Shown here: in pieces, positions 1 to 64,000 of the stretch | Position numbering within the stretch: position 1 is the first letter of the stretch | Layout: the number at the start of each line of letters is the position of its first letter | DNA from: Bacteroidia bacterium | Lineage (GTDB): Bacteria > Bacteroidota > Bacteroidia > Flavobacteriales > Schleiferiaceae | Direction of reading: 5' to 3' | Length of the DNA: 64,000 bases | Assembly: GCA_030424545.1 (NCBI GenBank) | Contig: JAUHWL010000006.1 | Coordinates: forward strand, 62,001-126,000 | The notes under the pieces: model-generated | What the model was told of the DNA's origin: nothing | The model's input: only the letters and a program-made list of their open reading frames with translations | Database searches by the model: none | Translations under genes and position numbers: made by a program

Positions 1-1
1 A

Positions 2-505
2 ATTGGGCAAATTATAGTGGTTGTTGCGGCACTTGTGTTAACGGTGTTGATTTACAATTTTTCTAGAACACCCAATGATGCGGATTTACCAACACAAGAA
101 GCAGAAGAAGTAGCCACTGTTGCCAGTGAAAACCCTGCTCTTGATGCCAAAGTTGAAGAGGCGGTAAATATGATTCAATCTGGCAATGGGGCGCCCATGC
201 AAGCCATTGGCCTTTTGCGAGAAGTAATACAGGTAGATTCTAACCACGTAGGAGCCAATTTTTGGCTTGGTGAGTTTAGTTTGATGTCTGGTCAATACGA
301 CAAAGCAATTGAACGCTTTAACAAGCTACTGCAAATGCAACCTGCAAATGCAGAATTTTGTATAAAACTTGCTCAATCCTATCAAGGAGCAGGGCAAACC
401 AGTAAAGGGGTAGAAGTAATAAATGCGTTTATTGCTGCAAACCCTGAAGAAAAAATGAATGAACAGCTTAACGCTGTTCTAGAAAAAATGAGTGTTGAAC
501 TTTAA
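2..505 (+). CDS. TPR-repeat membrane-anchored protein, 5' end outside the window
   Basis: The frame is open to the first base of the window, so the beginning is missing. A GTG at 17 could be read as a start, but the upstream codons already encode part of the same hydrophobic helix. What is visible is one transmembrane segment (VVVAALVLTVLIY) followed by about 130 soluble residues with tetratricopeptide-type helices, for example GANFWLGEFSLMSGQYDKAI and the next unit around residues 95-125. TPR arrays mediate protein contacts; no enzymatic motif is present. It lies 11 bp before the tiny basic protein gene and close to rng, and may share transcription with the former. The specific role is unknown. 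Confidence 0.75.
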   Translation: MGQIIVVVAALVLTVLIYNFSRTPNDADLPTQEAEEVATVASENPALDAKVEEAVNMIQSGNGAPMQAIGLLREVIQVDSNHVGANFWLGEFSLMSGQYDKAIERFNKLLQMQPANAEFCIKLAQSYQGAGQTSKGVEVINAFIAANPEEKMNEQLNAVLEKMSVEL

Positions 506-516
506 AAAACTTAGTT

Positions 517-606
517 ATGCCTAGCGGTAAAAAACGTAAACGCCATAAAATGGCAACACACAAGCGCAAAAAAAGACTTCGTAAGAATCGTCATAAAAAG
601 AAGTAA
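517..606 (+). CDS. 29-residue basic protein, COX24/AURKAIP1-type ribosome-associated
   Basis: A short ATG frame encodes 29 residues beginning MPSGKKRKRHKMATHKRKKR, almost entirely Lys, Arg and His. This matches the conserved tiny Bacteroidota protein annotated as AURKAIP1/COX24 domain-containing. Mitochondrial COX24 homologues and the small mycobacterial protein bS22 are ribosomal, so a small-subunit ribosomal role is likely by family knowledge. It sits 11 bp after the TPR gene and just before a strong hairpin that probably ends its transcript. It precedes the gene for ribonuclease G. Gene finders easily miss it because of its length. I am confident that it is a real gene and moderately confident about the ribosomal role. 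Confidence 0.8.
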   Translation: MPSGKKRKRHKMATHKRKKRLRKNRHKKK

Positions 607-631
607 TCAAAAACTTTATTATTTTTTGACA

Positions 632-662
632 TAAAGCACCACACCAAATGTGTGGTGCTTTA
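632..662 (+). terminator. Hairpin terminator after the small basic protein gene
   Basis: A perfect 13-bp stem (TAAAGCACCACAC pairing with GTGTGGTGCTTTA) encloses a 5-base loop. The 3' side runs into a T-rich stretch (tgtgtttgatt), so it probably works as an intrinsic terminator. It separates the ribosome-type gene from rng. Confidence 0.75.
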
Positions 663-700
663 TGTGTTTGATTACATATTAACTTTTAACTTCTTATAAA

Positions 701-2248
701 GTGCGCACAAAGCTGATTATTAATACTCGGCAAGAACAAGCTGTGATTGCACTACTACAAGATGATAAGCTTACGGAGCTTATTCTTGAAAAAAGTGATG
801 ACAGGTTTTCTGTCGGTGATATTTATATGGGCAAGGCTAAAAAGCTAGCCACTGGATTAAATGCTGCATTTGTTGATGTAGGATATGAAAAAGATGCGTT
901 TTTGCATTATCATGATCTTGGCCCACAAATACGCTCTTGGCAAAATTTTGTTTCTCGCACCAAAAAGGGAAAACAAACATGGAGTTTAACAAATTTTAAA
1001 CTTCAGCCACACATCAATAAAGATGGAAAAATTGATGAGGTCTTAAAAACAGGAATGGAGATATTGGTACAAATTGCCAAAGAACCCATCTCCTCTAAAG
1101 GCCCTAGAATTACATCAGAAATATCTTTACCCGGACGTTATGTTGTTCTCGTACCTTTTTCTGATCGAATTTCTATTTCTCAAAAAATTGTAGACCGTAA
1201 AGAAAGAGATAGACTAAAAAAGTTGGCGAGAAAAATTCAGCCTAACGGATTTGGTGTTATTGTAAGAACGGTAGCACAAGGTGTAAGTGTTCCTGAATTA
1301 GAAGGCGATTTAGAAAGCCTAACAAAAAAGTGGAGACAAATTCACCGTAAAATTTCTAAGGCTAAAGCCCCGAGCAGAGTGTCTAGAGAAATGAATCGGG
1401 CAAGTGCATTCTTGCGTGATGTATTCAATGATAGTTTTGAACAAATTATAGTGGATGATGCCGAATTGGCTGCGGAAATGAAAGAGTTTTTAGAAACTAT
1501 TCAACCAGGTAAGTCTAGTCTGGTTCATGAGTTTAAGGGGAAAACCCCAATCTTTCAATACCACGGCATAGACCGTCAAATAAAAACGGCATTTGGCAAA
1601 TCTGTATCTATGGCAAAAGGTGCTTATTTAATTATAGAGCACACCGAGGCCATGCACGTTATAGATGTAAATAGCGGTAACAGAACCAACGCATCAGAAA
1701 ATCAAGAAGAAAATGCTTTGGCAACAAACCTTCTTGCAGCAGAAGAAATTGCAAGACAATTGCGCCTACGCGATATGGGTGGGATAATTGTTGTTGATTT
1801 TATAGACATGCACAAAGGAGAGAACAAAAGAATTCTCTTGGATAAAATGCATGAGTTGATGAAAACAGACAGAGCGAAGCACAAAATATTGCCATTGAGC
1901 AAATTTGGTGTTCTAGAAATTACGCGTCAGCGTGTTCGCCCTGAAATGAATATTCCTACCCGCGAAGAAAACCCCGATGCCTTAGTAGAAGCCCCAATGA
2001 TGCTGATTGAAGAAATAGCTCATTATTTTGATCGGATTTCTAGTAATGGAACAACTGGAACAACGTATCTGCATGTTCACCCTTTTATATATGCCTACTT
2101 AACAAAAGGATGGTGGTTTAATACCATAGCCAAAAAATGGCAAAAACGTTTTAAGCGCAAATTAGTGGTGCAAGAACGTGATGCATTTAAAATGCTAGAG
2201 TATCGTTTTTACAACGAAGACCAAAAAGAAATTATCTTGAAGAATTAA
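701..2248 (+). CDS. rng: Ribonuclease G/E family endoribonuclease
   Basis: This 515-residue protein cleaves single-stranded RNA in rRNA maturation and mRNA decay. The start is GTG at 701, giving the usual N-terminus xKLIINTRQEQAVIALL. An S1-type RNA-binding region follows (about residues 37-130, GDIYMGKAKKLATGLNAAFV). The catalytic DNase I-like domain contains the two metal-binding aspartates D322 (IDVNSGN) and D366 (VVDFIDM), 44 residues apart as in E. coli RNase E. The CPxC zinc-link of RNase E, expected after the RQRVRPEM segment, is absent and replaced by NIPTREENP. There is no long C-terminal scaffold, so it is of the short RNase G type. It has its own terminator at 2253. Confidence 0.95.
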   Translation: MRTKLIINTRQEQAVIALLQDDKLTELILEKSDDRFSVGDIYMGKAKKLATGLNAAFVDVGYEKDAFLHYHDLGPQIRSWQNFVSRTKKGKQTWSLTNFKLQPHINKDGKIDEVLKTGMEILVQIAKEPISSKGPRITSEISLPGRYVVLVPFSDRISISQKIVDRKERDRLKKLARKIQPNGFGVIVRTVAQGVSVPELEGDLESLTKKWRQIHRKISKAKAPSRVSREMNRASAFLRDVFNDSFEQIIVDDAELAAEMKEFLETIQPGKSSLVHEFKGKTPIFQYHGIDRQIKTAFGKSVSMAKGAYLIIEHTEAMHVIDVNSGNRTNASENQEENALATNLLAAEEIARQLRLRDMGGIIVVDFIDMHKGENKRILLDKMHELMKTDRAKHKILPLSKFGVLEITRQRVRPEMNIPTREENPDALVEAPMMLIEEIAHYFDRISSNGTTGTTYLHVHPFIYAYLTKGWWFNTIAKKWQKRFKRKLVVQERDAFKMLEYRFYNEDQKEIILKN

Positions 2249-2252
2249 ATAG

Positions 2253-2282
2253 AAAACCCCGGCCAATTGGTTGGGGTTTTTT
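2253..2282 (+). terminator. Terminator after rng
   Basis: AAAACCCC pairs with GGGGTTTT, with an internal CCAA/TTGG helix, followed by more T residues. It lies 5 bp after the rng stop codon and 12 bp before recX. Confidence 0.75.
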
Positions 2283-2293
2283 AATTTCACACC

Positions 2294-2773
2294 ATGCAAT
2301 CTTCTCAAAATAAGATTTATGATTTAGCGGAAGCCCGTGAAAAAATTAGACGATTTTGCGCCTATCAAGAGCGCAGTCAAAAACAGGTTGAAGAAAAATT
2401 AAAGAGCTATGGCCTATTAGATTTAGCCGCAGATGAATTGCTACTTGAATTAATACAGGAAAATTATTTAAACGAAGAGAGGTTTGCATCAACATTTGCA
2501 AGGGGTAAATTTTCTATTAAAGGGTGGGGCGTGCGAAAAATTGAGCAAGCCTTGTGGCAACATCGGGTAAGCAAACCCAATATTGAAAGTGCGCTGGCAG
2601 AGATAAATCAAGACCAATACAAAAGCAAATTAATTTCGATAGCGCAAAAAAAATATAACCTAATATCAAGCACTGCTAAGGGTAAACGAGAACAAAAACT
2701 AATACGTTTTTTGCTTGGCAAAGGTTATTTGTATGATGAAATAAAAGAGGCATTGACTCATCTAGAGATTTAA
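2294..2773 (+). CDS. recX: Regulatory protein RecX
   Basis: This 159-residue helical protein of the RecX family modulates RecA filaments, inhibiting or limiting RecA-promoted strand exchange. The sequence shows the repeated three-helix RecX pattern: KIRRFCAYQERSQKQVEEKL near the N-terminus, LIQENYLNEERFASTFARGK in the middle (the conserved YLDDxRFA-type core), and LIRFLLGKGYLYDEIKEAL at the end. Length fits the family. recA is not in the window. The gene stands alone between the rng terminator and the START gene, with 33 bp to the latter. Confidence 0.93.
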   Translation: MQSSQNKIYDLAEAREKIRRFCAYQERSQKQVEEKLKSYGLLDLAADELLLELIQENYLNEERFASTFARGKFSIKGWGVRKIEQALWQHRVSKPNIESALAEINQDQYKSKLISIAQKKYNLISSTAKGKREQKLIRFLLGKGYLYDEIKEALTHLEI

Positions 2774-2806
2774 CCACGACAATATTCTTATGCCACTTAT
2801 TCTTGA

Positions 2807-3538
2807 ATGTTTCTTCATAAAACAAGTTTGCTCTTAAATACGTTTAATTTGTTCACCCATAATAGAATCAAAAACCTACCATTGAAATCACTCTTCTTAA
2901 ATACATTATTGCTATTAGCCTTTGTATTACCAGCACAAATTATTGTGCCTGGCAAATGGGAGCTGGTTAAGCAAAAAGAAGAGGTAAAGATTTATACAAG
3001 ATCGGTTCCGAATTCTGATATTAAAGAAATGCAAATGACGTGTACCGTTAGCGGTGCATCTTTATCAAGTTTCGTAGCCTTGTTTCAAGATTTGGAGGGG
3101 TATAAAAACTGGGTGTTTAGTTGCGAAAAGGCCTATTTACTTAAGCGGATATCAGAAAATGAAATTATTTATTACATCAATTCAGATTTTCCTTGGCCAT
3201 TTGAAGATAGAGATTTTGTGCTGCGAAATAAAATCTGGCAAGATGAGAATACCAAAGCGTTTCATTCCAAATCGGTAGCGCATAATAATTTTTATGCCAC
3301 AAAAAAAGGCATTATAAGGGTTAAGGTTTTTGAGGCCGAATGGATTATCACACCCTTAACAAACAATCAATATTATTTGCGCTATACATTTCGTTCAGAC
3401 CCGGCAGGCAGTATTCCTACTTGGTTAATCAATTCGTTTATGGATGTTGGTCCGCTTAAAACAATTAAAGACATGGAAAAACAAGCTAAAAGCGATAAAT
3501 ATTCTACGCTTAAATATTCTTTTATAGAAGAGTTGTAG
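2807..3538 (+). CDS. Exported START-domain (lipid-binding) protein
   Basis: The product is 243 residues from the ATG at 2807. A TTG at 2882 is in frame and gives a cleaner signal peptide (KSLFLNTLLLLAFVLPAQ), so the true start may be there; the 25 residues before it look untranslated. After the signal comes a START/Bet v1-like fold spanning the rest. Recognisable family features are the WELVKQKEEVKIYTR beginning, the FQDLEGYKNWVFSCEKAYLL stretch, the SDFPWPFEDRDFV core and WLINSFMDVGPLKTI at the end. START domains bind lipids or other hydrophobic ligands in a long pocket. The substrate is unknown; the protein is probably periplasmic. A terminator follows. Confidence 0.8.
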   Translation: MFLHKTSLLLNTFNLFTHNRIKNLPLKSLFLNTLLLLAFVLPAQIIVPGKWELVKQKEEVKIYTRSVPNSDIKEMQMTCTVSGASLSSFVALFQDLEGYKNWVFSCEKAYLLKRISENEIIYYINSDFPWPFEDRDFVLRNKIWQDENTKAFHSKSVAHNNFYATKKGIIRVKVFEAEWIITPLTNNQYYLRYTFRSDPAGSIPTWLINSFMDVGPLKTIKDMEKQAKSDKYSTLKYSFIEEL

Positions 3539-3544
3539 TAATAA

Positions 3545-3575
3545 AAAAACCTCAATGTCTCCAATTGAGGTTTTT
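3545..3575. terminator. Bidirectional terminator between convergent genes
   Basis: AAAAACCTCAA pairs with TTGAGGTTTTT around a 9-base loop, with A tracts on one side and T tracts on the other. It lies between the START gene (plus) and the lipoprotein gene (minus) and can serve both. Confidence 0.8.
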
Positions 3576-3598
3576 CATGAGTTATATAAATGTTGACA

Positions 3599-4384
3599 TC
3601 AAAGTGCCAACCGGGCGTCTGTTGTACAATTGCTAAAAGCAATTATTCCAAATGAGTTATTTGAAAGATTTATTGGAGCATAATTTCCTCTTACTATTAG
3701 AATTTCTACAATAGCCCCATCTGGAATTTTTTCAATTAATGAAGTAGTAATTGCAAAAGAGCCGTTATCATTTTCAATATGAGCCATGTTAGTAACATCT
3801 GGATGTGTACTAAAATCTTTGTTATATGGATTGTTTGATGAAAACTTAAACACACAAATTAACCCTTTAGAATTAGTAGGGTCTGCATTAAAAGTTATGG
3901 TTGATTGAGCATTAAATTCACTCCAATTTGAACTAATTACTACCTCTTCTGGAACATTTAAAGTTTGTGTAAAAATTAGGGAATCGGCACTGTTGTAATA
4001 TTTAATAACATTGGTTTGTCCAAAACATGGTACTGTAGATGGGCCTGAATAAATTATTCCCATTTGTGGATGTTGATAGTAATCTGTGCCATTCACGTTT
4101 ATTCTTCCCTGATTGGGTAATGTTTTTTTTTGTTCGTCATAAAATGCCCCTATTAATTTCGCTTTATCGTTTGGAGACACACCTTGTACAGAATATTTTT
4201 CGAGCGTTATACTATTCTGAAAATCAGCATTAAAAAATGATATAAATGCACTAGCGGCATCATTCATTTGATTAGATGCTCGTCCATCATTTGGAGCACT
4301 TACATGATCGGAGTTTTTACATGAACTAAAAGAAATTGCTAAAAATAGCGAGGTAACTATAATTAAATATTTAATAATTATCAT
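3599..4384 (-). CDS. Predicted lipoprotein of unknown function
   Basis: I do not recognise the family. The ATG at 4384 is the best start because it is followed at once by a lipoprotein signal (MIIIKYLIIVTSLFLAISFS with the lipobox Cys next). Upstream in-frame ATGs would only add an unnatural hydrophilic leader. The mature part, about 240 residues, is rich in Asn, Ser and Thr and predicted beta-type. It has two later Cys residues (VPCFGQT and the C-terminal SNCTTDARLAL) but no catalytic motif I can name. It is probably anchored in a membrane facing the periplasm or outside. It stands alone, convergent with the START gene and 150 bp before the threonine aldolase gene. Confidence 0.7.
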   Translation of the reverse strand: MIIIKYLIIVTSLFLAISFSSCKNSDHVSAPNDGRASNQMNDAASAFISFFNADFQNSITLEKYSVQGVSPNDKAKLIGAFYDEQKKTLPNQGRINVNGTDYYQHPQMGIIYSGPSTVPCFGQTNVIKYYNSADSLIFTQTLNVPEEVVISSNWSEFNAQSTITFNADPTNSKGLICVFKFSSNNPYNKDFSTHPDVTNMAHIENDNGSFAITTSLIEKIPDGAIVEILIVRGNYAPINLSNNSFGIIAFSNCTTDARLAL

Positions 4385-4533
4385 TTTGAAATTAATCATA
4401 ATCCCCAAATACATGTTTTGGATCAAAACTATTTTAATTTAATATCATCTACAATCTAACAATTCACGTTTGCCGGAATACCTGTAAGACCTGTTTTATA
4501 ATAGCCTTTTATATTGAGTGTAAAACACAAAAT

Positions 4534-5556
4534 TTAAATCTTAATCTCAGCCAACACATTACAAACCGTTTCAATTTGCGACATAGAAACATCCATGTGC
4601 GTAACCATGCGCAAACGGCCTTGCCCCATGCCAATTATTCTAATATTCTTTTCAGCCAATTGGGCTGTAAATTTTTCGGCATGAGCGGGGTATTTAAGCA
4701 TAAAAATCACCAAGTTGGTTTGTACGGGTTGCACAAAGCTTATGTAATCTAGTTGCAATAAGGCTTGCTCTAGCATTTTGGCTTTTGCATGATCATCAGC
4801 CAACCTATTTATATTATTGTCTAAGGCATAAATTCCTGCTGCGGCCATAAATCCAGCTTGGCGCCAAGCACCGCCAAAACGTTTGCGAATAAATTTTGCC
4901 TCTGCAATAAAATCTTTGTTTCCTAATAAAAGACTCCCAATAGGGCAGCCCAATCCTTTGCTTAAGCAAATAGAAATAGAATCAAAGGTTTGCCCATAAT
5001 CTGCGGCATTCTCGTTTTGGGCAATTAACGCGTTAAAAAGCCGAGCACCGTCTAAATGGTAACCAAGATTGTGTTTTTTAACTACAGTTTTAATTTGGTT
5101 TAATTCAGCAATTGTATAGCACGTTCCGCCTCCTTTGTTGCTGGTGTTTTCTACTTCAACTAGCTTGGTACGCGCGGCATGTATATCTCCGGGTTTGCTT
5201 ATTACTTCTTCTACTTGTTGTGCGGTAAAAATACCATCAGGATTGCCAATTAGTTTTGGCGAAACGGCAGAGTTAAACATCATGCCACCACCTTCGTAAT
5301 TGTAAATGTGTGCGTAATGGTGGCAAATCACTTCGTCTCCGGGTTGTGTATGCACTTTTATGGCAATCTGGTTTGTCATTGTGCCACTTGGGCAATACAG
5401 CGCAGCCTCCATACCAAATAGTTTTGCGGCTTTTTCTTGCAAAGCATTTACCGTAGGATCTTCATCAAAAACGTCATCGCCAACTTGGGCATTGGCCATG
5501 GCGTGCAACATTTGGGGTGTTGGTTTTGTTACGGTATCGCTAAGTAAATCTATCAT
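4534..5556 (-). CDS. ltaE: Low-specificity L-threonine aldolase
   Basis: This 340-residue PLP enzyme of fold type I cleaves L-threonine and L-allo-threonine to glycine and acetaldehyde. Visible family features are [13 protein letters not shown] at the N-terminus, [19 protein letters not shown], the [11 protein letters not shown] segment whose Asp contacts the cofactor ring nitrogen, and [18 protein letters not shown] with the PLP lysine. The [12 protein letters not shown] segment is also typical. The length is normal. It is followed, 9 bp apart, by no gene on its own strand downstream, but the membrane methyltransferase gene lies 9 bp upstream, so the two probably form an operon. Confidence 0.93.
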
Positions 5557-5565
5557 GGGGTAAGT

Positions 5566-6147
5566 TTAAATGTCTCTAAGTTTTGGTATAAAAGCTGGCA
5601 CTTCTTTTATGTAGTCGGTATATTCTTTGCCAAATTGATTAATCAATTTTCGTTCTTCTAATCGCGCCCCTAAAAGTGTATATCCTATCAATATAAGGCA
5701 AGAAGCTATTATAAGATTACTCGGCCAAAACACAATAATGCCAAGTAAAAACAAAACGGTACTTAAGTAGAGTGGATGCCGAACATATCTATTTAATCCG
5801 GTAATTTTAAGTTTAGCATTGTTTTCGGGTTGTAAACCAATAAAAATAGTTAAGCTGTAATTTTTAAACGAAAGCTTCATTAAATAGAGGCTGCCAAGAA
5901 TTAGAATTCCACCACCAATGTAGGTTATGAAATCTGGATTAAACAACCACCGGCCATGCAAAAGCAGTGTTGTTAATGCGCAAATAAATAAACTTATAAT
6001 AGAAATTAAGGCGTAAAATAACCGATAAGATTGATCGTCTATATTGAATATTTCTTGCAAGTTTTTACGTAACGGCATGTAAATAAGGCTGCTATGTAAC
6101 GCACCAAAAAACAACCAACAAAAAACAACTATCAACAAATTGCTCAT
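5566..6147 (-). CDS. Isoprenylcysteine carboxyl methyltransferase-type membrane protein
   Basis: This 193-residue integral membrane protein has about five hydrophobic helices. The C-terminal half carries the hallmarks of the ICMT/PEMT/NnrU superfamily: NRYVRHPLYLSTVLF (the RHPxY motif), then GARLEERKLINQFGKEYTDY and VPAFIPKL (the EERxL...FGxxYxxY motif). Members transfer a methyl group from S-adenosylmethionine to small or lipid substrates within the membrane. The substrate here is not predictable; methanethiol methyltransferase (MddA) is one possibility. It is the first gene of a probable operon with ltaE and is divergent from prfB, 69 bp away. Confidence 0.8.
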   Translation of the reverse strand: MSNLLIVVFCWLFFGALHSSLIYMPLRKNLQEIFNIDDQSYRLFYALISIISLFICALTTLLLHGRWLFNPDFITYIGGGILILGSLYLMKLSFKNYSLTIFIGLQPENNAKLKITGLNRYVRHPLYLSTVLFLLGIIVFWPSNLIIASCLILIGYTLLGARLEERKLINQFGKEYTDYIKEVPAFIPKLRDI

Positions 6148-6216
6148 ATTACATTACATCAACTTAACGTGTTAAATGTAAATGTAAAAAACCTTAAAAA
6201 AATCTATTTTTAAGCC

Positions 6217-7305
6217 ATGATTACACAAGAACAGATTAACGAATTAGGCGTGCGTTTAGAGGCCTTGGTTGGCTACTTAAATCTAGAAGAAAAGCGCATC
6301 CTAATCATAAATGAAGAAGAAAAAACGGGCGCTCCAAGTTTTTGGGACGATCCGAAAAAAGCGGAAATCACATTAAAAAAGATTCGCCAATTAAAATATT
6401 GGGTAGAAGGTTACGAGGCAGCCGAAACACAGTTTAATGAACTGGAGTTAAGCCTTGAGTTTTATAAAGAAGGAGGGCTTACCGAAGCTGAGGTAACAAA
6501 CGCATTTAATAAAACCGAGACTTTAATAGATGAGTTGGAGTTTAAGAATATGCTTAGCGGAGAAGAAGATAAACTCTGTGCTGTTCTACAAATTACAGCC
6601 GGTGCCGGTGGTACAGAAAGTTGCGATTGGGCCAGCATGCTTATGCGTATGTACGTTATGTGGGCCGAAAGAAATGGCTTTCAGGTAACCGAATTAAATT
6701 ATCAAGATGGTGATGTTGCAGGGATAAAAACGGTAACCCTTCAAATTGATGGTGATTTTGCGTTTGGCTATTTAAAAGGCGAAAACGGAGTGCACCGCTT
6801 AGTAAGGATTTCACCATTTGATAGCAATGCCAAAAGACATACTTCGTTTGCCTCAGTTTATGTGTATCCGCTTGTTGATGATACCATAGAAATCAACATC
6901 AACATGTCTGATATTTCTTGGGATACATTTAGGTCTAGCGGTGCGGGCGGACAAAATGTAAATAAAGTAGAAACTGGGGTTAGGTTAAAGCACAAACCAA
7001 CGGGCATTACCATAGAAAATACAGAATCGCGTTCGCAGCTTCAAAACAAAGAAAAAGCTATACAAATGCTTAAATCTCAGTTGTACGAAATAGAGATTGA
7101 GGCCAAAAATGCTGCACGTGCAGAAATAGAAGCGGGTAAGAAAAAAATAGAATGGGGTAGCCAAATACGCAACTACGTTATGCAGCCTTATAAACTAGTT
7201 AAAGATGTGCGTACGGGCCAAGAAACCAGCAATGTAGATGGCGTTATGAATGGAGAAATTGATGAGTTTTTAAAATCGTATTTAATGAGCCAAGGTTCGG
7301 TTTAA
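6217..7305 (+). CDS. prfB: Peptide chain release factor 2, uninterrupted frame
   Basis: This 362-residue class I release factor recognises UAA and UGA and triggers peptide release. The catalytic GGQ is in [13 protein letters not shown]. The stop-codon recognition tripeptide SPF is in [19 protein letters not shown], which marks RF2 rather than RF1. Many bacterial prfB genes have an in-frame UGA and a programmed +1 shift near codon 25 (GYL-UGA-D). Here the equivalent site reads GYLNLEEKR straight through, so the autoregulatory frameshift is missing. It is divergent from the methyltransferase gene and followed by the large T9SS cargo gene 87 bp later. Confidence 0.96.
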
Positions 7306-7392
7306 ACTAAGTAAAGACCGCTTAAACTAAAGCATAAAACGCTTTGCAATAATGTTTTAAGTTTCTCAAAATCCATTTCCTAACTTGGCGCT

Positions 7393-10300
7393 ATGCGTTT
7401 AGCTTTTCAAATAGCTCTTATATTATTTTCTCTTTGTGTTTTACAAAGTGCAGATGCGCAGTCTTTTATTAAGAATAAAGGACAGTGGCATGATGATGCA
7501 TTGTACAAACTAGAATTAAAAAACAACACCATTTATGTAAAACAAAACGGACTTAGATTTCACTTACAAGATCCGTTGGCATTGCAGCACCTTCATCCAG
7601 AAACGGGGAAACACAGCACTTTTCCAGATTCTATTTTAAACCATGTTTTTGATGTTGAATTTAATTCAGCGGCCGCAGAAGTAATCCCTCTTAAAAAAGA
7701 CATTGCTTATCGCAATTATTATTTGGGTAAAGACAAATCAAAATGGCAAGCTAATGTGAGTATGTACCAAGAAGTGCGGTATAAAGAATTGTACCCAGGA
7801 ATAGATTTACTGCTTAAAAGTGGTCCGGCCAATTTAAAGTACGATCTTATTCTTGCCCCACGTGCCAACCCAGACAACATTCGTTGGAATTACAACCACA
7901 TAGATTCTATTTACTTAGACCAAAACCGGTTAATCATCAACACAGCGGTGGGTAGGTTGGTAGAGGAGGCGCCTATTGCTTGGCAAATTATTAAAGGCAA
8001 AGTTGTACCTGTAGAAGTTGCTTTTGTTTTAAACGGCAATATTGTGCAAATACAGCTGGGAGATTACAAGAAAAATAAAGAACTGATTATAGACCCCAAT
8101 TTTGTTTTTTCAACTTACACAGGCTCAACAGCAGATAATTTTGGTTTCACGGCAACCTATGATAACAATGGTAATTCTTATGGAGGAGGAATAGTTTTTG
8201 GCAATGGGTACCCATTAACCACAGGCGCTTTTCAATCTAACTTTGGAGGTGCACCTATAGATATTTCAATTTCAAAATTTAGTGCAGATGGTACGCAACT
8301 CATATATTCAACCTATTTGGGAGGAAATGATGCCGATCAACCCCATAGCATGGTGGTAGATAGTTTAGGCAATCTAATTCTAATTGGTATTACAAGTTCT
8401 CTAAACTACCCCGTAACACCCACAGCGTTTGATACTACGTTTAATGGTGGCCCAACGAACACCATTATAGGCCAAATGTTTTATGCCAATGGGGTAGATA
8501 TGGTTATCACAAAATTTAATGCATCTGGAGACAGCTTATTGGCCAGTACATTTTTAGGAGGATCAAATACAGACGGGGCAAATAAAGGCATACCATTTAA
8601 TTATGGTGATGTTGCGCGAAGTGAAGTTATTGTAGCCGATGATGGCGATATCTTTTTTATAAGCAGTTCAAGATCAACAGACTTTCCTGTTACGGTAAGT
8701 AACGCTTTTCAAGACACGATGGCGGGAGATCAAGATGCTATTTTTGGCGCATTATCGTCTGATTTAGCCAGTTTAAAATGGTCTACCTATATGGGCGGTA
8801 GCGGCAATGATGCGGGCTATAGTTTAAAACTAAATACCGCCCAAAGCAAAGTATTTGTTGCAGGAGGCACCAAAAGTCAAAATTTTCCTATAGATCCAAA
8901 TAGCTATCAGCCCACCTTTGGTGGCATTAATGATGGATGGATAGCAAGCTTTAACAGATCTGATGGTGCATATATTACTTCTACATTTAATGGCACCACA
9001 CATTACGATCAAAACTTTTTTGTGGCGCTAGATGCAGAAGATGCAGTATATGTTTTTGGTCAAACCAAGGGTTTGTATCCTACAACACCAGGCGTTTGGC
9101 AAGTGCCGAATAGCGCACAGTTTATTCACAAATTTTCAGAAAACTTAAAAACATCGTTAAAATCTACTGTATTTGGCAACGGCTCCATCAATAATATTAA
9201 TATTTCGCCAACAGCATTAATGGTAGATGCATGCAAGTCTATTTATATTTCGGGTTGGGGAGGGGCTACCAACACAGAAGGAACAACAACCGGCATGCCC
9301 ACCACCCAAAATGCATATGATACCATAACAGATGGAAGCGATTTTTACTTTTTGGTGCTTGATGGTTCGTGGAAATTTATAGAATATGCTACCTTTTTTG
9401 GGGGAAATAATGCAGCAGAACATGTAGATGGAGGAACCTCTAGGTTTAGCCCAGAAGGCATTATTCATCAAGCTGTTTGTGCCGGCTGTGGCGGGAAATC
9501 AAGCTTCCCAGCATTTCCTTCTAATGTTTGGAGTACAACAAACAATAGTCAGAATTGTAATTTGGCATGTTTTAAAGTAGAGTTTCAATTGCAAAAAGCG
9601 AGAGTAAATGTGGTTTTTGAACCCGATTCTAGTTGTGCTCCGCACCTGTTAAAATTTAAAGATTATAGCACCAATGTAGATGTTATGCTGTGGGATTTTG
9701 ATGACGGAACATTTTTTACCGGCAGAAACCCGGTGAAAGTATTTAACACTGCAGGTTTTTATAATGTAAAAATTATTGGAATTGATACGTTGTGCAATAC
9801 GTCAGATACGGCTCTAGTGCCTTTATATATCTTCAGTTCAAACACAAAATCAAGTTTTATTGCCAATTATGATTCTTGCGATGTTTCTTATAAAGTAAGC
9901 TTTACCAACACATCTCCACCGGTTACTTCATTTATATGGAATTTTGGCGATGGTACTACTTCCATGCAATTAAATCCCGTTAAAATCTATAATAAACCAG
10001 GGCCGCATTTAGTCTATTTAGCCATACAGGATTCGCTCTGTGGCAGTTGGGATACGGCTTATACAACCATAGAGTTTAAAGTTGGCGGTGGTGATTTAAC
10101 GTTTTCTAGCGAATACGAACCTTGCATCAATTGGCAAGAAGTTGTTTTTACACCTAGAGGGTCAGGAACATATCATTCTTTTAATTGGGCTTTTGGAGAC
10201 GGTTCTGGAAGCAATCAAAGATTTCCAACACACCAATATGTTAAGCCTGGAACTTACTTAATAACCATGAATGCCTTTGATACAATATGTGGTCATTCAA

Positions 10301-10626
10301 TAAAAGTTACAGAAGAAATAAATATCATTTACTATGAAGATTTTGATGAAATATTTCCCAATGTGTTTACACCCAATGAAGATGGTTTGAATGATACTTG
10401 GCAAATAGTGAAAAATATACAGCCTGAGCAATTCTCTGAATTTAATTTAGAAGTGTTTAATAGATGGGGGGGGAGTGTTTTAAAGACACAGAATGCTGCA
10501 TTTTCTTGGAATGGAAATTTTGAAAATAAGAAACTAGCCGATGGGGTATATTTCTGGCTGGTGAGCTACAAAGATGTTTGTGGTAACTATAACGAAGTGC
10601 ACGGTGAAGTACATCTTATGCGCTAG
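7393..10626 (+). CDS. Giant secreted SBBP/PKD-repeat protein with type B T9SS sorting domain
   Basis: The 1,077-residue product starts with a signal peptide (MRLAFQIALILFSLCVLQSADAQ). Residues about 24-235 form the N-terminal domain typical of these proteins (FIKNKGQWHDDALYKLELKN). Next come beta-propeller-type SBBP repeats (ISKFSADGTQLIYSTYLGG, VITKFNASGDSLLASTFLGG). Three PKD domains follow (LWDFDDGTFF, IWNFGDGTTS, NWAFGDGSGS). The C-terminus is a type B, gliding-motility-associated sorting domain (FPNVFTPNEDGLNDTW to the end), which directs export through the type IX system to the cell surface. It is probably adhesive; the ligand is unknown. TAACTTGG, one mismatch from the -7 box, lies at 7381. 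Confidence 0.9.
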   Translation: MRLAFQIALILFSLCVLQSADAQSFIKNKGQWHDDALYKLELKNNTIYVKQNGLRFHLQDPLALQHLHPETGKHSTFPDSILNHVFDVEFNSAAAEVIPLKKDIAYRNYYLGKDKSKWQANVSMYQEVRYKELYPGIDLLLKSGPANLKYDLILAPRANPDNIRWNYNHIDSIYLDQNRLIINTAVGRLVEEAPIAWQIIKGKVVPVEVAFVLNGNIVQIQLGDYKKNKELIIDPNFVFSTYTGSTADNFGFTATYDNNGNSYGGGIVFGNGYPLTTGAFQSNFGGAPIDISISKFSADGTQLIYSTYLGGNDADQPHSMVVDSLGNLILIGITSSLNYPVTPTAFDTTFNGGPTNTIIGQMFYANGVDMVITKFNASGDSLLASTFLGGSNTDGANKGIPFNYGDVARSEVIVADDGDIFFISSSRSTDFPVTVSNAFQDTMAGDQDAIFGALSSDLASLKWSTYMGGSGNDAGYSLKLNTAQSKVFVAGGTKSQNFPIDPNSYQPTFGGINDGWIASFNRSDGAYITSTFNGTTHYDQNFFVALDAEDAVYVFGQTKGLYPTTPGVWQVPNSAQFIHKFSENLKTSLKSTVFGNGSINNINISPTALMVDACKSIYISGWGGATNTEGTTTGMPTTQNAYDTITDGSDFYFLVLDGSWKFIEYATFFGGNNAAEHVDGGTSRFSPEGIIHQAVCAGCGGKSSFPAFPSNVWSTTNNSQNCNLACFKVEFQLQKARVNVVFEPDSSCAPHLLKFKDYSTNVDVMLWDFDDGTFFTGRNPVKVFNTAGFYNVKIIGIDTLCNTSDTALVPLYIFSSNTKSSFIANYDSCDVSYKVSFTNTSPPVTSFIWNFGDGTTSMQLNPVKIYNKPGPHLVYLAIQDSLCGSWDTAYTTIEFKVGGGDLTFSSEYEPCINWQEVVFTPRGSGTYHSFNWAFGDGSGSNQRFPTHQYVKPGTYLITMNAFDTICGHSIKVTEEINIIYYEDFDEIFPNVFTPNEDGLNDTWQIVKNIQPEQFSEFNLEVFNRWGGSVLKTQNAAFSWNGNFENKKLADGVYFWLVSYKDVCGNYNEVHGEVHLMR

Positions 10627-10674
10627 TCTTCAATAAAAATTAGTTTCTTTGAATCCGTTATAAAACCCGAAGAA

Positions 10675-11016
10675 ATGATAAAAATATACCATAATCCGCG
10701 ATGCTCTAAAAGCAGAAGCGCAGTAAGTATTTTAGAAGAAAAAGGAATTGCTTTTGAAATTGTAAAATACATGGACGAGGCGTTAACCGCTGCAGAATTA
10801 GAAGAACTTCTTGATAAATTAGATATGGATGCAAGTGAACTGTTGCGTACCAACGAAGCTATTTGGAAAAGCGATTTTGCGGATAAGGAAATGGAGAATG
10901 ATGAGTTAATTCTACTCATGATAGAGCATCCAAAATTAATGGAGCGCCCCATTGTTGTGAATGGAAACAAAGCTGTTGTGGCAAGACCTCCAGAAAAAGT
11001 TTTAGAAGTATTGTAG
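10675..11016 (+). CDS. arsC: ArsC-family arsenate reductase (glutaredoxin type)
   Basis: This 113-residue thioredoxin-fold protein has the ArsC active site IYHNPRCSKSRSA, with the catalytic Cys at residue 10. The family arginine positions are also present (LLRTNE, ERPIVV, VVARPPE). ArsC reduces arsenate to arsenite using glutathione and glutaredoxin. No arsB, arsR or other arsenic gene is nearby, so a general stress or Spx/YffB-like role cannot be excluded. A perfect 16-bp bidirectional terminator follows 14 bp after the stop codon. Confidence 0.85.
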   Translation: MIKIYHNPRCSKSRSAVSILEEKGIAFEIVKYMDEALTAAELEELLDKLDMDASELLRTNEAIWKSDFADKEMENDELILLMIEHPKLMERPIVVNGNKAVVARPPEKVLEVL

Positions 11017-11030
11017 AAATACTAAGAAAT

Positions 11031-11066
11031 AAAAACCCGCTTTAAATTAATTTAAAGCGGGTTTTT
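11031..11066. terminator. Bidirectional terminator
   Basis: AAAAACCCGCTTTAAA pairs perfectly with TTTAAAGCGGGTTTTT around a TTAA loop. It lies between arsC (plus) and the small membrane protein gene (minus) and can end both transcripts. Confidence 0.9.
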
Positions 11067-11086
11067 TATTAAATATACGGTATGGG

Positions 11087-11257
11087 CTATTTTTCGTCTT
11101 CTTCTTTGTAGCCAATAATTTTATGAGCCAACGCTGGACTCATTTTTTCTATAGCCAACAAGGTTAACCAATAACCTATAAAGCCGCTTAAGAAAAGTAA
11201 CATGCCAAAGCCCATCAATACAATGGTTAAGAAAACAAGAAAGCCTAAAAATTTCAT
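11087..11257 (-). CDS. 56-residue small membrane protein
   Basis: The frame from ATG at 11257 gives 56 residues: a hydrophobic helix (FLGFLVFLTIVLMGFGMLLF and onward to residue about 35), a short amphipathic stretch (AIEKMSPALAHKIIG) and an acidic tail (YKEEDEK). I do not recognise it. The coding assignment rests on an ATG start, plausible codon use, a clear membrane-peptide design, and a location that ends exactly before a bidirectional terminator. It has its own place 93 bp downstream of the EEP gene, on the same strand, so it may be the last gene of the mutL-rhomboid-EEP cluster. Confidence 0.65.
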   Translation of the reverse strand: MKFLGFLVFLTIVLMGFGMLLFLSGFIGYWLTLLAIEKMSPALAHKIIGYKEEDEK

Positions 11258-11350
11258 TTGTCTAATATTTTAAAGGCGCTAATTTAACAATAGAAATCAA
11301 TGCTGCCCAATTTATTTTTTCTTTTTATACAAGGAATTTATCACCAAATT

Positions 11351-12418
11351 TTAAGGCAGTACTACATCTGTATAAATAGGAAAATGATCGCTTAAAACAA
11401 CAGGAACAACCTGCCATCTATTTATCTCAAATTCTTTACTCGTTAAAATATGATCTATGCGCATAGGGAAGTTATATGCCTTAAAGCGCGTATGTGTGGT
11501 GCCAAAACCAAACCCTTTTGCTTGAAAGCAGTCATTCAAAACTGTACTGGCTTTTTTATAGGCATAGCTTGTTGGCGTGTCATTAAAATCTCCGCATAAA
11601 ATAGTTGGGTATGGAGATTTTTCTATAAAAGTAATTACCTCGTTTATTTGGGTGCCTCTAGTTTTAAAACTTGCCAGTAATCTCGTGTAAATGTTCTTTC
11701 CGCTTGATTTTACTTGTTCTTCACTTGCGTCATCTAGCGTTGTAAAAGTTTTTAAATCTTGATTGTTTAAATGAATGCTTGCAAGGTGAACGTTAATAAT
11801 GCGGATCGTATCTTCTTCTATAATGACATCTGCGTAAATAAACTTGTTGTAATAATTCTGCTGGTTAGAGTAAGCTACTTCGCCTGTATTGATAATTTTA
11901 TAGTTACTGTAAATGGCCAATGTCGCACTTTGTTTATTGGCTATATATTTATACGGATGAGAAAATTTTGGCACCCAATTTCCATTGGGCAAATACTCTT
12001 GCATGCATAATATATCAGGTTTTAAACTATCGGTCATTGCAGCCATTGCGGGTGGCGTATTGTGCCATTTTCCTGCACCCGGATAGTGAAATACCCGCAC
12101 GTTGTACGTCATAATCCTGATGCCATTTTTGGTGTTTGAAGGAGCAACATGATTAAATTGTAAAAAAGATTGAATGTGCCACCAACCAAGGCCAATGCAT
12201 AATAGTGATAATAGAAACTGCTTTTTTCTTAGGAGTAACCAATAAAAAATAAAAAACAGATTTATGAGTAACAGCATGGGCACACCTAAACTAACAATGC
12301 CTACCAATGGTATTGTAGAAGGATTTACAAACCATGCTAAATAGCTTAATAATAAAATAAATGCGGCTAAATTGTTTACTAAAAAAAGTATGCGATTAAA
12401 GAATGAGAGCTTTTTCAC
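11351..12418 (-). CDS. Membrane-anchored endonuclease/exonuclease/phosphatase family protein
   Basis: The product is 355 residues. The first about 95 contain three hydrophobic helices. The rest is an EEP (DNase I-like) domain with all core motifs: IMTYNVRVF, the metal-binding Glu in CMQEYLPNG, INVHLASIH, CGDFNDTP and the terminal LSDHFPIY. Such domains hydrolyse phosphodiesters or phosphomonoesters in nucleic acids, inositol phosphates or sphingolipids. With membrane helices a lipid or extracytoplasmic substrate is more likely than DNA, but this is inference. It follows the two rhomboid genes by 15 bp and probably shares their transcript. Confidence 0.87.
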   Translation of the reverse strand: MKKLSFFNRILFLVNNLAAFILLLSYLAWFVNPSTIPLVGIVSLGVPMLLLINLFFIFYWLLLRKKQFLLSLLCIGLGWWHIQSFLQFNHVAPSNTKNGIRIMTYNVRVFHYPGAGKWHNTPPAMAAMTDSLKPDILCMQEYLPNGNWVPKFSHPYKYIANKQSATLAIYSNYKIINTGEVAYSNQQNYYNKFIYADVIIEEDTIRIINVHLASIHLNNQDLKTFTTLDDASEEQVKSSGKNIYTRLLASFKTRGTQINEVITFIEKSPYPTILCGDFNDTPTSYAYKKASTVLNDCFQAKGFGFGTTHTRFKAYNFPMRIDHILTSKEFEINRWQVVPVVLSDHFPIYTDVVLP

Positions 12419-12433
12419 AGGAATGTTCTCACG

Positions 12434-13315
12434 TTATTTTTTTCCAAAATTAAAGAGGAACTCTTTTTCTTCTTTGGTTAATTTATCATAGCCGCTTTTA
12501 CTAATCTTATCAAGAATCTCGTCCATACGTTCTTGGTCTGCCGTGGTGTTTTTCTTGGTTGATGTTCTCTTTTCCTTAGCCGTATACACAGTGCGCATTT
12601 TCGGTTTTGCTTTAAAAAGCGAATTAATTTTATCTAAAAAGTTATAAAACCCAATGCTCCAATCATTTCCTTTTTTAAGCGATGTTACAAAAAAGTACCC
12701 GGCAATGGCTCCGCCAATATGAGCCAAATGGCCACCACTATTTGCACCTGTAACGCCAGCAATATAGGTTACCATGGCAAGTGCAGCCACCATCCAAAGT
12801 TTTACTTCTAATATAAAAAACAGTTTTACCGGCATGTTGGGCACATAGGTTGCAGCGGCCACCAAAATGGCAACTACACCTGCGCTAGCACCCACCAACG
12901 GGGCATTTACGGTAAACGCGGGCGATATATTGTACAGAATAAAAAACAACATTCCACCAGCAATGCCGCCATACAGAAATACAGTTAGCAATCTCCGATC
13001 ACCAAGATATTCTAAAAATATTTTGCCGCTAAAAAACAGAATCACCAAATTCCAGAACAGATGCCAAAAATCGGCATGCAAAAACATGTAGGTTATTAAA
13101 GTCCACGGGCGCGTTACAAACGTAAATGGATCGCTAGAAAGTGCACTCCACTGCGTTATGTAGTATTTAAAGGTAGCAGCGTTTCCTGTAATTAAGAACG
13201 AAACCATATTTACAATCAGCATGGCCACAAAAACGCCTACGTTAATGTAGATAAGTTTGTTGAGGTTGTTACCTTGTGTAAACTGTTCTTTTAATTTTTC
13301 GACAATTGTGCTCAT
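12434..13315 (-). CDS. Rhomboid family intramembrane serine protease (second of a pair)
   Basis: I chose the ATG at 13315, which overlaps the upstream gene's TAA as TAATG and suggests coupled translation; an earlier in-frame codon at 13345 would run well into that gene. The product is about 293 residues with six hydrophobic helices. The catalytic serine is in PLVGASAGVVAI and the histidine partner in GGHLAHIGGAIAG. The last 60 residues are a soluble tail rich in Lys and Thr that ends MDEILDKISKSGYDKLTKEEKEF, a conserved C-terminal module of Bacteroidota rhomboids. Rhomboids cut transmembrane segments of client proteins within the lipid bilayer. Clients are unknown. Confidence 0.9.
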   Translation of the reverse strand: MSTIVEKLKEQFTQGNNLNKLIYINVGVFVAMLIVNMVSFLITGNAATFKYYITQWSALSSDPFTFVTRPWTLITYMFLHADFWHLFWNLVILFFSGKIFLEYLGDRRLLTVFLYGGIAGGMLFFILYNISPAFTVNAPLVGASAGVVAILVAAATYVPNMPVKLFFILEVKLWMVAALAMVTYIAGVTGANSGGHLAHIGGAIAGYFFVTSLKKGNDWSIGFYNFLDKINSLFKAKPKMRTVYTAKEKRTSTKKNTTADQERMDEILDKISKSGYDKLTKEEKEFLFNFGKK

Positions 13316-14055
13316 TACCATTGTCTGTATTGATTGTTTCGCCAATGCTTTATTAAGAAATACCCGAATATCATTCCACCTAAATGGGCAAAGTGCGCAA
13401 CACCATCATTGGTATACATTACGCCATTAAACAATTCTAAGGCGCCATAAATCAACACAAACCATTTGGCTTTTATGGGGAATAAAAAGTAAATATAAAT
13501 TTCTTGTTCCGGAAACGTCATCCCGAAGGCCAGCAAGATCCCGAAAACCGCCCCAGAAGCTCCGAGCACAGGAATGTTTAATAGCGCATTTAAGGCCGCC
13601 ATGGCAGGGTTTTCGTAATTCATACCGCTATGAATAACACTATAACCTTCGGCATTAATTAAATTAATTTGTTCTGTATTTAGTTGGCCAATAACATTAA
13701 AGTATTCAATGGCATTTACACCCATGTGGAGCATGGCTGCTCCTAGTCCAGTTATTAAATAATAGATTAAAAACCGTTTTCCTCCCCACAAATTTTCTAG
13801 TGCTGTTCCAAACATCCACAGGGCAAACATGTTAAAGAAGATGTGGCCAAGATCACCATGCATAAACATGTGCGTGATAATTTGGTGCGGCATAAAGTGG
13901 CTAGATGCAGGAAAATACAGCGCCAAAATACTAGAGAGATTTGTTCCTAAAAAATCGCCCATTACATTGGTACCTAAAAACATCAGGCCATTTAAAATAA
14001 GCAAGTTTTTAATTACGGGAGGTAGCAGGGTGAATCCTTGCGGACGGTAATTCAT
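13315..14055 (-). CDS. Rhomboid family intramembrane serine protease (first of a pair)
   Basis: This 246-residue membrane protease has the rhomboid signatures: THMFMHGDLGHIFFNMFALWMFG (the HxxxN region of helix 2), the catalytic serine in PVLGASGAVFGILLAF and the catalytic histidine in VAHFAHLGGMIFGYFL. It lacks the long C-terminal tail of its neighbour. It overlaps the end of mutL by 4 bp (14052-14055), and its own stop overlaps the next rhomboid's start, so the three are probably translated together. Both rhomboids keep Ser and His, so neither looks like an inactive iRhom. Confidence 0.92.
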   Translation of the reverse strand: MNYRPQGFTLLPPVIKNLLILNGLMFLGTNVMGDFLGTNLSSILALYFPASSHFMPHQIITHMFMHGDLGHIFFNMFALWMFGTALENLWGGKRFLIYYLITGLGAAMLHMGVNAIEYFNVIGQLNTEQINLINAEGYSVIHSGMNYENPAMAALNALLNIPVLGASGAVFGILLAFGMTFPEQEIYIYFLFPIKAKWFVLIYGALELFNGVMYTNDGVAHFAHLGGMIFGYFLIKHWRNNQYRQW

Positions 14056-15899
14056 TTTTGAAATTGTTTTTCTATAAAATCTTTATTGATATGAACAACC
14101 ACAGGTTTGCCATTGGGCGCCAAGTGTGGCATTTCGCAGGCAAACAATTGATCTGCCAAATGTAGCATTTCTTCTGTGCTAAGGCGTTTACCAGTTTTAG
14201 TGGCCCCGTGTTTGGCTAATAAAAACGCAAGTTGGTGGCTTTTGTTTAGCTCAAAATCTTTCTGGTTATTTTTTAATCCTTCAAGAATTTCTTCAAGTGC
14301 CAAAATGCCGTCTTGCTCTTGCATAGCAAGGGGAATGCCTTGTATAACTAGCGTAGTTTGGCCAAGCGGTTCAATGTCAAAACCAAGTTGGCGCAAATCG
14401 TCAATGCAATTTTGTAGCAAAGCCAATTCTCCGGCCTTTATAGTCATGTTTTGCGGAAACAGCAATTGCTGCGATGCACCGCTTTGGTTGGCCAAAGAGC
14501 GTAAAAACTTTTCGTACAAAACACGTTGGTGCGCCCTTTTTTGGTGGATTAAAATGAGGCTAGATTTTGTTCGTTTGGCTATATATGTATTGAATAACTG
14601 AAAGGTAGATTCTTCTTGTACTTGCGTGTTTTCTTCGCTAAAATCGGCCTGTAAATTAAATTGTTGTGGTTCTTGCTCGGGCACAAAAAGCTTTTCCCAG
14701 GGTTGGTGTGCTGGTGATTGCTTTTGGTATGTGCTGCCCGAATATGCAGGAGAATTAGACGAAGTTGATTTTGCTATTTTCTTTTCTTCTTCGGCAAACG
14801 GATTAAAAGTAGGGTCCACCGTTATTTTAGGCATACCTACAAATTCGCCCGGTTTTAGCGGAGGTGTATTTGCCGTATTTCCGAGTTCGAAATCTAGCGA
14901 AGGACTAACATTAAACTGGCCCAACGCGTGTTTTACACTTACGCGAATAATGGCGTAAATGGCTTTTTCATCGTCAAACTTTATTTCCGTTTTTGTGGGA
15001 TGAATGTTTACATCTATGCGTGCAGGGTTTATTTCCATAAACAAAAAATACCCCGGATGTTGATGCGCAGGAATAAGCTCTTCAAAAGCATTGTTAATGG
15101 CATGGTGCAAGTAGTTGTTTTTTATAAAGCGGTTGTTTACAAAAAAGAATTGCTCGCCTCTGGTTTTGCGTGCGTGCTCTGGCTTTAGTACAAATCCGGT
15201 AAGTTTAACAACATCTGTGTTTTCATTTACGGGTACTAATTTCTCGTTGTATTTTCTGCCAAAAATGCCGGCTACGCGCTGCCTTAAATTCCCTGCGGTT
15301 AAATTAAATATGGTGTTTTGTTTGTTGATGAGTTCAAAGCTAACGTGGCAATTGGCTAAGGCTATGCGCTCAAAATCATCAATAATGTGGCGTAGTTCTA
15401 CCTGGTCGCTTTTTAAGAAATTTCTTCTGGCAGGGATGTTAAAAAACAGGTTTTTTACAGAGATAATGGTGCCCTGGTTGCACTGACAGTATTCTTGGCT
15501 TGTTACTTTGCTGCCTTCTATTTGTATTTCTATGCCTAACTCTTGGTTGGCCGTTTTGGTTTTGATGCTTACTTGAGCAACTGCAGCAATGCTGGCAAGC
15601 GCCTCACCTCTAAAGCCCATGCTGGTTATTTCAAATAAATCTTCGGCTTTTCTAATTTTAGAAGTGGCGTGTCTTTCAAAAGCTAAGCGAGCGTCTGTCT
15701 CGCTCATGCCAGAGCCATTGTCTATTACTTGGATTAAACTTTTGCCAGCATCTCTAATCACTAATTTAATTTCTGTTGCGCCTGCATCAATGCTGTTTTC
15801 CAATAGCTCTTTTACAACCGAAGCAGGCCTTTGCACTACCTCGCCAGCTGCAATTTGGTTGGCAACGCTATCGGGTAATAATTGTATGATGTCTGTCAT
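14052..15899 (-). CDS. mutL: DNA mismatch repair protein MutL
   Basis: This 615-residue protein couples mismatch recognition by MutS to excision. The GHKL ATPase domain is complete: ELLENSIDAGATEI, IQVIDNGSGM, TSMGFRGEALASIAAV. The transducer domain follows to about residue 330, then a linker rich in Pro, Ser and Gln (about 345-440), then the dimerisation domain. In MutL proteins with endonuclease activity the latter has the motif DQHA-x2-E-x4-E. Here the aligned segment near residue 450 is HQKRAHQRVLYE, with the Asp, His and first Glu replaced, so nuclease activity is doubtful. The start ATG overlaps the upstream gene's stop (TAATG at 15897-15901). Confidence 0.95.
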   Translation of the reverse strand: MTDIIQLLPDSVANQIAAGEVVQRPASVVKELLENSIDAGATEIKLVIRDAGKSLIQVIDNGSGMSETDARLAFERHATSKIRKAEDLFEITSMGFRGEALASIAAVAQVSIKTKTANQELGIEIQIEGSKVTSQEYCQCNQGTIISVKNLFFNIPARRNFLKSDQVELRHIIDDFERIALANCHVSFELINKQNTIFNLTAGNLRQRVAGIFGRKYNEKLVPVNENTDVVKLTGFVLKPEHARKTRGEQFFFVNNRFIKNNYLHHAINNAFEELIPAHQHPGYFLFMEINPARIDVNIHPTKTEIKFDDEKAIYAIIRVSVKHALGQFNVSPSLDFELGNTANTPPLKPGEFVGMPKITVDPTFNPFAEEEKKIAKSTSSNSPAYSGSTYQKQSPAHQPWEKLFVPEQEPQQFNLQADFSEENTQVQEESTFQLFNTYIAKRTKSSLILIHQKRAHQRVLYEKFLRSLANQSGASQQLLFPQNMTIKAGELALLQNCIDDLRQLGFDIEPLGQTTLVIQGIPLAMQEQDGILALEEILEGLKNNQKDFELNKSHQLAFLLAKHGATKTGKRLSTEEMLHLADQLFACEMPHLAPNGKPVVVHINKDFIEKQFQK

Positions 15900-16156
15900 T
15901 AAAAAATGTAGAATAAAGCGTAAACAAGAGCAACTAAGACTCCGAAAATAATAACCAAACGCATGCCGTAATTTTTGCTAGAACTGGTGCTTCTGCGGTA
16001 CTCCCAATTTTGCCGTAAGCGTTCGCGGTATTTTTCTTTGTCTTCAAACGGTATTTTTTCATTTTTTGTACGCAGCACGTTATCTCTACGTTCTTTGTCC
16101 TCATCATAGTAACGCGATTTTAAATTAAAACCTCGCGTTTTTCTTTGCTTAAACAT
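15899..16156 (-). CDS. Small C-terminally anchored basic protein upstream of mutL
   Basis: From the ATG at 16156 the product is 85 residues; earlier in-frame codons to 16222 would extend it into the heptamer-repeat spacer and look non-coding. It begins with a very basic, hydrophilic segment (FKQRKTRGFNLKSRYYDEDK) with alternating charges. It ends in one transmembrane helix (MRLVIIFGVLVALVYALFYIF), so it should be tail-anchored. I know similar proteins only as conserved Bacteroidota hypotheticals. Its stop overlaps the mutL start (TAATG), which argues for cotranslation with mutL and the rhomboids. Function unknown. Confidence 0.75.
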   Translation of the reverse strand: MFKQRKTRGFNLKSRYYDEDKERRDNVLRTKNEKIPFEDKEKYRERLRQNWEYRRSTSSSKNYGMRLVIIFGVLVALVYALFYIF

Positions 16157-16222
16157 CTTCTTTATTCGGCTTTTGGCAAAGGTAACTTTCTGCAAGATGG
16201 CGGCAAAAGGGAAAGGGGGCAA

Positions 16223-16278
16223 AGTTCAAAGTTGAATGTTCAAAATTCAAGGTTGAATGTTGAAAGTTCAAGGTTCGA
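16223..16278. repeat. Array of eight imperfect heptamers (nGTTSAA)
   Basis: Eight consecutive 7-base units: AGTTCAA, AGTTGAA, TGTTCAA, AATTCAA, GGTTGAA, TGTTGAA, AGTTCAA, GGTTCGA. The core switches between TTCAA and TTGAA, which are reverse complements, so the array can fold back on itself. It fills the spacer between the small protein gene and the acyltransferase gene. Related arrays occur at 30217 and 39413. Confidence 0.85.
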
Positions 16279-16300
16279 TGGGAAAATCTGGGTTAAGGGG

Positions 16301-16861
16301 TTAATAGATTTTCTTGTTGTAATTCTTAGGATTTTTACCTTTTATGTCTTTGTAAAAATCTTCTATGATTTGCATATCGTGTTCAAAATTTCCAGTAAGA
16401 TTTAAAACTTTTCCTACTCCAGCTTTTTTGTTTTCAAAATCTAGAAAACCTAAACATACGGGTACATGGGCATTTAGGGCAATTTGGTAAAAGCCTTTGC
16501 GCCATTTTTCTACACGAGAGCGGGTGCCTTCTGCCGGAACCAAAATAACAAGTTCTTTATTTTGGTTAAGCAGCGAAATGCAATGTTGCACCAAATTGTT
16601 TTTTTTAGATCGGTCTACACCAATGGCGCCTGTCCATTTAAAAAGAAAGCCAAAGATTGATTTTGTGTATTGATCTTTGATAAAATATTTCACATTGATC
16701 TCGAGTAGCCAAAAGGAAAACAAAGTGAACGGAAAATCCCAATTGCTGGTGTGGGGTGCAGCAATCATGACGCTTTTTTTTGTTTGATGGATTAAATTTT
16801 CGGGGATATATATTTTCCATCCAAACAGAAAGAACCAAAATTTAGCGAGGCTTTTTTTCAT
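16301..16861 (-). CDS. Lysophospholipid acyltransferase family (PlsC-type) protein
   Basis: This 186-residue protein has the acyltransferase active-site motif HTSNWD (HX4D) near residue 36, and VPAEGTRSRVEKWRKGFYQIA for the glycerol-phosphate-binding EGTRS motif. A hydrophobic N-terminal segment anchors it. Family members move acyl groups to 1-acyl-glycerol-3-phosphate or related lipids at the inner membrane. It is shorter than typical PlsC, about 240 residues, and resembles the compact 1-acyl-sn-glycerol-3-phosphate acyltransferases of Bacteroidota. It lies alone between the heptamer array and DoxX. Confidence 0.85.
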   Translation of the reverse strand: MKKSLAKFWFFLFGWKIYIPENLIHQTKKSVMIAAPHTSNWDFPFTLFSFWLLEINVKYFIKDQYTKSIFGFLFKWTGAIGVDRSKKNNLVQHCISLLNQNKELVILVPAEGTRSRVEKWRKGFYQIALNAHVPVCLGFLDFENKKAGVGKVLNLTGNFEHDMQIIEDFYKDIKGKNPKNYNKKIY

Positions 16862-16930
16862 TCACCATATTGTTTGTTACGAATGTAGCGATATCAATTT
16901 TCGCCTCTCAATTAAAAGTGGAATAAAAAA

Positions 16931-17332
16931 TTAACGTCTTTTTTTAGTCATTATGCCGTCTATACTAAACTTTCCAGCACCAAGTAAGGCTATTGCAACA
17001 AATGCAACTAGGTACAAAAAAGCCATTTCTCTGTCACCAAATGGGTCGCCTGCATGAATCATGAAAAAGGCAACCGCCATAGTGATTATTGCAGGAATAG
17101 CCGCTAATCTGGTTTTAAACCCAAGAATAAGAATGATGGGAATAATAAGTTCGCCAAACACGGTAAGTACCAATGTTGCCGCAGGGCCAATGCCAAACGG
17201 ATCGGCAAAACGTATATCGCCACCTGCAATTAATTTTTCTAATTTGGGATAGCCATGCGTAAGCATTGCACCAGAAAAACCTACGCGCAAAGCAAATAGG
17301 CCAATGTTTGAGTATAAAGATTTATTTTTCAT
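16931..17332 (-). CDS. DoxX family membrane protein
   Basis: This 133-residue protein has four hydrophobic helices and the DoxX pattern: GLFALRVGFSGAMLTHGYPK near the N-terminus, FGELIIPIILILGFKTRLAA in the middle and FLYLVAFVAIALLGAGKFSID at the end. DoxX-type proteins are quinone-linked or redox-related membrane subunits in some species; for most members the function is unknown. It has no partner enzyme gene nearby and is probably monocistronic. Confidence 0.88.
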   Translation of the reverse strand: MKNKSLYSNIGLFALRVGFSGAMLTHGYPKLEKLIAGGDIRFADPFGIGPAATLVLTVFGELIIPIILILGFKTRLAAIPAIITMAVAFFMIHAGDPFGDREMAFLYLVAFVAIALLGAGKFSIDGIMTKKRR

Positions 17333-17413
17333 GTGGCCAATCTAAATATTACAATGACGATAAAACAGATGAAATAAAATTACTATTCACAATGAAATGA
17401 ACACTCTTGCAGC

Positions 17414-17644
17414 TTACATGGTTTTTTTAAGCGTAAGAAACATGTTGTTAAAATGGGAATATACCTCGGCTAAAAAATTTTCGTCAAGAATGTTTTTTAC
17501 ATCGGCCAAAGAGAGCACTTTTTCTTTGCTCCATTTGTAGCCTTGTTTCATTGGGCCCGCCTCAAACTCTACGTACCATGAGGTATCTAAGGTGTAGATA
17601 ACAATTCTAAATTGCGGGGTAGTTATGCTTTCTGCAATGCGCAT
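17414..17644 (-). CDS. Conserved hypothetical protein, 76 residues
   Basis: The ATG at 17644 is chosen over a TTG at 17665 that would overlap the kinase gene. The product is soluble: MRIAESITTPQFRIVIYTLD, then WYVEFEAGPMKQGYKWSKE and a helical C-terminus LAEVYSHFNNMFLTLKKTM. The strand-strand-helix pattern suggests a small alpha/beta fold, but I know no function. It follows the lipid kinase gene by 10 bp on the same strand, so it is likely cotranscribed with it and the sulfatase. Confidence 0.65.
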   Translation of the reverse strand: MRIAESITTPQFRIVIYTLDTSWYVEFEAGPMKQGYKWSKEKVLSLADVKNILDENFLAEVYSHFNNMFLTLKKTM

Positions 17645-17654
17645 GATTTTGGTT

Positions 17655-18536
17655 TTAGGGGGCAATAATTTTTAAAGAGGCGGGTATAACTTTAACGTTT
17701 ATTTTTTTTGCCATTTTAATAGGCTCACCATCAATATGAATTTTTTTCTTTTTGTTGATGAGCGTGATTTTTTTGCCAATAAACTCTTTGGTAAACTTAA
17801 ACTTGGGCAATTGTTTGGTAAGTAAAAAATAGGCAAATACAGGCGTATAAATAAGGGGGAATTTTTGCACAAAAATTAAACGTACGTAACCATCATTAAT
17901 CACCGAGTTTGGCGAAATTATAAAATTGTTGCCGTATTGATTGGCATTGGCAAATGTGGCTAAAACGGCATTGTTAAATTGGTCTTCTTTTTTATCTACA
18001 ATGATTTTATAGTCTTTGGGTTTGTAGTTAAGCACGCTTTGCAATGTAATTTTTACATAACTCCAAAATCCTCGTTTTTGGGCACGTGCAAACTTCCAAC
18101 TTACATAAGCATCTAGCCCAAAACCTGCTGTACAAAAGAAATAATCATCATTTATTTTAATAGAGTCTATGGTTTTAAAATTGCCCCTATTAATTAATTC
18201 TACGGCTTTTTTAGTGTTAAGAGGAATTTTTAAGTGGCGTGCTAATCCGTTGCCAGAACCAGTTGGTATAATGGCCAATGTTGTCTCTGTTTCTATAAGG
18301 TTTTTAGCAATTTCATTTACAGAGCCATCGCCACCTATGGCTACAATAATTTGGTATTTATGGACATTATGAGCGCTTATCTCAGAGCCATGCTTGGCTC
18401 TTTCTGTGTAAATAAAGTCGGCATTAAATTGTGTAGCATCTAAATTTTCATCAATAATTTCTCTAATACTTTTTTTTATCCCTCTGCCTGCAAAGGGGTT
18501 AATGATAAATAATATGTTTTTTTTAGTGCTGATGAT
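17655..18536 (-). CDS. Diacylglycerol kinase family lipid kinase with no standard start codon
   Basis: The frame from the sulfatase stop codon to 17655 encodes a full-length DGK-family protein of about 293 residues. N-terminally it reads ILFIINPFAGRG, then the nucleotide-binding motif VAIGGDGSVNE, then IPTGSGNGLARHLKIP. Later family segments are ICTAGFGLDAYVSWKF-like (residues DYFFCTAGFGLDAY) and the C-terminal HIDGEPIKMAKKINVKVIP. It would phosphorylate diacylglycerol or a related lipid. Between the TAA at 18540-18542 and the TTG at 18276 there is no ATG, GTG or TTG in frame, yet the conserved N-terminus lies there. I placed the start at an ATC (18534-18536); another ATC, an ATA or an ATT nearby is equally possible. 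Confidence 0.8.
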   Translation of the reverse strand: MISTKKNILFIINPFAGRGIKKSIREIIDENLDATQFNADFIYTERAKHGSEISAHNVHKYQIIVAIGGDGSVNEIAKNLIETETTLAIIPTGSGNGLARHLKIPLNTKKAVELINRGNFKTIDSIKINDDYFFCTAGFGLDAYVSWKFARAQKRGFWSYVKITLQSVLNYKPKDYKIIVDKKEDQFNNAVLATFANANQYGNNFIISPNSVINDGYVRLIFVQKFPLIYTPVFAYFLLTKQLPKFKFTKEFIGKKITLINKKKKIHIDGEPIKMAKKINVKVIPASLKIIAP

Positions 18537-18539
18537 GTT

Positions 18540-20444
18540 TTATTTAGAAGAGGAAAGCTGGTTGTGAATGAGCCGGTTATTGTACTGCTGTATAATGGCT
18601 TTTAGAAGAATTTCTGCTTCGGCAACAATGGGTTTAAAACTATCGGGTTGTTCTGCAATTATGTTGTGGGTTGTGGCGGGGTCTGTTTCTACATCATACA
18701 CGGCAATGGTATTAGAGCCGTCAAAAATTAAAAAACAATTTTTATAAGTGATCTGATACGTGTTGTTTACAAAATTCACCACATAGCGTGGAGTGTTGCT
18801 AAACGCGCTATTGCCAAAAGTAGTTAGGGTGGTTGTGCATGCGGTTAATTCGGCCAATGTTGCGCTAACATCTATTTGTTGGAAGTATTTGTCGTTTCTT
18901 CCTTTCAATGTTTCGTTTGGATCAAAAAAGAAAATAGGAATAGCAAAACGTCCCATTCTAGATGTATGTTTAGGTTCTACCGAGGGGGCAGAATGATCGG
19001 CAGAGAAAACAAACAATGTGTTTTTGAACCAAGGCATTTTTTGTGCCGTTGCAAAAAACTGTTTCAAAGCGTAGTCCGTATAACCAACAGACTCATGCAA
19101 AGGCAACGTGCCCTTTGGGAACTTGCCTTGGTGCTGCGCTGGAATAACATAGGGGTGATGAGAAGAAATGGTAAATACCGAACTAAAAAAGGGTTGCTTG
19201 CGGTTGTTTAATTCATTGGCGAAATATTGCAAATAAGGTTCGTCAAAAATTCCCCAATGTCCATCATATAGTTTTTCGTTTTCCGGAAATTCATCAAACC
19301 CATAATACTCATCAATACCTGTGGCCCCCACAAAACCATTAAAACCCATCGTGCCATTTTTACCACTGTGGTAAAATGAGGTATTGTACCCTTGGTTTTT
19401 AAGGAGCTTGGGTATTCCGTCTAAAGTATTGCTGCTGTAGTTAGATAAAACATAGGGCATGCTCATAAGTTGAGGCAAGCCTGTAAGCAAGCTTGGCAAA
19501 GATTCTATAGAGCGTTGGCCATTAGCAAATGCATTGGTAAAAACAAGGCTGTGCCCAAGCAAAGAATCTATAAAGGGCGTGTAACCTTGTTGGTTGTTTA
19601 ATGCGCCAACATACTCTTTGGCAAAGCTTTCTAAAATAATAAGCACCACATTTTTACCCTTAAACTTCCCGGTTGTTGCTAGTGTTTTCTCGGGTGTATA
19701 AATGTTGTTTAGGGTGGCAGAATCAAAATAATTGCGTTGCTCTAAAGATTTGGTTTCTAAAGTTTTTAAAACGGTAAAGGGTGTGTTTAAAACTACAGGG
19801 ATGTTTTGCGCTTGAACATATTGTCCGGCATTTATAATAGAAAGTGGCATGTACTGGAAACCACCACGCATGCCAACAACGGTTAAAGCTAAAGCAAAAA
19901 CAAACAACAAGCTATGTATGCCATAGGCTTTGGGGTTGTATTGTGCTTTTGGTAAATGGGCGGGAATATATTTTTTATGCAAAAACGCAGCGAACCAAAT
20001 AAGTAGCCCGAACAGTAAAAAGGCATACCAAAAGTCTAAAATATAGCTAGGCAATAGCGTAAGAAAATCATCGCCTGTTTTCACAATTTGAAACAAATCT
20101 GCTGTTGATCTTTTTAAGGCGAAATCAAAGTAAACAACATCAATCATATTCAAGAAAATAGAAAGAACAATGCCTACATAAAAAAAGAAGTTGATGGCTT
20201 TTAAATAGCCTTTGTTGTTGCGGAAAGGAAAAGGAATAATGTGCAGTAATATAACTGGGGCAAATAGAAAAGAGATTGACATCAAATCAAAACGAAGGCC
20301 GTAAAAAAAAGCGCCAAACTCTACATCGGTAAAATGATTGGCATTAAAACTATAAAATAACAAACGGCAAATGGTATAGACTAAAAAGGCTATTCCTAGT
20401 TTTTTAACAAGCAGTAAAAGGTGTTGAAAATGCGTGCTCATCAA
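18540..20444 (-). CDS. LTA synthase-like sulfatase family membrane protein
   Basis: This 634-residue protein has five N-terminal membrane helices (to about residue 215) and a large periplasmic alkaline-phosphatase-fold domain. Family motifs are VVLIILESFAKEYVGAL (metal-binding Glu), ANGQRSIESLPSLLTGLP (position of the catalytic Ser or Thr) and FSADHSAPSVEPKHTS (metal-binding Asp-His). Relatives transfer glycerol-phosphate or phosphoethanolamine groups to membrane or cell-wall glycans. Gram-negative bacteria lack LTA, so the acceptor is unknown. The lipid kinase that begins right after its stop codon would recycle diacylglycerol released by glycerol-phosphate transfer, which makes the pairing biochemically sensible. 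Confidence 0.85.
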   Translation of the reverse strand: MMSTHFQHLLLLVKKLGIAFLVYTICRLLFYSFNANHFTDVEFGAFFYGLRFDLMSISFLFAPVILLHIIPFPFRNNKGYLKAINFFFYVGIVLSIFLNMIDVVYFDFALKRSTADLFQIVKTGDDFLTLLPSYILDFWYAFLLFGLLIWFAAFLHKKYIPAHLPKAQYNPKAYGIHSLLFVFALALTVVGMRGGFQYMPLSIINAGQYVQAQNIPVVLNTPFTVLKTLETKSLEQRNYFDSATLNNIYTPEKTLATTGKFKGKNVVLIILESFAKEYVGALNNQQGYTPFIDSLLGHSLVFTNAFANGQRSIESLPSLLTGLPQLMSMPYVLSNYSSNTLDGIPKLLKNQGYNTSFYHSGKNGTMGFNGFVGATGIDEYYGFDEFPENEKLYDGHWGIFDEPYLQYFANELNNRKQPFFSSVFTISSHHPYVIPAQHQGKFPKGTLPLHESVGYTDYALKQFFATAQKMPWFKNTLFVFSADHSAPSVEPKHTSRMGRFAIPIFFFDPNETLKGRNDKYFQQIDVSATLAELTACTTTLTTFGNSAFSNTPRYVVNFVNNTYQITYKNCFLIFDGSNTIAVYDVETDPATTHNIIAEQPDSFKPIVAEAEILLKAIIQQYNNRLIHNQLSSSK

Positions 20445-20501
20445 TGGATGATTAATAAAAGTGTGGCAAGATAAAGCACAATTTTTACAGTGCGCAGCGG
20501 A

Positions 20502-22943
20502 CTATATTTTTATGGTAAGCTTAAGGTTTAATAACCTATTTGTTAAGTAATTTGGTACCGCATATTGGCGCGATGTGGATATGTCTCTAATCCATAAATA
20601 GCTTGCCGTATTTCTGCTTTTTAACAAGTTAAACACTTCAAGTCCAATCCATACGCTTCTAAAGTTGTTTAAGAATTTCCACTTTTTAGTTTGGCCTTCA
20701 TCTTTAAGCACTTTTATAAAGCCTAAATCTACCCTGCGGTATATAGGTGCTCTGTACACTTGGTCTTTACGTTCTGTGCCAGGTGCTCCAAACGGAAATC
20801 CACCAGTTAAATATAAATTTAAAGACACTCTAAAAGAGGGGTCGTTGGGGATGTGGTCTTGAAAATAAATCGCGAAGTTAAAGCGTGTGTCTGTTGGTCG
20901 GGGAATGTAACCTGCGCCATCACCTTCAATATCTTCCATTACGCGAAATAGGGATAGACTTGCCCAACTTTCGGTTCCTTTTACAAATTCACCGTTGATG
21001 CGTAAATCAATTCCAGCAGCATAACCCACAGCGTTATTCAAGGCAGAATACCTAACGCGCACGTTTTCTATGGCGTATGGTATTAAATCATACATATCTT
21101 TATAATACACCTCGCTTACAAACTTAAAAGGCAAGTTGGCCACTTTAAATTGGTAATCATAAGCCAACACAAAATGTACGGCCACTTGTGCTTTTATGTC
21201 TGGGTTTAGAGATCCGCTGATATCTCTAAATTCTCTATAAAACGGGGGTTGATGATAAAAACCGGTGCTAAATCGCCAGGAGGTGTTTTTAAAACGGCCA
21301 GGTGTAAAGCTAAATGTGGCACGAGGGCTAACCGTTATTTGTTTGTTATACGTCCAATATTGGCTTCTTACACCGGCAATAAAGCTGTAAATAGAACTGT
21401 CTTTTCCCCAATTTTTTTCAAAATCAAAATAGCCCATCACTCGGTCGCTTATTACCGAAGCGCGTGTATCATAACTTTCCCAAAGCGGCAATCCATCGGT
21501 AGGAGTGAAGTACACAATGCCGTTTACAATACTATCTATTTGGCTGGGGTTGTGCGGTACAGAGTATCCGGCAGAATCTATGCGTTCCCACTCTTTGTAC
21601 CGATCTTGAATATCATCATGCTGCCATCGGGCACCCCAGCGCAAAATTCCCTTTTCTGTTATCCAAGTTCCTTTGTGTTCTAAATTTCCCACAATGGCGT
21701 CCATGCGGTTGCGCAAGTAATTCTGAAAGGCGCCCTCGCCCCTTAAATCTTTTATTTCGCCAAAATCATCGCTGCCCAAATTGTTGTTTAACTCGCCAAG
21801 TCTGTAGTAGCCAATTACATCGGTAAGTTCTTCTTCTTCGGTTTGATAACCAGAAACGATAAAATCTAGAAAAACATTTTTTTCTGGGGTATAAGACGCT
21901 TTAAATGCACCAAATTTTGTGGTGTAGAAATATTGTTCTTGCCCATCAAAAAAGACATTTAATTGCAGGGCTTCATTAAGAGTTCCAAACTTGGTTTCGC
22001 TGGTTTGCGGTAAAACGCGATAATCGTTTTTGGCGTAATTCCCAAGAAATTCCAAGTGCCACTCGTCTGTTAATTGGTAGGTGATAAGGGTTTGTACATC
22101 GGTAAATTTGGGTTGAAAATCGGCTGTTACATCGGTGCTGCCCAATAAATACTTATTGGTACGATATCTAAAGCTTGTTATGATTCCCAATCGGTCTTTT
22201 AGCGTTCGGCCTTCTGCGGTAATGCTACCACCGAGCAAACTGGCTTGTGCTCTTACGCCAAAAGGTTCGGGTTCTCTGTATGTAATGTCTAGCACAGAGC
22301 TCATCTTGTCGCCATATCGGGCGGGGAAACCTCCAGCAGAAAAGTAAATGTTGCTTACCATATCGCTGTTTACAAAGCTTAATCCTTCTTGTTGGCCGCT
22401 ACGTGCTAAAAAGGGTCTGTATATTTCTATGCCGTTTACGTAAACAAGGTTTTCATCAAAACTTCCGCCTCTAACCGAATATTGAGAACTAAACTCATTT
22501 CTAGAAACTACACCCGGCAATGTTTTAATTAATCCTTCTACGGTAGAAAGTGGTCCCGTATTAAATTCCAATTCGCGTGGTTTTAAATCTACACCGCCCT
22601 CTACGCGCTCTCGTTCACTCACTACATCAACCTCTTCTAAAAGGGTGTTTGTGGCTGTAAGAGTAACATTTTTATTAATGATTTCTCCTGGAGATGGGGT
22701 AATAATTAGCGAGTCTGTAGTATAGCCAAAAAGGGTATAAAGTATTTTGGTTTTCTTGTTGGCCGGTATGCTGATGAAGTATTCGCCCTTGGCATTGGTT
22801 ACGGTAGTATTTCCGCGATAAACAATGGCCACACCTTCTAAGGCTTCGGCTTTTTTGTTTTTTATTGTACCAGAAACTTGGGCGTTTTGCGAAAATACAA
22901 GCGTGCTTACAGTAAAAAAGAGGATTGAAAATAATATACGCAC
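20502..22943 (-). CDS. TonB-dependent receptor with carboxypeptidase-like regulatory domain
   Basis: The 813-residue product has a signal peptide (MRILFSILFFTVSTLVFSQ). A CarboxypepD_reg-like domain follows (about 22-100, VSGTIKNKKAEALEGVAIVY). The plug domain holds the stretch TVEGLIKTLPGVVSRNEFSS and RGGSFDENLVYVNGIEIY. A long outer-membrane beta-barrel ends in LLNLKLTIKI. Such receptors import siderophores, vitamins or glycans, powered by TonB. No SusD-like partner is adjacent, so the substrate is not obviously a glycan. It lies 2 bp after the 219-residue regulatory-domain gene and forms an operon with that and the M23 gene. Confidence 0.92.
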   Translation of the reverse strand: MRILFSILFFTVSTLVFSQNAQVSGTIKNKKAEALEGVAIVYRGNTTVTNAKGEYFISIPANKKTKILYTLFGYTTDSLIITPSPGEIINKNVTLTATNTLLEEVDVVSERERVEGGVDLKPRELEFNTGPLSTVEGLIKTLPGVVSRNEFSSQYSVRGGSFDENLVYVNGIEIYRPFLARSGQQEGLSFVNSDMVSNIYFSAGGFPARYGDKMSSVLDITYREPEPFGVRAQASLLGGSITAEGRTLKDRLGIITSFRYRTNKYLLGSTDVTADFQPKFTDVQTLITYQLTDEWHLEFLGNYAKNDYRVLPQTSETKFGTLNEALQLNVFFDGQEQYFYTTKFGAFKASYTPEKNVFLDFIVSGYQTEEEELTDVIGYYRLGELNNNLGSDDFGEIKDLRGEGAFQNYLRNRMDAIVGNLEHKGTWITEKGILRWGARWQHDDIQDRYKEWERIDSAGYSVPHNPSQIDSIVNGIVYFTPTDGLPLWESYDTRASVISDRVMGYFDFEKNWGKDSSIYSFIAGVRSQYWTYNKQITVSPRATFSFTPGRFKNTSWRFSTGFYHQPPFYREFRDISGSLNPDIKAQVAVHFVLAYDYQFKVANLPFKFVSEVYYKDMYDLIPYAIENVRVRYSALNNAVGYAAGIDLRINGEFVKGTESWASLSLFRVMEDIEGDGAGYIPRPTDTRFNFAIYFQDHIPNDPSFRVSLNLYLTGGFPFGAPGTERKDQVYRAPIYRRVDLGFIKVLKDEGQTKKWKFLNNFRSVWIGLEVFNLLKSRNTASYLWIRDISTSRQYAVPNYLTNRLLNLKLTIKI

Positions 22944-22945
22944 GC

Positions 22946-23605
22946 TTATTTTTTAGATTTAAAGTCGCCTCGTTTTAAAGCATCAAAGAATTGGGCCCAT
23001 GCAAATGGGTTGGTAATAGCACCTAGTATAGCTGCTCCGCCATCTTGGCCGTAATATCTTCCAGAATTATAAAGAGCTTGGTTTTGCAAGCCAATCATGT
23101 AGTCCTGCATTTCTGCGGCATCATAGCCCATAGCCATGGCTTGATCTTTTAACTCTTGTATAGCTAGGTTTCTTTGGGCTATATCAAATTCTGTAGTTGG
23201 AATTTTCATAGCCAAAAATTCTTTTTTAAAATCTTCTGGTAGAGGCCATGGGTAAACAATTACGGGTTCTAGATATTCTATTTCCCATTTTAAAATAACC
23301 ATGGTTAGGTACGTGTTTTTATCTAGCGTATCTGGCACCCATAGTTTTTGATCTTTAAATCCAACGTGAGAAAAAACAACTGTATCTCCTGCCAAAGCAA
23401 CGAAACTAAAAAACCCTTCTTTGTTAGAAATACTTACTTGGTTTCTCTTTTTAATAAGAATATACGTGTTGGGTAATAGTTGTTTTAGCGAATCATTACT
23501 TACCACCACCCCAGATATTTCTACAATGACATCATTTTTCTGGCCCTTTGTATAAAAGGCAGAAAAAAGAAGAATAATTAGTGTTATGAATTTAGTTTTT
23601 AGCAT
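22946..23605 (-). CDS. Secreted carboxypeptidase-like regulatory-domain protein
   Basis: The ATG at 23605 begins a signal peptide (MLKTKFITLIILLFSAFYTKG), which is better than the codon at 23620. Residues about 25-110 form a CarboxypepD_reg-like domain (VEISGVVVSNDSLKQLLPNT, then SISNKEGFFSFVALAGDTVV and FSHVGFKDQKLWV). The rest is a helical region ending GAAILGAITNPFAWAQFFDAL. Proteins with this architecture are known in Bacteroidota without an assigned role. It sits between the M23 peptidase gene (16 bp upstream) and the TonB receptor gene (2 bp downstream), so a shared envelope function is likely. Confidence 0.8.
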   Translation of the reverse strand: MLKTKFITLIILLFSAFYTKGQKNDVIVEISGVVVSNDSLKQLLPNTYILIKKRNQVSISNKEGFFSFVALAGDTVVFSHVGFKDQKLWVPDTLDKNTYLTMVILKWEIEYLEPVIVYPWPLPEDFKKEFLAMKIPTTEFDIAQRNLAIQELKDQAMAMGYDAAEMQDYMIGLQNQALYNSGRYYGQDGGAAILGAITNPFAWAQFFDALKRGDFKSKK

Positions 23606-23621
23606 GTGGCAAAAATACATT

Positions 23622-25310
23622 TCAAGGTTGGTACGTAAAAACGGCTTGGTAAGTAGTTGTATTGCCTACCTCGTCTGTAAAAGTTAAGGTAATAATGTGG
23701 CTACCTGCGGTGAGGTTGTCTTCAAAATCGTGCCAAAAATAATTGCGTTTTGCATCGTGTTGTAGCAGTGCCCATTGGCCATCTATGCTGCACTCGTATT
23801 GGGTAATGCCGCTTAATTTGTCTGTTGCATAAATAGATATTTTGTCCCCGGCGGTTACAATTTTTCCATTCGAAAAATTTTTTACTTCCAAATTTGGCTC
23901 TGCCAAATCTTGCACTACAGCAAACTCGCCAAACTCTCTTGGATTTGCTGTAAGGTAATCTCCTTCCCAATTTGTGGTTAATCCGCTGCCCACATTATTG
24001 CCACTCATGTTTGCCCAAACCAGTTTTTCGGTTTTGGTAAGTTGTGATTTATGAATGCCCAATGAATACCTTTTGTGCGATGGAATGGTTGATTCTCCGA
24101 TTTGGTAAATTTCTGTTTCGCAGGTAGAGCAAGCTGGAGATTTTTGGATTTTTATTTCTTCGTTTTTATAAAGACTTTTTGCAGGAATGTAAATTTTAAC
24201 GCCATCTATTTTTATGGTATGCGCTTCCTTCCAAGAAATTTGATTGGCTTTATCTGATGAGATTACGGTATTGTCGGTACCCGTGGCGGTAAGTTGAATG
24301 GTGCTTTTGTTGCCCCAAGAATCTGATACTATTAATTTTATTTGCTTCTGGCTGTTGGCATCTAGCGTAATAAAACCGCTATTAACCAAATGAGAATAAT
24401 TCGTTAAAAAATTGCCAGGCCATACAAAGCAGTTATGCGCCAATTGCCGTTTTGCTTTATACTTCTCAAAATCCATGTGGGCATTTATGTAGCGCGTTTT
24501 ATCAAACGTAAACTTGTCTATTTTAAAGGCATAGGTAACCGTATCGTTAACAAATTGCTCAATGGTAAAAACACCGTTGTGGTTGTTGCTTAAATCTTGC
24601 TGATCAAACGTATGAAGCACCAAGCCAATTACCCCACTACCACTAAAAGAACCTTTAAATTGGCCATGGCCCAAATTGGTTAAGGCAATTTCACGCTCTC
24701 CGGTATATTTATTAATTGTAGCTCCATCAGAAATAGGTTTGGCGTATAAGTGCGCAATAATTGGTTTTCTTTTATCGCTAATAGGCAATCCAAAAAAAGC
24801 GGGATTTATTGTTTCTTCTGTCTTGCTATCGCGTATTTCAAAATGCAGATGAGGTCCGCCACTACCACCAGTATTTCCGCTTAGGGCTATTTGTTCACCT
24901 TTTTTAAACGTAAATTTTCCGGCAGGCGGAAATAAGTTTACCTCGAAACTCTTTTTGGCGTATTGTTGATTTTTAATCCATTCTGCTACGCTAGGCGAAA
25001 AACTTTGTAGGTGACCATAAACCGTTGTGTAGCCGTTGGGGTGAGCAATGTATAAGGCATTGCCGTAGCCATAGGCCGAAACTTTTATGCGCACAACTTG
25101 CCCGTCTGCAGGGGCATATATTGGTAAGCCTTCTCTTCCTTGCGTTTTTATATCTATACCAGCATGAAAATGATTTCCGCGTAGCTCACCAAATGTACCC
25201 GAAAGTGCCAACGGAATTTTCAGTGGAGAATCAAAATAGTTTTGGGGATATTCTTGTGCAAATACAACAAACGGAACACAAAGCAGAAAGCATAAAGCCT
25301 TTAAAATCAT
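23622..25310 (-). CDS. M23 family metallopeptidase, N-terminal catalytic domain
   Basis: The 562-residue product has a signal peptide (MILKALCFLLCVPFVVFAQ) and an N-terminal LytM/M23 domain with the complete zinc set: H49 and D53 (HAGID), H100 (YGHL), H154 and H156 (PHLHFE). M23 enzymes cut peptidoglycan cross-links. About 400 further residues follow, beta-rich, with Ig-like segments near the end (ISIYATDKLSGITQYECSIDGQW) and one C-x2-C pair (ACSTCET). The placement of M23 at the N-terminus with this long tail is a known Bacteroidota form. It is the first gene of an operon with the regulatory-domain protein and the TonB receptor. Confidence 0.9.
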   Translation of the reverse strand: MILKALCFLLCVPFVVFAQEYPQNYFDSPLKIPLALSGTFGELRGNHFHAGIDIKTQGREGLPIYAPADGQVVRIKVSAYGYGNALYIAHPNGYTTVYGHLQSFSPSVAEWIKNQQYAKKSFEVNLFPPAGKFTFKKGEQIALSGNTGGSGGPHLHFEIRDSKTEETINPAFFGLPISDKRKPIIAHLYAKPISDGATINKYTGEREIALTNLGHGQFKGSFSGSGVIGLVLHTFDQQDLSNNHNGVFTIEQFVNDTVTYAFKIDKFTFDKTRYINAHMDFEKYKAKRQLAHNCFVWPGNFLTNYSHLVNSGFITLDANSQKQIKLIVSDSWGNKSTIQLTATGTDNTVISSDKANQISWKEAHTIKIDGVKIYIPAKSLYKNEEIKIQKSPACSTCETEIYQIGESTIPSHKRYSLGIHKSQLTKTEKLVWANMSGNNVGSGLTTNWEGDYLTANPREFGEFAVVQDLAEPNLEVKNFSNGKIVTAGDKISIYATDKLSGITQYECSIDGQWALLQHDAKRNYFWHDFEDNLTAGSHIITLTFTDEVGNTTTYQAVFTYQP

Positions 25311-25400
25311 CTTTTATAACGAGTAAGAATTGCCGAAATTACACTAAAAGAAAGAATTATTGGGCTTTTAAAAATTGGCATTTAAATTTTTTTGAAGCTC

Positions 25401-25431
25401 TTGTTAATGGTTATTTCACAACTTACCTTTG
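25401..25431 (+). promoter_or_regulatory. Bacteroidota promoter (TTG - N20 - TACCTTTG)
   Basis: TTG at 25401-25403 and TACCTTTG at 25424-25431 are separated by 20 bases. This matches the -33/-7 consensus TTG-N17-23-TAnnTTTG for primary sigma factors of this phylum. Transcription should start near 25438, 19 bp before the coiled-coil gene, and probably runs through zapA. Confidence 0.7.
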
Positions 25432-25456
25432 CTACCCACCAGGCTAAGTTGTAATC

Positions 25457-25744
25457 GTGACAAACCCTAAACTTGATATAGTAAAATCTAAATTTTCTGC
25501 CTTTGTAACAGAAGTAGATACTTTGCGCACACAATTAAAAGTTGCGCAAGATGAAGTAGCAGAATTAAAAAGAGAGCTTGCTATGAAGTATGAAGAGGCT
25601 ACGGAATTACAAAGCCGCCTAAGTGACCGTAATATTGCTGATGCCGTTGTTGGCCAAAGTGGAATTGAAGCCGATGAAGCAAAGCAAAAAATTACGGAGT
25701 TAATGCGGGAAATAGATCGTTGTATCGCCTTGCTAAATGTGTAA
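25457..25744 (+). CDS. Coiled-coil protein preceding zapA
   Basis: A GTG start gives 95 residues, nearly all predicted coiled coil: KFSAFVTEVDTLRTQLKVAQ, then DEVAELKRELAMKYEEATEL and a C-terminal helix KQKITELMREIDRCIALLNV. There is no signal or membrane segment. It lies 5 bp before the likely zapA start and has a consensus promoter, so the two are an operon. By size, coiled coil and partner gene it resembles ZapB, the ZapA-binding division factor, but sequence similarity to ZapB is not evident to me; the division role is inference from context. Confidence 0.75.
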   Translation: MTNPKLDIVKSKFSAFVTEVDTLRTQLKVAQDEVAELKRELAMKYEEATELQSRLSDRNIADAVVGQSGIEADEAKQKITELMREIDRCIALLNV

Positions 25745-25749
25745 TTATC

Positions 25750-26040
25750 TTGGATAACACGCTTAAAATAAAAGTAAATATTGCCAATCGCACGTATCCT
25801 CTAACCATAAAACGTGAAGAAGAGGAAAAAATAAGGTTGGCCGTAAAACAGATAAATGACGCTGTAAAACGTTTTGAAGAACGTTATGCAGTACAAGATA
25901 AGCAAGATGTACTAGCCATGTGCGCCTTGCAAATGGCTTCGCAAACAGAAAAATTGCGCAGTCAACACACAGAACAAATAAGGGAATACCAACAATTTGT
26001 AAGTGATATGGATGCTGTTCTTGATAAGATAAGCATCTAA
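25750..26040 (+). CDS. zapA: Cell division protein ZapA
   Basis: I chose the TTG at 25750, giving xDNTLKIKVNIANRTYPLTI, the usual ZapA beginning; another TTG at 25720 would overlap the upstream gene. The product is about 96 residues. It has the N-terminal beta-rich head (KVNIANRTYPLTIKREEEEK) and a long C-terminal coiled coil (ALQMASQTEKLRSQHTEQIR). ZapA tetramers bundle FtsZ filaments at the division ring. The gene is followed by a structured RNA and rny, an order common in this phylum. Confidence 0.87.
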   Translation: MDNTLKIKVNIANRTYPLTIKREEEEKIRLAVKQINDAVKRFEERYAVQDKQDVLAMCALQMASQTEKLRSQHTEQIREYQQFVSDMDAVLDKISI

Positions 26041-26094
26041 AAAAAAGTCGTTCTTTAAAAGAGTTAACCCGCGTTAATTCAACATTTGCTAAAC

Positions 26095-26250
26095 TCAACG
26101 TTCACAATAATAGGAGGCTGTCTCGGTCTTTCTAGAGCATGCCGCTTCTCGCTAGTCGAGACTGGCGGAAGGTCGAAATTGTCCGGCAGGTTCCGTTCCT
26201 GTCTAATCTGGAGTTTAGACAATTATGAATTAGCGTGGGATTTTTATTTT
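26095..26250 (+). ncRNA. ssrS: Structured RNA between zapA and rny, probable 6S RNA
   Basis: The 228-bp space between zapA and rny contains no convincing frame but strong RNA structure. CTTC-T-CGCTAG (26145-26155) pairs with CTGGCG-GAAG (26162-26171) around TCGAGA. CAGG and CCTG form a small hairpin near 26190-26200. AATTGTC (26177-26183) pairs with GACAATT (26218-26224). A T-rich end follows at 26239-26251. AACATTTG at 26081, one mismatch from the -7 box, could start it. The size, about 155 bases, and the zapA neighbour (as for ssrS in proteobacteria) suggest 6S RNA, which binds RNA polymerase. The classic large central bubble is not clearly resolved by eye. Confidence 0.55.
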
Positions 26251-26268
26251 TAATACTGAAGTAAAATT

Positions 26269-27801
26269 ATGTTTGAATCGATAATTGGAGGAATAGGTGT
26301 TTTGATTGGCGTGGCCGTGGGCTACTTGCTGATGAAAACAGGCTTAAAAAAGCAAAGCACGGAAATAATAGAAACGGCTAAAAAAGAGGCCGAAGCCTTA
26401 AAAAAGGAAAAAATACTGCAAGCCAAAGAAAAGTTTTTGGAGCTTAAAACTGAGCATGAAGCGGTGATAAAAAAGCGCGAGCAAAAAATGAGCGAGCAGC
26501 ACAGCCGCATTAAAGAACTACAAGGAAAAAATAGCAAGCACTTTGAAGAAAACAAAAGCCGCGAAAGAGAGCTTGCCAAGCTTGAATCTAAGTTTAGCCG
26601 ACTACTGGAGTTGAACGAGAAAAAATCTGAAGATTTAGAAAAAATGCACCGCAGCCAGGTAGAGCAGCTAGAAGTAATTAGCCAAATGAGTGCTGAAGAT
26701 GCTAAAAAGCAGTTGCAAGAAGCCCTAAAAGACGAAGCAAAGCACGAAGCTGCTCAATTCATTCAAACAGCTATGGAAGAGGCCAAATTAACGGCCAATG
26801 CTGAAGCCAAGAAAATTGTAATTCAAAGCATTCAACGTGTAGCCACGGAGCAAGCGGTAGAAAACTCAGTATCGGTATTTAACATAGAAAATGATGATGT
26901 TAAAGGTCGTATTATTGGTCGCGAAGGAAGAAACATTCGCGCCATTGAAGCCGCTACAGGTGTAGAAATTATTGTTGATGATACGCCAGAAGCCATTATT
27001 CTTTCTTGCTTTGATCCTGTACGTAGAGAAATTGCCCGCTTAAGTTTACACAAACTGGTTTCTGATGGCCGCATCCACCCCGCAAGAATTGAAGAGGTTG
27101 TTGCCAAAACCAAAAAAGCTATTGACGAAGAAATTATAGAAACCGGAAAAAGAACGGCCATTGATTTGGGAATTCACGGTTTACATCCTGAACTTATTAA
27201 AACCGTTGGCCGCATGCGCTACCGCAGCAGTTACGGACAAAACCTATTGCAGCATAGCCGTGAGGTTGCCAACCTTTGCGCCATTATGGCTAGCGAACTT
27301 GGCCTAAACGCAAAATTGGCCAAACGTGCCGGATTGCTGCATGATATTGGCAAATGCCCCTCTGAAGAAACCGATGCGCCTCACGCTATTTTGGGGATGC
27401 AGTTGGCTGAAAAGTATGGTGAAAAACCTGATGTATGTAATGCCATTGGTGCGCACCACGATGAAATAGAAATGACAACCTTGTTGTCTCCTATTATTCA
27501 AGTGTGTGATGCTATATCTGGCGCGCGCCCAGGTGCCCGCAGACAAATTGCCGAAAGCTACATCCAACGTTTAAAAGAGCTAGAAGATTTGGCGTTGAGT
27601 TTTGGTGGAGTTACAAAAGCATACGCTATTCATGCTGGCCGCGAATTGCGTGTAATGGTAGAAAGCGAGCGTGTAACCGATGCGCAATCGGCACAAATTA
27701 GCTTTGATATTACCCAAAAAATTCAAACAGAAATGACCTATCCAGGTCAAGTAAAAGTTACTGTAATTCGCGAAACACGTGCCGTAAACGTGGCGAAGTA
27801 A
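26269..27801 (+). CDS. rny: Ribonuclease Y
   Basis: This 510-residue membrane-bound endoribonuclease initiates mRNA decay. It has one N-terminal transmembrane helix ([17 protein letters not shown]) and a long charged coiled coil (about 25-190). The KH RNA-binding domain has [19 protein letters not shown]. The HD phosphohydrolase domain has the metal ligands [16 protein letters not shown] and IGAHHDEIE. Length and order match the family. The presence of both RNase Y and RNase G in one 27-kb stretch shows two decay or maturation endonucleases in this organism. A weak terminator follows. Confidence 0.96.
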
Positions 27802-27821
27802 TTTTTTAAAAAATAGGTTTG

Positions 27822-27856
27822 AAATCCCCTTATGGCTTTGCTGTAGCGGGATTTTT
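27822..27856 (+). terminator. Probable weak terminator after rny
   Basis: AAATCCC (27822-27828) pairs with GGGATTT (27848-27854), with extra partial pairing (GGCT/AGC) inside and a T-rich run after it. The loop is long, so strength is uncertain. Confidence 0.5.
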
Positions 27857-27972
27857 GTTTTGTGAAAGAAGGCTCATAATCACTTAAAAAATATTGTAAC
27901 CTGCTTTTTATAGCATTATTCGCCAAGAGCAAAAGTACTTAAACCACTGTGCCAACCAATTGGCCAAACACC

Positions 27973-27980
27973 TACTTTTG
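27973..27980 (+). promoter_or_regulatory. -7 promoter box TACTTTTG
   Basis: This is an exact TAnnTTTG match 22 bp before the TTG at 28002. No TTG is present at the -33 spacing. Its position means that a start codon at 27960 for the oxygenase would lie outside the transcript, so it supports the start at 28002. Confidence 0.5.
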
Positions 27981-28001
27981 TACACTTATTTTAATGGCCG
28001 A

Positions 28002-28631
28002 TTGAAAGAATACCATGCGTTGGAGAACTGGCTTGCCTGGATAGATGAGCTCTCCGAAAATGATTACGTGATTGTTGATCAATTCATCAGAGACGACATC
28101 TTTGCCGAGTTGCGTAACAGCTTTTTATCTCAATTGCCAGAATTCACCGAAGCTGGCATTGGCGCTCTACATGAAAATGTGATTCGCGAAGATATCCGTA
28201 GCGACCAAACCTTTTGGTTAGATAGAAAACGCGATACGCATTTATCGGACTTTTGGCAGTTGATAGATGAAACAATGCACGTTTTAAACCGTTACTGTTA
28301 CCTTAGTTTATCGGGGTACGAATTTCACTTTGCCAATTATCCTCCCGGCTCTAAATATAAAAAGCACCTAGACCAGTTTAACCACCGCAACAACCGTATG
28401 ATTACGGTAATTATTTATTTAAACCAAGCATGGCAAAAAGGTGATGGCGGTGAATTGGAAATTTTTCTAAAATCGGGCGAAACAAAAATTATAGAGCCAC
28501 TGCAAGCACGATGTGTGCTTTTTAAAAGTGCCGATTTGCCACACCAAGTATTGTTAACCCACAAAAACCGTTATAGCCTAACCGGATGGCTGCTATACCA
28601 ACCCGGCAAGCTTGGGCAATTATTGGGTTAA
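28002..28631 (+). CDS. 2-oxoglutarate/Fe(II)-dependent oxygenase family protein
   Basis: The TTG at 28002 gives 209 residues; a TTG at 27960 is in frame but lies before the likely promoter box. The double-stranded beta-helix core has the metal triad HLDQF (His and Asp) and the distal His in DLPHQVLL, with an Arg in NRYSLTGWLLYQ for 2-oxoglutarate. Family members hydroxylate proteins, often prolines, or small molecules. The pattern resembles the prolyl 4-hydroxylase-like bacterial proteins (PKHX/EGLN-like), but the substrate is unknown. It is apparently monocistronic. Confidence 0.85.
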   Translation: MKEYHALENWLAWIDELSENDYVIVDQFIRDDIFAELRNSFLSQLPEFTEAGIGALHENVIREDIRSDQTFWLDRKRDTHLSDFWQLIDETMHVLNRYCYLSLSGYEFHFANYPPGSKYKKHLDQFNHRNNRMITVIIYLNQAWQKGDGGELEIFLKSGETKIIEPLQARCVLFKSADLPHQVLLTHKNRYSLTGWLLYQPGKLGQLLG

Positions 28632-28702
28632 CTTTCCAAAATGGGATGTAAATTTTAGCTTGGTACCTAGCTTGAGAAAAGAAGCTTTGTCTTTAAAAAG
28701 AA

Positions 28703-29614
28703 TTACGTGGCGGTTTTATGATCGCTTTTTACATGTAGGGTGGGTATGGTAACAATTTCAAAGGTGGCAGAGGCGAGGGCAACTTTTCCTTTGGTTTCAA
28801 AAATTCGTTTGCCAATTTCTTCATTTAGTAAGTTTTTGGTCATCCGTCTTTTTTTATAATCAACAATATAGCGCAGGTTAAACTCAAACCAATTGTCGGT
28901 TAATTTTATGGCAAGCGTGGGTTCTACAACAGCATTTTCTATGTAATATTTGTTTACAACAGCTTGCCAATCGGCCTTAGATTCTTGTACAAATTTAGCG
29001 AGGTGCTCTTGTGCGGTAGAAATAATAATTGACTTTGCCAGCTCTACATCAGAACCATATTTTATAGGTAGGTTAAATTCATCCCACACAAAAGGAAAAT
29101 CAGTAGAGTAATTGTACACGGGACCTTTGAAGACAAAGGCGTTACTGAGTTTAACAATGCGGCCGCTATAATTATCGCTCGTTACCCATTCGCCAATTTC
29201 CATCATGGTGGTGTAAATACTGTCAATATCAATTACATCTCCCTTAATGCCATTAATTTCTATGCGGTCTCCTGGTTTGTACACTTTTACTATAAAGATG
29301 TAAAATGAGCCTGCAATGCTCAGAATTAACTCTTGAAGCGTAATGGTAATTCCGGCCGTTAGGAGCCCAATGGCAAGTCCAAAATCTTTTATACTACCCG
29401 TAAAGTAAGTAATGGAAATAAAAATGATAACGATATAACCGATTACCTCAATGCCTTTTTGAGATTTATATTTTAAGGCATTGTCAGGCAGCCGTTTTTT
29501 TAAAAACCTTCTCAGCCAAGCAATAGCCACAAAAACAAGCACGACCCAAATCAGGTATTTAAGCAAATTTGCTAGTATCATATTGTTTAGGTATAAGCTT
29601 TTTAATTCTTCCAT
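28703..29614 (-). CDS. MscS-family mechanosensitive ion channel protein
   Basis: The ATG at 29614 follows a GTG and is preferred; the product is 303 residues. Three hydrophobic helices occupy about 15-115, the last being the pore-lining type (FGLAIGLLTAGITITLQELIL). A beta-domain follows with the MscS signature VYKPGDRIEINGIKGDVIDI and IVKLSNAFVFKGPVYNYS. The C-terminal domain is alpha/beta. Such channels open under membrane tension to release osmolytes. It is short but complete for the family. It is convergent with the oxygenase gene (71 bp between ends). Confidence 0.9.
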   Translation of the reverse strand: MEELKSLYLNNMILANLLKYLIWVVLVFVAIAWLRRFLKKRLPDNALKYKSQKGIEVIGYIVIIFISITYFTGSIKDFGLAIGLLTAGITITLQELILSIAGSFYIFIVKVYKPGDRIEINGIKGDVIDIDSIYTTMMEIGEWVTSDNYSGRIVKLSNAFVFKGPVYNYSTDFPFVWDEFNLPIKYGSDVELAKSIIISTAQEHLAKFVQESKADWQAVVNKYYIENAVVEPTLAIKLTDNWFEFNLRYIVDYKKRRMTKNLLNEEIGKRIFETKGKVALASATFEIVTIPTLHVKSDHKTAT

Positions 29615-29777
29615 CACGTATGCATATTGGATTAATAAGAAGTTGTTGATGCTGTTTTACTTAAAACCAGTGTACAATTTATGGCTTTATCACAATTGTT
29701 TTTTTTAAAAAGCATGCTAAGTTTCTTTCAGTAAAGTTATCGTTATTGCTTTATTTTACACCTTATTAAATCGCATC

Positions 29778-30206
29778 ATGAAAAAGTTTTTTATCGGTTT
29801 ATTGATTGTTGTTTTTGTTGTACTAGCCGGCATATTTTTATTTATAAACTATGGTGTGTATAGCGAAGGTACACGTGCCGGACAAGTAATTAAGGTAAGT
29901 AAAAAAGGCGTGGTTTTTAAAACCTGGGAAGGACAATTAAACATGCAAAGCTTTGGTGCTGTAAAGAGTGATAATTCGATGGCAGAGGTCTTTACGTTCT
30001 CTGTGAAAAAAGGAGATACGGCCATTTATAATGTGTTGCAAAACGTTTCATTAACAGGTGAGCGGGTGAACCTGCATTATGAACAGAAATACGCAAAAAT
30101 TCCTTGGAAGGGAGATTCAAAATTTTTTATTGTGAAAATTGATCGACTAAAAGAAAGTCAAAACAATAAGCAAAAAGACAATGATCCATACCGCGAGGGG
30201 CGCTAA
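29778..30206 (+). CDS. Membrane-anchored conserved hypothetical protein, 142 residues
   Basis: One N-terminal helix (FFIGLLIVVFVVLAGIFLFI) anchors a beta-rich extracytoplasmic domain (SEGTRAGQVIKVSKKGVVFK, then TWEGQLNMQSFGAVKSDNSM and FTFSVKKGDTAIYNVLQNV). It ends in a short charged tail. Similar Bacteroidota proteins are often mislabelled 6-phosphogluconate dehydrogenase, but no dinucleotide-binding motif exists here, so I reject that name. The function is unknown. It is convergent with the peptide-binding lipoprotein gene, and a heptamer array fills the space between. Confidence 0.78.
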   Translation: MKKFFIGLLIVVFVVLAGIFLFINYGVYSEGTRAGQVIKVSKKGVVFKTWEGQLNMQSFGAVKSDNSMAEVFTFSVKKGDTAIYNVLQNVSLTGERVNLHYEQKYAKIPWKGDSKFFIVKIDRLKESQNNKQKDNDPYREGR

Positions 30207-30216
30207 TTGGTTAAAA

Positions 30217-30244
30217 AGTTCAAGGTAAAAAGTTTAATGTTTGC
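30217..30244. repeat. Heptamer array, four degenerate units
   Basis: AGTTCAA, GGTAAAA, AGTTTAA, TGTTTGC in a row. The first unit is identical to the commonest unit of the array at 16223. It lies between two convergent genes. Confidence 0.55.
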
Positions 30245-30251
30245 AAACTGC

Positions 30252-31853
30252 CTATTGCATTCTCTTCACATACCGCAAATCCAGTAAATTCATGGCGTTG
30301 CCTTTTAATCCGGAAAATTCTTTGGGGTAAATGCGCACCACTTCGTCATAAAACAACGGTACGATGGGCGCTTCGGCAACAATCAGGCTGTCCATTTTTT
30401 GGTAGAGTTTTAGGCGCTGTTTGTCGTTGGTGGTGGCCACGGCTTCTTCGTACCAACGGTTAAAATCGGGGTGATAAAAGCGGCTGTAATTTGGTCCGGC
30501 CGGGCTGCGGTTGGGGCCATAAAAAAGACTCAAATAATTTTCGGCATCGGGGTAATCGGCAATCCAGCTGGCGCGATAAAATGGCAATGCCGCGTTGCTT
30601 TTTAGCTCGCGCAGCGTGGCGGGCGGAATAACATCTACACTAATTTTTAATCCTAATTTCCCCAATTCGCTCTGAATAAATTCGCACAAATCGCGGTAAT
30701 TGCCCACGGTGGTTAGCGTGATTTCGGGCAGTGTGCCGACTTCTTTTTTTACTTCGGCAATTAGTTTTTTTGCTTCTTTGGGTTGATGCATAAATCCGCG
30801 CCCCGAAATGTTTCCCGGCAAACCAATAGGCACAATGCCGCCCGTGGCCGGCTGGCCAATGTTGTTACGCAAATACGCCATCATGCTTTGGCGGTCAATG
30901 GCCATGTTTATGGCCAAGCGCAAACGTTTGTCTATGGTGGTTTTGCTGGCAGAATCTACCGTGAAAATTAAATATTCGGTGTTTAAATACGGTTGTTTTG
31001 CGAGGGTGTAATTTTCGGCATAGCGTTCGCGGAGGTTGCCTTCGGGGGTTAAAATTTCGTCTTTGTAGCTGGCGTCTAAACCAGAAATTAAATCGTTGTT
31101 GCCTTTTAAAAATTCTAAAAATGCCGCTTGCGCATCGGTTACAAAAGTGATGGCTACACCATCGGCATAAGGCAGTGCATTTCCGTTTTTATCAACTTCA
31201 AAATACTGCGGGTTTTTGCGCAAAACCAATTTCTCGTTGGCATGCCAGGCTTGTAAATAAAACGGACCTGTGCCCACGGGGTTTTCGCTAAAGTTGGCGC
31301 CATATTTTTCTACAGCTTCATGCGGCACCACCGAGCAATACTTCATGGTGAGTACGCTGGCAAAAGGTGGAAATGGATAATCTAATTTAATGTGTAATTC
31401 GGTAGGCGATGCTGCCCAAATGCTGTCCATGGCATCAAGCGTCCAGCGGCCAGGCGATGCCAAATTTGGGTTGCGTAACCGAAGAAAACTGTACACAAAA
31501 TCGTTGGCCGTAACGGTGCGCGTGCTGTCTTTTCCGAAGCAATTATTTTTATGAAAAAGCACATCATCGCGCAGCAAAAAAGTATAATGTGTTCCAGAAG
31601 AATCAACCGTAAAATTTTTGGCAACGCAGGGTTTTACATGCAGCGAATCGTCCATTTGCAGCAAACCATTAAACAATTGATTGGTGGCCCAAATGGTGCT
31701 TTTATCGCGCGAGAATGCAGGGTCTAAGCTATTTAGTCCAGCATTTTCATTGTAATGAAAAATGAATTTATCGTCATGATTTTCGCGGGTACCGCAGCTA
31801 GAAAGAAGCCCTAAAATGACGGCCAAAATAAAAACGAAAAGGTGTTTTTGCAT
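30252..31853 (-). CDS. Peptide/nickel-type ABC transporter substrate-binding lipoprotein
   Basis: The ATG at 31853 begins a lipoprotein signal (MQKHLFVFILAVILGLLSSC), which makes the earlier codon at 31880 unlikely. The 533-residue product is a family 5 solute-binding protein. Signatures are DPAFSRDKSTIWATNQLFNG, TANDFVYSFLRLRNP, PVGTGPFYLQAW and a C-terminal SWIADYPDAENYLSLFYGP. It would bind oligopeptides outside the cytoplasmic membrane. No permease or ATPase gene is near, so it acts with a transporter encoded elsewhere. The gene is markedly more GC-rich than the window as a whole; by my count 30541-30600 has 34 G or C of 60. Confidence 0.9.
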   Translation of the reverse strand: MQKHLFVFILAVILGLLSSCGTRENHDDKFIFHYNENAGLNSLDPAFSRDKSTIWATNQLFNGLLQMDDSLHVKPCVAKNFTVDSSGTHYTFLLRDDVLFHKNNCFGKDSTRTVTANDFVYSFLRLRNPNLASPGRWTLDAMDSIWAASPTELHIKLDYPFPPFASVLTMKYCSVVPHEAVEKYGANFSENPVGTGPFYLQAWHANEKLVLRKNPQYFEVDKNGNALPYADGVAITFVTDAQAAFLEFLKGNNDLISGLDASYKDEILTPEGNLRERYAENYTLAKQPYLNTEYLIFTVDSASKTTIDKRLRLAINMAIDRQSMMAYLRNNIGQPATGGIVPIGLPGNISGRGFMHQPKEAKKLIAEVKKEVGTLPEITLTTVGNYRDLCEFIQSELGKLGLKISVDVIPPATLRELKSNAALPFYRASWIADYPDAENYLSLFYGPNRSPAGPNYSRFYHPDFNRWYEEAVATTNDKQRLKLYQKMDSLIVAEAPIVPLFYDEVVRIYPKEFSGLKGNAMNLLDLRYVKRMQ

Positions 31854-32011
31854 GTAGCGAAAATAGTGTTTGATGGCCATGAATAAAATGAATTTGTTGC
31901 GATAAAAGCCAACCAGCAGCGGACTTGTACCGAACAGTTGGACAAGGGGCCGAGATTAGAAATTAACACGTTGGATTTTTGAAGTAAAAACCGAATGTCT
32001 AGATTTCTTTC

Positions 32012-32032
32012 AGTCTAAAGTCTAACATCTAA
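32012..32032. repeat. Heptamer array, three units (AGTCTAA type)
   Basis: AGTCTAA, AGTCTAA, CATCTAA follow one another directly, and ATGTCTA occurs at 31995-32001 in degenerate continuation. The array ends 4 bp before the -7 box of mtaB. Confidence 0.6.
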
Positions 32033-32036
32033 ATCT

Positions 32037-32044
32037 TACTTTTG
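32037..32044 (+). promoter_or_regulatory. -7 promoter box TACTTTTG of mtaB
   Basis: An exact TAnnTTTG match lies 7 bp before the mtaB ATG, so the leader would be only a few bases or the message leaderless. No TTG stands at the -33 spacing; a heptamer array occupies that place. Confidence 0.55.
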
Positions 32045-32051
32045 CCGCGCA

Positions 32052-33383
32052 ATGGAAAACACTTCAAAAACAGTCGCATTTCACACACTTGGGTGTAAAC
32101 TTAATTTCGCAGAAACCAGCACAATAGCGCGCGATTTCACGGAAAAAGGGTTTGCCAAAGTGGGCTTTTCTGAGCCTGCTGATGTGTACGTAATTAACAC
32201 ATGCTCGGTAACCGAAAATGCCGATAGAGAAACCAAAACGATTGTGCGATCTGCATTAAAGCAAAATGCCGATGCTTTTGTGGTGGTGGTGGGTTGCTAT
32301 GCGCAGCTTAAACCGGGCGAAGTGAGCACCATTGACGGTGTGGATTTAGTTTTGGGCGCTACGGAAAAATTCAAGGTAACCGACTATTTAAACGACCTAA
32401 CCAAAAACGATTTTGGCGAAGTGCACAGTTGCGAAATTGACGAAGCAGATTTCTTTGTGGGCAGCTACAGCATTGGCGATCGCACACGCGCATTTTTAAA
32501 AGTGCAAGATGGCTGCGATTACAAATGCACCTATTGTACCATTCCGCTGGCGCGCGGAATTTCTAGAAGTGATGCCTTGGAAAACGTGTTACAAAACGCA
32601 CGCGAAATTTCGGCCAAAGGCATTAAAGAAATTGTGCTTACAGGCGTAAATGTGGGCGATTATGGCAAAGGCGAATTTGGCAATAAAAAGCACGAACACA
32701 CTTTTTTAGACTTGGTAAAAGCGCTAGATGATGTGGCTGGTATTCACCGTTTGCGCATCTCCAGCATTGAGCCAAATTTGCTAAAAGACGAAACCATACA
32801 GTTTGTGGGGCAAAGCAAAAACTTTGTGCCGCATTTTCATATTCCGTTGCAAAGTGGCAGCAACAAAATGTTGGGGTTGATGAAAAGACGCTACCAGCGC
32901 GAGTTGTATGCCGACCGCGTGGCGAGCATTAAAAAACACATGCCCCATGCGTGCATTGGCGTGGATGTGATTGTGGGCTTTCCGGGCGAAACGGAAGAGC
33001 ACTTTTTAGAAACATATAATTTCTTGAACGAGTTGCCTATCAGCTATTTGCACGTGTTTACTTACAGCGAACGCCCCAATACCGAAGCCGTGGAAATGCT
33101 TGGCGTGGTGCCCATTCCAGAGCGCAAACGCAGAAACAAAATGCTGCGCATTCTCAGCGCCAAAAAGCGCAGAGCGTTTTACGAAAGCCAGTTGGGCAAC
33201 ACGCTAAACGTGCTTTGGGAAGACGAAAACAAAAAAGGATTTATAACAGGATTTACACAGAATTACGTCAAAGTAAAAACCTTCTGGAACCCCGAATTGG
33301 TAAACACCATTCAAGAAGTTACGCTAAAAGAAATTGATGAAGATGGCGCGGTGCGGATTGAAGAAGGGGTTTTTAGTGCTTAG
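32052..33383 (+). CDS. mtaB: tRNA (N6-threonylcarbamoyladenosine37-C2)-methylthiotransferase MtaB
   Basis: This 443-residue radical SAM enzyme converts t6A37 to ms2t6A37 in tRNAs that read ANN codons. The N-terminal MTTase domain supplies cluster ligands in HTLGCKLNFAE, NTCSVTENAD and VVGCYAQ. The radical SAM cluster site is DGCDYKCTYCTIPLARG. The central barrel includes IPLQSGSNKMLGLMKRRY and VDVIVGFPGETEEHF, and a TRAM-like end follows. The alternatives, MiaB and RimO, have different N-terminal patterns; the HTLGCKLN opening points to MtaB. The gene is GC-rich compared with the island that follows and has heptamer arrays at both ends. Confidence 0.93.
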   Translation: MENTSKTVAFHTLGCKLNFAETSTIARDFTEKGFAKVGFSEPADVYVINTCSVTENADRETKTIVRSALKQNADAFVVVVGCYAQLKPGEVSTIDGVDLVLGATEKFKVTDYLNDLTKNDFGEVHSCEIDEADFFVGSYSIGDRTRAFLKVQDGCDYKCTYCTIPLARGISRSDALENVLQNAREISAKGIKEIVLTGVNVGDYGKGEFGNKKHEHTFLDLVKALDDVAGIHRLRISSIEPNLLKDETIQFVGQSKNFVPHFHIPLQSGSNKMLGLMKRRYQRELYADRVASIKKHMPHACIGVDVIVGFPGETEEHFLETYNFLNELPISYLHVFTYSERPNTEAVEMLGVVPIPERKRRNKMLRILSAKKRRAFYESQLGNTLNVLWEDENKKGFITGFTQNYVKVKTFWNPELVNTIQEVTLKEIDEDGAVRIEEGVFSA

Positions 33384-33398
33384 TCGTTAGTCTTGAGT
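33371..33398. repeat. Heptamer array, left edge of the AT-rich island
   Basis: TTTTAGT, GCTTAGT, CGTTAGT, CTTGAGT: AGT recurs every 7 bases. It overlaps the last 13 bases of mtaB, including its stop codon. Three of its heptamers recur in reverse orientation at 35637-35671. Confidence 0.75.
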
Positions 33399-33409
33399 TT
33401 TTATTACGA

Positions 33410-33709
33410 TTAAATTTCTTTCTGTAATTTATTCGGGTTTTGCCGATTGTCGAAAATTGTGATGATTTCGATTTCATCTGAATAAATTCTATAGTAGAAA
33501 GATACCTGCTTGGTTACCGTGCACTTGTAGAGATTAGAAAAATTTTGCGATTCGGGGCAACTCTTAGGTTGCATAGAAACTAACTCGGTTTTAGATTTAA
33601 ACTTTTCTAAAAAGTTATTTCTTACACGAATTGACCATTTTTCTTCTAAATAATCTAAAAGAATTACGAGTTTTTTTTCAGCCAATGGCGATAAAAAAAC
33701 AGGAAGCAT
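33410..33709 (-). CDS. RelE/ParE-family toxin
   Basis: The 99-residue product has the RelE/ParE fold pattern: LSPLAEKKLVILLDYLEEKW at the N-terminus, a central Lys/Glu-rich helix, and the terminal strand pair FYYRIYSDEIEIITIFDNRQ followed by NPNKL. ParE members poison gyrase and RelE members cut mRNA on the ribosome; the length fits ParE slightly better, and residues alone do not decide. It starts 1 bp after the stop of the presumed antitoxin, the standard order with antitoxin first. It is the last gene of the AT-rich island. Confidence 0.82.
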   Translation of the reverse strand: MLPVFLSPLAEKKLVILLDYLEEKWSIRVRNNFLEKFKSKTELVSMQPKSCPESQNFSNLYKCTVTKQVSFYYRIYSDEIEIITIFDNRQNPNKLQKEI

Positions 33710-33710
33710 T

Positions 33711-33932
33711 TTAAGAAACCTTTTTGATGAAATCTTCTAATGGAATTCGTTGACCGGCATTAAGCTGTTCTAGTCCAAGTTTAATTTCATCTTGCTCTTC
33801 TTGGCTTAATTCATCCCAAAAATCGGCACTTTTTGCGCGACTAAAAATGTTTTTCACGGCATCAATAATTTCGATGTTGTTTGTTTCGAGAAGCATTTTT
33901 GCCAACGCTATTTTTTCTGCTTGAATATCCAT
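33711..33932 (-). CDS. Antitoxin component of a toxin-antitoxin pair
   Basis: The ATG at 33932 gives 73 residues; an earlier codon at 33998 would overlap the neighbouring gene. The sequence is acidic and helical (IQAEKIALAKMLLETNNIEI, then SQEEQDEIKLGLEQLNAGQR and IPLEDFIKK). The EEIxxGLEQ...G...PLEDF pattern resembles the short addiction-module component family that pairs with ParE/RelE toxins. It directly precedes the toxin gene (1 bp), so neutralising that toxin is its likely role. Autoregulation is typical of such pairs, but I see no clear operator. Confidence 0.75.
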   Translation of the reverse strand: MDIQAEKIALAKMLLETNNIEIIDAVKNIFSRAKSADFWDELSQEEQDEIKLGLEQLNAGQRIPLEDFIKKVS

Positions 33933-33981
33933 GATGCTTAAAACTTGAAAATCAAAAGTACGGAATAATGATTTTTGGTGT

Positions 33982-34467
33982 TTAGTCAATTGTTTCAATG
34001 AGTTCGATATTTTCTACTTGGTTGTTTTGGAAATAAATTTTCAAGTCGTTGAACTGCCAGCCAAAACCTGCTTTTGAAACACCAAGGTCGTAAATCCAAA
34101 TGTCATCGGTAATCTTGCTGCTCGGTTCGCCAAGTAATTGTAAGACTTCTGTTGGAGTTTTATTTTCAAGCATTTTGCTTTCCAAAATATCGTCTTTCAT
34201 TTCATATCTCAAATCTTTAATTCCTGCCCAAGCAGCTTGGTCAAAGTCTTTTTGAAATTCGGGCACGAAAAGTTTAAACAGAAGAACAGCTACAATAGCG
34301 AGATAAAAAAGAATAGGTAAAGCAAAAAAAGTTGCTAGTACGGAAAAACGTTTTCCGCGCCAACCTATTCTTGTAGAATTAAAGAGCGTCTTGGAAAGAA
34401 TAAAATAGAGCAGAAGTCCTAGCAGTCCGCAAACAATAAAGATTTTTATGTCAAGTCCGAAAAGCAT
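33982..34467 (-). CDS. Membrane protein with C-terminal SmpA-like region, unknown function
   Basis: The 161-residue product has two N-terminal transmembrane helices (IFIVCGLLGLLLYFILS and LATFFALPILFYLAIVAVLL). A soluble part follows that begins VPEFQKDFDQAAWAGIKDLR. The segment KTPTEVLQLLGEPSSKITDD, followed by IWIYDLG, looks like the helix-turn-strand of SmpA/OmlA-type domains (xxxEVxxLLGxPs...xWxYxL). The family is not known to me. It is the middle gene of the AT-rich island and not obviously linked to the TA pair, 49 bp away. Confidence 0.65.
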   Translation of the reverse strand: MLFGLDIKIFIVCGLLGLLLYFILSKTLFNSTRIGWRGKRFSVLATFFALPILFYLAIVAVLLFKLFVPEFQKDFDQAAWAGIKDLRYEMKDDILESKMLENKTPTEVLQLLGEPSSKITDDIWIYDLGVSKAGFGWQFNDLKIYFQNNQVENIELIETID

Positions 34468-34557
34468 TTACTGGGGTGCTGGTGTTAGCATTGCATTTGC
34501 AAGCTACTTTTTATCACAAAGTGAGATAGATGAGGAGACGGATGGATTGTATATCAT

Positions 34558-35082
34558 TTATTTTTTTATCAGTTCAAAATTTGGGGTTTCCTTAAAGCAA
34601 AAATAATACTGTGAATTCTTGATTCGTTCTGATAAAAAGCTATGAGTCACTTCTAAGAACCTTCGTGTTTTAAAATACCATGGATCATTTTCAATTCCTA
34701 GATTTAACCCAAGTTTCATATGTAATAAATTTCCTAAACGACCTTCGATTGACTTGATTTTAGACTCGGGTATATTTTTGTATTCGCCCCAATAAACTTT
34801 TTTACCAGTTGTAGAGTCAGTAAAGTAAATTTCGTAATCATTATCAGATTCAGGATCAATCTGATTCATAATTAACTTCTTGCGCTTTGGGTCATTTTTC
34901 TTTTTGTCATTTTTTGAATGTTCTTCAGAAAGTGTTAACTGATTATGAACAATTCGTTCCACAGCTAGTCTCATTTCTAAAGCTGCGTATTGTAAAAGAG
35001 AGTTGTCATTTTTACCAAGAAGTATTCCAGCTCTACTTAGATGCTCATTAGGGTCTGCGGTTAAAAGTCTTGATTGAAACAT
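34558..35082 (-). CDS. Hypothetical soluble protein of the AT-rich island
   Basis: I do not recognise this 174-residue protein. It has no signal or membrane segment. The N-terminal third is helical (SLLQYAALEMRLAVERIVHN), followed by a lysine-rich stretch (SKNDKKKNDPKRKKLIMNQI). An alpha/beta part contains YFTDSTTGKKVYWGEYKNI, and the protein ends YYFCFKETPNFELIKK. The helical start is loosely like HEPN-type folds, but I see no Rx4-6H motif, so I make no claim. It starts 19 bp after the end of the four-helix membrane protein gene and may be cotranscribed with it. Confidence 0.6.
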   Translation of the reverse strand: MFQSRLLTADPNEHLSRAGILLGKNDNSLLQYAALEMRLAVERIVHNQLTLSEEHSKNDKKKNDPKRKKLIMNQIDPESDNDYEIYFTDSTTGKKVYWGEYKNIPESKIKSIEGRLGNLLHMKLGLNLGIENDPWYFKTRRFLEVTHSFLSERIKNSQYYFCFKETPNFELIKK

Positions 35083-35101
35083 ACAAAGTGCTTTGTGTTA
35101 T

Positions 35102-35479
35102 TTATTTTATTAATTCGAATGAAATCAAGACTGGTATCAAAAGACCAACTACCCAAAAAATAAAATTAAAAAGTCCTGACCTAATTAATTTGAAATCCAT
35201 CGAGTAAAAAGTGTCCACTGGTTCTTCATTGAATAATTTCAAATAAATCCAAAATTGGAGTCGAAATATTCCGTATGTAAAAATTGGAACCATTAGAATT
35301 GGTATAGTTGGAATGGATTCACGAAAGTTAATTGATAAGAGATAACCGATAACAAATAAACTAACAGATGTTATCCAAATCCATTTTTCAATTTTCCGGT
35401 CGGTTAAAATCTCACGCTTAAATAGAAAGATTAATTGAATCGCCATGCCTATCGGTATAATTAAGAAGTCTGCTTTCAT
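35102..35479 (-). CDS. Hypothetical integral membrane protein of the AT-rich island
   Basis: The ATG at 35479 begins MKADFLIIPIGMAIQLIFLF, the first of about four hydrophobic helices in 125 residues; others are WIWITSVSLFVIGYLLSI, IPTIPILMVPIFTYGIFRLQ and NFIFWVVGLLIPVLISFEL. No motif identifies a function. The DNA is AT-rich like the rest of the island and unlike the neighbouring mtaB and methyltransferase genes. It is the first gene in the island's minus-strand order and is upstream of the 174-residue protein gene. Confidence 0.6.
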   Translation of the reverse strand: MKADFLIIPIGMAIQLIFLFKREILTDRKIEKWIWITSVSLFVIGYLLSINFRESIPTIPILMVPIFTYGIFRLQFWIYLKLFNEEPVDTFYSMDFKLIRSGLFNFIFWVVGLLIPVLISFELIK

Positions 35480-35584
35480 TTTTTTTATTAGCTCAACAAT
35501 TAGTAAACAACAACTCAATTGCAGTTGTTTTCCCTTTATGAGTCACCCAAAATCAGCAACTCCTCAGCTTCAAAAATAGCGCAT

Positions 35585-35592
35585 TACCTTTG
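35585..35592 (+). promoter_or_regulatory. -7 promoter box TACCTTTG
   Basis: An exact TAnnTTTG match lies 90 bp before the methyltransferase ATG. No -33 TTG is at the right spacing. A transcript from here would carry the heptamer array in its leader. Confidence 0.35.
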
Positions 35593-35636
35593 GCGCGGAA
35601 ACTAAATTTAGTCACTCCATATAAATCCTCATAGGA

Positions 35637-35671
35637 GCCAACTAAGCACTCAAGACTAGAAACTAACGACT
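35637..35671. repeat. Heptamer array, right edge of the AT-rich island
   Basis: CCAACT preceded by G, then AAGCACT, CAAGACT, AGAAACT, AACGACT: ACT recurs every 7 bases over five units. Read on the other strand it is AGTCGTT, AGTTTCT, AGTCTTG, AGTGCTT, AGTTGGC. AGTCGTT, AGTCTTG and AGTGCTT also occur in the left array at 33371. Confidence 0.8.
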
Positions 35672-35681
35672 CAAAAAAAAT

Positions 35682-36383
35682 ATGGATATCCTCGGCACTG
35701 CCATTCGCGATTGGCACAACGGCATAAAAGACCAAATTTTATGGATCAACAACAAATATGGCGCGCCCGAAGAAATGCCCATCGATTATTATTTCCGCGC
35801 AGCAGATGAGTTGCCCGAGCTGGAAGCCTTTGCATTGGAGCAGTGCCGCGGAAAAGTGCTGGATGTTGGCGCAGGAGCCGGAGCACATGCCTTGCCTTTG
35901 CAGCAGCGCAAGCTTAATGTTGATGCGTTAGAAATTTCGGCAAACGCGTGCCAAGTACTGAAAGAGCGCGGAGTGAAAAACATCATAAACAAAGACATTT
36001 TTAAGACCGAAGGCAAACAAAATTACGATACCGTTTTATTGCTGATGAATGGGCTGGGCTTGTCGCAAGATGTAAACGGCATGCGCGATTTGCTCAAGCA
36101 TCTCAAAACATTTTTGGCGCCTGGCGGACAAATTTTATTCGATAGCAGCGATGTGTATTATTTGTACGACAATGCGCTCGAAAAAGTAGAAAAACCCTCC
36201 GATCGGTATTATGGCGAAATTGAATACCAATATCAATACAAAAATGAAACGGGCGCGTGGTTTAAATGGCTGTACATCGATTATGCGTTTTGCGCGCAAA
36301 TTGCCACCGAAATGGGTTTCGCCCCAGAATTGATGGCGCAAGATGATGAAGGCCATTTTTTGTGTAGGTTAACCGTTATATAA
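35682..36383 (+). CDS. Class I SAM-dependent methyltransferase
   Basis: The 233-residue product has the Rossmann-fold methyltransferase motif I VLDVGAGAGAHALPLQQRKL, followed by motif II acidic residue in VDALEIS. Motif IV-like YDTVLLLMNGLGLSQ and motif V-VI LKTFLAPGGQILFDSSDVYY also fit. An N-terminal helical region of about 55 residues precedes it (IRDWHNGIKDQILWINNKYG). The substrate, a small molecule or a protein, cannot be told. The gene is GC-rich like mtaB and the ABC lipoprotein gene, in contrast to the adjoining island. Confidence 0.87.
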   Translation: MDILGTAIRDWHNGIKDQILWINNKYGAPEEMPIDYYFRAADELPELEAFALEQCRGKVLDVGAGAGAHALPLQQRKLNVDALEISANACQVLKERGVKNIINKDIFKTEGKQNYDTVLLLMNGLGLSQDVNGMRDLLKHLKTFLAPGGQILFDSSDVYYLYDNALEKVEKPSDRYYGEIEYQYQYKNETGAWFKWLYIDYAFCAQIATEMGFAPELMAQDDEGHFLCRLTVI

Positions 36384-36479
36384 TAACACATGTCTTTCGA
36401 TGAATATAAAATAGAGGCTTAAATAGGCTATAGATGAGTTGTATATGACATTTTTATACATTAGTAAAAATTTGAATTC

Positions 36480-38819
36480 ATGAAACGAAATCTATCTCTC
36501 TTCGCCATTGTCTTTTTATTTCTGACTGCTGCTAAGCCTGCCTATTCTTCCCACATTTTAGGAGGAGAATTAACTTTTAAAGCAATAAATGACAGTGTTT
36601 TTAATTTTAGATTAACGCTGTATCGCGACCCTACAGGGGCTAGTATGGGGAACGCTAAAACACTGCGCGATAAGCATGGTAGTGTAAACGAAAGTTTTGT
36701 AGTTGCTTTAGATTCTATGGTCACTAAAAAAGTATCGTGCACAGAAAACATAGAAGTTTATTATTATTCTGCCGATAAGGTAATAAACGACACCTATACT
36801 GAACATATAGTTTATTGGTCTGACTGTTGCCGTAGAGGCAGTATAGACAATATTTTTGGCAGTGGCGGATTTTATCTAAGTGCAGTTTTGCATCCGAGCA
36901 TTTTTAACAGGGCATGGAAATACCGCAGTACACCACAGTTTTATGCACCGGCAAACCCCATTCTATATACACCTTTTGTCTCTCAATTAGATTTAAGCTC
37001 ATATAGTATAAATGGCGATTCCCTTTTTATTGAATTGATAAAAGCGCAAGAGGGTTCTAATGATACTGGCGTAGATCTTTCATATAGTTTTCAAACAAAC
37101 GAGAACTTTCCTTTTGGTATAAATGTGCTTACAACATTTAATGCGAATACGGGGATTTTAGAAGTAACAGACCCCTTAATAGGGGAATTTGTAGTTGCGG
37201 CAAAAGCCAGTATGTATCATCAAGGGGTATTGGTTTCATCAACGGTTAGAGATTTAATGTTTTTCTCAAAACCATATAGCCCCGTTTATGCCAATTTCCC
37301 AACTACCGAAGTTAAAAATGTAAAATCAGGTACAGGAGGATATACTAAACAAGGTAATCAGCATTATTTTACTGTTTATGAAGGAGAAACAGTAGAGTTT
37401 GATTTTGAAGCGAAAAACTCAACGACATTTCCATTCTTCAACCCACCTATTGTATCTACGTTGTACGGTAATAACTGCATCAACAACAAATGCGCAACTT
37501 TTGCGGGAATATTGGTAGACACGCTATTGGTAAACGCGCATTTTTCATTTAAGCTGCCAGCATCTTTTGTAACTAGCCAAGGGCAAAGTAAAACTGCCAA
37601 GTTTATGATTAAAACAAAAGGGATAGATCATTGCGGAATTGAATATTTTGGCAATGAGTACATCAATATTAATGTGCTGAATACCACTGTTTTTTCTGCC
37701 CCTGACACGCTTACCATTTGTGAGGGTGATTCTACCATTATAAAAATTACTGGAGATGTTTCTAATCTTTCATGGCAACCTAATGTTGGCGTGCAAAATC
37801 CAACATCAGATTCAACGTGGGTATTTCCGCAAAGCAGCACACTTTATACCATATATAATTTAAACGATAGCAGTTTAACGCAAGTGTTTGTAGATGTTCT
37901 TCCACCCGCTAAGGTAGTGCCAACCGTTACAGCCAACCAAGTTAGCGTACCTGCAAACCCTGACTTTTCGAAGGTAGATTGGTACTATTATAATGTATTG
38001 ATTGATGAAAACACGTTGGTCACAGATGCCATTTCTAACGGTGCATATTGGCCAACCATTTCGGGGCAAGGTTGCGGCTATGAAGGAGACACCACACTTA
38101 AATCTTTGGTAGATTTTGCTAGTGCTGTGCGCGTAAATCAAGGTGTAAAAAGTATAGAAAACTACATTTATAAAACCGAGTTTACTTTTACGCCACAGCA
38201 TGCAAATACCACGTTAAAGTATATGTATTTTACTTTTCCAATTGATAAAATTGACACTTTAAATACCTGGAGTTATCATATTTATGCTGGCAGCAATCCT
38301 ATCGAAATTGCTGTTGGTAGTTTAATTCCGGCAAATAGCCAGTTAAAAACAGGTTCTTTAAATTTAGGTTTGAAATTAAACCAAACGTATAGGGTTGTTA
38401 TTAAAAGCACAAATACAGCGGCTACACAGTTCTGGCCACTTTATTCACCTACTCAGTTTCCGTATTTAGATCAACACAGCTTGGTTTCTTTTGGTTCTGC
38501 TCAAGCCTATACCTTAAACGGAGCCACATTAAATAAGATGCCCTTTGTAGATTTAAATGTTCATTTTCCCGGCATTGGCATTGATGAAAATGAGCAGCCC
38601 TCTTTTGTTGCTTTTCCCAATCCAATGCAAGATGTTCTGCACATAAATGCGCCACAATCTGGCACGCTTACCATGATGGATGCATCAGGAAAAGTTGTGA
38701 TGAAAAAACATATTTCCGTAGGAGAGGTAACTTTAGAAACCAATTTTTTACGAAAAGGATTTTACGTTCTTCAGCTGTATACATTGCAAGGAATATTCAT
38801 ACAGAAATTAACGAAATAG
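36480..38819 (+). CDS. Secreted protein with type A T9SS sorting domain
   Basis: The 779-residue product has a signal peptide (KRNLSLFAIVFLFLTAAKPA) and the N-terminal SHILGGELTFKAINDSVFNF segment typical of a group of Bacteroidota surface proteins. A C-rich stretch (WSDCCRRGSIDN), cadherin- or Ig-like parts (IKITGDVSNLSWQPNVGVQN) and a beta-rich region follow. The last about 80 residues are a type A sorting domain (FVAFPNPMQDVLHINAPQSG to FIQKLTK), which directs export and usually surface anchoring through the type IX system. It is probably adhesive or structural. Single gene, 96 bp after the methyltransferase. Confidence 0.87.
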   Translation: MKRNLSLFAIVFLFLTAAKPAYSSHILGGELTFKAINDSVFNFRLTLYRDPTGASMGNAKTLRDKHGSVNESFVVALDSMVTKKVSCTENIEVYYYSADKVINDTYTEHIVYWSDCCRRGSIDNIFGSGGFYLSAVLHPSIFNRAWKYRSTPQFYAPANPILYTPFVSQLDLSSYSINGDSLFIELIKAQEGSNDTGVDLSYSFQTNENFPFGINVLTTFNANTGILEVTDPLIGEFVVAAKASMYHQGVLVSSTVRDLMFFSKPYSPVYANFPTTEVKNVKSGTGGYTKQGNQHYFTVYEGETVEFDFEAKNSTTFPFFNPPIVSTLYGNNCINNKCATFAGILVDTLLVNAHFSFKLPASFVTSQGQSKTAKFMIKTKGIDHCGIEYFGNEYININVLNTTVFSAPDTLTICEGDSTIIKITGDVSNLSWQPNVGVQNPTSDSTWVFPQSSTLYTIYNLNDSSLTQVFVDVLPPAKVVPTVTANQVSVPANPDFSKVDWYYYNVLIDENTLVTDAISNGAYWPTISGQGCGYEGDTTLKSLVDFASAVRVNQGVKSIENYIYKTEFTFTPQHANTTLKYMYFTFPIDKIDTLNTWSYHIYAGSNPIEIAVGSLIPANSQLKTGSLNLGLKLNQTYRVVIKSTNTAATQFWPLYSPTQFPYLDQHSLVSFGSAQAYTLNGATLNKMPFVDLNVHFPGIGIDENEQPSFVAFPNPMQDVLHINAPQSGTLTMMDASGKVVMKKHISVGEVTLETNFLRKGFYVLQLYTLQGIFIQKLTK

Positions 38820-38903
38820 CTCCGATACACTCGTTTTATATATCCAAATACCTTAATTAAGCGGTGATTTGCAAATGATGTATTTGGACAATAAAGAATA
38901 AAA

Positions 38904-39350
38904 ATGAAAAAGCTTATTTCTAACGATTTTACAAATTTCTACAAGAAGTGGTTGTCGTTTTTAGTGCTGATAGTCGGTTTAGTCATTATTTCATTTATGC
39001 CATACATGTCGCTAAGAATGCCCTTGTTCGTCAGTGTGCTATTGTTTTCAACGCTTTTGTTTGTATTTGTGAGCTACAGCTTCTTAACCATGCATAATCT
39101 GTGTAAAGTGCGTTTAGACGAAGATTATTTATATGTAGATGATTTTAAAAAGGAAGAAATTGTACCCATTAAAAACATCAATAAAGCATGGCAATCTTTT
39201 GGTTTTTACACGAGGCTGATTAATGTTTCTTATCAGGTAAACGAGGAAGAAACCAGAAACATAAAATTCATCGGTCATTTTGAAGTAAACTTGGGCAAAA
39301 AACATCACACAATTATTACTGAAATTAATAATCGGGTAGCGGAGAAATAG
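38904..39350 (+). CDS. Hypothetical membrane protein, 148 residues
   Basis: Two adjacent transmembrane helices (WLSFLVLIVGLVIISFMPYM and FVSVLLFSTLLFVFVSYSFL) are followed by a compact beta-rich domain (KVRLDEDYLYVDDFKKEEIV, then INKAWQSFGFYTRLINVSYQ). This helix-hairpin plus PH-like domain design recalls small membrane bPH proteins, but I cannot assign a family. The function is unknown. A heptamer array fills the space to the next gene. Confidence 0.68.
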   Translation: MKKLISNDFTNFYKKWLSFLVLIVGLVIISFMPYMSLRMPLFVSVLLFSTLLFVFVSYSFLTMHNLCKVRLDEDYLYVDDFKKEEIVPIKNINKAWQSFGFYTRLINVSYQVNEEETRNIKFIGHFEVNLGKKHHTIITEINNRVAEK

Positions 39351-39412
39351 TACATTTCGTAAATAAGCGAATATGCCGATTGGTGTTGAGTGAATAGAGA
39401 GTTGGGAATTGA

Positions 39413-39468
39413 GCTTCAATACAAATTTGTAATTTTCAACATTCAACATTCAACATTCAACATTTGCC
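39413..39468. repeat. Heptamer array with perfect ATTCAAC core
   Basis: Units read GCTTCAA, TACAAAT, TTGTAAT, TTTCAAC, ATTCAAC, ATTCAAC, ATTCAAC, ATTTGCC. The core is the reverse complement of the GTTGAA type at 16223. Degenerate heptads can be followed upstream to about 39392. It ends 5 bp before the NRDE start codon. Confidence 0.85.
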
Positions 39469-39472
39469 ATAT

Positions 39473-40159
39473 ATGTGCACCATCACTTTTCTTCCCTATA
39501 AAAACGGCTACATTTTAACCCAAAACAGAGACGAAAGTCCATTGCGAGCCGATGCTGTTTTTCCTGTGGAAGAAGAAATAAAAAACCAAAAAGTAATTTA
39601 CCCACAAGACCCCGAAGGCAGCGGTAGTTGGTTTGTGAGCACCGAAGCCGGACTAACACTTTGTGTGATGAATGGCGCTTATCATCCGCATAAAAGGGCC
39701 GGGCAATATGCGCATAGTCGTGGGTTGGTTCCGTTGCATTTTCTCGCGTTCGCGGATGCGGATGATTTTATGAATAATTATGCCTATCAAAAACTAGAAG
39801 CATTTACCTTGTTGGTATGTTCGCCAACTGGCGTAGAAGAATTTATTTGGGACGAAACCGACATGAACCGCAAAACGCATCGCGCTAAGCCGCTCATATT
39901 TCAAAGCGACCCGCTGTATAATGCCGAACAAAAAGCATTTCGGAAATCGCTTTTTACCCAATTTATGGTGGAAAATGATGCCATTACAATTTTAGATTTT
40001 CATACCCAACCACAAACGCCAGACAATGCCGTAAATATTTTAATGGACCGCGAACGGGTGAAATCGGTGAGCACAATTCAGCGGTATTTTTATGGTGGTA
40101 TAAATGAAGTAGGCTATTTAAAATTAGGTGCGGAGGGATTACATTGCGTTAGTTTTTAG
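39473..40159 (+). CDS. NRDE (Ntn-hydrolase-like) family protein
   Basis: The ATG at 39473 places Cys at residue 2 (MCTITFLPYKNGYILTQNRD), which is the expected N-terminal nucleophile after Met removal; the codon at 39464 would bury it, so I prefer 39473. The family is named after the NRDE motif, here QNRDESPLR. The 228-residue product has the family length and GSGSWFVSTEAGLTLCVMNG in the core. Members are related to the eukaryotic TANGO2 proteins; the reaction is not established. It directly follows a heptamer array. Confidence 0.85.
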   Translation: MCTITFLPYKNGYILTQNRDESPLRADAVFPVEEEIKNQKVIYPQDPEGSGSWFVSTEAGLTLCVMNGAYHPHKRAGQYAHSRGLVPLHFLAFADADDFMNNYAYQKLEAFTLLVCSPTGVEEFIWDETDMNRKTHRAKPLIFQSDPLYNAEQKAFRKSLFTQFMVENDAITILDFHTQPQTPDNAVNILMDRERVKSVSTIQRYFYGGINEVGYLKLGAEGLHCVSF

Positions 40160-40171
40160 TTTGATTCCTGC

Positions 40172-40179
40172 TATATTTG
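40172..40179 (+). promoter_or_regulatory. -7 promoter box TATATTTG
   Basis: An exact TAnnTTTG match lies 25 bp before the VOC gene start. No TTG at -33 spacing is seen. Confidence 0.45.
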
Positions 40180-40204
40180 AGTGATAATTTAAACACAAAA
40201 CAAC

Positions 40205-40576
40205 ATGAAATTAGGAGCATTTTCAATCAGTTTAAACGTTAAAGATTTAGGGGTTTCAAAAGCATTTTATGAGAAACTTGGCTTTGAACAATTTGGCGGA
40301 AACATGGATCATAACTATCTCATTATGAAAAACGGAAACGCGTTAGTGGGTTTGTTTCAGGGCATGTTTGAAAACAACATTCTCACTTTTAATCCTGGTT
40401 GGGACGAAAGCGCGAACGAGTTAGAAAATTTTGATGAAGTGCGTGACATTCAAAAAAAGCTAAAAGCCGAAGGCGTAGAAATTATTCAAGAAGCCGATGA
40501 AAAAACCGCAGGTCCCGCAAGTTTTGTCATTTCAGACCCAGACGGAAACACCATTTTGATAGATCAGCATGTGTAA
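40205..40576 (+). CDS. VOC (glyoxalase/dioxygenase fold) family protein
   Basis: The 123-residue product has two beta-alpha-beta3 units: FSISLNVKDLGVSKAFYEKL in the first, ending in LIMKNGNALVGLFQG; and IQKKLKAEGVEIIQEADEKT in the second, ending FVISDPDGNTILIDQHV. The SDPDGN pattern with preceding strand is the classic VOC end. Metal-binding residues are not obvious, so it may be a binding rather than a catalytic protein. Single gene with its own promoter box. Confidence 0.85.
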   Translation: MKLGAFSISLNVKDLGVSKAFYEKLGFEQFGGNMDHNYLIMKNGNALVGLFQGMFENNILTFNPGWDESANELENFDEVRDIQKKLKAEGVEIIQEADEKTAGPASFVISDPDGNTILIDQHV

Positions 40577-40619
40577 ATAAAAATTGGTTATTTTTAAAAC
40601 TCATTAAAATCGATTTAAC

Positions 40620-41033
40620 ATGATTTCTAAAACGCGCACCCTATTTATTGTTTTATTTTTTAGTATTCAACTTTTTGCGCAAACAGATAATCTTGAAGCA
40701 GAAAATACTCCATGGTTTGCCATTTCGTGCGAAGATTCTTTTGGTGAAAAAGGATATATGGTTTGGGAAAAAAATGGCGAAAGCATGATTACAGCGGAGG
40801 AAAAAGATTTCTTGGTTATTGAGGGTCAATATATTCTCGGTGCTTCAAAAAAAATGAAAACCGTTTATGAATTATTATCGCAAAGTTTAGGGCAAGAAAC
40901 TATGGACGAAATGCTCATTCATAGCATAGATATGCATAAAAGTGAAGAAACTCTGATTTATGATTTAGAATATTTTCTTCCTTCAAAACAGAAAACATTT
41001 ACCCGCGTTGTGGGTATTAAAACAGCTAAATAA
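40620..41033 (+). CDS. Small exported hypothetical protein
   Basis: A signal peptide (SKTRTLFIVLFFSIQLFAQ) is followed by about 118 residues with no known motif (WFAISCEDSFGEKGYMVWEK, then AEEKDFLVIEGQYILGASKK). There is one Cys in the mature part. The sequence is likely a small periplasmic domain. The function is unknown; the gene is 43 bp after the VOC gene and may share its transcript. Confidence 0.65.
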   Translation: MISKTRTLFIVLFFSIQLFAQTDNLEAENTPWFAISCEDSFGEKGYMVWEKNGESMITAEEKDFLVIEGQYILGASKKMKTVYELLSQSLGQETMDEMLIHSIDMHKSEETLIYDLEYFLPSKQKTFTRVVGIKTAK

Positions 41034-41130
41034 ATTCAAACAAATTTGTGATTAATTGTTCTCGTTTCACAGCAATTTACACCCGATTATTCGCATATTA
41101 GCACAACGTCAAATTCGCTAATCTGCATCA

Positions 41131-41928
41131 ATGCAAAACTTAAAAGACATCACCCTCGCCACAAACGTTTTAACCTTACAGGTGGGCGATTTCATCCGCG
41201 AACAGCAATTAATTATCACCGCTAAAGATGTGCAAACCAAAAGCCTAAATAGCTTGGTGAGTTATGTGGATGTTGAAGCCGAAAAAATGATTGTTTCTGG
41301 ACTAAAAGAAATTTTACCCGAAGCAGGTTTTCTTACCGAAGAAGAAACAACCGCCCAAGAAAAAGGCGAAACGTTTTGGATAATTGACCCCTTAGATGGA
41401 ACCACTAATTTTTTACATGGCATTCCCGCATACGCGGTAAGCATTGCGCTAATGCACAAAAACGAAGTTATGGTTGGGGTAGTTTATGAAATTTGTAGAG
41501 ACGAGCTTTTTTATGCCTGGAAAAATGGCGGTGCTTTTTTAAATGAAAAGCCAATTGCAGTGAGTAGCAAAACCGAATTAAACGACACTTTGCTAGCCAC
41601 AGGATTTCCGTACCATAATTTTAGAAAAATGCCCCAATACATGGCCTTGCTGCAAGATTGTTTTAAAAACACCCGAGGCATGAGGCGCATAGGTAGTGCC
41701 GCTACAGATTTGGCTTATGTAGCAGCGGGTAGATTTAATGGTTTTTTTGAGTATGGTTTAAACCCTTGGGATGTTGCCGCAGGCTGCCTTTTGGTAACAG
41801 AGGCTGGCGGGCAAATTTCAGATTTTAAGGGTGATGCCGATTACATTTTTGGTGATGAAATTGTGTGTGGCGCAAAACCTGTATTCCCGGCAATTTTTAA
41901 TATGGTACATAAGCATTTGGGTAAATGA
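41131..41928 (+). CDS. Inositol monophosphatase family protein
   Basis: This 265-residue metal-dependent phosphatase has the family motifs: E70 (LTEEE), the motif DPLDGTTNF with D86 and D89, and GLNPWDVAAGCLLVTEAGG near residue 215. Members hydrolyse inositol monophosphate, PAP (CysQ) or sugar phosphates. The close match to IMPase spacing favours inositol-1-monophosphatase (SuhB-like), but substrate cannot be fixed by eye. Its last 4 bases overlap the next gene's ATG, so the hydrolase is translationally coupled. Confidence 0.9.
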   Translation: MQNLKDITLATNVLTLQVGDFIREQQLIITAKDVQTKSLNSLVSYVDVEAEKMIVSGLKEILPEAGFLTEEETTAQEKGETFWIIDPLDGTTNFLHGIPAYAVSIALMHKNEVMVGVVYEICRDELFYAWKNGGAFLNEKPIAVSSKTELNDTLLATGFPYHNFRKMPQYMALLQDCFKNTRGMRRIGSAATDLAYVAAGRFNGFFEYGLNPWDVAAGCLLVTEAGGQISDFKGDADYIFGDEIVCGAKPVFPAIFNMVHKHLGK

Positions 41929-42575
41929 AACAACGCGTTTTATTTTTTAGTGGGATGGGGGCAGATCACAGAGCTTTCCAGTTTTTAAGGTTAGAAAACA
42001 TAGAGGCTGTCTACATCAATTGGATTGAACCAAAAACAGACGAACCCCTTGCTACGTATGCGCAACGCCTTATTCACAAGGTAGAAATAAAACCAACCGA
42101 TGTTTTAATTGGTTTGTCACTTGGCGGATTGATTGCACAAGAAATTGCAGCAACACATCAAGTAAAAAAAGTAATACTAATTTCAAGTTTAAGAAGCGGA
42201 GAAACTATGCAGCCGCTTTTTACCGCTGCACAAAAGCTACATATATTAAAGTTGGTGCACGCAGATTTGTTAAAAACCACCTTGGTTAACGGAGCAAAAA
42301 TCGTATTCAGAAGCAACGATGAGCGCGTAAAAATAATGGTAGAAATGCTAGATCAATATTCTGGACAATACTACAAATGGGCTATGATGCAAGTACTAAA
42401 TTGGCAAGGTGCAAATGCAAAGTGCCCTGTGCTACATGTACATGGAGATAAAGATGAATTGTTTCCGATAGAACAAGTAAAAGAAGCTGAAATCATTGCG
42501 AATGGAACTCACCTTATGGTCTCTTTAAAAGCGGCCGAGGTAAGTAAAAAGTTACAAGCATTTTTAGACAATTAA
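41925..42575 (+). CDS. Alpha/beta hydrolase
   Basis: The 216-residue product has the alpha/beta-hydrolase nucleophile elbow GLSLGG (LIGLSLGGLIAQE) at about residue 64, the oxyanion region SGMGADHRAF, and an acid-His end CPVLHVHGDKDELFPIEQVK then NGTHLM. The substrate is unknown; the small size and absence of a cap suggest a simple esterase. It overlaps the IMPase gene by 4 bp. Confidence 0.82.
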   Translation: MKQRVLFFSGMGADHRAFQFLRLENIEAVYINWIEPKTDEPLATYAQRLIHKVEIKPTDVLIGLSLGGLIAQEIAATHQVKKVILISSLRSGETMQPLFTAAQKLHILKLVHADLLKTTLVNGAKIVFRSNDERVKIMVEMLDQYSGQYYKWAMMQVLNWQGANAKCPVLHVHGDKDELFPIEQVKEAEIIANGTHLMVSLKAAEVSKKLQAFLDN

Positions 42576-42578
42576 CCT

Positions 42579-42586
42579 ATTTTTGT
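42579..42586 (+). promoter_or_regulatory. -7 promoter box TATTTTTG of the epimerase gene
   Basis: An exact TAnnTTTG match lies 6 bp before the rfbC ATG and 3 bp after the hydrolase stop, so the message would have almost no leader. No -33 TTG at the proper spacing. Confidence 0.5.
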
Positions 42587-42592
42587 GCGCTT

Positions 42593-43141
42593 ATGAAGGT
42601 AATAGAAACTGGCTTTGACGGCCTTTTAGAATTGGTGCCACGCGTGTTTGAAGATGAACGCGGATACTTTTACGAAAGTTATAATAAAGCGGTATTTAGC
42701 GAGATTGGCATTGAAGCCAATTATGTGCAAGACAATCAAAGTCTATCTCAGAAAAATGTGGTTCGAGGCCTTCACTTTCAAGCCCCGCCTTTTGCACAAG
42801 GTAAATTGGTGCGGGTTATTAACGGTTCTGTTTTAGATATTGCGTTAGATATAAGAGTAGGTTCTCCTACTTATGGCGAATATCATAAAGTGCTATTAAC
42901 CGCAGAAAACAAAAAACTTTTTTGGGTACCGGCTGGTTTTGCGCACGGTTTTGCAACCTTAGAAAACAACACCGTTTTTGCCTACAAATGTACAGATGTG
43001 TACAACCAAGAAAGCGAAGGCGCTGTGCTTTGGAATGACCCTGAACTAAACATTGATTGGGAAGTTAAAAATCCCGTAATTTCTTCGAAAGACAAGAATG
43101 GTACCGCTTGGAAAGATTTTAGATCTCCGTTTGTGTTTTAA
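42593..43141 (+). CDS. rfbC: dTDP-4-dehydrorhamnose 3,5-epimerase
   Basis: This 182-residue cupin-type enzyme of dTDP-L-rhamnose synthesis double-epimerises dTDP-4-keto-6-deoxyglucose. Motifs are FEDERGYFYESYN at the N-terminus, NQSLSQKNVVRGLHFQ with the catalytic His, VLDIALDIR, VPAGFAHGFATLE, and YKCTDVYNQESEGAVLWND with the catalytic Tyr. The length is typical. rfbA, rfbB and rfbD are not next to it, so the pathway genes are scattered. It has its own promoter box. Confidence 0.94.
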   Translation: MKVIETGFDGLLELVPRVFEDERGYFYESYNKAVFSEIGIEANYVQDNQSLSQKNVVRGLHFQAPPFAQGKLVRVINGSVLDIALDIRVGSPTYGEYHKVLLTAENKKLFWVPAGFAHGFATLENNTVFAYKCTDVYNQESEGAVLWNDPELNIDWEVKNPVISSKDKNGTAWKDFRSPFVF

Positions 43142-43271
43142 TTCTAAACAAGATACTAGTTTTTCATTTTACATTGAGAATTTTACCTTTTAATTTTTTT
43201 CTTTTTTTAACCCAGTTTGTTTTTTATGTAAGACCCTAACCTTGGGCTGTTGTATTAAGAAAAACAAAGTT

Positions 43272-44804
43272 TTACAAAATACTTACTGTACCGCGTACCT
43301 GCCGTTTGCTGCCTTCGGGGTTTTGTTGGGTGGCTTGTGGGTTGATGTATAAATACTCTATTAAATAGGTGTAAACGCCTGTGGGCAAATACGCACCTTT
43401 AAACGTGCCGTCCCAATTGTTTTGGTAATTGTTGCTGTAAAAAACTTGCTGCCCCCAACGATCAAAAATGTAAAGTGTTACGGGTTCTGGTGCCCCTTTA
43501 AATTCAAAGTAATCGTTTATACCATCTCCGTCTGGGGTAAAGGCGTTGGGTATCCAGAGGTAGCTTTCGCAAAAATCTTGTACCGCCCAAGTGCTGTCTG
43601 CCAAATTGTAACAGGGTGTTTGCGCTTCTAACCAATACAGGCCAGGATAAATTGTTTGTATGCCCGTCATGGTTTCGCCTGTATTCCATAAATAGGCGGT
43701 TAGCTGCATGGGGTCTGGGTTGGCTTGTAATGTGGCTTTTTGCCCCTCGCAAAAGGTAACGGTGTCTGGTAAATTAAGCGCGTAGTTGGCGGGGAAATAT
43801 TCCACCACAATGGTGTCTCTGGCTACAAAGCGGCTGTTTATAGTGGTTTGTACCCAATACGTGCCGGGTTGTGTTATCACAATGCTGCTGTCTGTGCTGC
43901 CGGTGCTCCACATGTAGGTGGTGGTTGTGTCTTCTAGCATAAAACCCTGCAACTCTGGTTGCAAAACCAATTGCTGACCTGGGCATAGCAGAGTGTCTTT
44001 GGGCAGGGTGGCGGTGTAGAGGGTATCGCTGCATTTGCAAAGCAGAGGGGCATCTATTAAGTACGTGGTAATATTGTGTATAAACCAAGGGTCTGTGGAG
44101 AATCCACTCGCTACAATGGTTGTTGCTGCATCACTTCTAAAATTGCCAAAATTGATAAAATTTTCGCTACCTATTGCGCTAAAACTACCCTTTACGCGCA
44201 CCCATTTGGTGGTGTCTGTTAGTACCTGTGCGGCTTCTATTTGTGGTGTTAAGTTTTGGGCATAGCTATAGTAATCAAAGGGACTTGAAGTAAAGTAGAT
44301 ACCAATATTTTTAGTTAAGCCTATAGACCATTAAAAGGGGCGGGTATAGAACTCAGCACAATAGATTATATCAGCCTCTAAAGGTTTTTGCAATTGTTGG
44401 GAGATAAACCCTCGTTTGGTAAAACCTGTTTTTAAAGTTACTTGACCATATCCTATACCATTTACAGGACATGGGAAAGGATAATTGCAGGGTTTTGCGC
44501 TATTTGGGTCTATATTCCATTTTGCTTGACAATCATGTATCGCCCAGCCATTATTCATGTAATTAGCTGGTATATTTATAGTGTCACTAGGTGAATACCA
44601 TTCAGCGACAAATTGTGATTGACCAGTGTCAAATCCAACCCTCCAAGTTGGGCATCCTAACGGACCTCTACTATCTAAATTTGTTAAGGTATTATTCAAA
44701 AGTATATTCTGCCCTATTAAAACACTTGGGCAGAATATACTGAATAGAAGTAAGTGTCTAAACTTAGTTACAAACAAAACGAGCGATATAAACGGAAGTG
44801 CCAT
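43272..44804 (-). pseudogene. T9SS type B cargo gene interrupted by one in-frame TAA
   Basis: Two reading frames on the minus strand, 44804-44331 and from 44330 to 43272, are the same frame separated only by the TAA at 44331-44333. Translating through it gives YTRPF-stop-WSIGLTKNIGIYF and a continuous family protein. It has a signal peptide (RHLLLFSIFCPSVLIGQ), an N-terminal domain (GWAIHDCQAKWNIDPNSAKP; ISQQLQKPLEADIIYCAEFY), Ig-like parts and a type B sorting domain (IPNAFTPDGDGINDYFEFKG). The start codon may be ATG at 44804 or TTG at 44777; both overlap the end of the upstream T9SS gene. As it stands a 157-residue fragment is made, without the export signal at the C-terminus. Confidence 0.8.
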
Positions 44805-47800
44805 TAATAGCTTTTAAAACATAAATTCCTGGTGATAATGTTTCTACGTTTATTGTGCCTGTGATTTCTTTATTTAGAAATTTCAGATGTGTTTTACCAT
44901 CTATACCAATAATAGAAATATTGTATCTAAAGTAGTTTTGTAGTAAAGTGCTTTGGGGGATGGAATAATTTAAAATACCGTCTGTAGGATTTGGATAAGT
45001 TACCAATGCAGTAGTTGGCAGGTTTGCTGTTGTTTTACTTGATGGAACAGCAATAGAACAGTTGTTGGGATAAAGGTTAGGAGTAGAGGCCACATACGGG
45101 CTATTCGGTGAGTCTGGATATTTTGTGTTGTTAGTGCCAACTACTCCTGTGAAATAATAGTTAATATAATCTCCAGGCCCTTGATTCACTCGATCATCTT
45201 TTACTCTATCAGCAGATGATATTGGTAATCCGAGAATTTGCAACCATTCATTATCGGCTGCCAATTTTTTTCCGCTAGTATTTTGGCCAATGGAGCTTAT
45301 GGTAGTTCCAATGCCAATATATATGCCAAAGTAGTAATTCTTGAACTTATTGCTCTGAAATTGAATAGGGAAGATAGGAGAACCATTTTGGTCGTAGTCC
45401 AGCCAAGAATCTCTGGTAACATCACCAGAAAATGCCAATGCTCTTCCAGCGTATAAAATTTCGTTACACCCAACAAACGCATTGCGGCTTTCTGTTAATT
45501 GTATGCCAACGCTTAGGTAATTGGTAGTTGAATCAGGTAATGTTATACCTAGACCATAGTTGTGTGTAATTTCATTCTCCCCAATGCTAATTCCTTCGCA
45601 ATTGTACACGTGTATGCCTGTAGATATACTAGTATTACCCGTAGAGTTATTAGATTTTGTGGGGTAAAGAAAATTGTTATTTATATAAACTTTTTGGTTT
45701 GAAGAAGTTTGCCAATCTGATTTGAGGTTGCTAACCTGAACACAGGTTTGGGCAGTGATATCGTTTTCTTGAACTTTAGTGCGACTACTAGAAAGTGTGG
45801 TGGAAAATATTTTAACACCGTATAAATCTAAAGTTGCAGAAATTTGATTCTTGTATATGTATGTTTCTATAGGATCTACAATATTAATATTGGCGTGGTT
45901 TAAAAAGTAATTAGAAAATGGCGTAGCGTTAAGGTCTCCAATGGTTATTTTACTATTTATAGCTTCTATACCTGAGGGGCTAATGCCGCTAGATGGTATG
46001 CTTTTGTAAAACTGGTTGTCAAAAATGCGGTATTCTCCATTTTCGCAAAGTATATTCAAGCCTTCTTCAAAATCTATTTCTGCAACTGTTCCCGTACTAT
46101 TGTCGGCCCAAAAATGATGGCTTTCGTCTCCTGTGGGGTCGCTACTCCAAAAAGAGTTGGGTTTATCTAAGCTAAAATCTTGTACGTTAATCATTTTAAT
46201 TCCTACAGATTTATTAACATTATTGGCCACCAAAGCTAACCAGTTTATTCCAGAATTTGGGTGAGGTGTTGTGCCAAAAGATGGGCCGGAATGCTCAAAC
46301 CTATTGCCCTCCCAAGTTAAAACACCATTTGCATTGCTATAGTTTTCTATTAGCTGACTAATTACATTTTGGCGAAAAAGATTATCAGTGAAGTTTGCAG
46401 TGGCATCATCAATTAAATGCACGCCTCTTATCGCATCTTGTAACGTACAATCTTCCATAAATAGAGTAGAAGAAGCGTGTGGATTATAGATCCTATCCCA
46501 TTTGTAAGCGTTGCATGCTTGAAAGGTAGACCTTGTAAAAGCCACTTGTACATTCGCATCTATTTCTAACTCGGCATCAGGTAGTAAATAAAATTTACAA
46601 TTGTCAAACGTAAAGTTATCGTTAATGATTACTGTTCCTGCAACTGTAATTGTTTTGCCAACTATGTTTAGGGTGTTAGGAATTGTTGAAGTTACATTGG
46701 TGTTAGGTGGAAAAAAATAGTCGCTTTTTAAACTGTTGTCACAGCAACTATAAAGTTTTGTGTTTAAATTAAAGGGGCACATTGTTCCTTGAAAAGATAT
46801 TGAGCCGCTTATGGTGATATCTGCATATCCCGTGTTGGAAGTTACTTCTGGGTTATAGATTATTAAATTACCATTGCTACTTAAATTGTAGCTGGAGTAA
46901 TTAGCCCCGCTAATAGAAACGTTAAAACTACCCGTGGCATCACCCAAATAAAACTCTGCGGTTGCATCGCAATCATTATTTACAATAGATGTAATGTAAG
47001 GTTGAGGCGCTAAATAAATGGTTTGTTCATCTGTATAGCTTAATCCATTAAAATATACCGTCATTTTATAGGTATGTGTTCCAGGCGTATTTATGGCAAT
47101 ACTGAAATTCTCATTCGTGCTTACAACCATTCCGCTTTGCACATGCTCCCATGATATTTGGGCACCTGTTGTTGCTGGGCTGCAAGTGGTAGACGAACCA
47201 ATAATCACGGTTTGTGGCGTACACAGGACTAAGTCTTCGCCTGCATAGGGTAGGGCAAAAACTTGAATGTCATCAATTCTCTGGCTTGGTATAAAGTGAT
47301 GTGTATTCATGCCTTGGGGTGGTATTGCTGAAGAGAAATTTAATGTTGTGGCATTATCTAAAAAGTTGCCAATTACAATATGTTCTGAGGGGGCACTATT
47401 TGTATATTGAAAAATAGCAGCAGATTGTTGCCACCCGTTTTGATTTACATCAATTTGAGAACTAAAATCTACTTGCGGTGTGCCCCAAGTAGTTATTGGT
47501 TGGCTGTTTGAAATAGGATTGTTGCTCATGTCTGCCGTTGTTGGAAATAGAACTTGTATAGCACTGGAGCGCATAAACCTATTAAAAGATAAGTTAGACC
47601 ACAAGGAAACATAATAAAAACGCCCTTCAATCATGGTGTTGTTTATTTGCTGCATGATGTATTCTCTTCTGTTAAATCCAGCACGGGCATCCATACTAAA
47701 TAGATGTAATACCCCGCTGCCGCTTTGGGTATTGGTGTTGCAAGAATTGCCTATTGGGCCCGTACAGTTTAAACCATAACTAGAATGAGCATTTGCTAAA

Positions 47801-48543
47801 AGATAATCAGGTGTGTTATTAGCGGCAGGGTTTCCCGAAAAAGATTGAGGTACGTCCCAACCGCAGGCATGGCTTGGTGGGGCATAAGTTAATGGCAATT
47901 GGGCAACACCTCCTATTGGGTTATTTGAATTGAATTGAGATTCTGCTTGTTCAAAACTACCATTTTGAATAAAATCACAAACAGGGGTGTTACAAGTCCC
48001 GCTGGACTGAAAATCTTCTTTGGGAAACGCATGTAAAATAAAACCACTGCCAACAGAACCTTCCATTTTTAAATAATAGGTTAACCCAATTTGTAAACTA
48101 TCAAAATTAAAAAGTATCAAATTGTCTTCTGTACTTTGTATAGGACCTGTGCTTACAGTGTTAAACCCACCACAATTGCCTTCAAGTAAAGTCCAAGTAT
48201 GTGGCCAAGTTCCACCTTGGTCTATGTTCACGCCAACGCTCAATACATCATTATGTAAATTAATAAACGCGTAGGCCGCTCCGTTCGTTTCAATAAAATC
48301 AAATGCTTGTTGGTGTACCATTCCCGTTGCATTGCTACAGTTTTGTGCTTTCAAATTCTGTAAACTGATAAATACCCCGAGGAAGATAAGTAGTTTGATT
48401 ATTACATGGGGGGGGGGGTAAGTTGCTGTTTGTGAGTAATTAATGGTTGCATAGCTTGGGTTTTTTAGTTTTGAATGCTCTAAGATAGTAAGATTTATAA
48501 TTAAAAAATAGCCTTTCTTTTCTCCAACTATAATTTTTTGCAT
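44764..48543 (-). CDS. Large surface protein with beta-helix region and type A T9SS sorting domain
   Basis: The frame is 1,259 codons from ATG at 48543. The real secretion signal begins only near 48400 (IIKLLIFLGVFISLQNLKAQ) and is preceded by an odd leader with PPPH encoded by a run of 11 C. A second ATG at 48452 is in another frame unless one C is added. The mature protein has an N-terminal beta-rich domain, PKD/Ig-like parts (TGAQISWEHVQSGMVV) and a right-handed beta-helix-like region (ITAQTCVQVSNLKSDWQTSS; GIHVYNCEGISIGENEITHN). The C-terminus is a type A sorting domain (YPNPTDGILNYS) that ends, unusually, in FVCN. Probably a surface adhesin. Confidence 0.82.
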   Translation of the reverse strand: MQKIIVGEKKGYFLIINLTILEHSKLKNPSYATINYSQTATYPPPHVIIKLLIFLGVFISLQNLKAQNCSNATGMVHQQAFDFIETNGAAYAFINLHNDVLSVGVNIDQGGTWPHTWTLLEGNCGGFNTVSTGPIQSTEDNLILFNFDSLQIGLTYYLKMEGSVGSGFILHAFPKEDFQSSGTCNTPVCDFIQNGSFEQAESQFNSNNPIGGVAQLPLTYAPPSHACGWDVPQSFSGNPAANNTPDYLLANAHSSYGLNCTGPIGNSCNTNTQSGSGVLHLFSMDARAGFNRREYIMQQINNTMIEGRFYYVSLWSNLSFNRFMRSSAIQVLFPTTADMSNNPISNSQPITTWGTPQVDFSSQIDVNQNGWQQSAAIFQYTNSAPSEHIVIGNFLDNATTLNFSSAIPPQGMNTHHFIPSQRIDDIQVFALPYAGEDLVLCTPQTVIIGSSTTCSPATTGAQISWEHVQSGMVVSTNENFSIAINTPGTHTYKMTVYFNGLSYTDEQTIYLAPQPYITSIVNNDCDATAEFYLGDATGSFNVSISGANYSSYNLSSNGNLIIYNPEVTSNTGYADITISGSISFQGTMCPFNLNTKLYSCCDNSLKSDYFFPPNTNVTSTIPNTLNIVGKTITVAGTVIINDNFTFDNCKFYLLPDAELEIDANVQVAFTRSTFQACNAYKWDRIYNPHASSTLFMEDCTLQDAIRGVHLIDDATANFTDNLFRQNVISQLIENYSNANGVLTWEGNRFEHSGPSFGTTPHPNSGINWLALVANNVNKSVGIKMINVQDFSLDKPNSFWSSDPTGDESHHFWADNSTGTVAEIDFEEGLNILCENGEYRIFDNQFYKSIPSSGISPSGIEAINSKITIGDLNATPFSNYFLNHANINIVDPIETYIYKNQISATLDLYGVKIFSTTLSSSRTKVQENDITAQTCVQVSNLKSDWQTSSNQKVYINNNFLYPTKSNNSTGNTSISTGIHVYNCEGISIGENEITHNYGLGITLPDSTTNYLSVGIQLTESRNAFVGCNEILYAGRALAFSGDVTRDSWLDYDQNGSPIFPIQFQSNKFKNYYFGIYIGIGTTISSIGQNTSGKKLAADNEWLQILGLPISSADRVKDDRVNQGPGDYINYYFTGVVGTNNTKYPDSPNSPYVASTPNLYPNNCSIAVPSSKTTANLPTTALVTYPNPTDGILNYSIPQSTLLQNYFRYNISIIGIDGKTHLKFLNKEITGTINVETLSPGIYVLKAINGTSVYIARFVCN
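48408..48418 (-). repeat. Homopolymer run of 11 C (G on the plus strand) near a signal peptide
   Basis: Eleven consecutive G on the given strand are eleven C in the coding direction, immediately before the signal peptide of the beta-helix surface protein. The count agrees with the translated frame (Y-P-P-P-H). Runs of this kind slip during replication. Confidence 0.9.
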
Positions 48544-48569
48544 TTACATTTTTCAGTCTGTTCAAATCT

Positions 48570-48577
48570 TACTTTTG
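48570..48577 (+). promoter_or_regulatory. -7 promoter box TACTTTTG of the transglycosylase gene
   Basis: An exact TAnnTTTG match lies 4 bp before the ATG at 48582. No TTG at the -33 spacing. The short leader resembles mtaB and rfbC. Confidence 0.55.
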
Positions 48578-48581
48578 TGGC

Positions 48582-49496
48582 ATGAATAAATGGATTTACT
48601 CTTTAGGGATTTTGGCGCTTGTTGGAACAACCTCTTTGCTGTTTACACAAGGCACCAGAGATGTTACAGAAGATAAACAGTACGCTCAACTTTTTCAAGA
48701 TTCTTATTCTATATATGCAGTGCCAATTCCCGCTTCTATATCTTTTGCAGGCGAAGCTCCACCACTTTCAGATCAAGATGTTTATGAGCGCCTAGATAGA
48801 GAAATGCATGTAAATACATATTGGCAAAGCAATAGCATATTGATGTTTAAACGAGCAAATCGGTATTTCCCTGTTATTGAACCCATTTTAAAAGCGAATG
48901 GAGTACCGGACGATTTTAAATATTTGGCGTTGATAGAAAGTGGTTTGCAAAACATTGTATCTCCTGCTGGGGCAACTGGTTTTTGGCAAATCATGAAAGG
49001 TACCGGGCAAGAGTATGGCCTTGAGATAACCAACGAAGTTGATGAACGCTATCATTTGGAAAAATCTACCGAAGCAGCTTGTAAATATCTAAATGATGCT
49101 TATAATAAATTTGGTACTTGGACAATGGCTGCAGCCAGCTATAACATGGGCATGGGTGGATTAAACAAGGCTTTAGAGAGACAAGATGCCGATAATTATT
49201 ACGATTTGCTTTTAAATTCTGAAACGCAGCGATATGTGTTTAGGTTACTTGCAATAAAAGCCATTATGGAAAACCCAAAAGCCTACGGTTTTCATTTTAG
49301 AGATAAAGATTTGTATGCACCAGACCAAGTTAAACTAGTTTCCATAGATACTACAATTTCTGAGTTTACCGTTTTTGCTAAAAACTACGGTATGAGTTAC
49401 AAAACGCTTAAATATTACAATCCTTGGTTGCGCCAGAGTTATTTAAATAATTCGAAAAACCATTCGTACCAAATTGCAATTCCCGTAACGGAATAA
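48582..49496 (+). CDS. Lytic transglycosylase (MltD/Slt type) protein
   Basis: The 304-residue product has a signal or anchor segment (IYSLGILALVGTTSLLFTQG), then an SLT catalytic domain: DDFKYLALIESGLQNIVSPA with the catalytic Glu, GATGFWQIMKGTGQEYGL, and MAAASYNMGMGGLNKALE. The last about 60 residues (ISEFTVFAKNYGMSYKTLKY) look like a degenerate LysM. It cleaves peptidoglycan glycan strands to anhydro-muropeptides in the periplasm. The gene is divergent from the beta-helix surface protein, and convergent with the nucleoside phosphorylase with a 6-bp gap. Confidence 0.9.
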   Translation: MNKWIYSLGILALVGTTSLLFTQGTRDVTEDKQYAQLFQDSYSIYAVPIPASISFAGEAPPLSDQDVYERLDREMHVNTYWQSNSILMFKRANRYFPVIEPILKANGVPDDFKYLALIESGLQNIVSPAGATGFWQIMKGTGQEYGLEITNEVDERYHLEKSTEAACKYLNDAYNKFGTWTMAAASYNMGMGGLNKALERQDADNYYDLLLNSETQRYVFRLLAIKAIMENPKAYGFHFRDKDLYAPDQVKLVSIDTTISEFTVFAKNYGMSYKTLKYYNPWLRQSYLNNSKNHSYQIAIPVTE

Positions 49497-49502
49497 TGAA
49501 GT

Positions 49503-50363
49503 TTAAACTTCAGTAATTACCCAGTTTAAAACTTCTTGTATCAAAGCGTCTATCGTTTTTGCTGGGTTTTGACTAAACTCACCCGTGGTTCTATTGGCCA
49601 AAATAGCGTTAAACGAAATGGCTTGATGGCCTAAAAGTTGACTTAAGCCGTAAATACCTGCCGTTTCCATTTCTAAATTGGTTACTTTTTTATGGTTGAT
49701 GTCTAGGTTTTTTAGTGCATCCAATTGGGTATTAAAAACCGAAGGCAATCTGAAACTGCGGCCTTGTGGAGCATAAAACCCTGGCATGGTTGCCGTAATG
49801 CCTAAAGCAAATTTTTCGGGAACTTTATTTATTAAATCGCGCGAAGCCGTAGTGATTAAAGGACAAATTTGAGCTAATTCATTCGGCCAATTGTTTGGTG
49901 TTTCAAACGGATGGTTGGCATAAAAAGGTAAAAGCCCATCAAAGGCCAGCGCGTGTTCTGACGCAATAAAGCTATCTAAAGCAATACTTTCTTGTACGGC
50001 ACCACTTGTGCCAATGCGTATAATGTTTAATGGTGTATGTGTAGGTTTCTTTTGCCGCGTCTCAAAGTCAAATTGAAAAAGAGCATCAAGTTCATTGAGA
50101 ACAATATCTACATTATCAGTGCCTATGCCCGTAGAAATAACGGTTAATCGCGTGCCTTTATACGTTCCTGTTGAAGTTTTAAACTCTCTTTGCTGCCTTG
50201 TAAATTCAATTTGTTCAAAGTATTGTGCTACGTTTTCAACCCGATCAGGGTCACCAACGGTTAAAATGGTAGGGGCAATTTCTCCTGGTTTTAAACGCAA
50301 ATGGTAGATGCTACCATCTGGGTTTATAATCAATTCAGAAGATGGAATAAAATGATTGGACAT
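49503..50363 (-). CDS. Nucleoside phosphorylase (uridine phosphorylase-like)
   Basis: The ATG at 50363 (MSNHFIPSSELIINPDGSIY) is chosen; a codon at 50414 would extend into the neighbouring divergent gene. The 286-residue product belongs to the PNP/UDP family: TVGDPDRVENVAQYF, IRIGTSGAVQESIALDSFI with the phosphate-binding region, and NLEMETAGIYGLSQLLG with the Glu-Met-Glu nucleoside site. It reversibly splits nucleosides with phosphate, probably uridine or a purine nucleoside. It is divergent from the universal stress gene, 49 bp away. Confidence 0.88.
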   Translation of the reverse strand: MSNHFIPSSELIINPDGSIYHLRLKPGEIAPTILTVGDPDRVENVAQYFEQIEFTRQQREFKTSTGTYKGTRLTVISTGIGTDNVDIVLNELDALFQFDFETRQKKPTHTPLNIIRIGTSGAVQESIALDSFIASEHALAFDGLLPFYANHPFETPNNWPNELAQICPLITTASRDLINKVPEKFALGITATMPGFYAPQGRSFRLPSVFNTQLDALKNLDINHKKVTNLEMETAGIYGLSQLLGHQAISFNAILANRTTGEFSQNPAKTIDALIQEVLNWVITEV

Positions 50364-50412
50364 GTTGTTTTTGCGGATTACTTTTGCGCGAAAGTTAATA
50401 AAAGGCTCTTCC

Positions 50413-51282
50413 ATGTCAGAAAAATCAAAAAGAATTCTTGTTCCCGTTGGATTTTCGGAACAATCATTAAAAGCTTTGGATCATGCGGTCATTATCGCAA
50501 AGCATATAAAAGCAGAAATCGTATTGTTATCTGTTGTAGAATCAAATAGTTTTTGGGAAAAACTTTTTGGAAAAGAAAGAGACGAAGATGGCTTAAAAGA
50601 AGAAGCGCTTAAAAAGCTTAACGAGATAATAGACAACTACAAAGACCATGGTTTATTCATGGAAACGATGGTAGGCAGAGGAGAAGTTTACGAAGAGATT
50701 GCCCGTGTAGCAGATTTAATTTCGGCTGAGTTGGTGGTTATGGGAACCAATGGTCGCCCAGAAAACTTTAACAAGAAGATGGTTGGCTCTAATGCTTTTC
50801 GCGTAGTTAAAAATGTAGAGCAGCCCGTTATTACTATTAAAGGCGAAAGAAGTGCCACAGAAATAAAAACCATTGTATTTCCGATGATGCTTGATAGAAA
50901 AAGCAAGGAGAAAGTGGGTGAATGCTTGCATTGGGCGAGAATTTTTGGTGCGAAGGTTAAGGTTGTTGCTATCTCTAACAACAAAGAAGAGTTTAAAAAA
51001 CTTACGCCTCATGTAAACCTGGTTACAGATTTTATTAAAGATCATGGTGTAGAAGCGTCTAGCGAGATAATAAAGACCAAAGTAAAATCTGTGCCTATTG
51101 GTATTTTAAATTACTGCAACGAGGTAAATGCAGACATGATTATTATTATGGAAGATGAAGAACCAGGCGTTATACGCATGGGCGGAAATGAAGTGGAAGA
51201 TGTATTGTACAATGCGGAAATTCCGGTGATGTGCGTTACACCAAAACCAAGCAAATTTGCGCCAGGATTCCAAGCGTTTTAA
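50413..51282 (+). CDS. Tandem-domain universal stress protein
   Basis: The ATG at 50413 (MSEKSKRILVPVGFSEQSLK) is chosen over a codon 57 bp upstream that lies in the divergent gene's region. The 289-residue product has two Usp domains. The first ends with the G-2x-G-9x-G-type ATP motif region VVMGTNGRPENFNKKMVGSN. The second (about 150-289) is more degenerate (IIIMEDEEPGVIRMGGN). Universal stress proteins support survival under starvation or stress. A strong bidirectional terminator follows. Confidence 0.88.
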   Translation: MSEKSKRILVPVGFSEQSLKALDHAVIIAKHIKAEIVLLSVVESNSFWEKLFGKERDEDGLKEEALKKLNEIIDNYKDHGLFMETMVGRGEVYEEIARVADLISAELVVMGTNGRPENFNKKMVGSNAFRVVKNVEQPVITIKGERSATEIKTIVFPMMLDRKSKEKVGECLHWARIFGAKVKVVAISNNKEEFKKLTPHVNLVTDFIKDHGVEASSEIIKTKVKSVPIGILNYCNEVNADMIIIMEDEEPGVIRMGGNEVEDVLYNAEIPVMCVTPKPSKFAPGFQAF

Positions 51283-51303
51283 TAAACTAGAAATAGCTCA
51301 ATA

Positions 51304-51334
51304 AAAAATGCCGCACAAATAGTGCGGCATTTTT
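51304..51334. terminator. Bidirectional terminator
   Basis: AAAAATGCCGCAC pairs perfectly with GTGCGGCATTTTT around an AAATA loop, between the stress protein gene (plus) and the DUF4197 gene (minus). Confidence 0.9.
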
Positions 51335-51349
51335 ATGTTTAAGACTTGG

Positions 51350-52069
51350 TTACCCTTGGTACCCAAATACGCGTTTCAGAATATCTGTAACACGAGCTGC
51401 AGGATTTTCTCTAATCTTTTTTTCTTCATTGGCAACCATTAAAAACAATCCGTCTATGGCTTTTTCATTTACGTATTTGTTTAGATCAGGGTTTACCTTG
51501 GTTACAAAAGGCACATTGTTGTACACTTTTGCAAGATCATCCCAATAGGCGGTAACGCCAACATCCTCAATGGCTTTTTTAGTAATGGGGTCAAAAGCAT
51601 CTTCCAGTTGGGTGTATGATGTTCTTTTTAGATATTCGGTTGCTGCGTTATCATCTCCCTTCCAAATGGCTACGGCATCATTAAAAGTCATCTGTGTAAT
51701 TGAGTTCACAAAAATATCTACCGCTTTTCCACTAGCTTCTTCTGCAGCTCTGTTTAGGCTCGTTTCAAAATCGCCTACCAAGCTGTTTAATCCAAGTGTG
51801 TTTACAACTTCTACCACCTTTTGTGCCTCATCTGGCACAGGGATGTGAATTAAACTATTGCCATTAAAACCATCTTTTTTACTGGTAGACTTCACAGCAT
51901 TTTTAATACCCACCTTTAACGCGTCTTTAAGACCCGCTACTATTTCTGTTTGGGTTGGTGCCATTGTTTGGTTAGCCACATCGGGGTACTGGCTTACTAG
52001 GTGGTTTAGCTCATCGCAACCGGTAAACAAAAGCAGTAAAAAACTGCTTAAAAAAACTAATTTCTTCAT
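51350..52069 (-). CDS. DUF4197 domain lipoprotein
   Basis: The 239-residue product has a lipoprotein signal (KKLVFLSSFLLLLFTGC). The mature domain is helical: EIVAGLKDALKVGIKNAVKS, then DVFVNSITQMTFNDA-like (VDIFVNSITQMTFNDAVAIW) and TEYLKRTSYTQLEDAF with DPITKKAIEDVGVTAYWDDL. These match DUF4197, a family of unknown function in Gram-negative envelopes. The gene is monocistronic, divergent from cinA by 38 bp. Confidence 0.9.
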   Translation of the reverse strand: MKKLVFLSSFLLLLFTGCDELNHLVSQYPDVANQTMAPTQTEIVAGLKDALKVGIKNAVKSTSKKDGFNGNSLIHIPVPDEAQKVVEVVNTLGLNSLVGDFETSLNRAAEEASGKAVDIFVNSITQMTFNDAVAIWKGDDNAATEYLKRTSYTQLEDAFDPITKKAIEDVGVTAYWDDLAKVYNNVPFVTKVNPDLNKYVNEKAIDGLFLMVANEEKKIRENPAARVTDILKRVFGYQG

Positions 52070-52107
52070 GGATTATCTTTATTTGTGCAAGATTACAAAA
52101 AGCAAAT

Positions 52108-53349
52108 ATGCAGGCGGAAATTATTACCATTGGAGATGAAATTCTAATCGGTCAAGTTGTAGATACTAATTCGGCTTGGATGGGCCAACAGCTAAATTTA
52201 ATTGGTATAGATGTGCTGCGCATTAGCAGTATTAGCGATACCAAAGAAGCCATTACTGATGCGTTAGATGCATTGTATCCCGAAACCAAATTGGTGCTCA
52301 TTACAGGGGGCTTAGGTCCTACTAAAGACGATGTTACTAAGAACACATTGTGCGACTACTACAACATGAAGTTGATCTATCAGCCCGAAATTTATGCGCA
52401 CATAGAAAAGTTGTTTGCCGCATTGGATAGAGTTCCGGCAGCTGCTAATAAAGAGCAAGCCATGCTACCCGATGGTTGCCGAATTTTACCAAACTACATG
52501 GGTACCGCTGCCGGTATGCTTTTTAATAAAAATGAGCGCTTGATTGTGTCTATGCCCGGTGTGCCTTATGAAATGAAACACATTATGGAGGAGCAAGTGT
52601 TGCCCATTGCCATAAAAGAATTAATACGCCAACATATTGTGCATAAAACGGTGCTTACTGTTGGAGTGCCCGAAAGTGAGTTAGCAGAACGGATATCTTA
52701 TTTTGAGAATGGTTTACCAATTCACATAAAATTGGCGTATTTGCCTCGCCCCGGAATGGTGCGCTTAAGGTTGAGTGCTAGAGGGAAAGATAAAGAAAGC
52801 ATTGAGCGAGATTTGGCTGAAAAAGTAAGTTTGCTTCAAACAATATTGGGCGATGTGGTTTACGGCACAGATACCGAAACATTAGAGCAAATTATTGGTG
52901 GATTGCTAAACATAAAGAAGCATACGTTGAGTACCGCAGAAAGTTGTACAGGCGGATACATTGCGCATAAAATTACAAGTGTATCGGGTAGTTCGGCTTA
53001 TTTTTTAGGCAGTGTAGTTGCGTATGCCAATGAGGTGAAAATATCATCATTGCAGGTAGATAAGCAGGTGCTAGAAAGCAACGGTGCTGTAAGCGAGCAG
53101 GTGGTAAAGCAAATGGCGGAAGGAGCAAGAAAAAACTTTAATTCTACCTGGGCGCTAGCCACGAGTGGCATTGCTGGCCCCGATGGCGGAACAAAAGAAA
53201 AACCTGTTGGCACTGTTTGGATAGCATTAGCCGGGCCTACAATTACAGCGGCAAAAAAATTTCAGTTTGGAACCCACAGAGACCGAAATATTAAAAAGAG
53301 TGCTTTTGCGGCATTAGATATGTTGCGCGCAGCTCTTATTAAAAGTTAG
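52108..53349 (+). CDS. cinA: CinA-family protein (MoCF and NMN amidohydrolase-like domains)
   Basis: The 413-residue product has an N-terminal molybdopterin-binding-like domain (ITIGDEILIGQVVDTNSAWM; ITGGLGPTKDDVTKNTL) and a C-terminal PncC/CinA domain (STAESCTGGYIAHKITSVSG; ATSGIAGPDGGTKEKPVGTV). CinA proteins deamidate NMN and hydrolyse ADP-ribose in NAD salvage; in some bacteria they respond to competence. The catalytic Ser and Lys regions are intact. The stop overlaps the convergent DUF2147 gene end by 4 bp. Confidence 0.94.
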   Translation: MQAEIITIGDEILIGQVVDTNSAWMGQQLNLIGIDVLRISSISDTKEAITDALDALYPETKLVLITGGLGPTKDDVTKNTLCDYYNMKLIYQPEIYAHIEKLFAALDRVPAAANKEQAMLPDGCRILPNYMGTAAGMLFNKNERLIVSMPGVPYEMKHIMEEQVLPIAIKELIRQHIVHKTVLTVGVPESELAERISYFENGLPIHIKLAYLPRPGMVRLRLSARGKDKESIERDLAEKVSLLQTILGDVVYGTDTETLEQIIGGLLNIKKHTLSTAESCTGGYIAHKITSVSGSSAYFLGSVVAYANEVKISSLQVDKQVLESNGAVSEQVVKQMAEGARKNFNSTWALATSGIAGPDGGTKEKPVGTVWIALAGPTITAAKKFQFGTHRDRNIKKSAFAALDMLRAALIKS

Positions 53350-53795
53350 TTTGTGTAGCGAGTCCAAAGCGTACTGCGGCCTAAAAAAGGCATGCCCAAC
53401 ACGTAACCTTTTAAATATAGTTTCCCATCTTTTTGTAAGTGAGCATAACAACTGTACGTTTTACCGCTTGCGGGGTCGTAAATTTCGCCATCATCCCATT
53501 CGTTATCATCGTCATCCCACTCTAGGTTTTTTAAAATAATGGTGCCAATTAATTCTCTTTTTCGCACATCTGGATTGGGGTTGTGGATATCTGTTCGCGG
53601 ACTAGACCCATCTGGATTGGTGGTTTTTTTAAGCCAAACTATTTTGCCGTAAATTTTACCATTCTCTTCAAATACTTCTACACGGCTTGTTTTTTCTTCA
53701 TTCCACCAAATGCCTAGAATTTTGCTATTTGGATTTTGTGCCTTTAGCAGGATTGCCGAAAAGAAGAATACGAGAAGAATTGAAAGTTTTTGCAT
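53346..53795 (-). CDS. DUF2147 domain secreted protein
   Basis: The 149-residue product has a signal peptide (LSILLVFFFSAILLKAQ) and the DUF2147 domain: GIWWNEEKTSRVEVFEENGK, IYGKIVWLKKTTNPDGS, EWDDGEIYDPASGKTYSCYA and LKGYVLGMPFLGRSTLWTR. The family is lipocalin-like and has no established biochemical role. It is monocistronic and convergent with cinA. Confidence 0.92.
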   Translation of the reverse strand: MQKLSILLVFFFSAILLKAQNPNSKILGIWWNEEKTSRVEVFEENGKIYGKIVWLKKTTNPDGSSPRTDIHNPNPDVRKRELIGTIILKNLEWDDDDNEWDDGEIYDPASGKTYSCYAHLQKDGKLYLKGYVLGMPFLGRSTLWTRYTN

Positions 53796-53904
53796 GATAA
53801 TGGTGAAAGTTTATTTCAAATGTAAAAGAAATTGAAAAGGTAAAAATGGGTTGGCTTAAAACAAGGGAAACTTTTGCCCTAAATTGCGCAAAATTTATTT
53901 TGGT

Positions 53905-54174
53905 ATGGGCTTAACAAACAATGATGTTTTAAAGAAAGTTAGGGTTGCATTAAAACTGCGTGATGATGAGATTGTTGAGATATTAAAGCTGGTAGATTTT
54001 AGAATATCTAAAAGTGAGTTGGGTGCTTTTTTCAGAAAAGAAGACCACCCCAAATACATGGAATTGCAAGACCAAATTTTGCGCAATTTTTTAAACGGAT
54101 TGGTTATTTACATGCGCGGCCCAAAGCAAGAAGAACGGGGGAAACCTTTTGACAAAAAGAAATTAGGCAAGTGA
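53905..54174 (+). CDS. DUF1456 family protein (YehS-like)
   Basis: The ATG at 53905 gives 89 residues beginning MGLTNNDVLKKVRVALKLRD, the usual family start; an earlier codon at 53884 would add seven odd residues. The second half repeats the motif (VDFRISKSELGAFFRKEDHP; ILRNFLNGLVIYMRG). DUF1456 proteins usually have two such units, about 150 residues; this one has one and part of a second, so it is the short form. The function is unknown. The end overlaps the convergent helicase gene by 12 bp. Confidence 0.82.
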   Translation: MGLTNNDVLKKVRVALKLRDDEIVEILKLVDFRISKSELGAFFRKEDHPKYMELQDQILRNFLNGLVIYMRGPKQEERGKPFDKKKLGK

Positions 54175-55488
54175 TATTCGCACCTTTTTCTTTTTGAGTT
54201 TACTGTTGTTTAACTTTTCGCAAACGGCTTCGGCTTTACTTTTTTCTACCGATACAAAAGCACAATCTTGTTTAATTTCTATTACACCCAATTCTTCTTT
54301 GGTTAGATTTCCTTGTTTAAAAAACAGTCCGGCAATGTCGCCTTTAGAAATTTTGTCTTTTCTACCGCCCGAAATAAATAACGTTTGCCAATGTTTTTCT
54401 ACGCCATTTTGGGGTTTAGCAATGTCTTTTTCATAAAGAATTTTAGGCTCAGCCTCAACAATAAAATCAGGTAAATTTTCTTTTTCCCAACGTAAAATGT
54501 AAGCTGTTCCGTCACTCATCATTCTGGCGGTGCGCCCATTGCGGTGGGTAAATTCTTCTTTTCTGTGCGGTAGTTGATAGTGCATAATAAACTCTATTTC
54601 TGGCACATCAATACCCCGTGCGGCCAAATCTGTAGCCAATAATATTTTGTGTGTACCATTTCTAAATTTTATCAAGGCGCGTTCGCGATCTTGCTGTTCT
54701 AATCCGCCATAAAAACAGCCATGCGCAATGTTGTGTTCTTGCAGCAAATTGCTAACCCAATTTATAGTGTCTTTGTAATTGCAGAAAATAATGCCCGGTT
54801 TATCTTCTAAACTTTTAAGCAACGTAACCAGTGTTTTTAATTTGTCCTTGGCGGGAGAAAGAACCGTGACAAGTTCTAGTTGTTCGTTTTTATGAGTTAA
54901 ATAATTTAGCGTTTTGGGTTCGTTTAGTCTAATGAACCGTGGAATTTCAATACTGTTTGTAGCCGATGTTAAAATTCTCTTTTTTACTTTTTTTAGGGCG
55001 AAAGCAATTTCAACCATTTCGTCTTCAAACCCAATTTCTAACGATTTATCAAACTCATCTAACACAAAGGTGGAAATAAAATGCGTGGTAAATGTGCCTC
55101 TGCGGATGTGATCTGCTACTCGGCCGGGAGTGCCAATTAGGATGGCCGGTTTGTGTTTTAGTTCAATTCTATCTTTAGACCCAGCTCGCCCGCCATACAC
55201 AGCATTGGCTTTAAAGCCTGTGCCCATTTCTCTAATTACCTGTTCTATTTGTATAGCCAGTTCTCTAGACGGAGTTAATATTAACGTTTGAATTTCGGTG
55301 CAATTAGGGTCTAATTGAGCAAGAATTGGAAGCAAAAAAGCCAATGTTTTTCCAGAGCCTGTTGGTGAAAGAAGGATAACATCATCATGTGCTAAAATGG
55401 TTTTTTGCGCATCTAGCTGCATTTTGTTTAATGCGGCAATATTTAATTTTTTAAGAATGGCCTGTTGGTCTTTTTGCAATTTATTCAT
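54163..55488 (-). CDS. dbpA: DEAD-box RNA helicase, DbpA-like
   Basis: The 441-residue product has helicase motifs I (LSPTGSGKTLAFLLP), Ia (TPSRELAIQ), Ib (GTPGRVADHIR), III (TSATN), V (LLATDLAARGIDVPEIE) and VI (HRNGRTARM). Motif II is DEFD rather than DEAD (TFVLDEFDKSLEIGF). The last about 75 residues form a DbpA-type RNA-binding domain (FISGGRKDKISKGDIAGLFF; VSVEKSKAEAVCEKLN). DbpA acts on helix 92 of 23S rRNA during large-subunit assembly. The gene is convergent with the DUF1456 gene. Confidence 0.9.
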   Translation of the reverse strand: MNKLQKDQQAILKKLNIAALNKMQLDAQKTILAHDDVILLSPTGSGKTLAFLLPILAQLDPNCTEIQTLILTPSRELAIQIEQVIREMGTGFKANAVYGGRAGSKDRIELKHKPAILIGTPGRVADHIRRGTFTTHFISTFVLDEFDKSLEIGFEDEMVEIAFALKKVKKRILTSATNSIEIPRFIRLNEPKTLNYLTHKNEQLELVTVLSPAKDKLKTLVTLLKSLEDKPGIIFCNYKDTINWVSNLLQEHNIAHGCFYGGLEQQDRERALIKFRNGTHKILLATDLAARGIDVPEIEFIMHYQLPHRKEEFTHRNGRTARMMSDGTAYILRWEKENLPDFIVEAEPKILYEKDIAKPQNGVEKHWQTLFISGGRKDKISKGDIAGLFFKQGNLTKEELGVIEIKQDCAFVSVEKSKAEAVCEKLNNSKLKKKKVRISLA

Positions 55489-55554
55489 GCGGCAAAGGTG
55501 CTTTTATTTATGGCAGCTTCGCAGGGTTATTGCAACAATTGTGAGGCTAATATT

Positions 55555-56517
55555 TTACAGTTTACTCATTAAAGATTGCTCTTCTTCTAATTGTGATTTT
55601 GCTCCGGCAATACTGGCGTTTAATTCAAAACCAATAATAAGCCCGATGGCGCTAATGTAAATCCAAAGCAAAATTACAAGTAGCGTTCCTATACTACCGT
55701 AAAGTTTGTTGTACTGGGCAAAGTTGGTTACATAAATACCAAAGGCAATAGAAGAGAGAACTATTAATGTAGTGGCCAAAATGCTTCCGGGCGAAATTAG
55801 TTTCCAATGCTTGCCCTTTATAGGGCCGTAATTGTACATTAAAGAAATAGAAAATAAGATGGTAAATAGTATGATGATGGTGCGTGCAATTCGCATAAGA
55901 TCAGCAGCAAATTGTGCGATGTAGCCTTTAGAAACAATCCAATCAAAAAATGATTCTCCCAACGAAACCAATGTTAAAGAAAGGATGAGCAGAAAGATTA
56001 ACGCAATGGTTAATAGGATGGCACTTACATACTGTTGCCAAAAGTTTTTGTACTCTATTTTATGAAATCCATTTGAAAAATTTGTGATTAAAGAAAGGGT
56101 TCCGTTGGTAGCAAAAATCAAGGTAGAAATAAGCGTAAGCCACAATAAATCACCTCTCTTAATGCTAATAATATCTATGATGGTAGATTCGGCAAGTTCA
56201 AAGCTATTGGGTGGAAGCACATCTTTAAGCAATTCAAAAATATCATCTTGCATGCCTTCTCCGGCCACAAAGGGAATAAGGGTGAAAATAAAAATGAGCC
56301 CGGGAAAAAGTGCCATAAAAAAGCTAAACGAAATACTGCCGGCACGGGTAGTAACGGCACCTTCGTACAACCCTTTAAAGAAAAATGTGGTTACGTCATA
56401 AAGACTAAGCCCCTCAAAAAAAGGTAGTTTAATTCTTTTGCTTTGCACCGCAACTACGCGCAATAGTATTTTTAGTTTATCTAAAAGTTTATTGAAAAGC
56501 GATTTTAATTCTTGCAT
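55555..56517 (-). CDS. YihY/BrkB family membrane protein
   Basis: The 320-residue product has six or more hydrophobic helices and the family signatures: FFKGLYEGAVTTRAGSISFS near the N-terminus, FMALFPGLIFIFTLIPFV, and LYGSIGTLLVILLWIYISAI near the C-terminus. YihY/BrkB proteins are envelope membrane proteins with no firmly known function; the RNase BN label often given is wrong for this family. It is on the same strand as nadC, 30 bp away, and may be cotranscribed with it. Confidence 0.9.
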   Translation of the reverse strand: MQELKSLFNKLLDKLKILLRVVAVQSKRIKLPFFEGLSLYDVTTFFFKGLYEGAVTTRAGSISFSFFMALFPGLIFIFTLIPFVAGEGMQDDIFELLKDVLPPNSFELAESTIIDIISIKRGDLLWLTLISTLIFATNGTLSLITNFSNGFHKIEYKNFWQQYVSAILLTIALIFLLILSLTLVSLGESFFDWIVSKGYIAQFAADLMRIARTIIILFTILFSISLMYNYGPIKGKHWKLISPGSILATTLIVLSSIAFGIYVTNFAQYNKLYGSIGTLLVILLWIYISAIGLIIGFELNASIAGAKSQLEEEQSLMSKL

Positions 56518-56547
56518 TTGTCTTCTTTCAAAACTTTGGCATTTGGG

Positions 56548-57402
56548 TTAATCTATAGCTTTTAAACTTAAATCCATGCAATTTACACTATGGGTTAATG
56601 CGCCAACCGAAATAAAATCTACACCACAAAGGGCATATTCTCTTATGGTATTTTTTGTAATTCCGCCTGAACTTTCTGTTTCAAATGTACCATCAATTAG
56701 CTTCACTGCTTCCCTCGTATCATTATAATTAAAATTGTCTAACATAATACGATGTACGCCACCAACCTCTAGTACTTGTTTTACTTCGTCTAAGTTTCTT
56801 GTTTCAACTTCAATCTTTAAATTTTTGTTGTTTTTTACCAAGTAGTTTTGCGTGCTTACAATAGCTTCTTTAATGCCGCCCGCAAAATCTATGTGGTTAT
56901 CTTTTAGCATAACCATATCAAAAAGACCTATTCTGTGGTTTACGCCACCACCAAGTTTTACGGCCCATTTTTCTAAATAGCGTAACCCTGGCGTTGTTTT
57001 ACGTGTATCTAATATTTTGGTTTTTGTGCCTTCAAGCAACTTAACATACGCATTGGTTTGGGTGGCAATGGCACTTAAGCGTTGCATAAAGTTTAGTACA
57101 ACACGCTCTGCAGTTAGTAGTTTTTGACTTGGTCCTGTTACATAAAAAGCAATATCGCCCGGGTTTACAGGTGTACCGTCTTTAATTTTTATATCCAAAG
57201 AAAAGCCATCATCAACTTTTTTAAAGATTTTTTCCGCCAATTCTACACCGGCCAAAATTCCTTTTTCCTTAACCAAAAGCTTGGCCTTGCCTATGTTTTT
57301 TGATGGAATGCAGGCCAAGGAGCTATGGTCTCCATCGCCCAAATCTTCGCGTAAAGCTTGGTCTATTAAATCATCTAAATAAGGTAAATCAGAAAGCATC
57401 AT
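56548..57402 (-). CDS. nadC: Nicotinate-nucleotide pyrophosphorylase (carboxylating)
   Basis: The ATG near 57402 (MMLSDLPYLDDLIDQALRED) is chosen; a TTG at 57435 would add 11 residues. The about 284-residue product converts quinolinate and PRPP to nicotinate mononucleotide in de novo NAD synthesis. Motifs are LREDLGDGDHSS, LDTRKTTPGLRYLEKWAV with the substrate-binding Arg residues, GGGVNHRIGLFDMVMLKDNH, and a C-terminal ESSGGITKNTIREYALCGVD. nadA and nadB are not in the window. It is divergent from rlmH. Confidence 0.94.
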   Translation of the reverse strand: MMLSDLPYLDDLIDQALREDLGDGDHSSLACIPSKNIGKAKLLVKEKGILAGVELAEKIFKKVDDGFSLDIKIKDGTPVNPGDIAFYVTGPSQKLLTAERVVLNFMQRLSAIATQTNAYVKLLEGTKTKILDTRKTTPGLRYLEKWAVKLGGGVNHRIGLFDMVMLKDNHIDFAGGIKEAIVSTQNYLVKNNKNLKIEVETRNLDEVKQVLEVGGVHRIMLDNFNYNDTREAVKLIDGTFETESSGGITKNTIREYALCGVDFISVGALTHSVNCMDLSLKAID

Positions 57403-57463
57403 CCGGTAGAGATTATTTTTGCGCAAAATAGCCAACTTTTAAGGGGCAATCAATAGCAATAAA

Positions 57464-57934
57464 ATGAAGATTATTTTTCTTGTTGTAGGCAAAACAAACC
57501 AAAACTGGCTTTCTCTCGGAATTGAAGAATTTGAAAATCGATTGAAGCATTATTCAACTTTTGAAATGGTAACTATTGATGATATTAAAGGGAAAAACAA
57601 AAGTGCACAAGAAGTAAAAAAGCTTGAAGGTGCCGCATTGTTAAAGTTTTTAGAGCCGGCAGATAAATGCATTTTGCTTGATGAAAACGGACAGAAACTC
57701 AGCTCTAGAAAATTTGCTGATACCTTGCAAAAGTGGATGAATGCCGCACCAAAAAGATTGGTTTTTATTGTTGGAGGTGCATTTGGTTTTGATGATGCAT
57801 TGTACAAAAGGGCGGATGGAAAAATTTCGCTATCGCCTATGACCTTTACCCATCAAATGATACGGCCATTTTTTGTGGAACAGCTGTACAGAGCCTTTAC
57901 AATTTTACGCGGAGAAAAATATCACAACGACTGA
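57464..57934 (+). CDS. rlmH: 23S rRNA (pseudouridine1915-N3)-methyltransferase RlmH
   Basis: This 156-residue SPOUT (knotted) methyltransferase modifies pseudouridine 1915 of 23S rRNA on whole ribosomes. Signatures are LVVGKTNQNWLSLGIEEF at the N-terminus and, at the knot, VFIVGGAFGFDDALYKRADG, then ISLSPMTFTHQMIRPFFVEQ and YRAFTILRGEKYHND at the end. The last motif, H[QM]..R...EQLYRA...., is diagnostic. It is 35 bp before holA and could be cotranscribed. Confidence 0.95.
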   Translation: MKIIFLVVGKTNQNWLSLGIEEFENRLKHYSTFEMVTIDDIKGKNKSAQEVKKLEGAALLKFLEPADKCILLDENGQKLSSRKFADTLQKWMNAAPKRLVFIVGGAFGFDDALYKRADGKISLSPMTFTHQMIRPFFVEQLYRAFTILRGEKYHND

Positions 57935-57969
57935 GATAAGAATCGGCCTTAAAAAATTATTTTCGCCTA

Positions 57970-58974
57970 ATGGCTAGCACATACCAAAGCATATTGCATG
58001 ATTTACACAACGGGCGTTACGCGCCTGTTTATTTGTTTGATGGAGAAGAAGATTTCTTTATTGATGAACTTACCGATTATATAGAGGAGCATAGTTTAGA
58101 TGAGGCCGGAAAAGCTTTTGATTTGGTTATTTTGTACGGCAAGGATGTAGATGGAATGTTGGTTGTAGATGAAGCAAAACGCTTTGCCATGATGGGCAAC
58201 AGGCGCGTAATTATTGTGAAGGAAGCTCAACAATTAAAAAATATTGAAGCACTTTTAGATTACATAAAAAACCCTGTACCCAATAACATCTTAGTGCTGG
58301 CGCATAAGCACAAAAAAATGGATGGTAAAAAAACCATCACCAAGCAATTGCGTCAAAAGCACGTTTATTTAGAAAGTAAAAAACTTTACGACAATCAAAT
58401 TCCACCGTGGATTACCAACCATTTAAAAGCCTTTGGATACCATATAGAACCAAAGGCGGCCTTAATGTTGGCCGAGTTTGTAGGTTCTAATTTGAGTAGA
58501 TTAAATAACGAGCTTAAAAAATTAATGCTTGTTGTTTCTAAAAGCAGCAACATTACTCCCGATGATATAGAGAAAAATATTGGAGTAAGTAAAGACTATA
58601 ACAATTTTGAGTTTATCTCGGCACTTGCGCATAAAGATGTATTAAAGGCCAATAAAATTGTAAAATATTTTTCTCAGAATCCTAAGAAAAACCCTGTGGT
58701 AGTTACAAATAGTTTAATGTACTCCTATTTTAGTAAAATGCTTATAGTACACGCAACACCAGATAAAAATGAATATAATTTGGCCAAAGCGTTGGGTACA
58801 TCTACGTATGGTGTAAGAGACCACGTAGTTGGTATGCGCCATTATTCGCTAAACAAAACTGTACGCATTATAGGTTATTTAGCAGAGCTTGATGTTAAAA
58901 GCAAAGGAGTTGATAATGTTAGCACCAATGAATATGACTTGCTGCGCGAATGTGTTTTTAAAATTTTACATTAA
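57970..58974 (+). CDS. holA: DNA polymerase III delta subunit
   Basis: The 334-residue product is the clamp-loader subunit that opens the beta clamp. Motifs are GRYAPVYLFDGEEDFFIDEL at the N-terminus, RRVIIVKEAQQLKNIEALLD, and FVGSNLSRLNNELKKLML in the AAA+-like domain. The collar domain includes FEFISALAHKDVLKANKIVK. A -7-like TATTTTCG (one mismatch) lies at 57958. A very strong terminator follows 11 bp after the stop. Confidence 0.93.
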   Translation: MASTYQSILHDLHNGRYAPVYLFDGEEDFFIDELTDYIEEHSLDEAGKAFDLVILYGKDVDGMLVVDEAKRFAMMGNRRVIIVKEAQQLKNIEALLDYIKNPVPNNILVLAHKHKKMDGKKTITKQLRQKHVYLESKKLYDNQIPPWITNHLKAFGYHIEPKAALMLAEFVGSNLSRLNNELKKLMLVVSKSSNITPDDIEKNIGVSKDYNNFEFISALAHKDVLKANKIVKYFSQNPKKNPVVVTNSLMYSYFSKMLIVHATPDKNEYNLAKALGTSTYGVRDHVVGMRHYSLNKTVRIIGYLAELDVKSKGVDNVSTNEYDLLRECVFKILH

Positions 58975-58985
58975 GTATTCCTTGT

Positions 58986-59022
58986 AAAAAAAGAGCCTCA
59001 GCATTGCTGAGGCTCTTTTTTT
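58986..59022. terminator. Bidirectional terminator
   Basis: A perfect 17-bp stem, AAAAAAAGAGCCTCAGC with GCTGAGGCTCTTTTTTT, closes a three-base ATT loop. It lies between holA (plus) and the SRPBCC gene (minus) and fits both directions. Confidence 0.93.
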
Positions 59023-59036
59023 GTGTAAACTATAAA

Positions 59037-60029
59037 TTACTTAATGGGGTAATATATCTCTGTTACCCAGTTGGCTGTGTCGGGTTCAGTGGCTGGCCCA
59101 ACCACATAAACTTCCATTACAGATCCATTCATTTCTAATCCGTTTTTTAAGATGTAATCATCTATTAAGTAATGCGTTTCTCCAGAAGAATCGTAAGACC
59201 CAATATGAACGGCTTTTAGCATTTTTCCAGATGGAGTCATTCCTTTAAGTACAACATCATTTCCTGTTTTTTCAGATGCGTTGGGCATTGCAATATCCAT
59301 AACCGTTGTTTTGTCAACCTCATTCCATTCATGTATAACAGCAAGTGGTGCGCCAGTCATCAATGAAGCATCCTCACCTAAATAATTAGCGATCTCACCA
59401 TAGCTATTACCAAACAAATCACTGCTCATTTCTTCCCAAGTAATTTCATGATGCATGTAAAACATGGCTGTTGGTTTAAGCTCAACAACAGAAATGTCTA
59501 AGGCAGGTGCTCTAGACTCTAGGCGCTCTTTAAGATTTGCAAGTCCTGCTTCAAAATCTGGCCCTACACTGGCATCCATTTGTTCCGCCATAAAGCTTAC
59601 ATAAAATGGTAATTCGCCACGCATACTCCAGGTCACTTCGGTTCCGCCATCTTTTTCTACAAATGTCCAAAATCCGCTAGAGCTTCCCATGCCTTCAAAC
59701 GTAATTTCTGTTTGCATGCTGCTATTGGGTTCGGCTTTTACAATCGTCATTTTTCCAGCACCAGAATTTTCGCCAATCCAGCTGTATTCTGCTCCTTGGC
59801 CTTGAGATACATCGCCAAAAGTAACTTTCATTGTAGAGTCTTTCTCAAACCACGACCCCCACTCTGGCCATGTTTTAAAGTCAGATACTTCAGCATAAAC
59901 AGCCTCTGGTGTAGCATCAATAAATGCAGATCTGGAAACGTCAAATTTTCCATCCATGGTAGAAAGCCAGATGGCAATTCCGCCAATAATGACTACAAGT
60001 ACAATTAAAATAATTTTTAAAACTTTCAT
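59037..60029 (-). CDS. Membrane-anchored SRPBCC and GyrI-like fusion protein
   Basis: The 330-residue product has an N-terminal membrane anchor (LKIILIVLVVIIGGIAIWLS). A SRPBCC (polyketide-cyclase-like) domain spans about 25-170 (SRSAFIDATPEAVYAEVSDF; PEWGSWFEKDSTMKVTFGDV; WTFVEKDGGTEVTWSMRGEL). A GyrI/AraC-binding-like domain follows (about 180-330, HEITWEEMSSDLFGNSYGEI; VHIGSYDSSGETHYLIDDYI). Both folds hold small hydrophobic ligands. Such fusions are known in Bacteroidota, with the ligand unknown. The protein is probably anchored by its N-terminus with domains in the periplasm. Confidence 0.87.
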   Translation of the reverse strand: MKVLKIILIVLVVIIGGIAIWLSTMDGKFDVSRSAFIDATPEAVYAEVSDFKTWPEWGSWFEKDSTMKVTFGDVSQGQGAEYSWIGENSGAGKMTIVKAEPNSSMQTEITFEGMGSSSGFWTFVEKDGGTEVTWSMRGELPFYVSFMAEQMDASVGPDFEAGLANLKERLESRAPALDISVVELKPTAMFYMHHEITWEEMSSDLFGNSYGEIANYLGEDASLMTGAPLAVIHEWNEVDKTTVMDIAMPNASEKTGNDVVLKGMTPSGKMLKAVHIGSYDSSGETHYLIDDYILKNGLEMNGSVMEVYVVGPATEPDTANWVTEIYYPIK

Positions 60030-60156
60030 GATATTTAATTTTTAGGTAGACCAAAGATATATTTTTCTTCTTCACTTGTTCGGGGTCAATTCTTACACAA
60101 GTGTTTAGTTAGTATATTCGGCCACTGTAAAAAAATAGACATTAAAGAAAAAAAGA

Positions 60157-62172
60157 ATGAAAAAATTTTTTGCTTATGCCAGTTGCTTAGCGCTTTTAGT
60201 AGCCTGCGAACAGGGAACAGAAGAAATAGAAATTACGGAAGAAATGAATGAAGAGTTTGTTTGGCAAACCGAGCAGTTTGCAGATATTAAAGTCTTGCGT
60301 TATCAGGTGCCAGGTTGGGATGAGTTAAGCGCAAACCAGCGTATGTTGGTTTATTATTTAAACGAAGCAGGTCTTGCAGGTAGAGATATTATGTGGGACA
60401 TGAATTATAGACACAACCTAGAAATAAGACATGCCCTAGAAGGAATTATTGCAAATTACCAAGGAGATAAAGAAGAACAGTCTTGGCAAGATTTTATGGT
60501 GTATGCCAAGCGTGTATTTTTCTCTAGCGGTATTCATCATCACTATAGCAATGCCAAGTTTTTACCAGAAATGAATCGTGCATATTTTGAGCAATTATTG
60601 GCAAATACAAATCAATCGCTGTCAGAAGAGGCGATGGAGGCAATTTTTAACCCTGATGTGGATGCTAAAAAAGTTGTAAAAGCAGGAGATGGAGATTTAG
60701 TGCTTTCATCGGCTGTAAATTTTTACGGTCCTGATGTAACGCAGAAAGAGGTAGAAGATTTTTATAAAGCCATTATAGATACAGAAGATTTAGAAGCCAT
60801 TTCGTACGGGTTAAACTCTACTTTGGTAAGAAATGAAAATGGTGAATTGGAAGAAAAAGTATGGCATGTAAACGGTTTATACGGCAGTGCAATAAGCAAA
60901 ATTGTGGAGAATTTAGAGCAAGCTGTGAAATATGCCGAAAACGAAGCGCAAGGCAATGCCCTTAAATTATTAATTGAGTATTACAAAACAGGCGATTTAG
61001 AAACATGGGATGAATACAGCATTGCATGGGTTGAAGCCACAGAGGGCGATATTGACTACATTAACGGTTTTATCGAAGTTTATAATGACCCATTAGGATA
61101 CCGTGGTAGCTACGAAACCATTGTGCAGATTAAAGATTTTGAGGCATCTAAAAGAATGGCCGTTGTTGCAGATAATGTACAGTGGTTCGAAGATAACTCG
61201 CCAATTATGGACGAGCATAAAAAAGAAAAAGTTACAGGCGTAACCTACAAGTTGGTTACCGTTGCTGGAGAAGCTGGAGATGCAACTCCATCAACTCCAA
61301 TAGGTGTAAACTTACCAAACGCCAACTGGATTCGTGCAAAACATGGATCAAAATCTGTTAGCTTAGGAAATATAGAATATGCATACCACGAAGCGGGTGG
61401 AAAAGGAATGCAAGAAGAGTTTGGATTTAGCACTGAGCATAATGAGAGAGCTGAAAAATACGGCCAGCTTGGTAGCGCCATGCATACAGCATTGCACGAA
61501 GTTGTGGGACACGCTTCTGGTAAGATTAACCCAGGTGTTGGAACCCCTAAAGAAACCATGAAAAACTACGCAAGTACGCTAGAAGAAGCACGTGCCGATT
61601 TGGTTGCGTTATATTATATCATGGATCCTAAAATGGTAGAAATTGGTTTGTTGCAAGATAACGGAGCTGCTTTGGCCGAGTATGACAATTACATAGCCAA
61701 CGGTATGATGTTGCAATTGCGCAGATTAAAACCAGGTGAAGAAATTGAAGAAGACCACATGCGCAACCGTCAGCTTAACGCTTCTTGGGCGTACGAAAAA
61801 GGCTTACCAGATAACGTAATAGAGAAAAAGGTGGTTGAAGGCAAAACCTATTTTGTCATTAATGACTATGATAAATTAAGAGCAATATTTGGTGAATTGT
61901 TAAGAGAAATTCAGCGCATTAAAAGCGAAGGAGATTACGATGCAGGCAAAGCATTGGTAGAAAACTACGGTGTAAAAGTAGATCCTGCATTGCATGCAGA
62001 AGTGCTAGAAAGAAGCACCAAGCTTAACATTGCCCCATATTCTGGGTTTATAAATCCAGTAATGAAACCAATTATGGAAAACGGCAAAATGATAGATGTT
62101 GAAATTACTTTCCCAACAGATTTTGTTGAGCAGCATCTTTACTACGGGTCAAAATATTCGTTTTTAAAATAG
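60157..62172 (+). CDS. M49-family (dipeptidyl-peptidase III-like) lipoprotein
   Basis: The 671-residue product has a lipoprotein signal (KKFFAYASCLALLVAC). The zinc motif HEVVGH is at residues 447-452, and LEEARAD at 475-481 supplies the other zinc ligand, the M49 arrangement HExxGH...EExRAD. DPP III enzymes remove dipeptides from peptide N-termini. The length matches the family. Database entries for close Bacteroidota relatives often say dihydrofolate reductase, which the motifs contradict. A lipobox indicates envelope location, unlike the cytosolic DPP III of eukaryotes. A terminator follows. Confidence 0.9.
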   Translation: MKKFFAYASCLALLVACEQGTEEIEITEEMNEEFVWQTEQFADIKVLRYQVPGWDELSANQRMLVYYLNEAGLAGRDIMWDMNYRHNLEIRHALEGIIANYQGDKEEQSWQDFMVYAKRVFFSSGIHHHYSNAKFLPEMNRAYFEQLLANTNQSLSEEAMEAIFNPDVDAKKVVKAGDGDLVLSSAVNFYGPDVTQKEVEDFYKAIIDTEDLEAISYGLNSTLVRNENGELEEKVWHVNGLYGSAISKIVENLEQAVKYAENEAQGNALKLLIEYYKTGDLETWDEYSIAWVEATEGDIDYINGFIEVYNDPLGYRGSYETIVQIKDFEASKRMAVVADNVQWFEDNSPIMDEHKKEKVTGVTYKLVTVAGEAGDATPSTPIGVNLPNANWIRAKHGSKSVSLGNIEYAYHEAGGKGMQEEFGFSTEHNERAEKYGQLGSAMHTALHEVVGHASGKINPGVGTPKETMKNYASTLEEARADLVALYYIMDPKMVEIGLLQDNGAALAEYDNYIANGMMLQLRRLKPGEEIEEDHMRNRQLNASWAYEKGLPDNVIEKKVVEGKTYFVINDYDKLRAIFGELLREIQRIKSEGDYDAGKALVENYGVKVDPALHAEVLERSTKLNIAPYSGFINPVMKPIMENGKMIDVEITFPTDFVEQHLYYGSKYSFLK

Positions 62173-62194
62173 CGAATTCTTAAAATCAATATTT

Positions 62195-62230
62195 AGGCCG
62201 GTTCATTCTTTTTTTTTTTTGAATCGGCCT
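62195..62230 (+). terminator. Terminator after the M49 gene
   Basis: AGGCCGGTTC pairs with GAATCGGCCT (one G-T wobble) around a 16-base T-rich loop, with a T run after the stem. The loop contains a run of about twelve T. Confidence 0.8.
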
Positions 62231-62335
62231 TTTTTGTGCCTTTTTGTAAGGCATATAAAATCAAAAAATGTTAAATGGTCAATCTATTTTTTTTAAGAAT
62301 AGTTCGTGATATTTACCGCCAATAAAACTACCTAT

Positions 62336-63079
62336 ATGTGGGCAGAAATTTTAACAGCCGAAGGCTTAATTGCACTTATAACCCTTACCTTTTTAGAAAT
62401 AGTATTGGGTGTAGATAATATTATTTTTATAAGCATTTTAACAAATAAATTAGACGAAAGTATACGCGGAAAGGCCCGTACAATGGGCATTGCGCTGGCG
62501 CTTGTATTTAGAGTTGTTATGCTTTTAGGTATTACGTGGATTATTGGTTTTACCAAACCTTTGTTTGAAATACTGGGTCATGAAGTTACCGGTAGAGATG
62601 CGATTTTGTTCTTGGGCGGTATGTTCTTATTGGCAAAAAGCACCAAGGAAATACATCATAAAATTAGGGTTACAGAGAATAAAGAAAAAAGCAATGCAGG
62701 CAAAGCAGCAACAAATTTTGTGGCGGCTATCGTGCAAATTGCGTTGTTAGATATCGTATTTAGTTTTGATAGTATTCTCACTGCCATTGGCATGACAAGA
62801 AACCTACCTATTATGATTATTGCTGTAGTTATCTCTCTGATTATCATGCTCGTTTTTGCCGGAAGAATTGCAACATTTATAGAAAAGCATGTTTCACTTC
62901 AGATATTGGCACTTTCTTTTTTAATCTTAATAGGATTTTTATTGGTGGCAGAAAGCGCAGGAGCTCACGTACCTAAAGGGTATATTTATTTTGCTGTGGC
63001 ATTTTCATTAATTGTTGAATTGATAAATATGCGCGCAGATAAAAAGCAGGAACAAGAAAGAGTAAACAAAGTTGATTAA
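62336..63079 (+). CDS. TerC family integral membrane protein
   Basis: The ATG at 62336 (MWAEILTAEGLIALITLTFL) is chosen; an earlier codon at 62306 adds a hydrophilic leader. The product has about seven membrane helices. TerC signatures are LEIVLGVDNIIFISILTNKL and LLDIVFSFDSILTAIGMTRN, with the acidic residues in the helices. TerC-type proteins are linked to manganese export or metal homeostasis (MntX/Alx-like) in several bacteria. The stop overlaps the likely start of the DUF2809 gene. Confidence 0.9.
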   Translation: MWAEILTAEGLIALITLTFLEIVLGVDNIIFISILTNKLDESIRGKARTMGIALALVFRVVMLLGITWIIGFTKPLFEILGHEVTGRDAILFLGGMFLLAKSTKEIHHKIRVTENKEKSNAGKAATNFVAAIVQIALLDIVFSFDSILTAIGMTRNLPIMIIAVVISLIIMLVFAGRIATFIEKHVSLQILALSFLILIGFLLVAESAGAHVPKGYIYFAVAFSLIVELINMRADKKQEQERVNKVD

Positions 63080-63456
63080 ACCAAGCAGAATAGCCTTTTT
63101 TTTTACTCGTAGCGGGTATTATTGCTTTAGGCTTGCTTTCTCGTACCTCTTTAACACCAACAATTATTTACCCCTATATTGGCGATGTACTCTATGCTAC
63201 CATGATGTTTTTCATTGTGGCATTTATTAAACCAAGTTTTTCTATTGCAAAGCTTTTGGTATATAGCGTGGCAATATGTTTCCTCATAGAATTTAGTCAG
63301 TTATTGCAGCCTGATTGGTTGGTGAATTTGCGCAAACACAAAATAGTTGCGTTAGTTCTAGGTCAGGGTTTTTTGTGGGTAGATTTATTGTGTTATGTAA
63401 TTGGAGGGCTATTGGCAATGCTGCTGCATCTATTTGTTTTTAAAAAACCAGAGTAG
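63072..63456 (+). pseudogene. DUF2809-like membrane protein gene with a frameshift in a T9 run
   Basis: From a TTG at 63072 (overlapping the TerC stop) the frame reads MIKPSRIAFFF up to a run of nine T (63096-63104). The downstream frame, open from 63094, reads LLVAGIIALGLLSRTSLTPT, then IIYPYIGDVLYATMMFFIVA, a clear DUF2809-type sequence. Removing one T joins the two as MIKPSRIAFFLLVAGIIALG. No ATG or GTG and no TTG before 63133 begins the second frame, and that TTG would cut the first helix. The gene is therefore either broken, expressed by slippage, or affected by a sequence error. About 128 residues in the repaired form, four helices. Confidence 0.65.
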
Positions 63457-63493
63457 AATATATAAGCTCACTTTTAAGGAAATATTAAAAAGC

Positions 63494-63532
63494 AAAAAAG
63501 AGGCTGTTTACAAGAAACAACCTCTTTTTTTT
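63494..63532. terminator. Bidirectional terminator
   Basis: AAAAAAGAGGCTGTTT pairs with AAACAACCTCTTTTTT (one mismatch) around ACAAG. It separates the DUF2809-like gene (plus) from the peroxidase gene (minus). Confidence 0.85.
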
Positions 63533-63557
63533 GAAATTCAATAATGATGTAATGCAA

Positions 63558-64000
63558 TTAGTTCTGCGCAATTAAAGCCGGATCAAGGTTTCCGTTTAAG
63601 CTGGTAAGAAAAGCTACAATATTGTCTACATCTGTTGCTGTTAGCTTTTTCTCGGTTTGTAATTCACCCATAATTTTCACTGCTTGGCCAAGATCGGCAA
63701 CGCTACCATCATGAAAGTAAGGAGCTGTTTTAGCAATGTTGCGTAACGAGGGTACTTTAAACATGTATTTGTCGCTTTCGTTTTGGGTTACATCAAAACG
63801 GCCATTGTCTATGTTTTTGCTGTTTGTATGCTCCCAGTAGTTTCCGTACAAACCAAATTTCTGAAACATGTTTCCACCAAATGCTTTACCATTGTGGCAT
63901 GTTGTACATTCAGCATCAATAAACGTTTTTAAACCTGCAAGTTCTTTTTCCGTAAGTGCCTCATCATTGCCAGCAATAAACTCATCATATCTAGAAGGCG
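63558..64000 (-). CDS. Di-heme cytochrome c peroxidase, C-terminal part
   Basis: The frame is open to the last base of the window, so the N-terminus is missing. The visible 147 residues hold one c-type heme motif, CTTCHNG, and the conserved LRNIAKTAPYFHDGSV stretch of the second half of MauG/CcpA-type peroxidases (the second-heme domain). The end is VDNIVAFLTSLNGNL. The first heme domain and export signal must lie past 64000. The enzyme would reduce hydrogen peroxide in the periplasm. Confidence 0.88.
   Translation of the reverse strand, partial: PSRYDEFIAGNDEALTEKELAGLKTFIDAECTTCHNGKAFGGNMFQKFGLYGNYWEHTNSKNIDNGRFDVTQNESDKYMFKVPSLRNIAKTAPYFHDGSVADLGQAVKIMGELQTEKKLTATDVDNIVAFLTSLNGNLDPALIAQN

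Follow-up and report, generated by a model that had tools for sequence, protein, structure and literature searches.

A type B sorted surface-protein gene in a two-gene cassette of a Bacteroidia bacterium is interrupted by one in-frame stop codon, probably through a recent nonsense mutation

In the window, a 64,000-nt stretch of a Bacteroidia bacterium genome (G000:C2:62001-126000; 3.375 Mb in 32 contigs), a gene for a cargo protein of the type IX secretion system (T9SS) is interrupted by a single in-frame TAA (Table 1). It lies on the minus strand, which the first-pass annotation had left unstated, and its ORF opens at ATG 44804. Our translation of 43272-44804 reproduces exactly the stop (44333-44331), the coordinates and the peptide across it (...YTRPF, stop, WSIGLTKN...) that had been described. 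The downstream half was also said to keep a complete sorting domain, and this is borne out by matches to CHU_C (Pfam; E 5.5e-21, 74.9 bits against a cut-off of 27, profile positions 3-73 of 86) and to the T9SS type B family TIGR04131 (NCBIfam; E 2.8e-14, 53 bits against 35). By its C-terminal domain, above both curated cut-offs, the protein thus resembles T9SS type B cargo; it differs from such cargo in that the stop cuts the sorting domain off from the N-terminal half, so that signal peptide (judged by eye and from helix 3-31 of the predicted model) and sorting domain do not share one translated frame. For 43 codons 3' of the TAA there is no ATG, GTG or TTG, GTG 44201 being the first.

Table 1. 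Features of the interrupted gene and its partner (window positions; all on the minus strand).
Feature	Position	Strand	Basis
Whole interrupted gene	43272-44804	-	translation: 157 residues, one stop, 352 residues, final stop
Upstream part, 157 codons: signal-peptide-like start and first part of N-terminal beta-sandwich	44334..44804	-	translation, model
In-frame TAA stop codon	44331..44333	-	codons CCC TTT TAA TGG TCT
Downstream part, same frame, 352 codons: remaining beta-sandwich, Ig-like domains, sorting domain	43275..44330	-	translation, alignment, model
CHU_C / T9SS type B sorting domain, residues 260-330 of downstream part	43341..43553	-	Pfam, NCBIfam
Final stop codon TAA	43272..43274	-	translation
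First canonical start after the stop, GTG, 43 codons downstream	44199..44201	-	ORF list, start scan
C11 homopolymer (G11 on the plus strand), between ATG 48452 and the partner's signal-peptide core	48408..48418	-	sequence
Partner gene, type A sorted surface protein with Por_Secre_tail, longest ORF from ATG 48543	44764..48543	-	ORF list, Pfam, NCBIfam

No Pfam or NCBIfam match was obtained with the upstream half. An AlphaFold model of the gene (mean pLDDT 77.7, pTM 0.49) places the TAA between strands 147-156 and 162-172 of an N-terminal beta-sandwich, and with the stop inside this predicted domain neither half would be a whole domain there. Foldseek against the PDB returned nothing beyond generic Ig/beta-sandwich folds at low TM-scores, including some hits to the Aureispira protein GhpA, and we therefore read no function from them. 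The 5' third of the gene (window 43270-44810) is poorer in GC, at 0.33-0.38, than the middle, at 0.47-0.50; like the codon usage of the upstream half (below), this looks as if that part were of other origin.

Queried with the read-through protein, 95 of 99 genomes gave matches at E 0.001 or better, many via the C-terminal part only; TAG codons flagged in matches from G029 and G037 simply mark normal ORF ends. Outside the window, the best relative is a paralog in the same genome (L046, G000:C31:63424-64917), which is 63% identical, a single open frame and aligned over query residues from about 15 to 510. Since both halves match L046 within one ORF, a chance pair of ORFs is excluded and the two halves are, as judged from homology, a single gene. 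The first-pass annotation had proposed comparing the aligned codon among relatives and looking for relatives with two separate genes: none of the 18 aligned relatives is split, and each runs on across the site with an amino acid in the column of the stop (V in L046, and elsewhere D, K, A, V, T, R, P, W or N). These 18 were hand-picked to cover the stop, omitting L018, L022, L029 and two ORFs of L024 that extend into it as well, and the column belongs to a gap-rich loop with L046 as its sole firm counterpart. There the codon is GTG, two substitutions away from TAA.

How unusual the site is was judged from 464 kb of the genome (the window plus 20 stretches of 20 kb, about 14%). Same-frame ORF pairs in which a stop is preceded by at least 60 codons and followed by at least 100 number 55 there, and in 11 of them 20 codons or more pass before a canonical start recurs. 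Eight of the 11 are overlain by a longer ORF in a different frame; the other three are the interrupted gene, a PDDEXK_3 plus MoaE pair and a sulfatase plus diacylglycerol kinase pair, both of the latter being two genes. Hence, by a scan blind to split genes in which a start closely follows the stop, the interrupted gene is the only clear split gene in the 464 kb. A blind coding-score scan ranks the site only 28th of 140 same-frame ORF pairs, which we attribute to the upstream half with its atypical codon usage (as if of other origin); as the site is not singled out by coding score, the case rests on homology. None of the 32 CHU_C domain matches genome-wide contains a stop, a count that covers the domain only. 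The sulfatase plus diacylglycerol kinase pair explains why the window seems to hold another split gene (stop 18540). The kinase frame (17658-18539, minus strand), with DAGK_cat from its residue 9 and directly after the sulfatase gene, has no ATG, GTG or TTG for 87 codons, so either an unusual start codon is used or the start has been lost.

Compared with L046, dN/dS is 0.21 in the post-stop half and 0.17 in the pre-stop half, for which dS is saturated (3.58). Over the positions at which the gene, L046 and L047, another copy of the family, all align, private residue changes number 9 in the window gene, 27 in L046 and 28 in L047. The low dN/dS together with the fewest private changes indicates that the post-stop half was under constraint until recently, or still is. 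L047 (4673-5245, minus strand) is a 3' remnant of the same gene, 195 codons long with its 5' part missing, about 63 kb off on the same contig. It has a 79-nt exact stretch in common with the sorting domain of the window gene (about 43440-43520), with synonymous sites differing widely elsewhere, which suggests gene-conversion-like recombination between the copies. In L046 the nearest upstream ATG is out of frame with the mature part, and in L053 (G015, another genus) a TAA stands elsewhere, in the N-terminal part. Damage is common among close copies (L047, L046, L053). Before the mature part of L046 (G000:C31:60000-69000, about 4860-4960, minus strand) we find no in-frame canonical start; two T7 runs lie between it and the nearest ATG.

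The gene had been placed directly after a partner surface gene, and it is indeed the second member of a two-gene cassette. Among 17 family loci (16 fetched plus the window), nine have a gene ending in Por_Secre_tail (Pfam) directly upstream on the same strand, so that a type A sorted protein is followed by a type B one: the window, L048, L050 and L051 in the same genome, L054 to L057 in G030 and L060 in G002, i.e. eight cassettes besides the window in three genomes including its own. The upstream gene of L054 is in two frames, and such a gene is not found at L046, L047, L049, L053, L058, L059, L061 or L062, with contigs ending close upstream of L059 and L062. In the eight other cassettes the first possible start of the second gene lies between a 1-nt overlap with the upstream gene and 6 nt past its stop. 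Here the window cassette is the odd one out: with ATG 44804 as its sole canonical start, the gene shares 41 nt with the one upstream. The earlier statement that the gene carries no other lesion is therefore correct for the frame and needs amending for the start. By eye, partner paralogs in other cassettes look beta-helix-like. The contig ends of C9, C16 and C23 lie inside cassettes and stretches of L050 and L051 show 88% identity; the assembly was thus probably broken by repeats of the cassette family.

The partner's leader contains a homopolymer whose change in length would shift the signal-peptide frame. The C11 run lies 34 nt after ATG 48452; the frame from this ATG ends after 16 codons and the signal-peptide frame is open only from the farther ATG 48543, which, being in frame, could still express the partner gene. 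L051 has the same layout, with a G12 run (G000:C9:129340-129351; L051 841-852) at the same 34 nt from its ATG and likewise out of frame (51 codons). At the start of contig C16, which holds the leader only, a near copy of the L051 leader (96% over 105 nt) has G10 at G000:C16:41-50, again 34 nt after the ATG, and the frame from the leader ATG is broken in all three of these runs. Across the genome, G/C runs of 10 or more number five: besides these three, one lies shortly before another CHU_C gene (C18) and one is intergenic (C2:40588). In two other genera (G002:C41, G007:C27), a G11 run lies in the leader of a Por_Secre_tail gene and both are out of frame; the genes that follow have no Pfam match at E 0.01, and these are the only two such leaders among 15 poly-G places fetched from other genomes, our choice from those listed. 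That all four assessable leaders are out of frame is an outcome that chance would give about one time in five. The homopolymer probably switches the cassette on and off, and the earlier view of the upstream gene as phase-variable stands as a prediction; expression of both cassette members may thus be altered. The layout resembles homopolymer-slippage phase variation of surface genes, with the poly-G loci of C. jejuni as an example (PMC4965091), in that a run of 11-12 G/C lies between the ATG and the partner's signal-peptide core; it differs in that the run belongs to the partner gene rather than to the TAA, and in being predicted from a single assembly. Among the papers that searches of an open-licence library brought up, none deals with phase-variable T9SS cargo in its title or the opening of its abstract. 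Elsewhere in the window, a G8 run (10466-10473) lies close to where a frame of 1080 codons terminates, this one too with a CHU_C-like domain at its end.

How, then, is the stop to be explained? A slippage origin can be set aside as there is no tandem repeat at the site and the frame is kept, which fits a substitution. That this substitution is a base-call or consensus error, and that the gene is intact in the living strain, with a sense codon at this place, might be argued from the rest of the 352-codon frame being undamaged and constrained, and from M. smegmatis, where 28 of 73 resequenced interrupted genes proved to be errors (PMC1852416). Yet with the frame kept an error here must be a substitution, while the errors in that study are no miscalls; moreover, finding no other clear split gene in 464 kb makes the error rate look low, and the genome is 99.97% complete with 0.01% contamination, so we regard an error as unlikely. 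Even less credit is due to a pair of distinct genes with the start of the second at GTG 44201 or elsewhere after the stop. The GTG does exist, and the same stretch shows an increase in GC content from about 0.37 to 0.49, but the codons before GTG 44201 align with relatives, none of the 18 relatives is split here, the cut falls inside one predicted domain and the second product would have no signal peptide. This makes a pair of genes extremely improbable and we reject it.

Decoding of the TAA at some level, so that full-length protein is made and sorted, would be in keeping with the constraint on the post-stop half, and a prokaryote-wide survey (PMC7918605) describes in-frame stops as widespread in bacterial genes and argues for frequent readthrough. 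Against it, no stop-reading tRNA is found among 34 tRNA matches (all given an anticodon, 30 as their own loci and four inside other loci), a check that near-cognate misreading would escape. Of 182 closed ORFs in the 464 kb with 300 codons or more, 113 end in TAA (six more ORFs run off an end), a figure that also disposes of global recoding of TAA. Folding of the 101 nt that begin immediately ahead of the stop does not surpass that of shuffled sequences (z 0.37), 43100-48700 has no Rfam match and none of the 18 relatives has a stop at the same place, so that neither a stop conserved in relatives nor a tRNA or stimulatory structure, the marks of programmed readthrough, is seen. We hence consider readthrough very unlikely. 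Of the options originally offered, a recent nonsense change is the one best supported by the sense codons in relatives, the low dN/dS and the few private changes, while readthrough or a suppressor has gained no positive evidence.

Our preferred reading is that the gene has been inactivated recently by a real nonsense mutation, which we think probable given the homology across the stop, the split domain, the lack of a near start, the lack of a stop-reading tRNA and the damaged related copies. According to this reading, a type B cargo of about 510 residues with a beta-sandwich and Ig-like domains, encoded by the second gene of a type IX secretion cassette, would have suffered a nonsense substitution that ends translation after 157 residues, inside the first domain, with the sorted surface product being lost. 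Lacking a near start and a signal peptide, the downstream half is very probably not made or not exported, and from the lost sorting domain and the split domain we infer that no functional product remains, even if purifying selection on the post-stop half would also fit a protein that is still made. The event would add to the losses of a paralog family shaped by duplication, recombination and decay, and selection on the second gene would be weaker while the partner homopolymer, as a probable switch, keeps the cassette off. A broader scenario, tentative and in our view rather doubtful, is a cassette family in which the leader homopolymer toggles both genes and long off periods shelter the second ones, so that stops accumulate and a reservoir of broken, recombining surface proteins builds up.

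Set beside the interrupted coding sequences of PMC1852416 and PMC7918605, the gene is of a known kind: one in-frame stop in a gene that is otherwise intact and constrained, the difference from the latter survey being that our stop is known from one genome and is outside the reach of the conservation test applied there. The interrupted gene is thus ordinary overall, and the slippage-prone cassette is the more interesting part. For annotation, the locus should be marked as one interrupted gene rather than two proteins. As for the biology, cassettes with a slippage-prone leader in this genome, and tracts placed alike in leaders of type A sorted proteins of two other genera, point to a possible route for surface variation in these bacteria.
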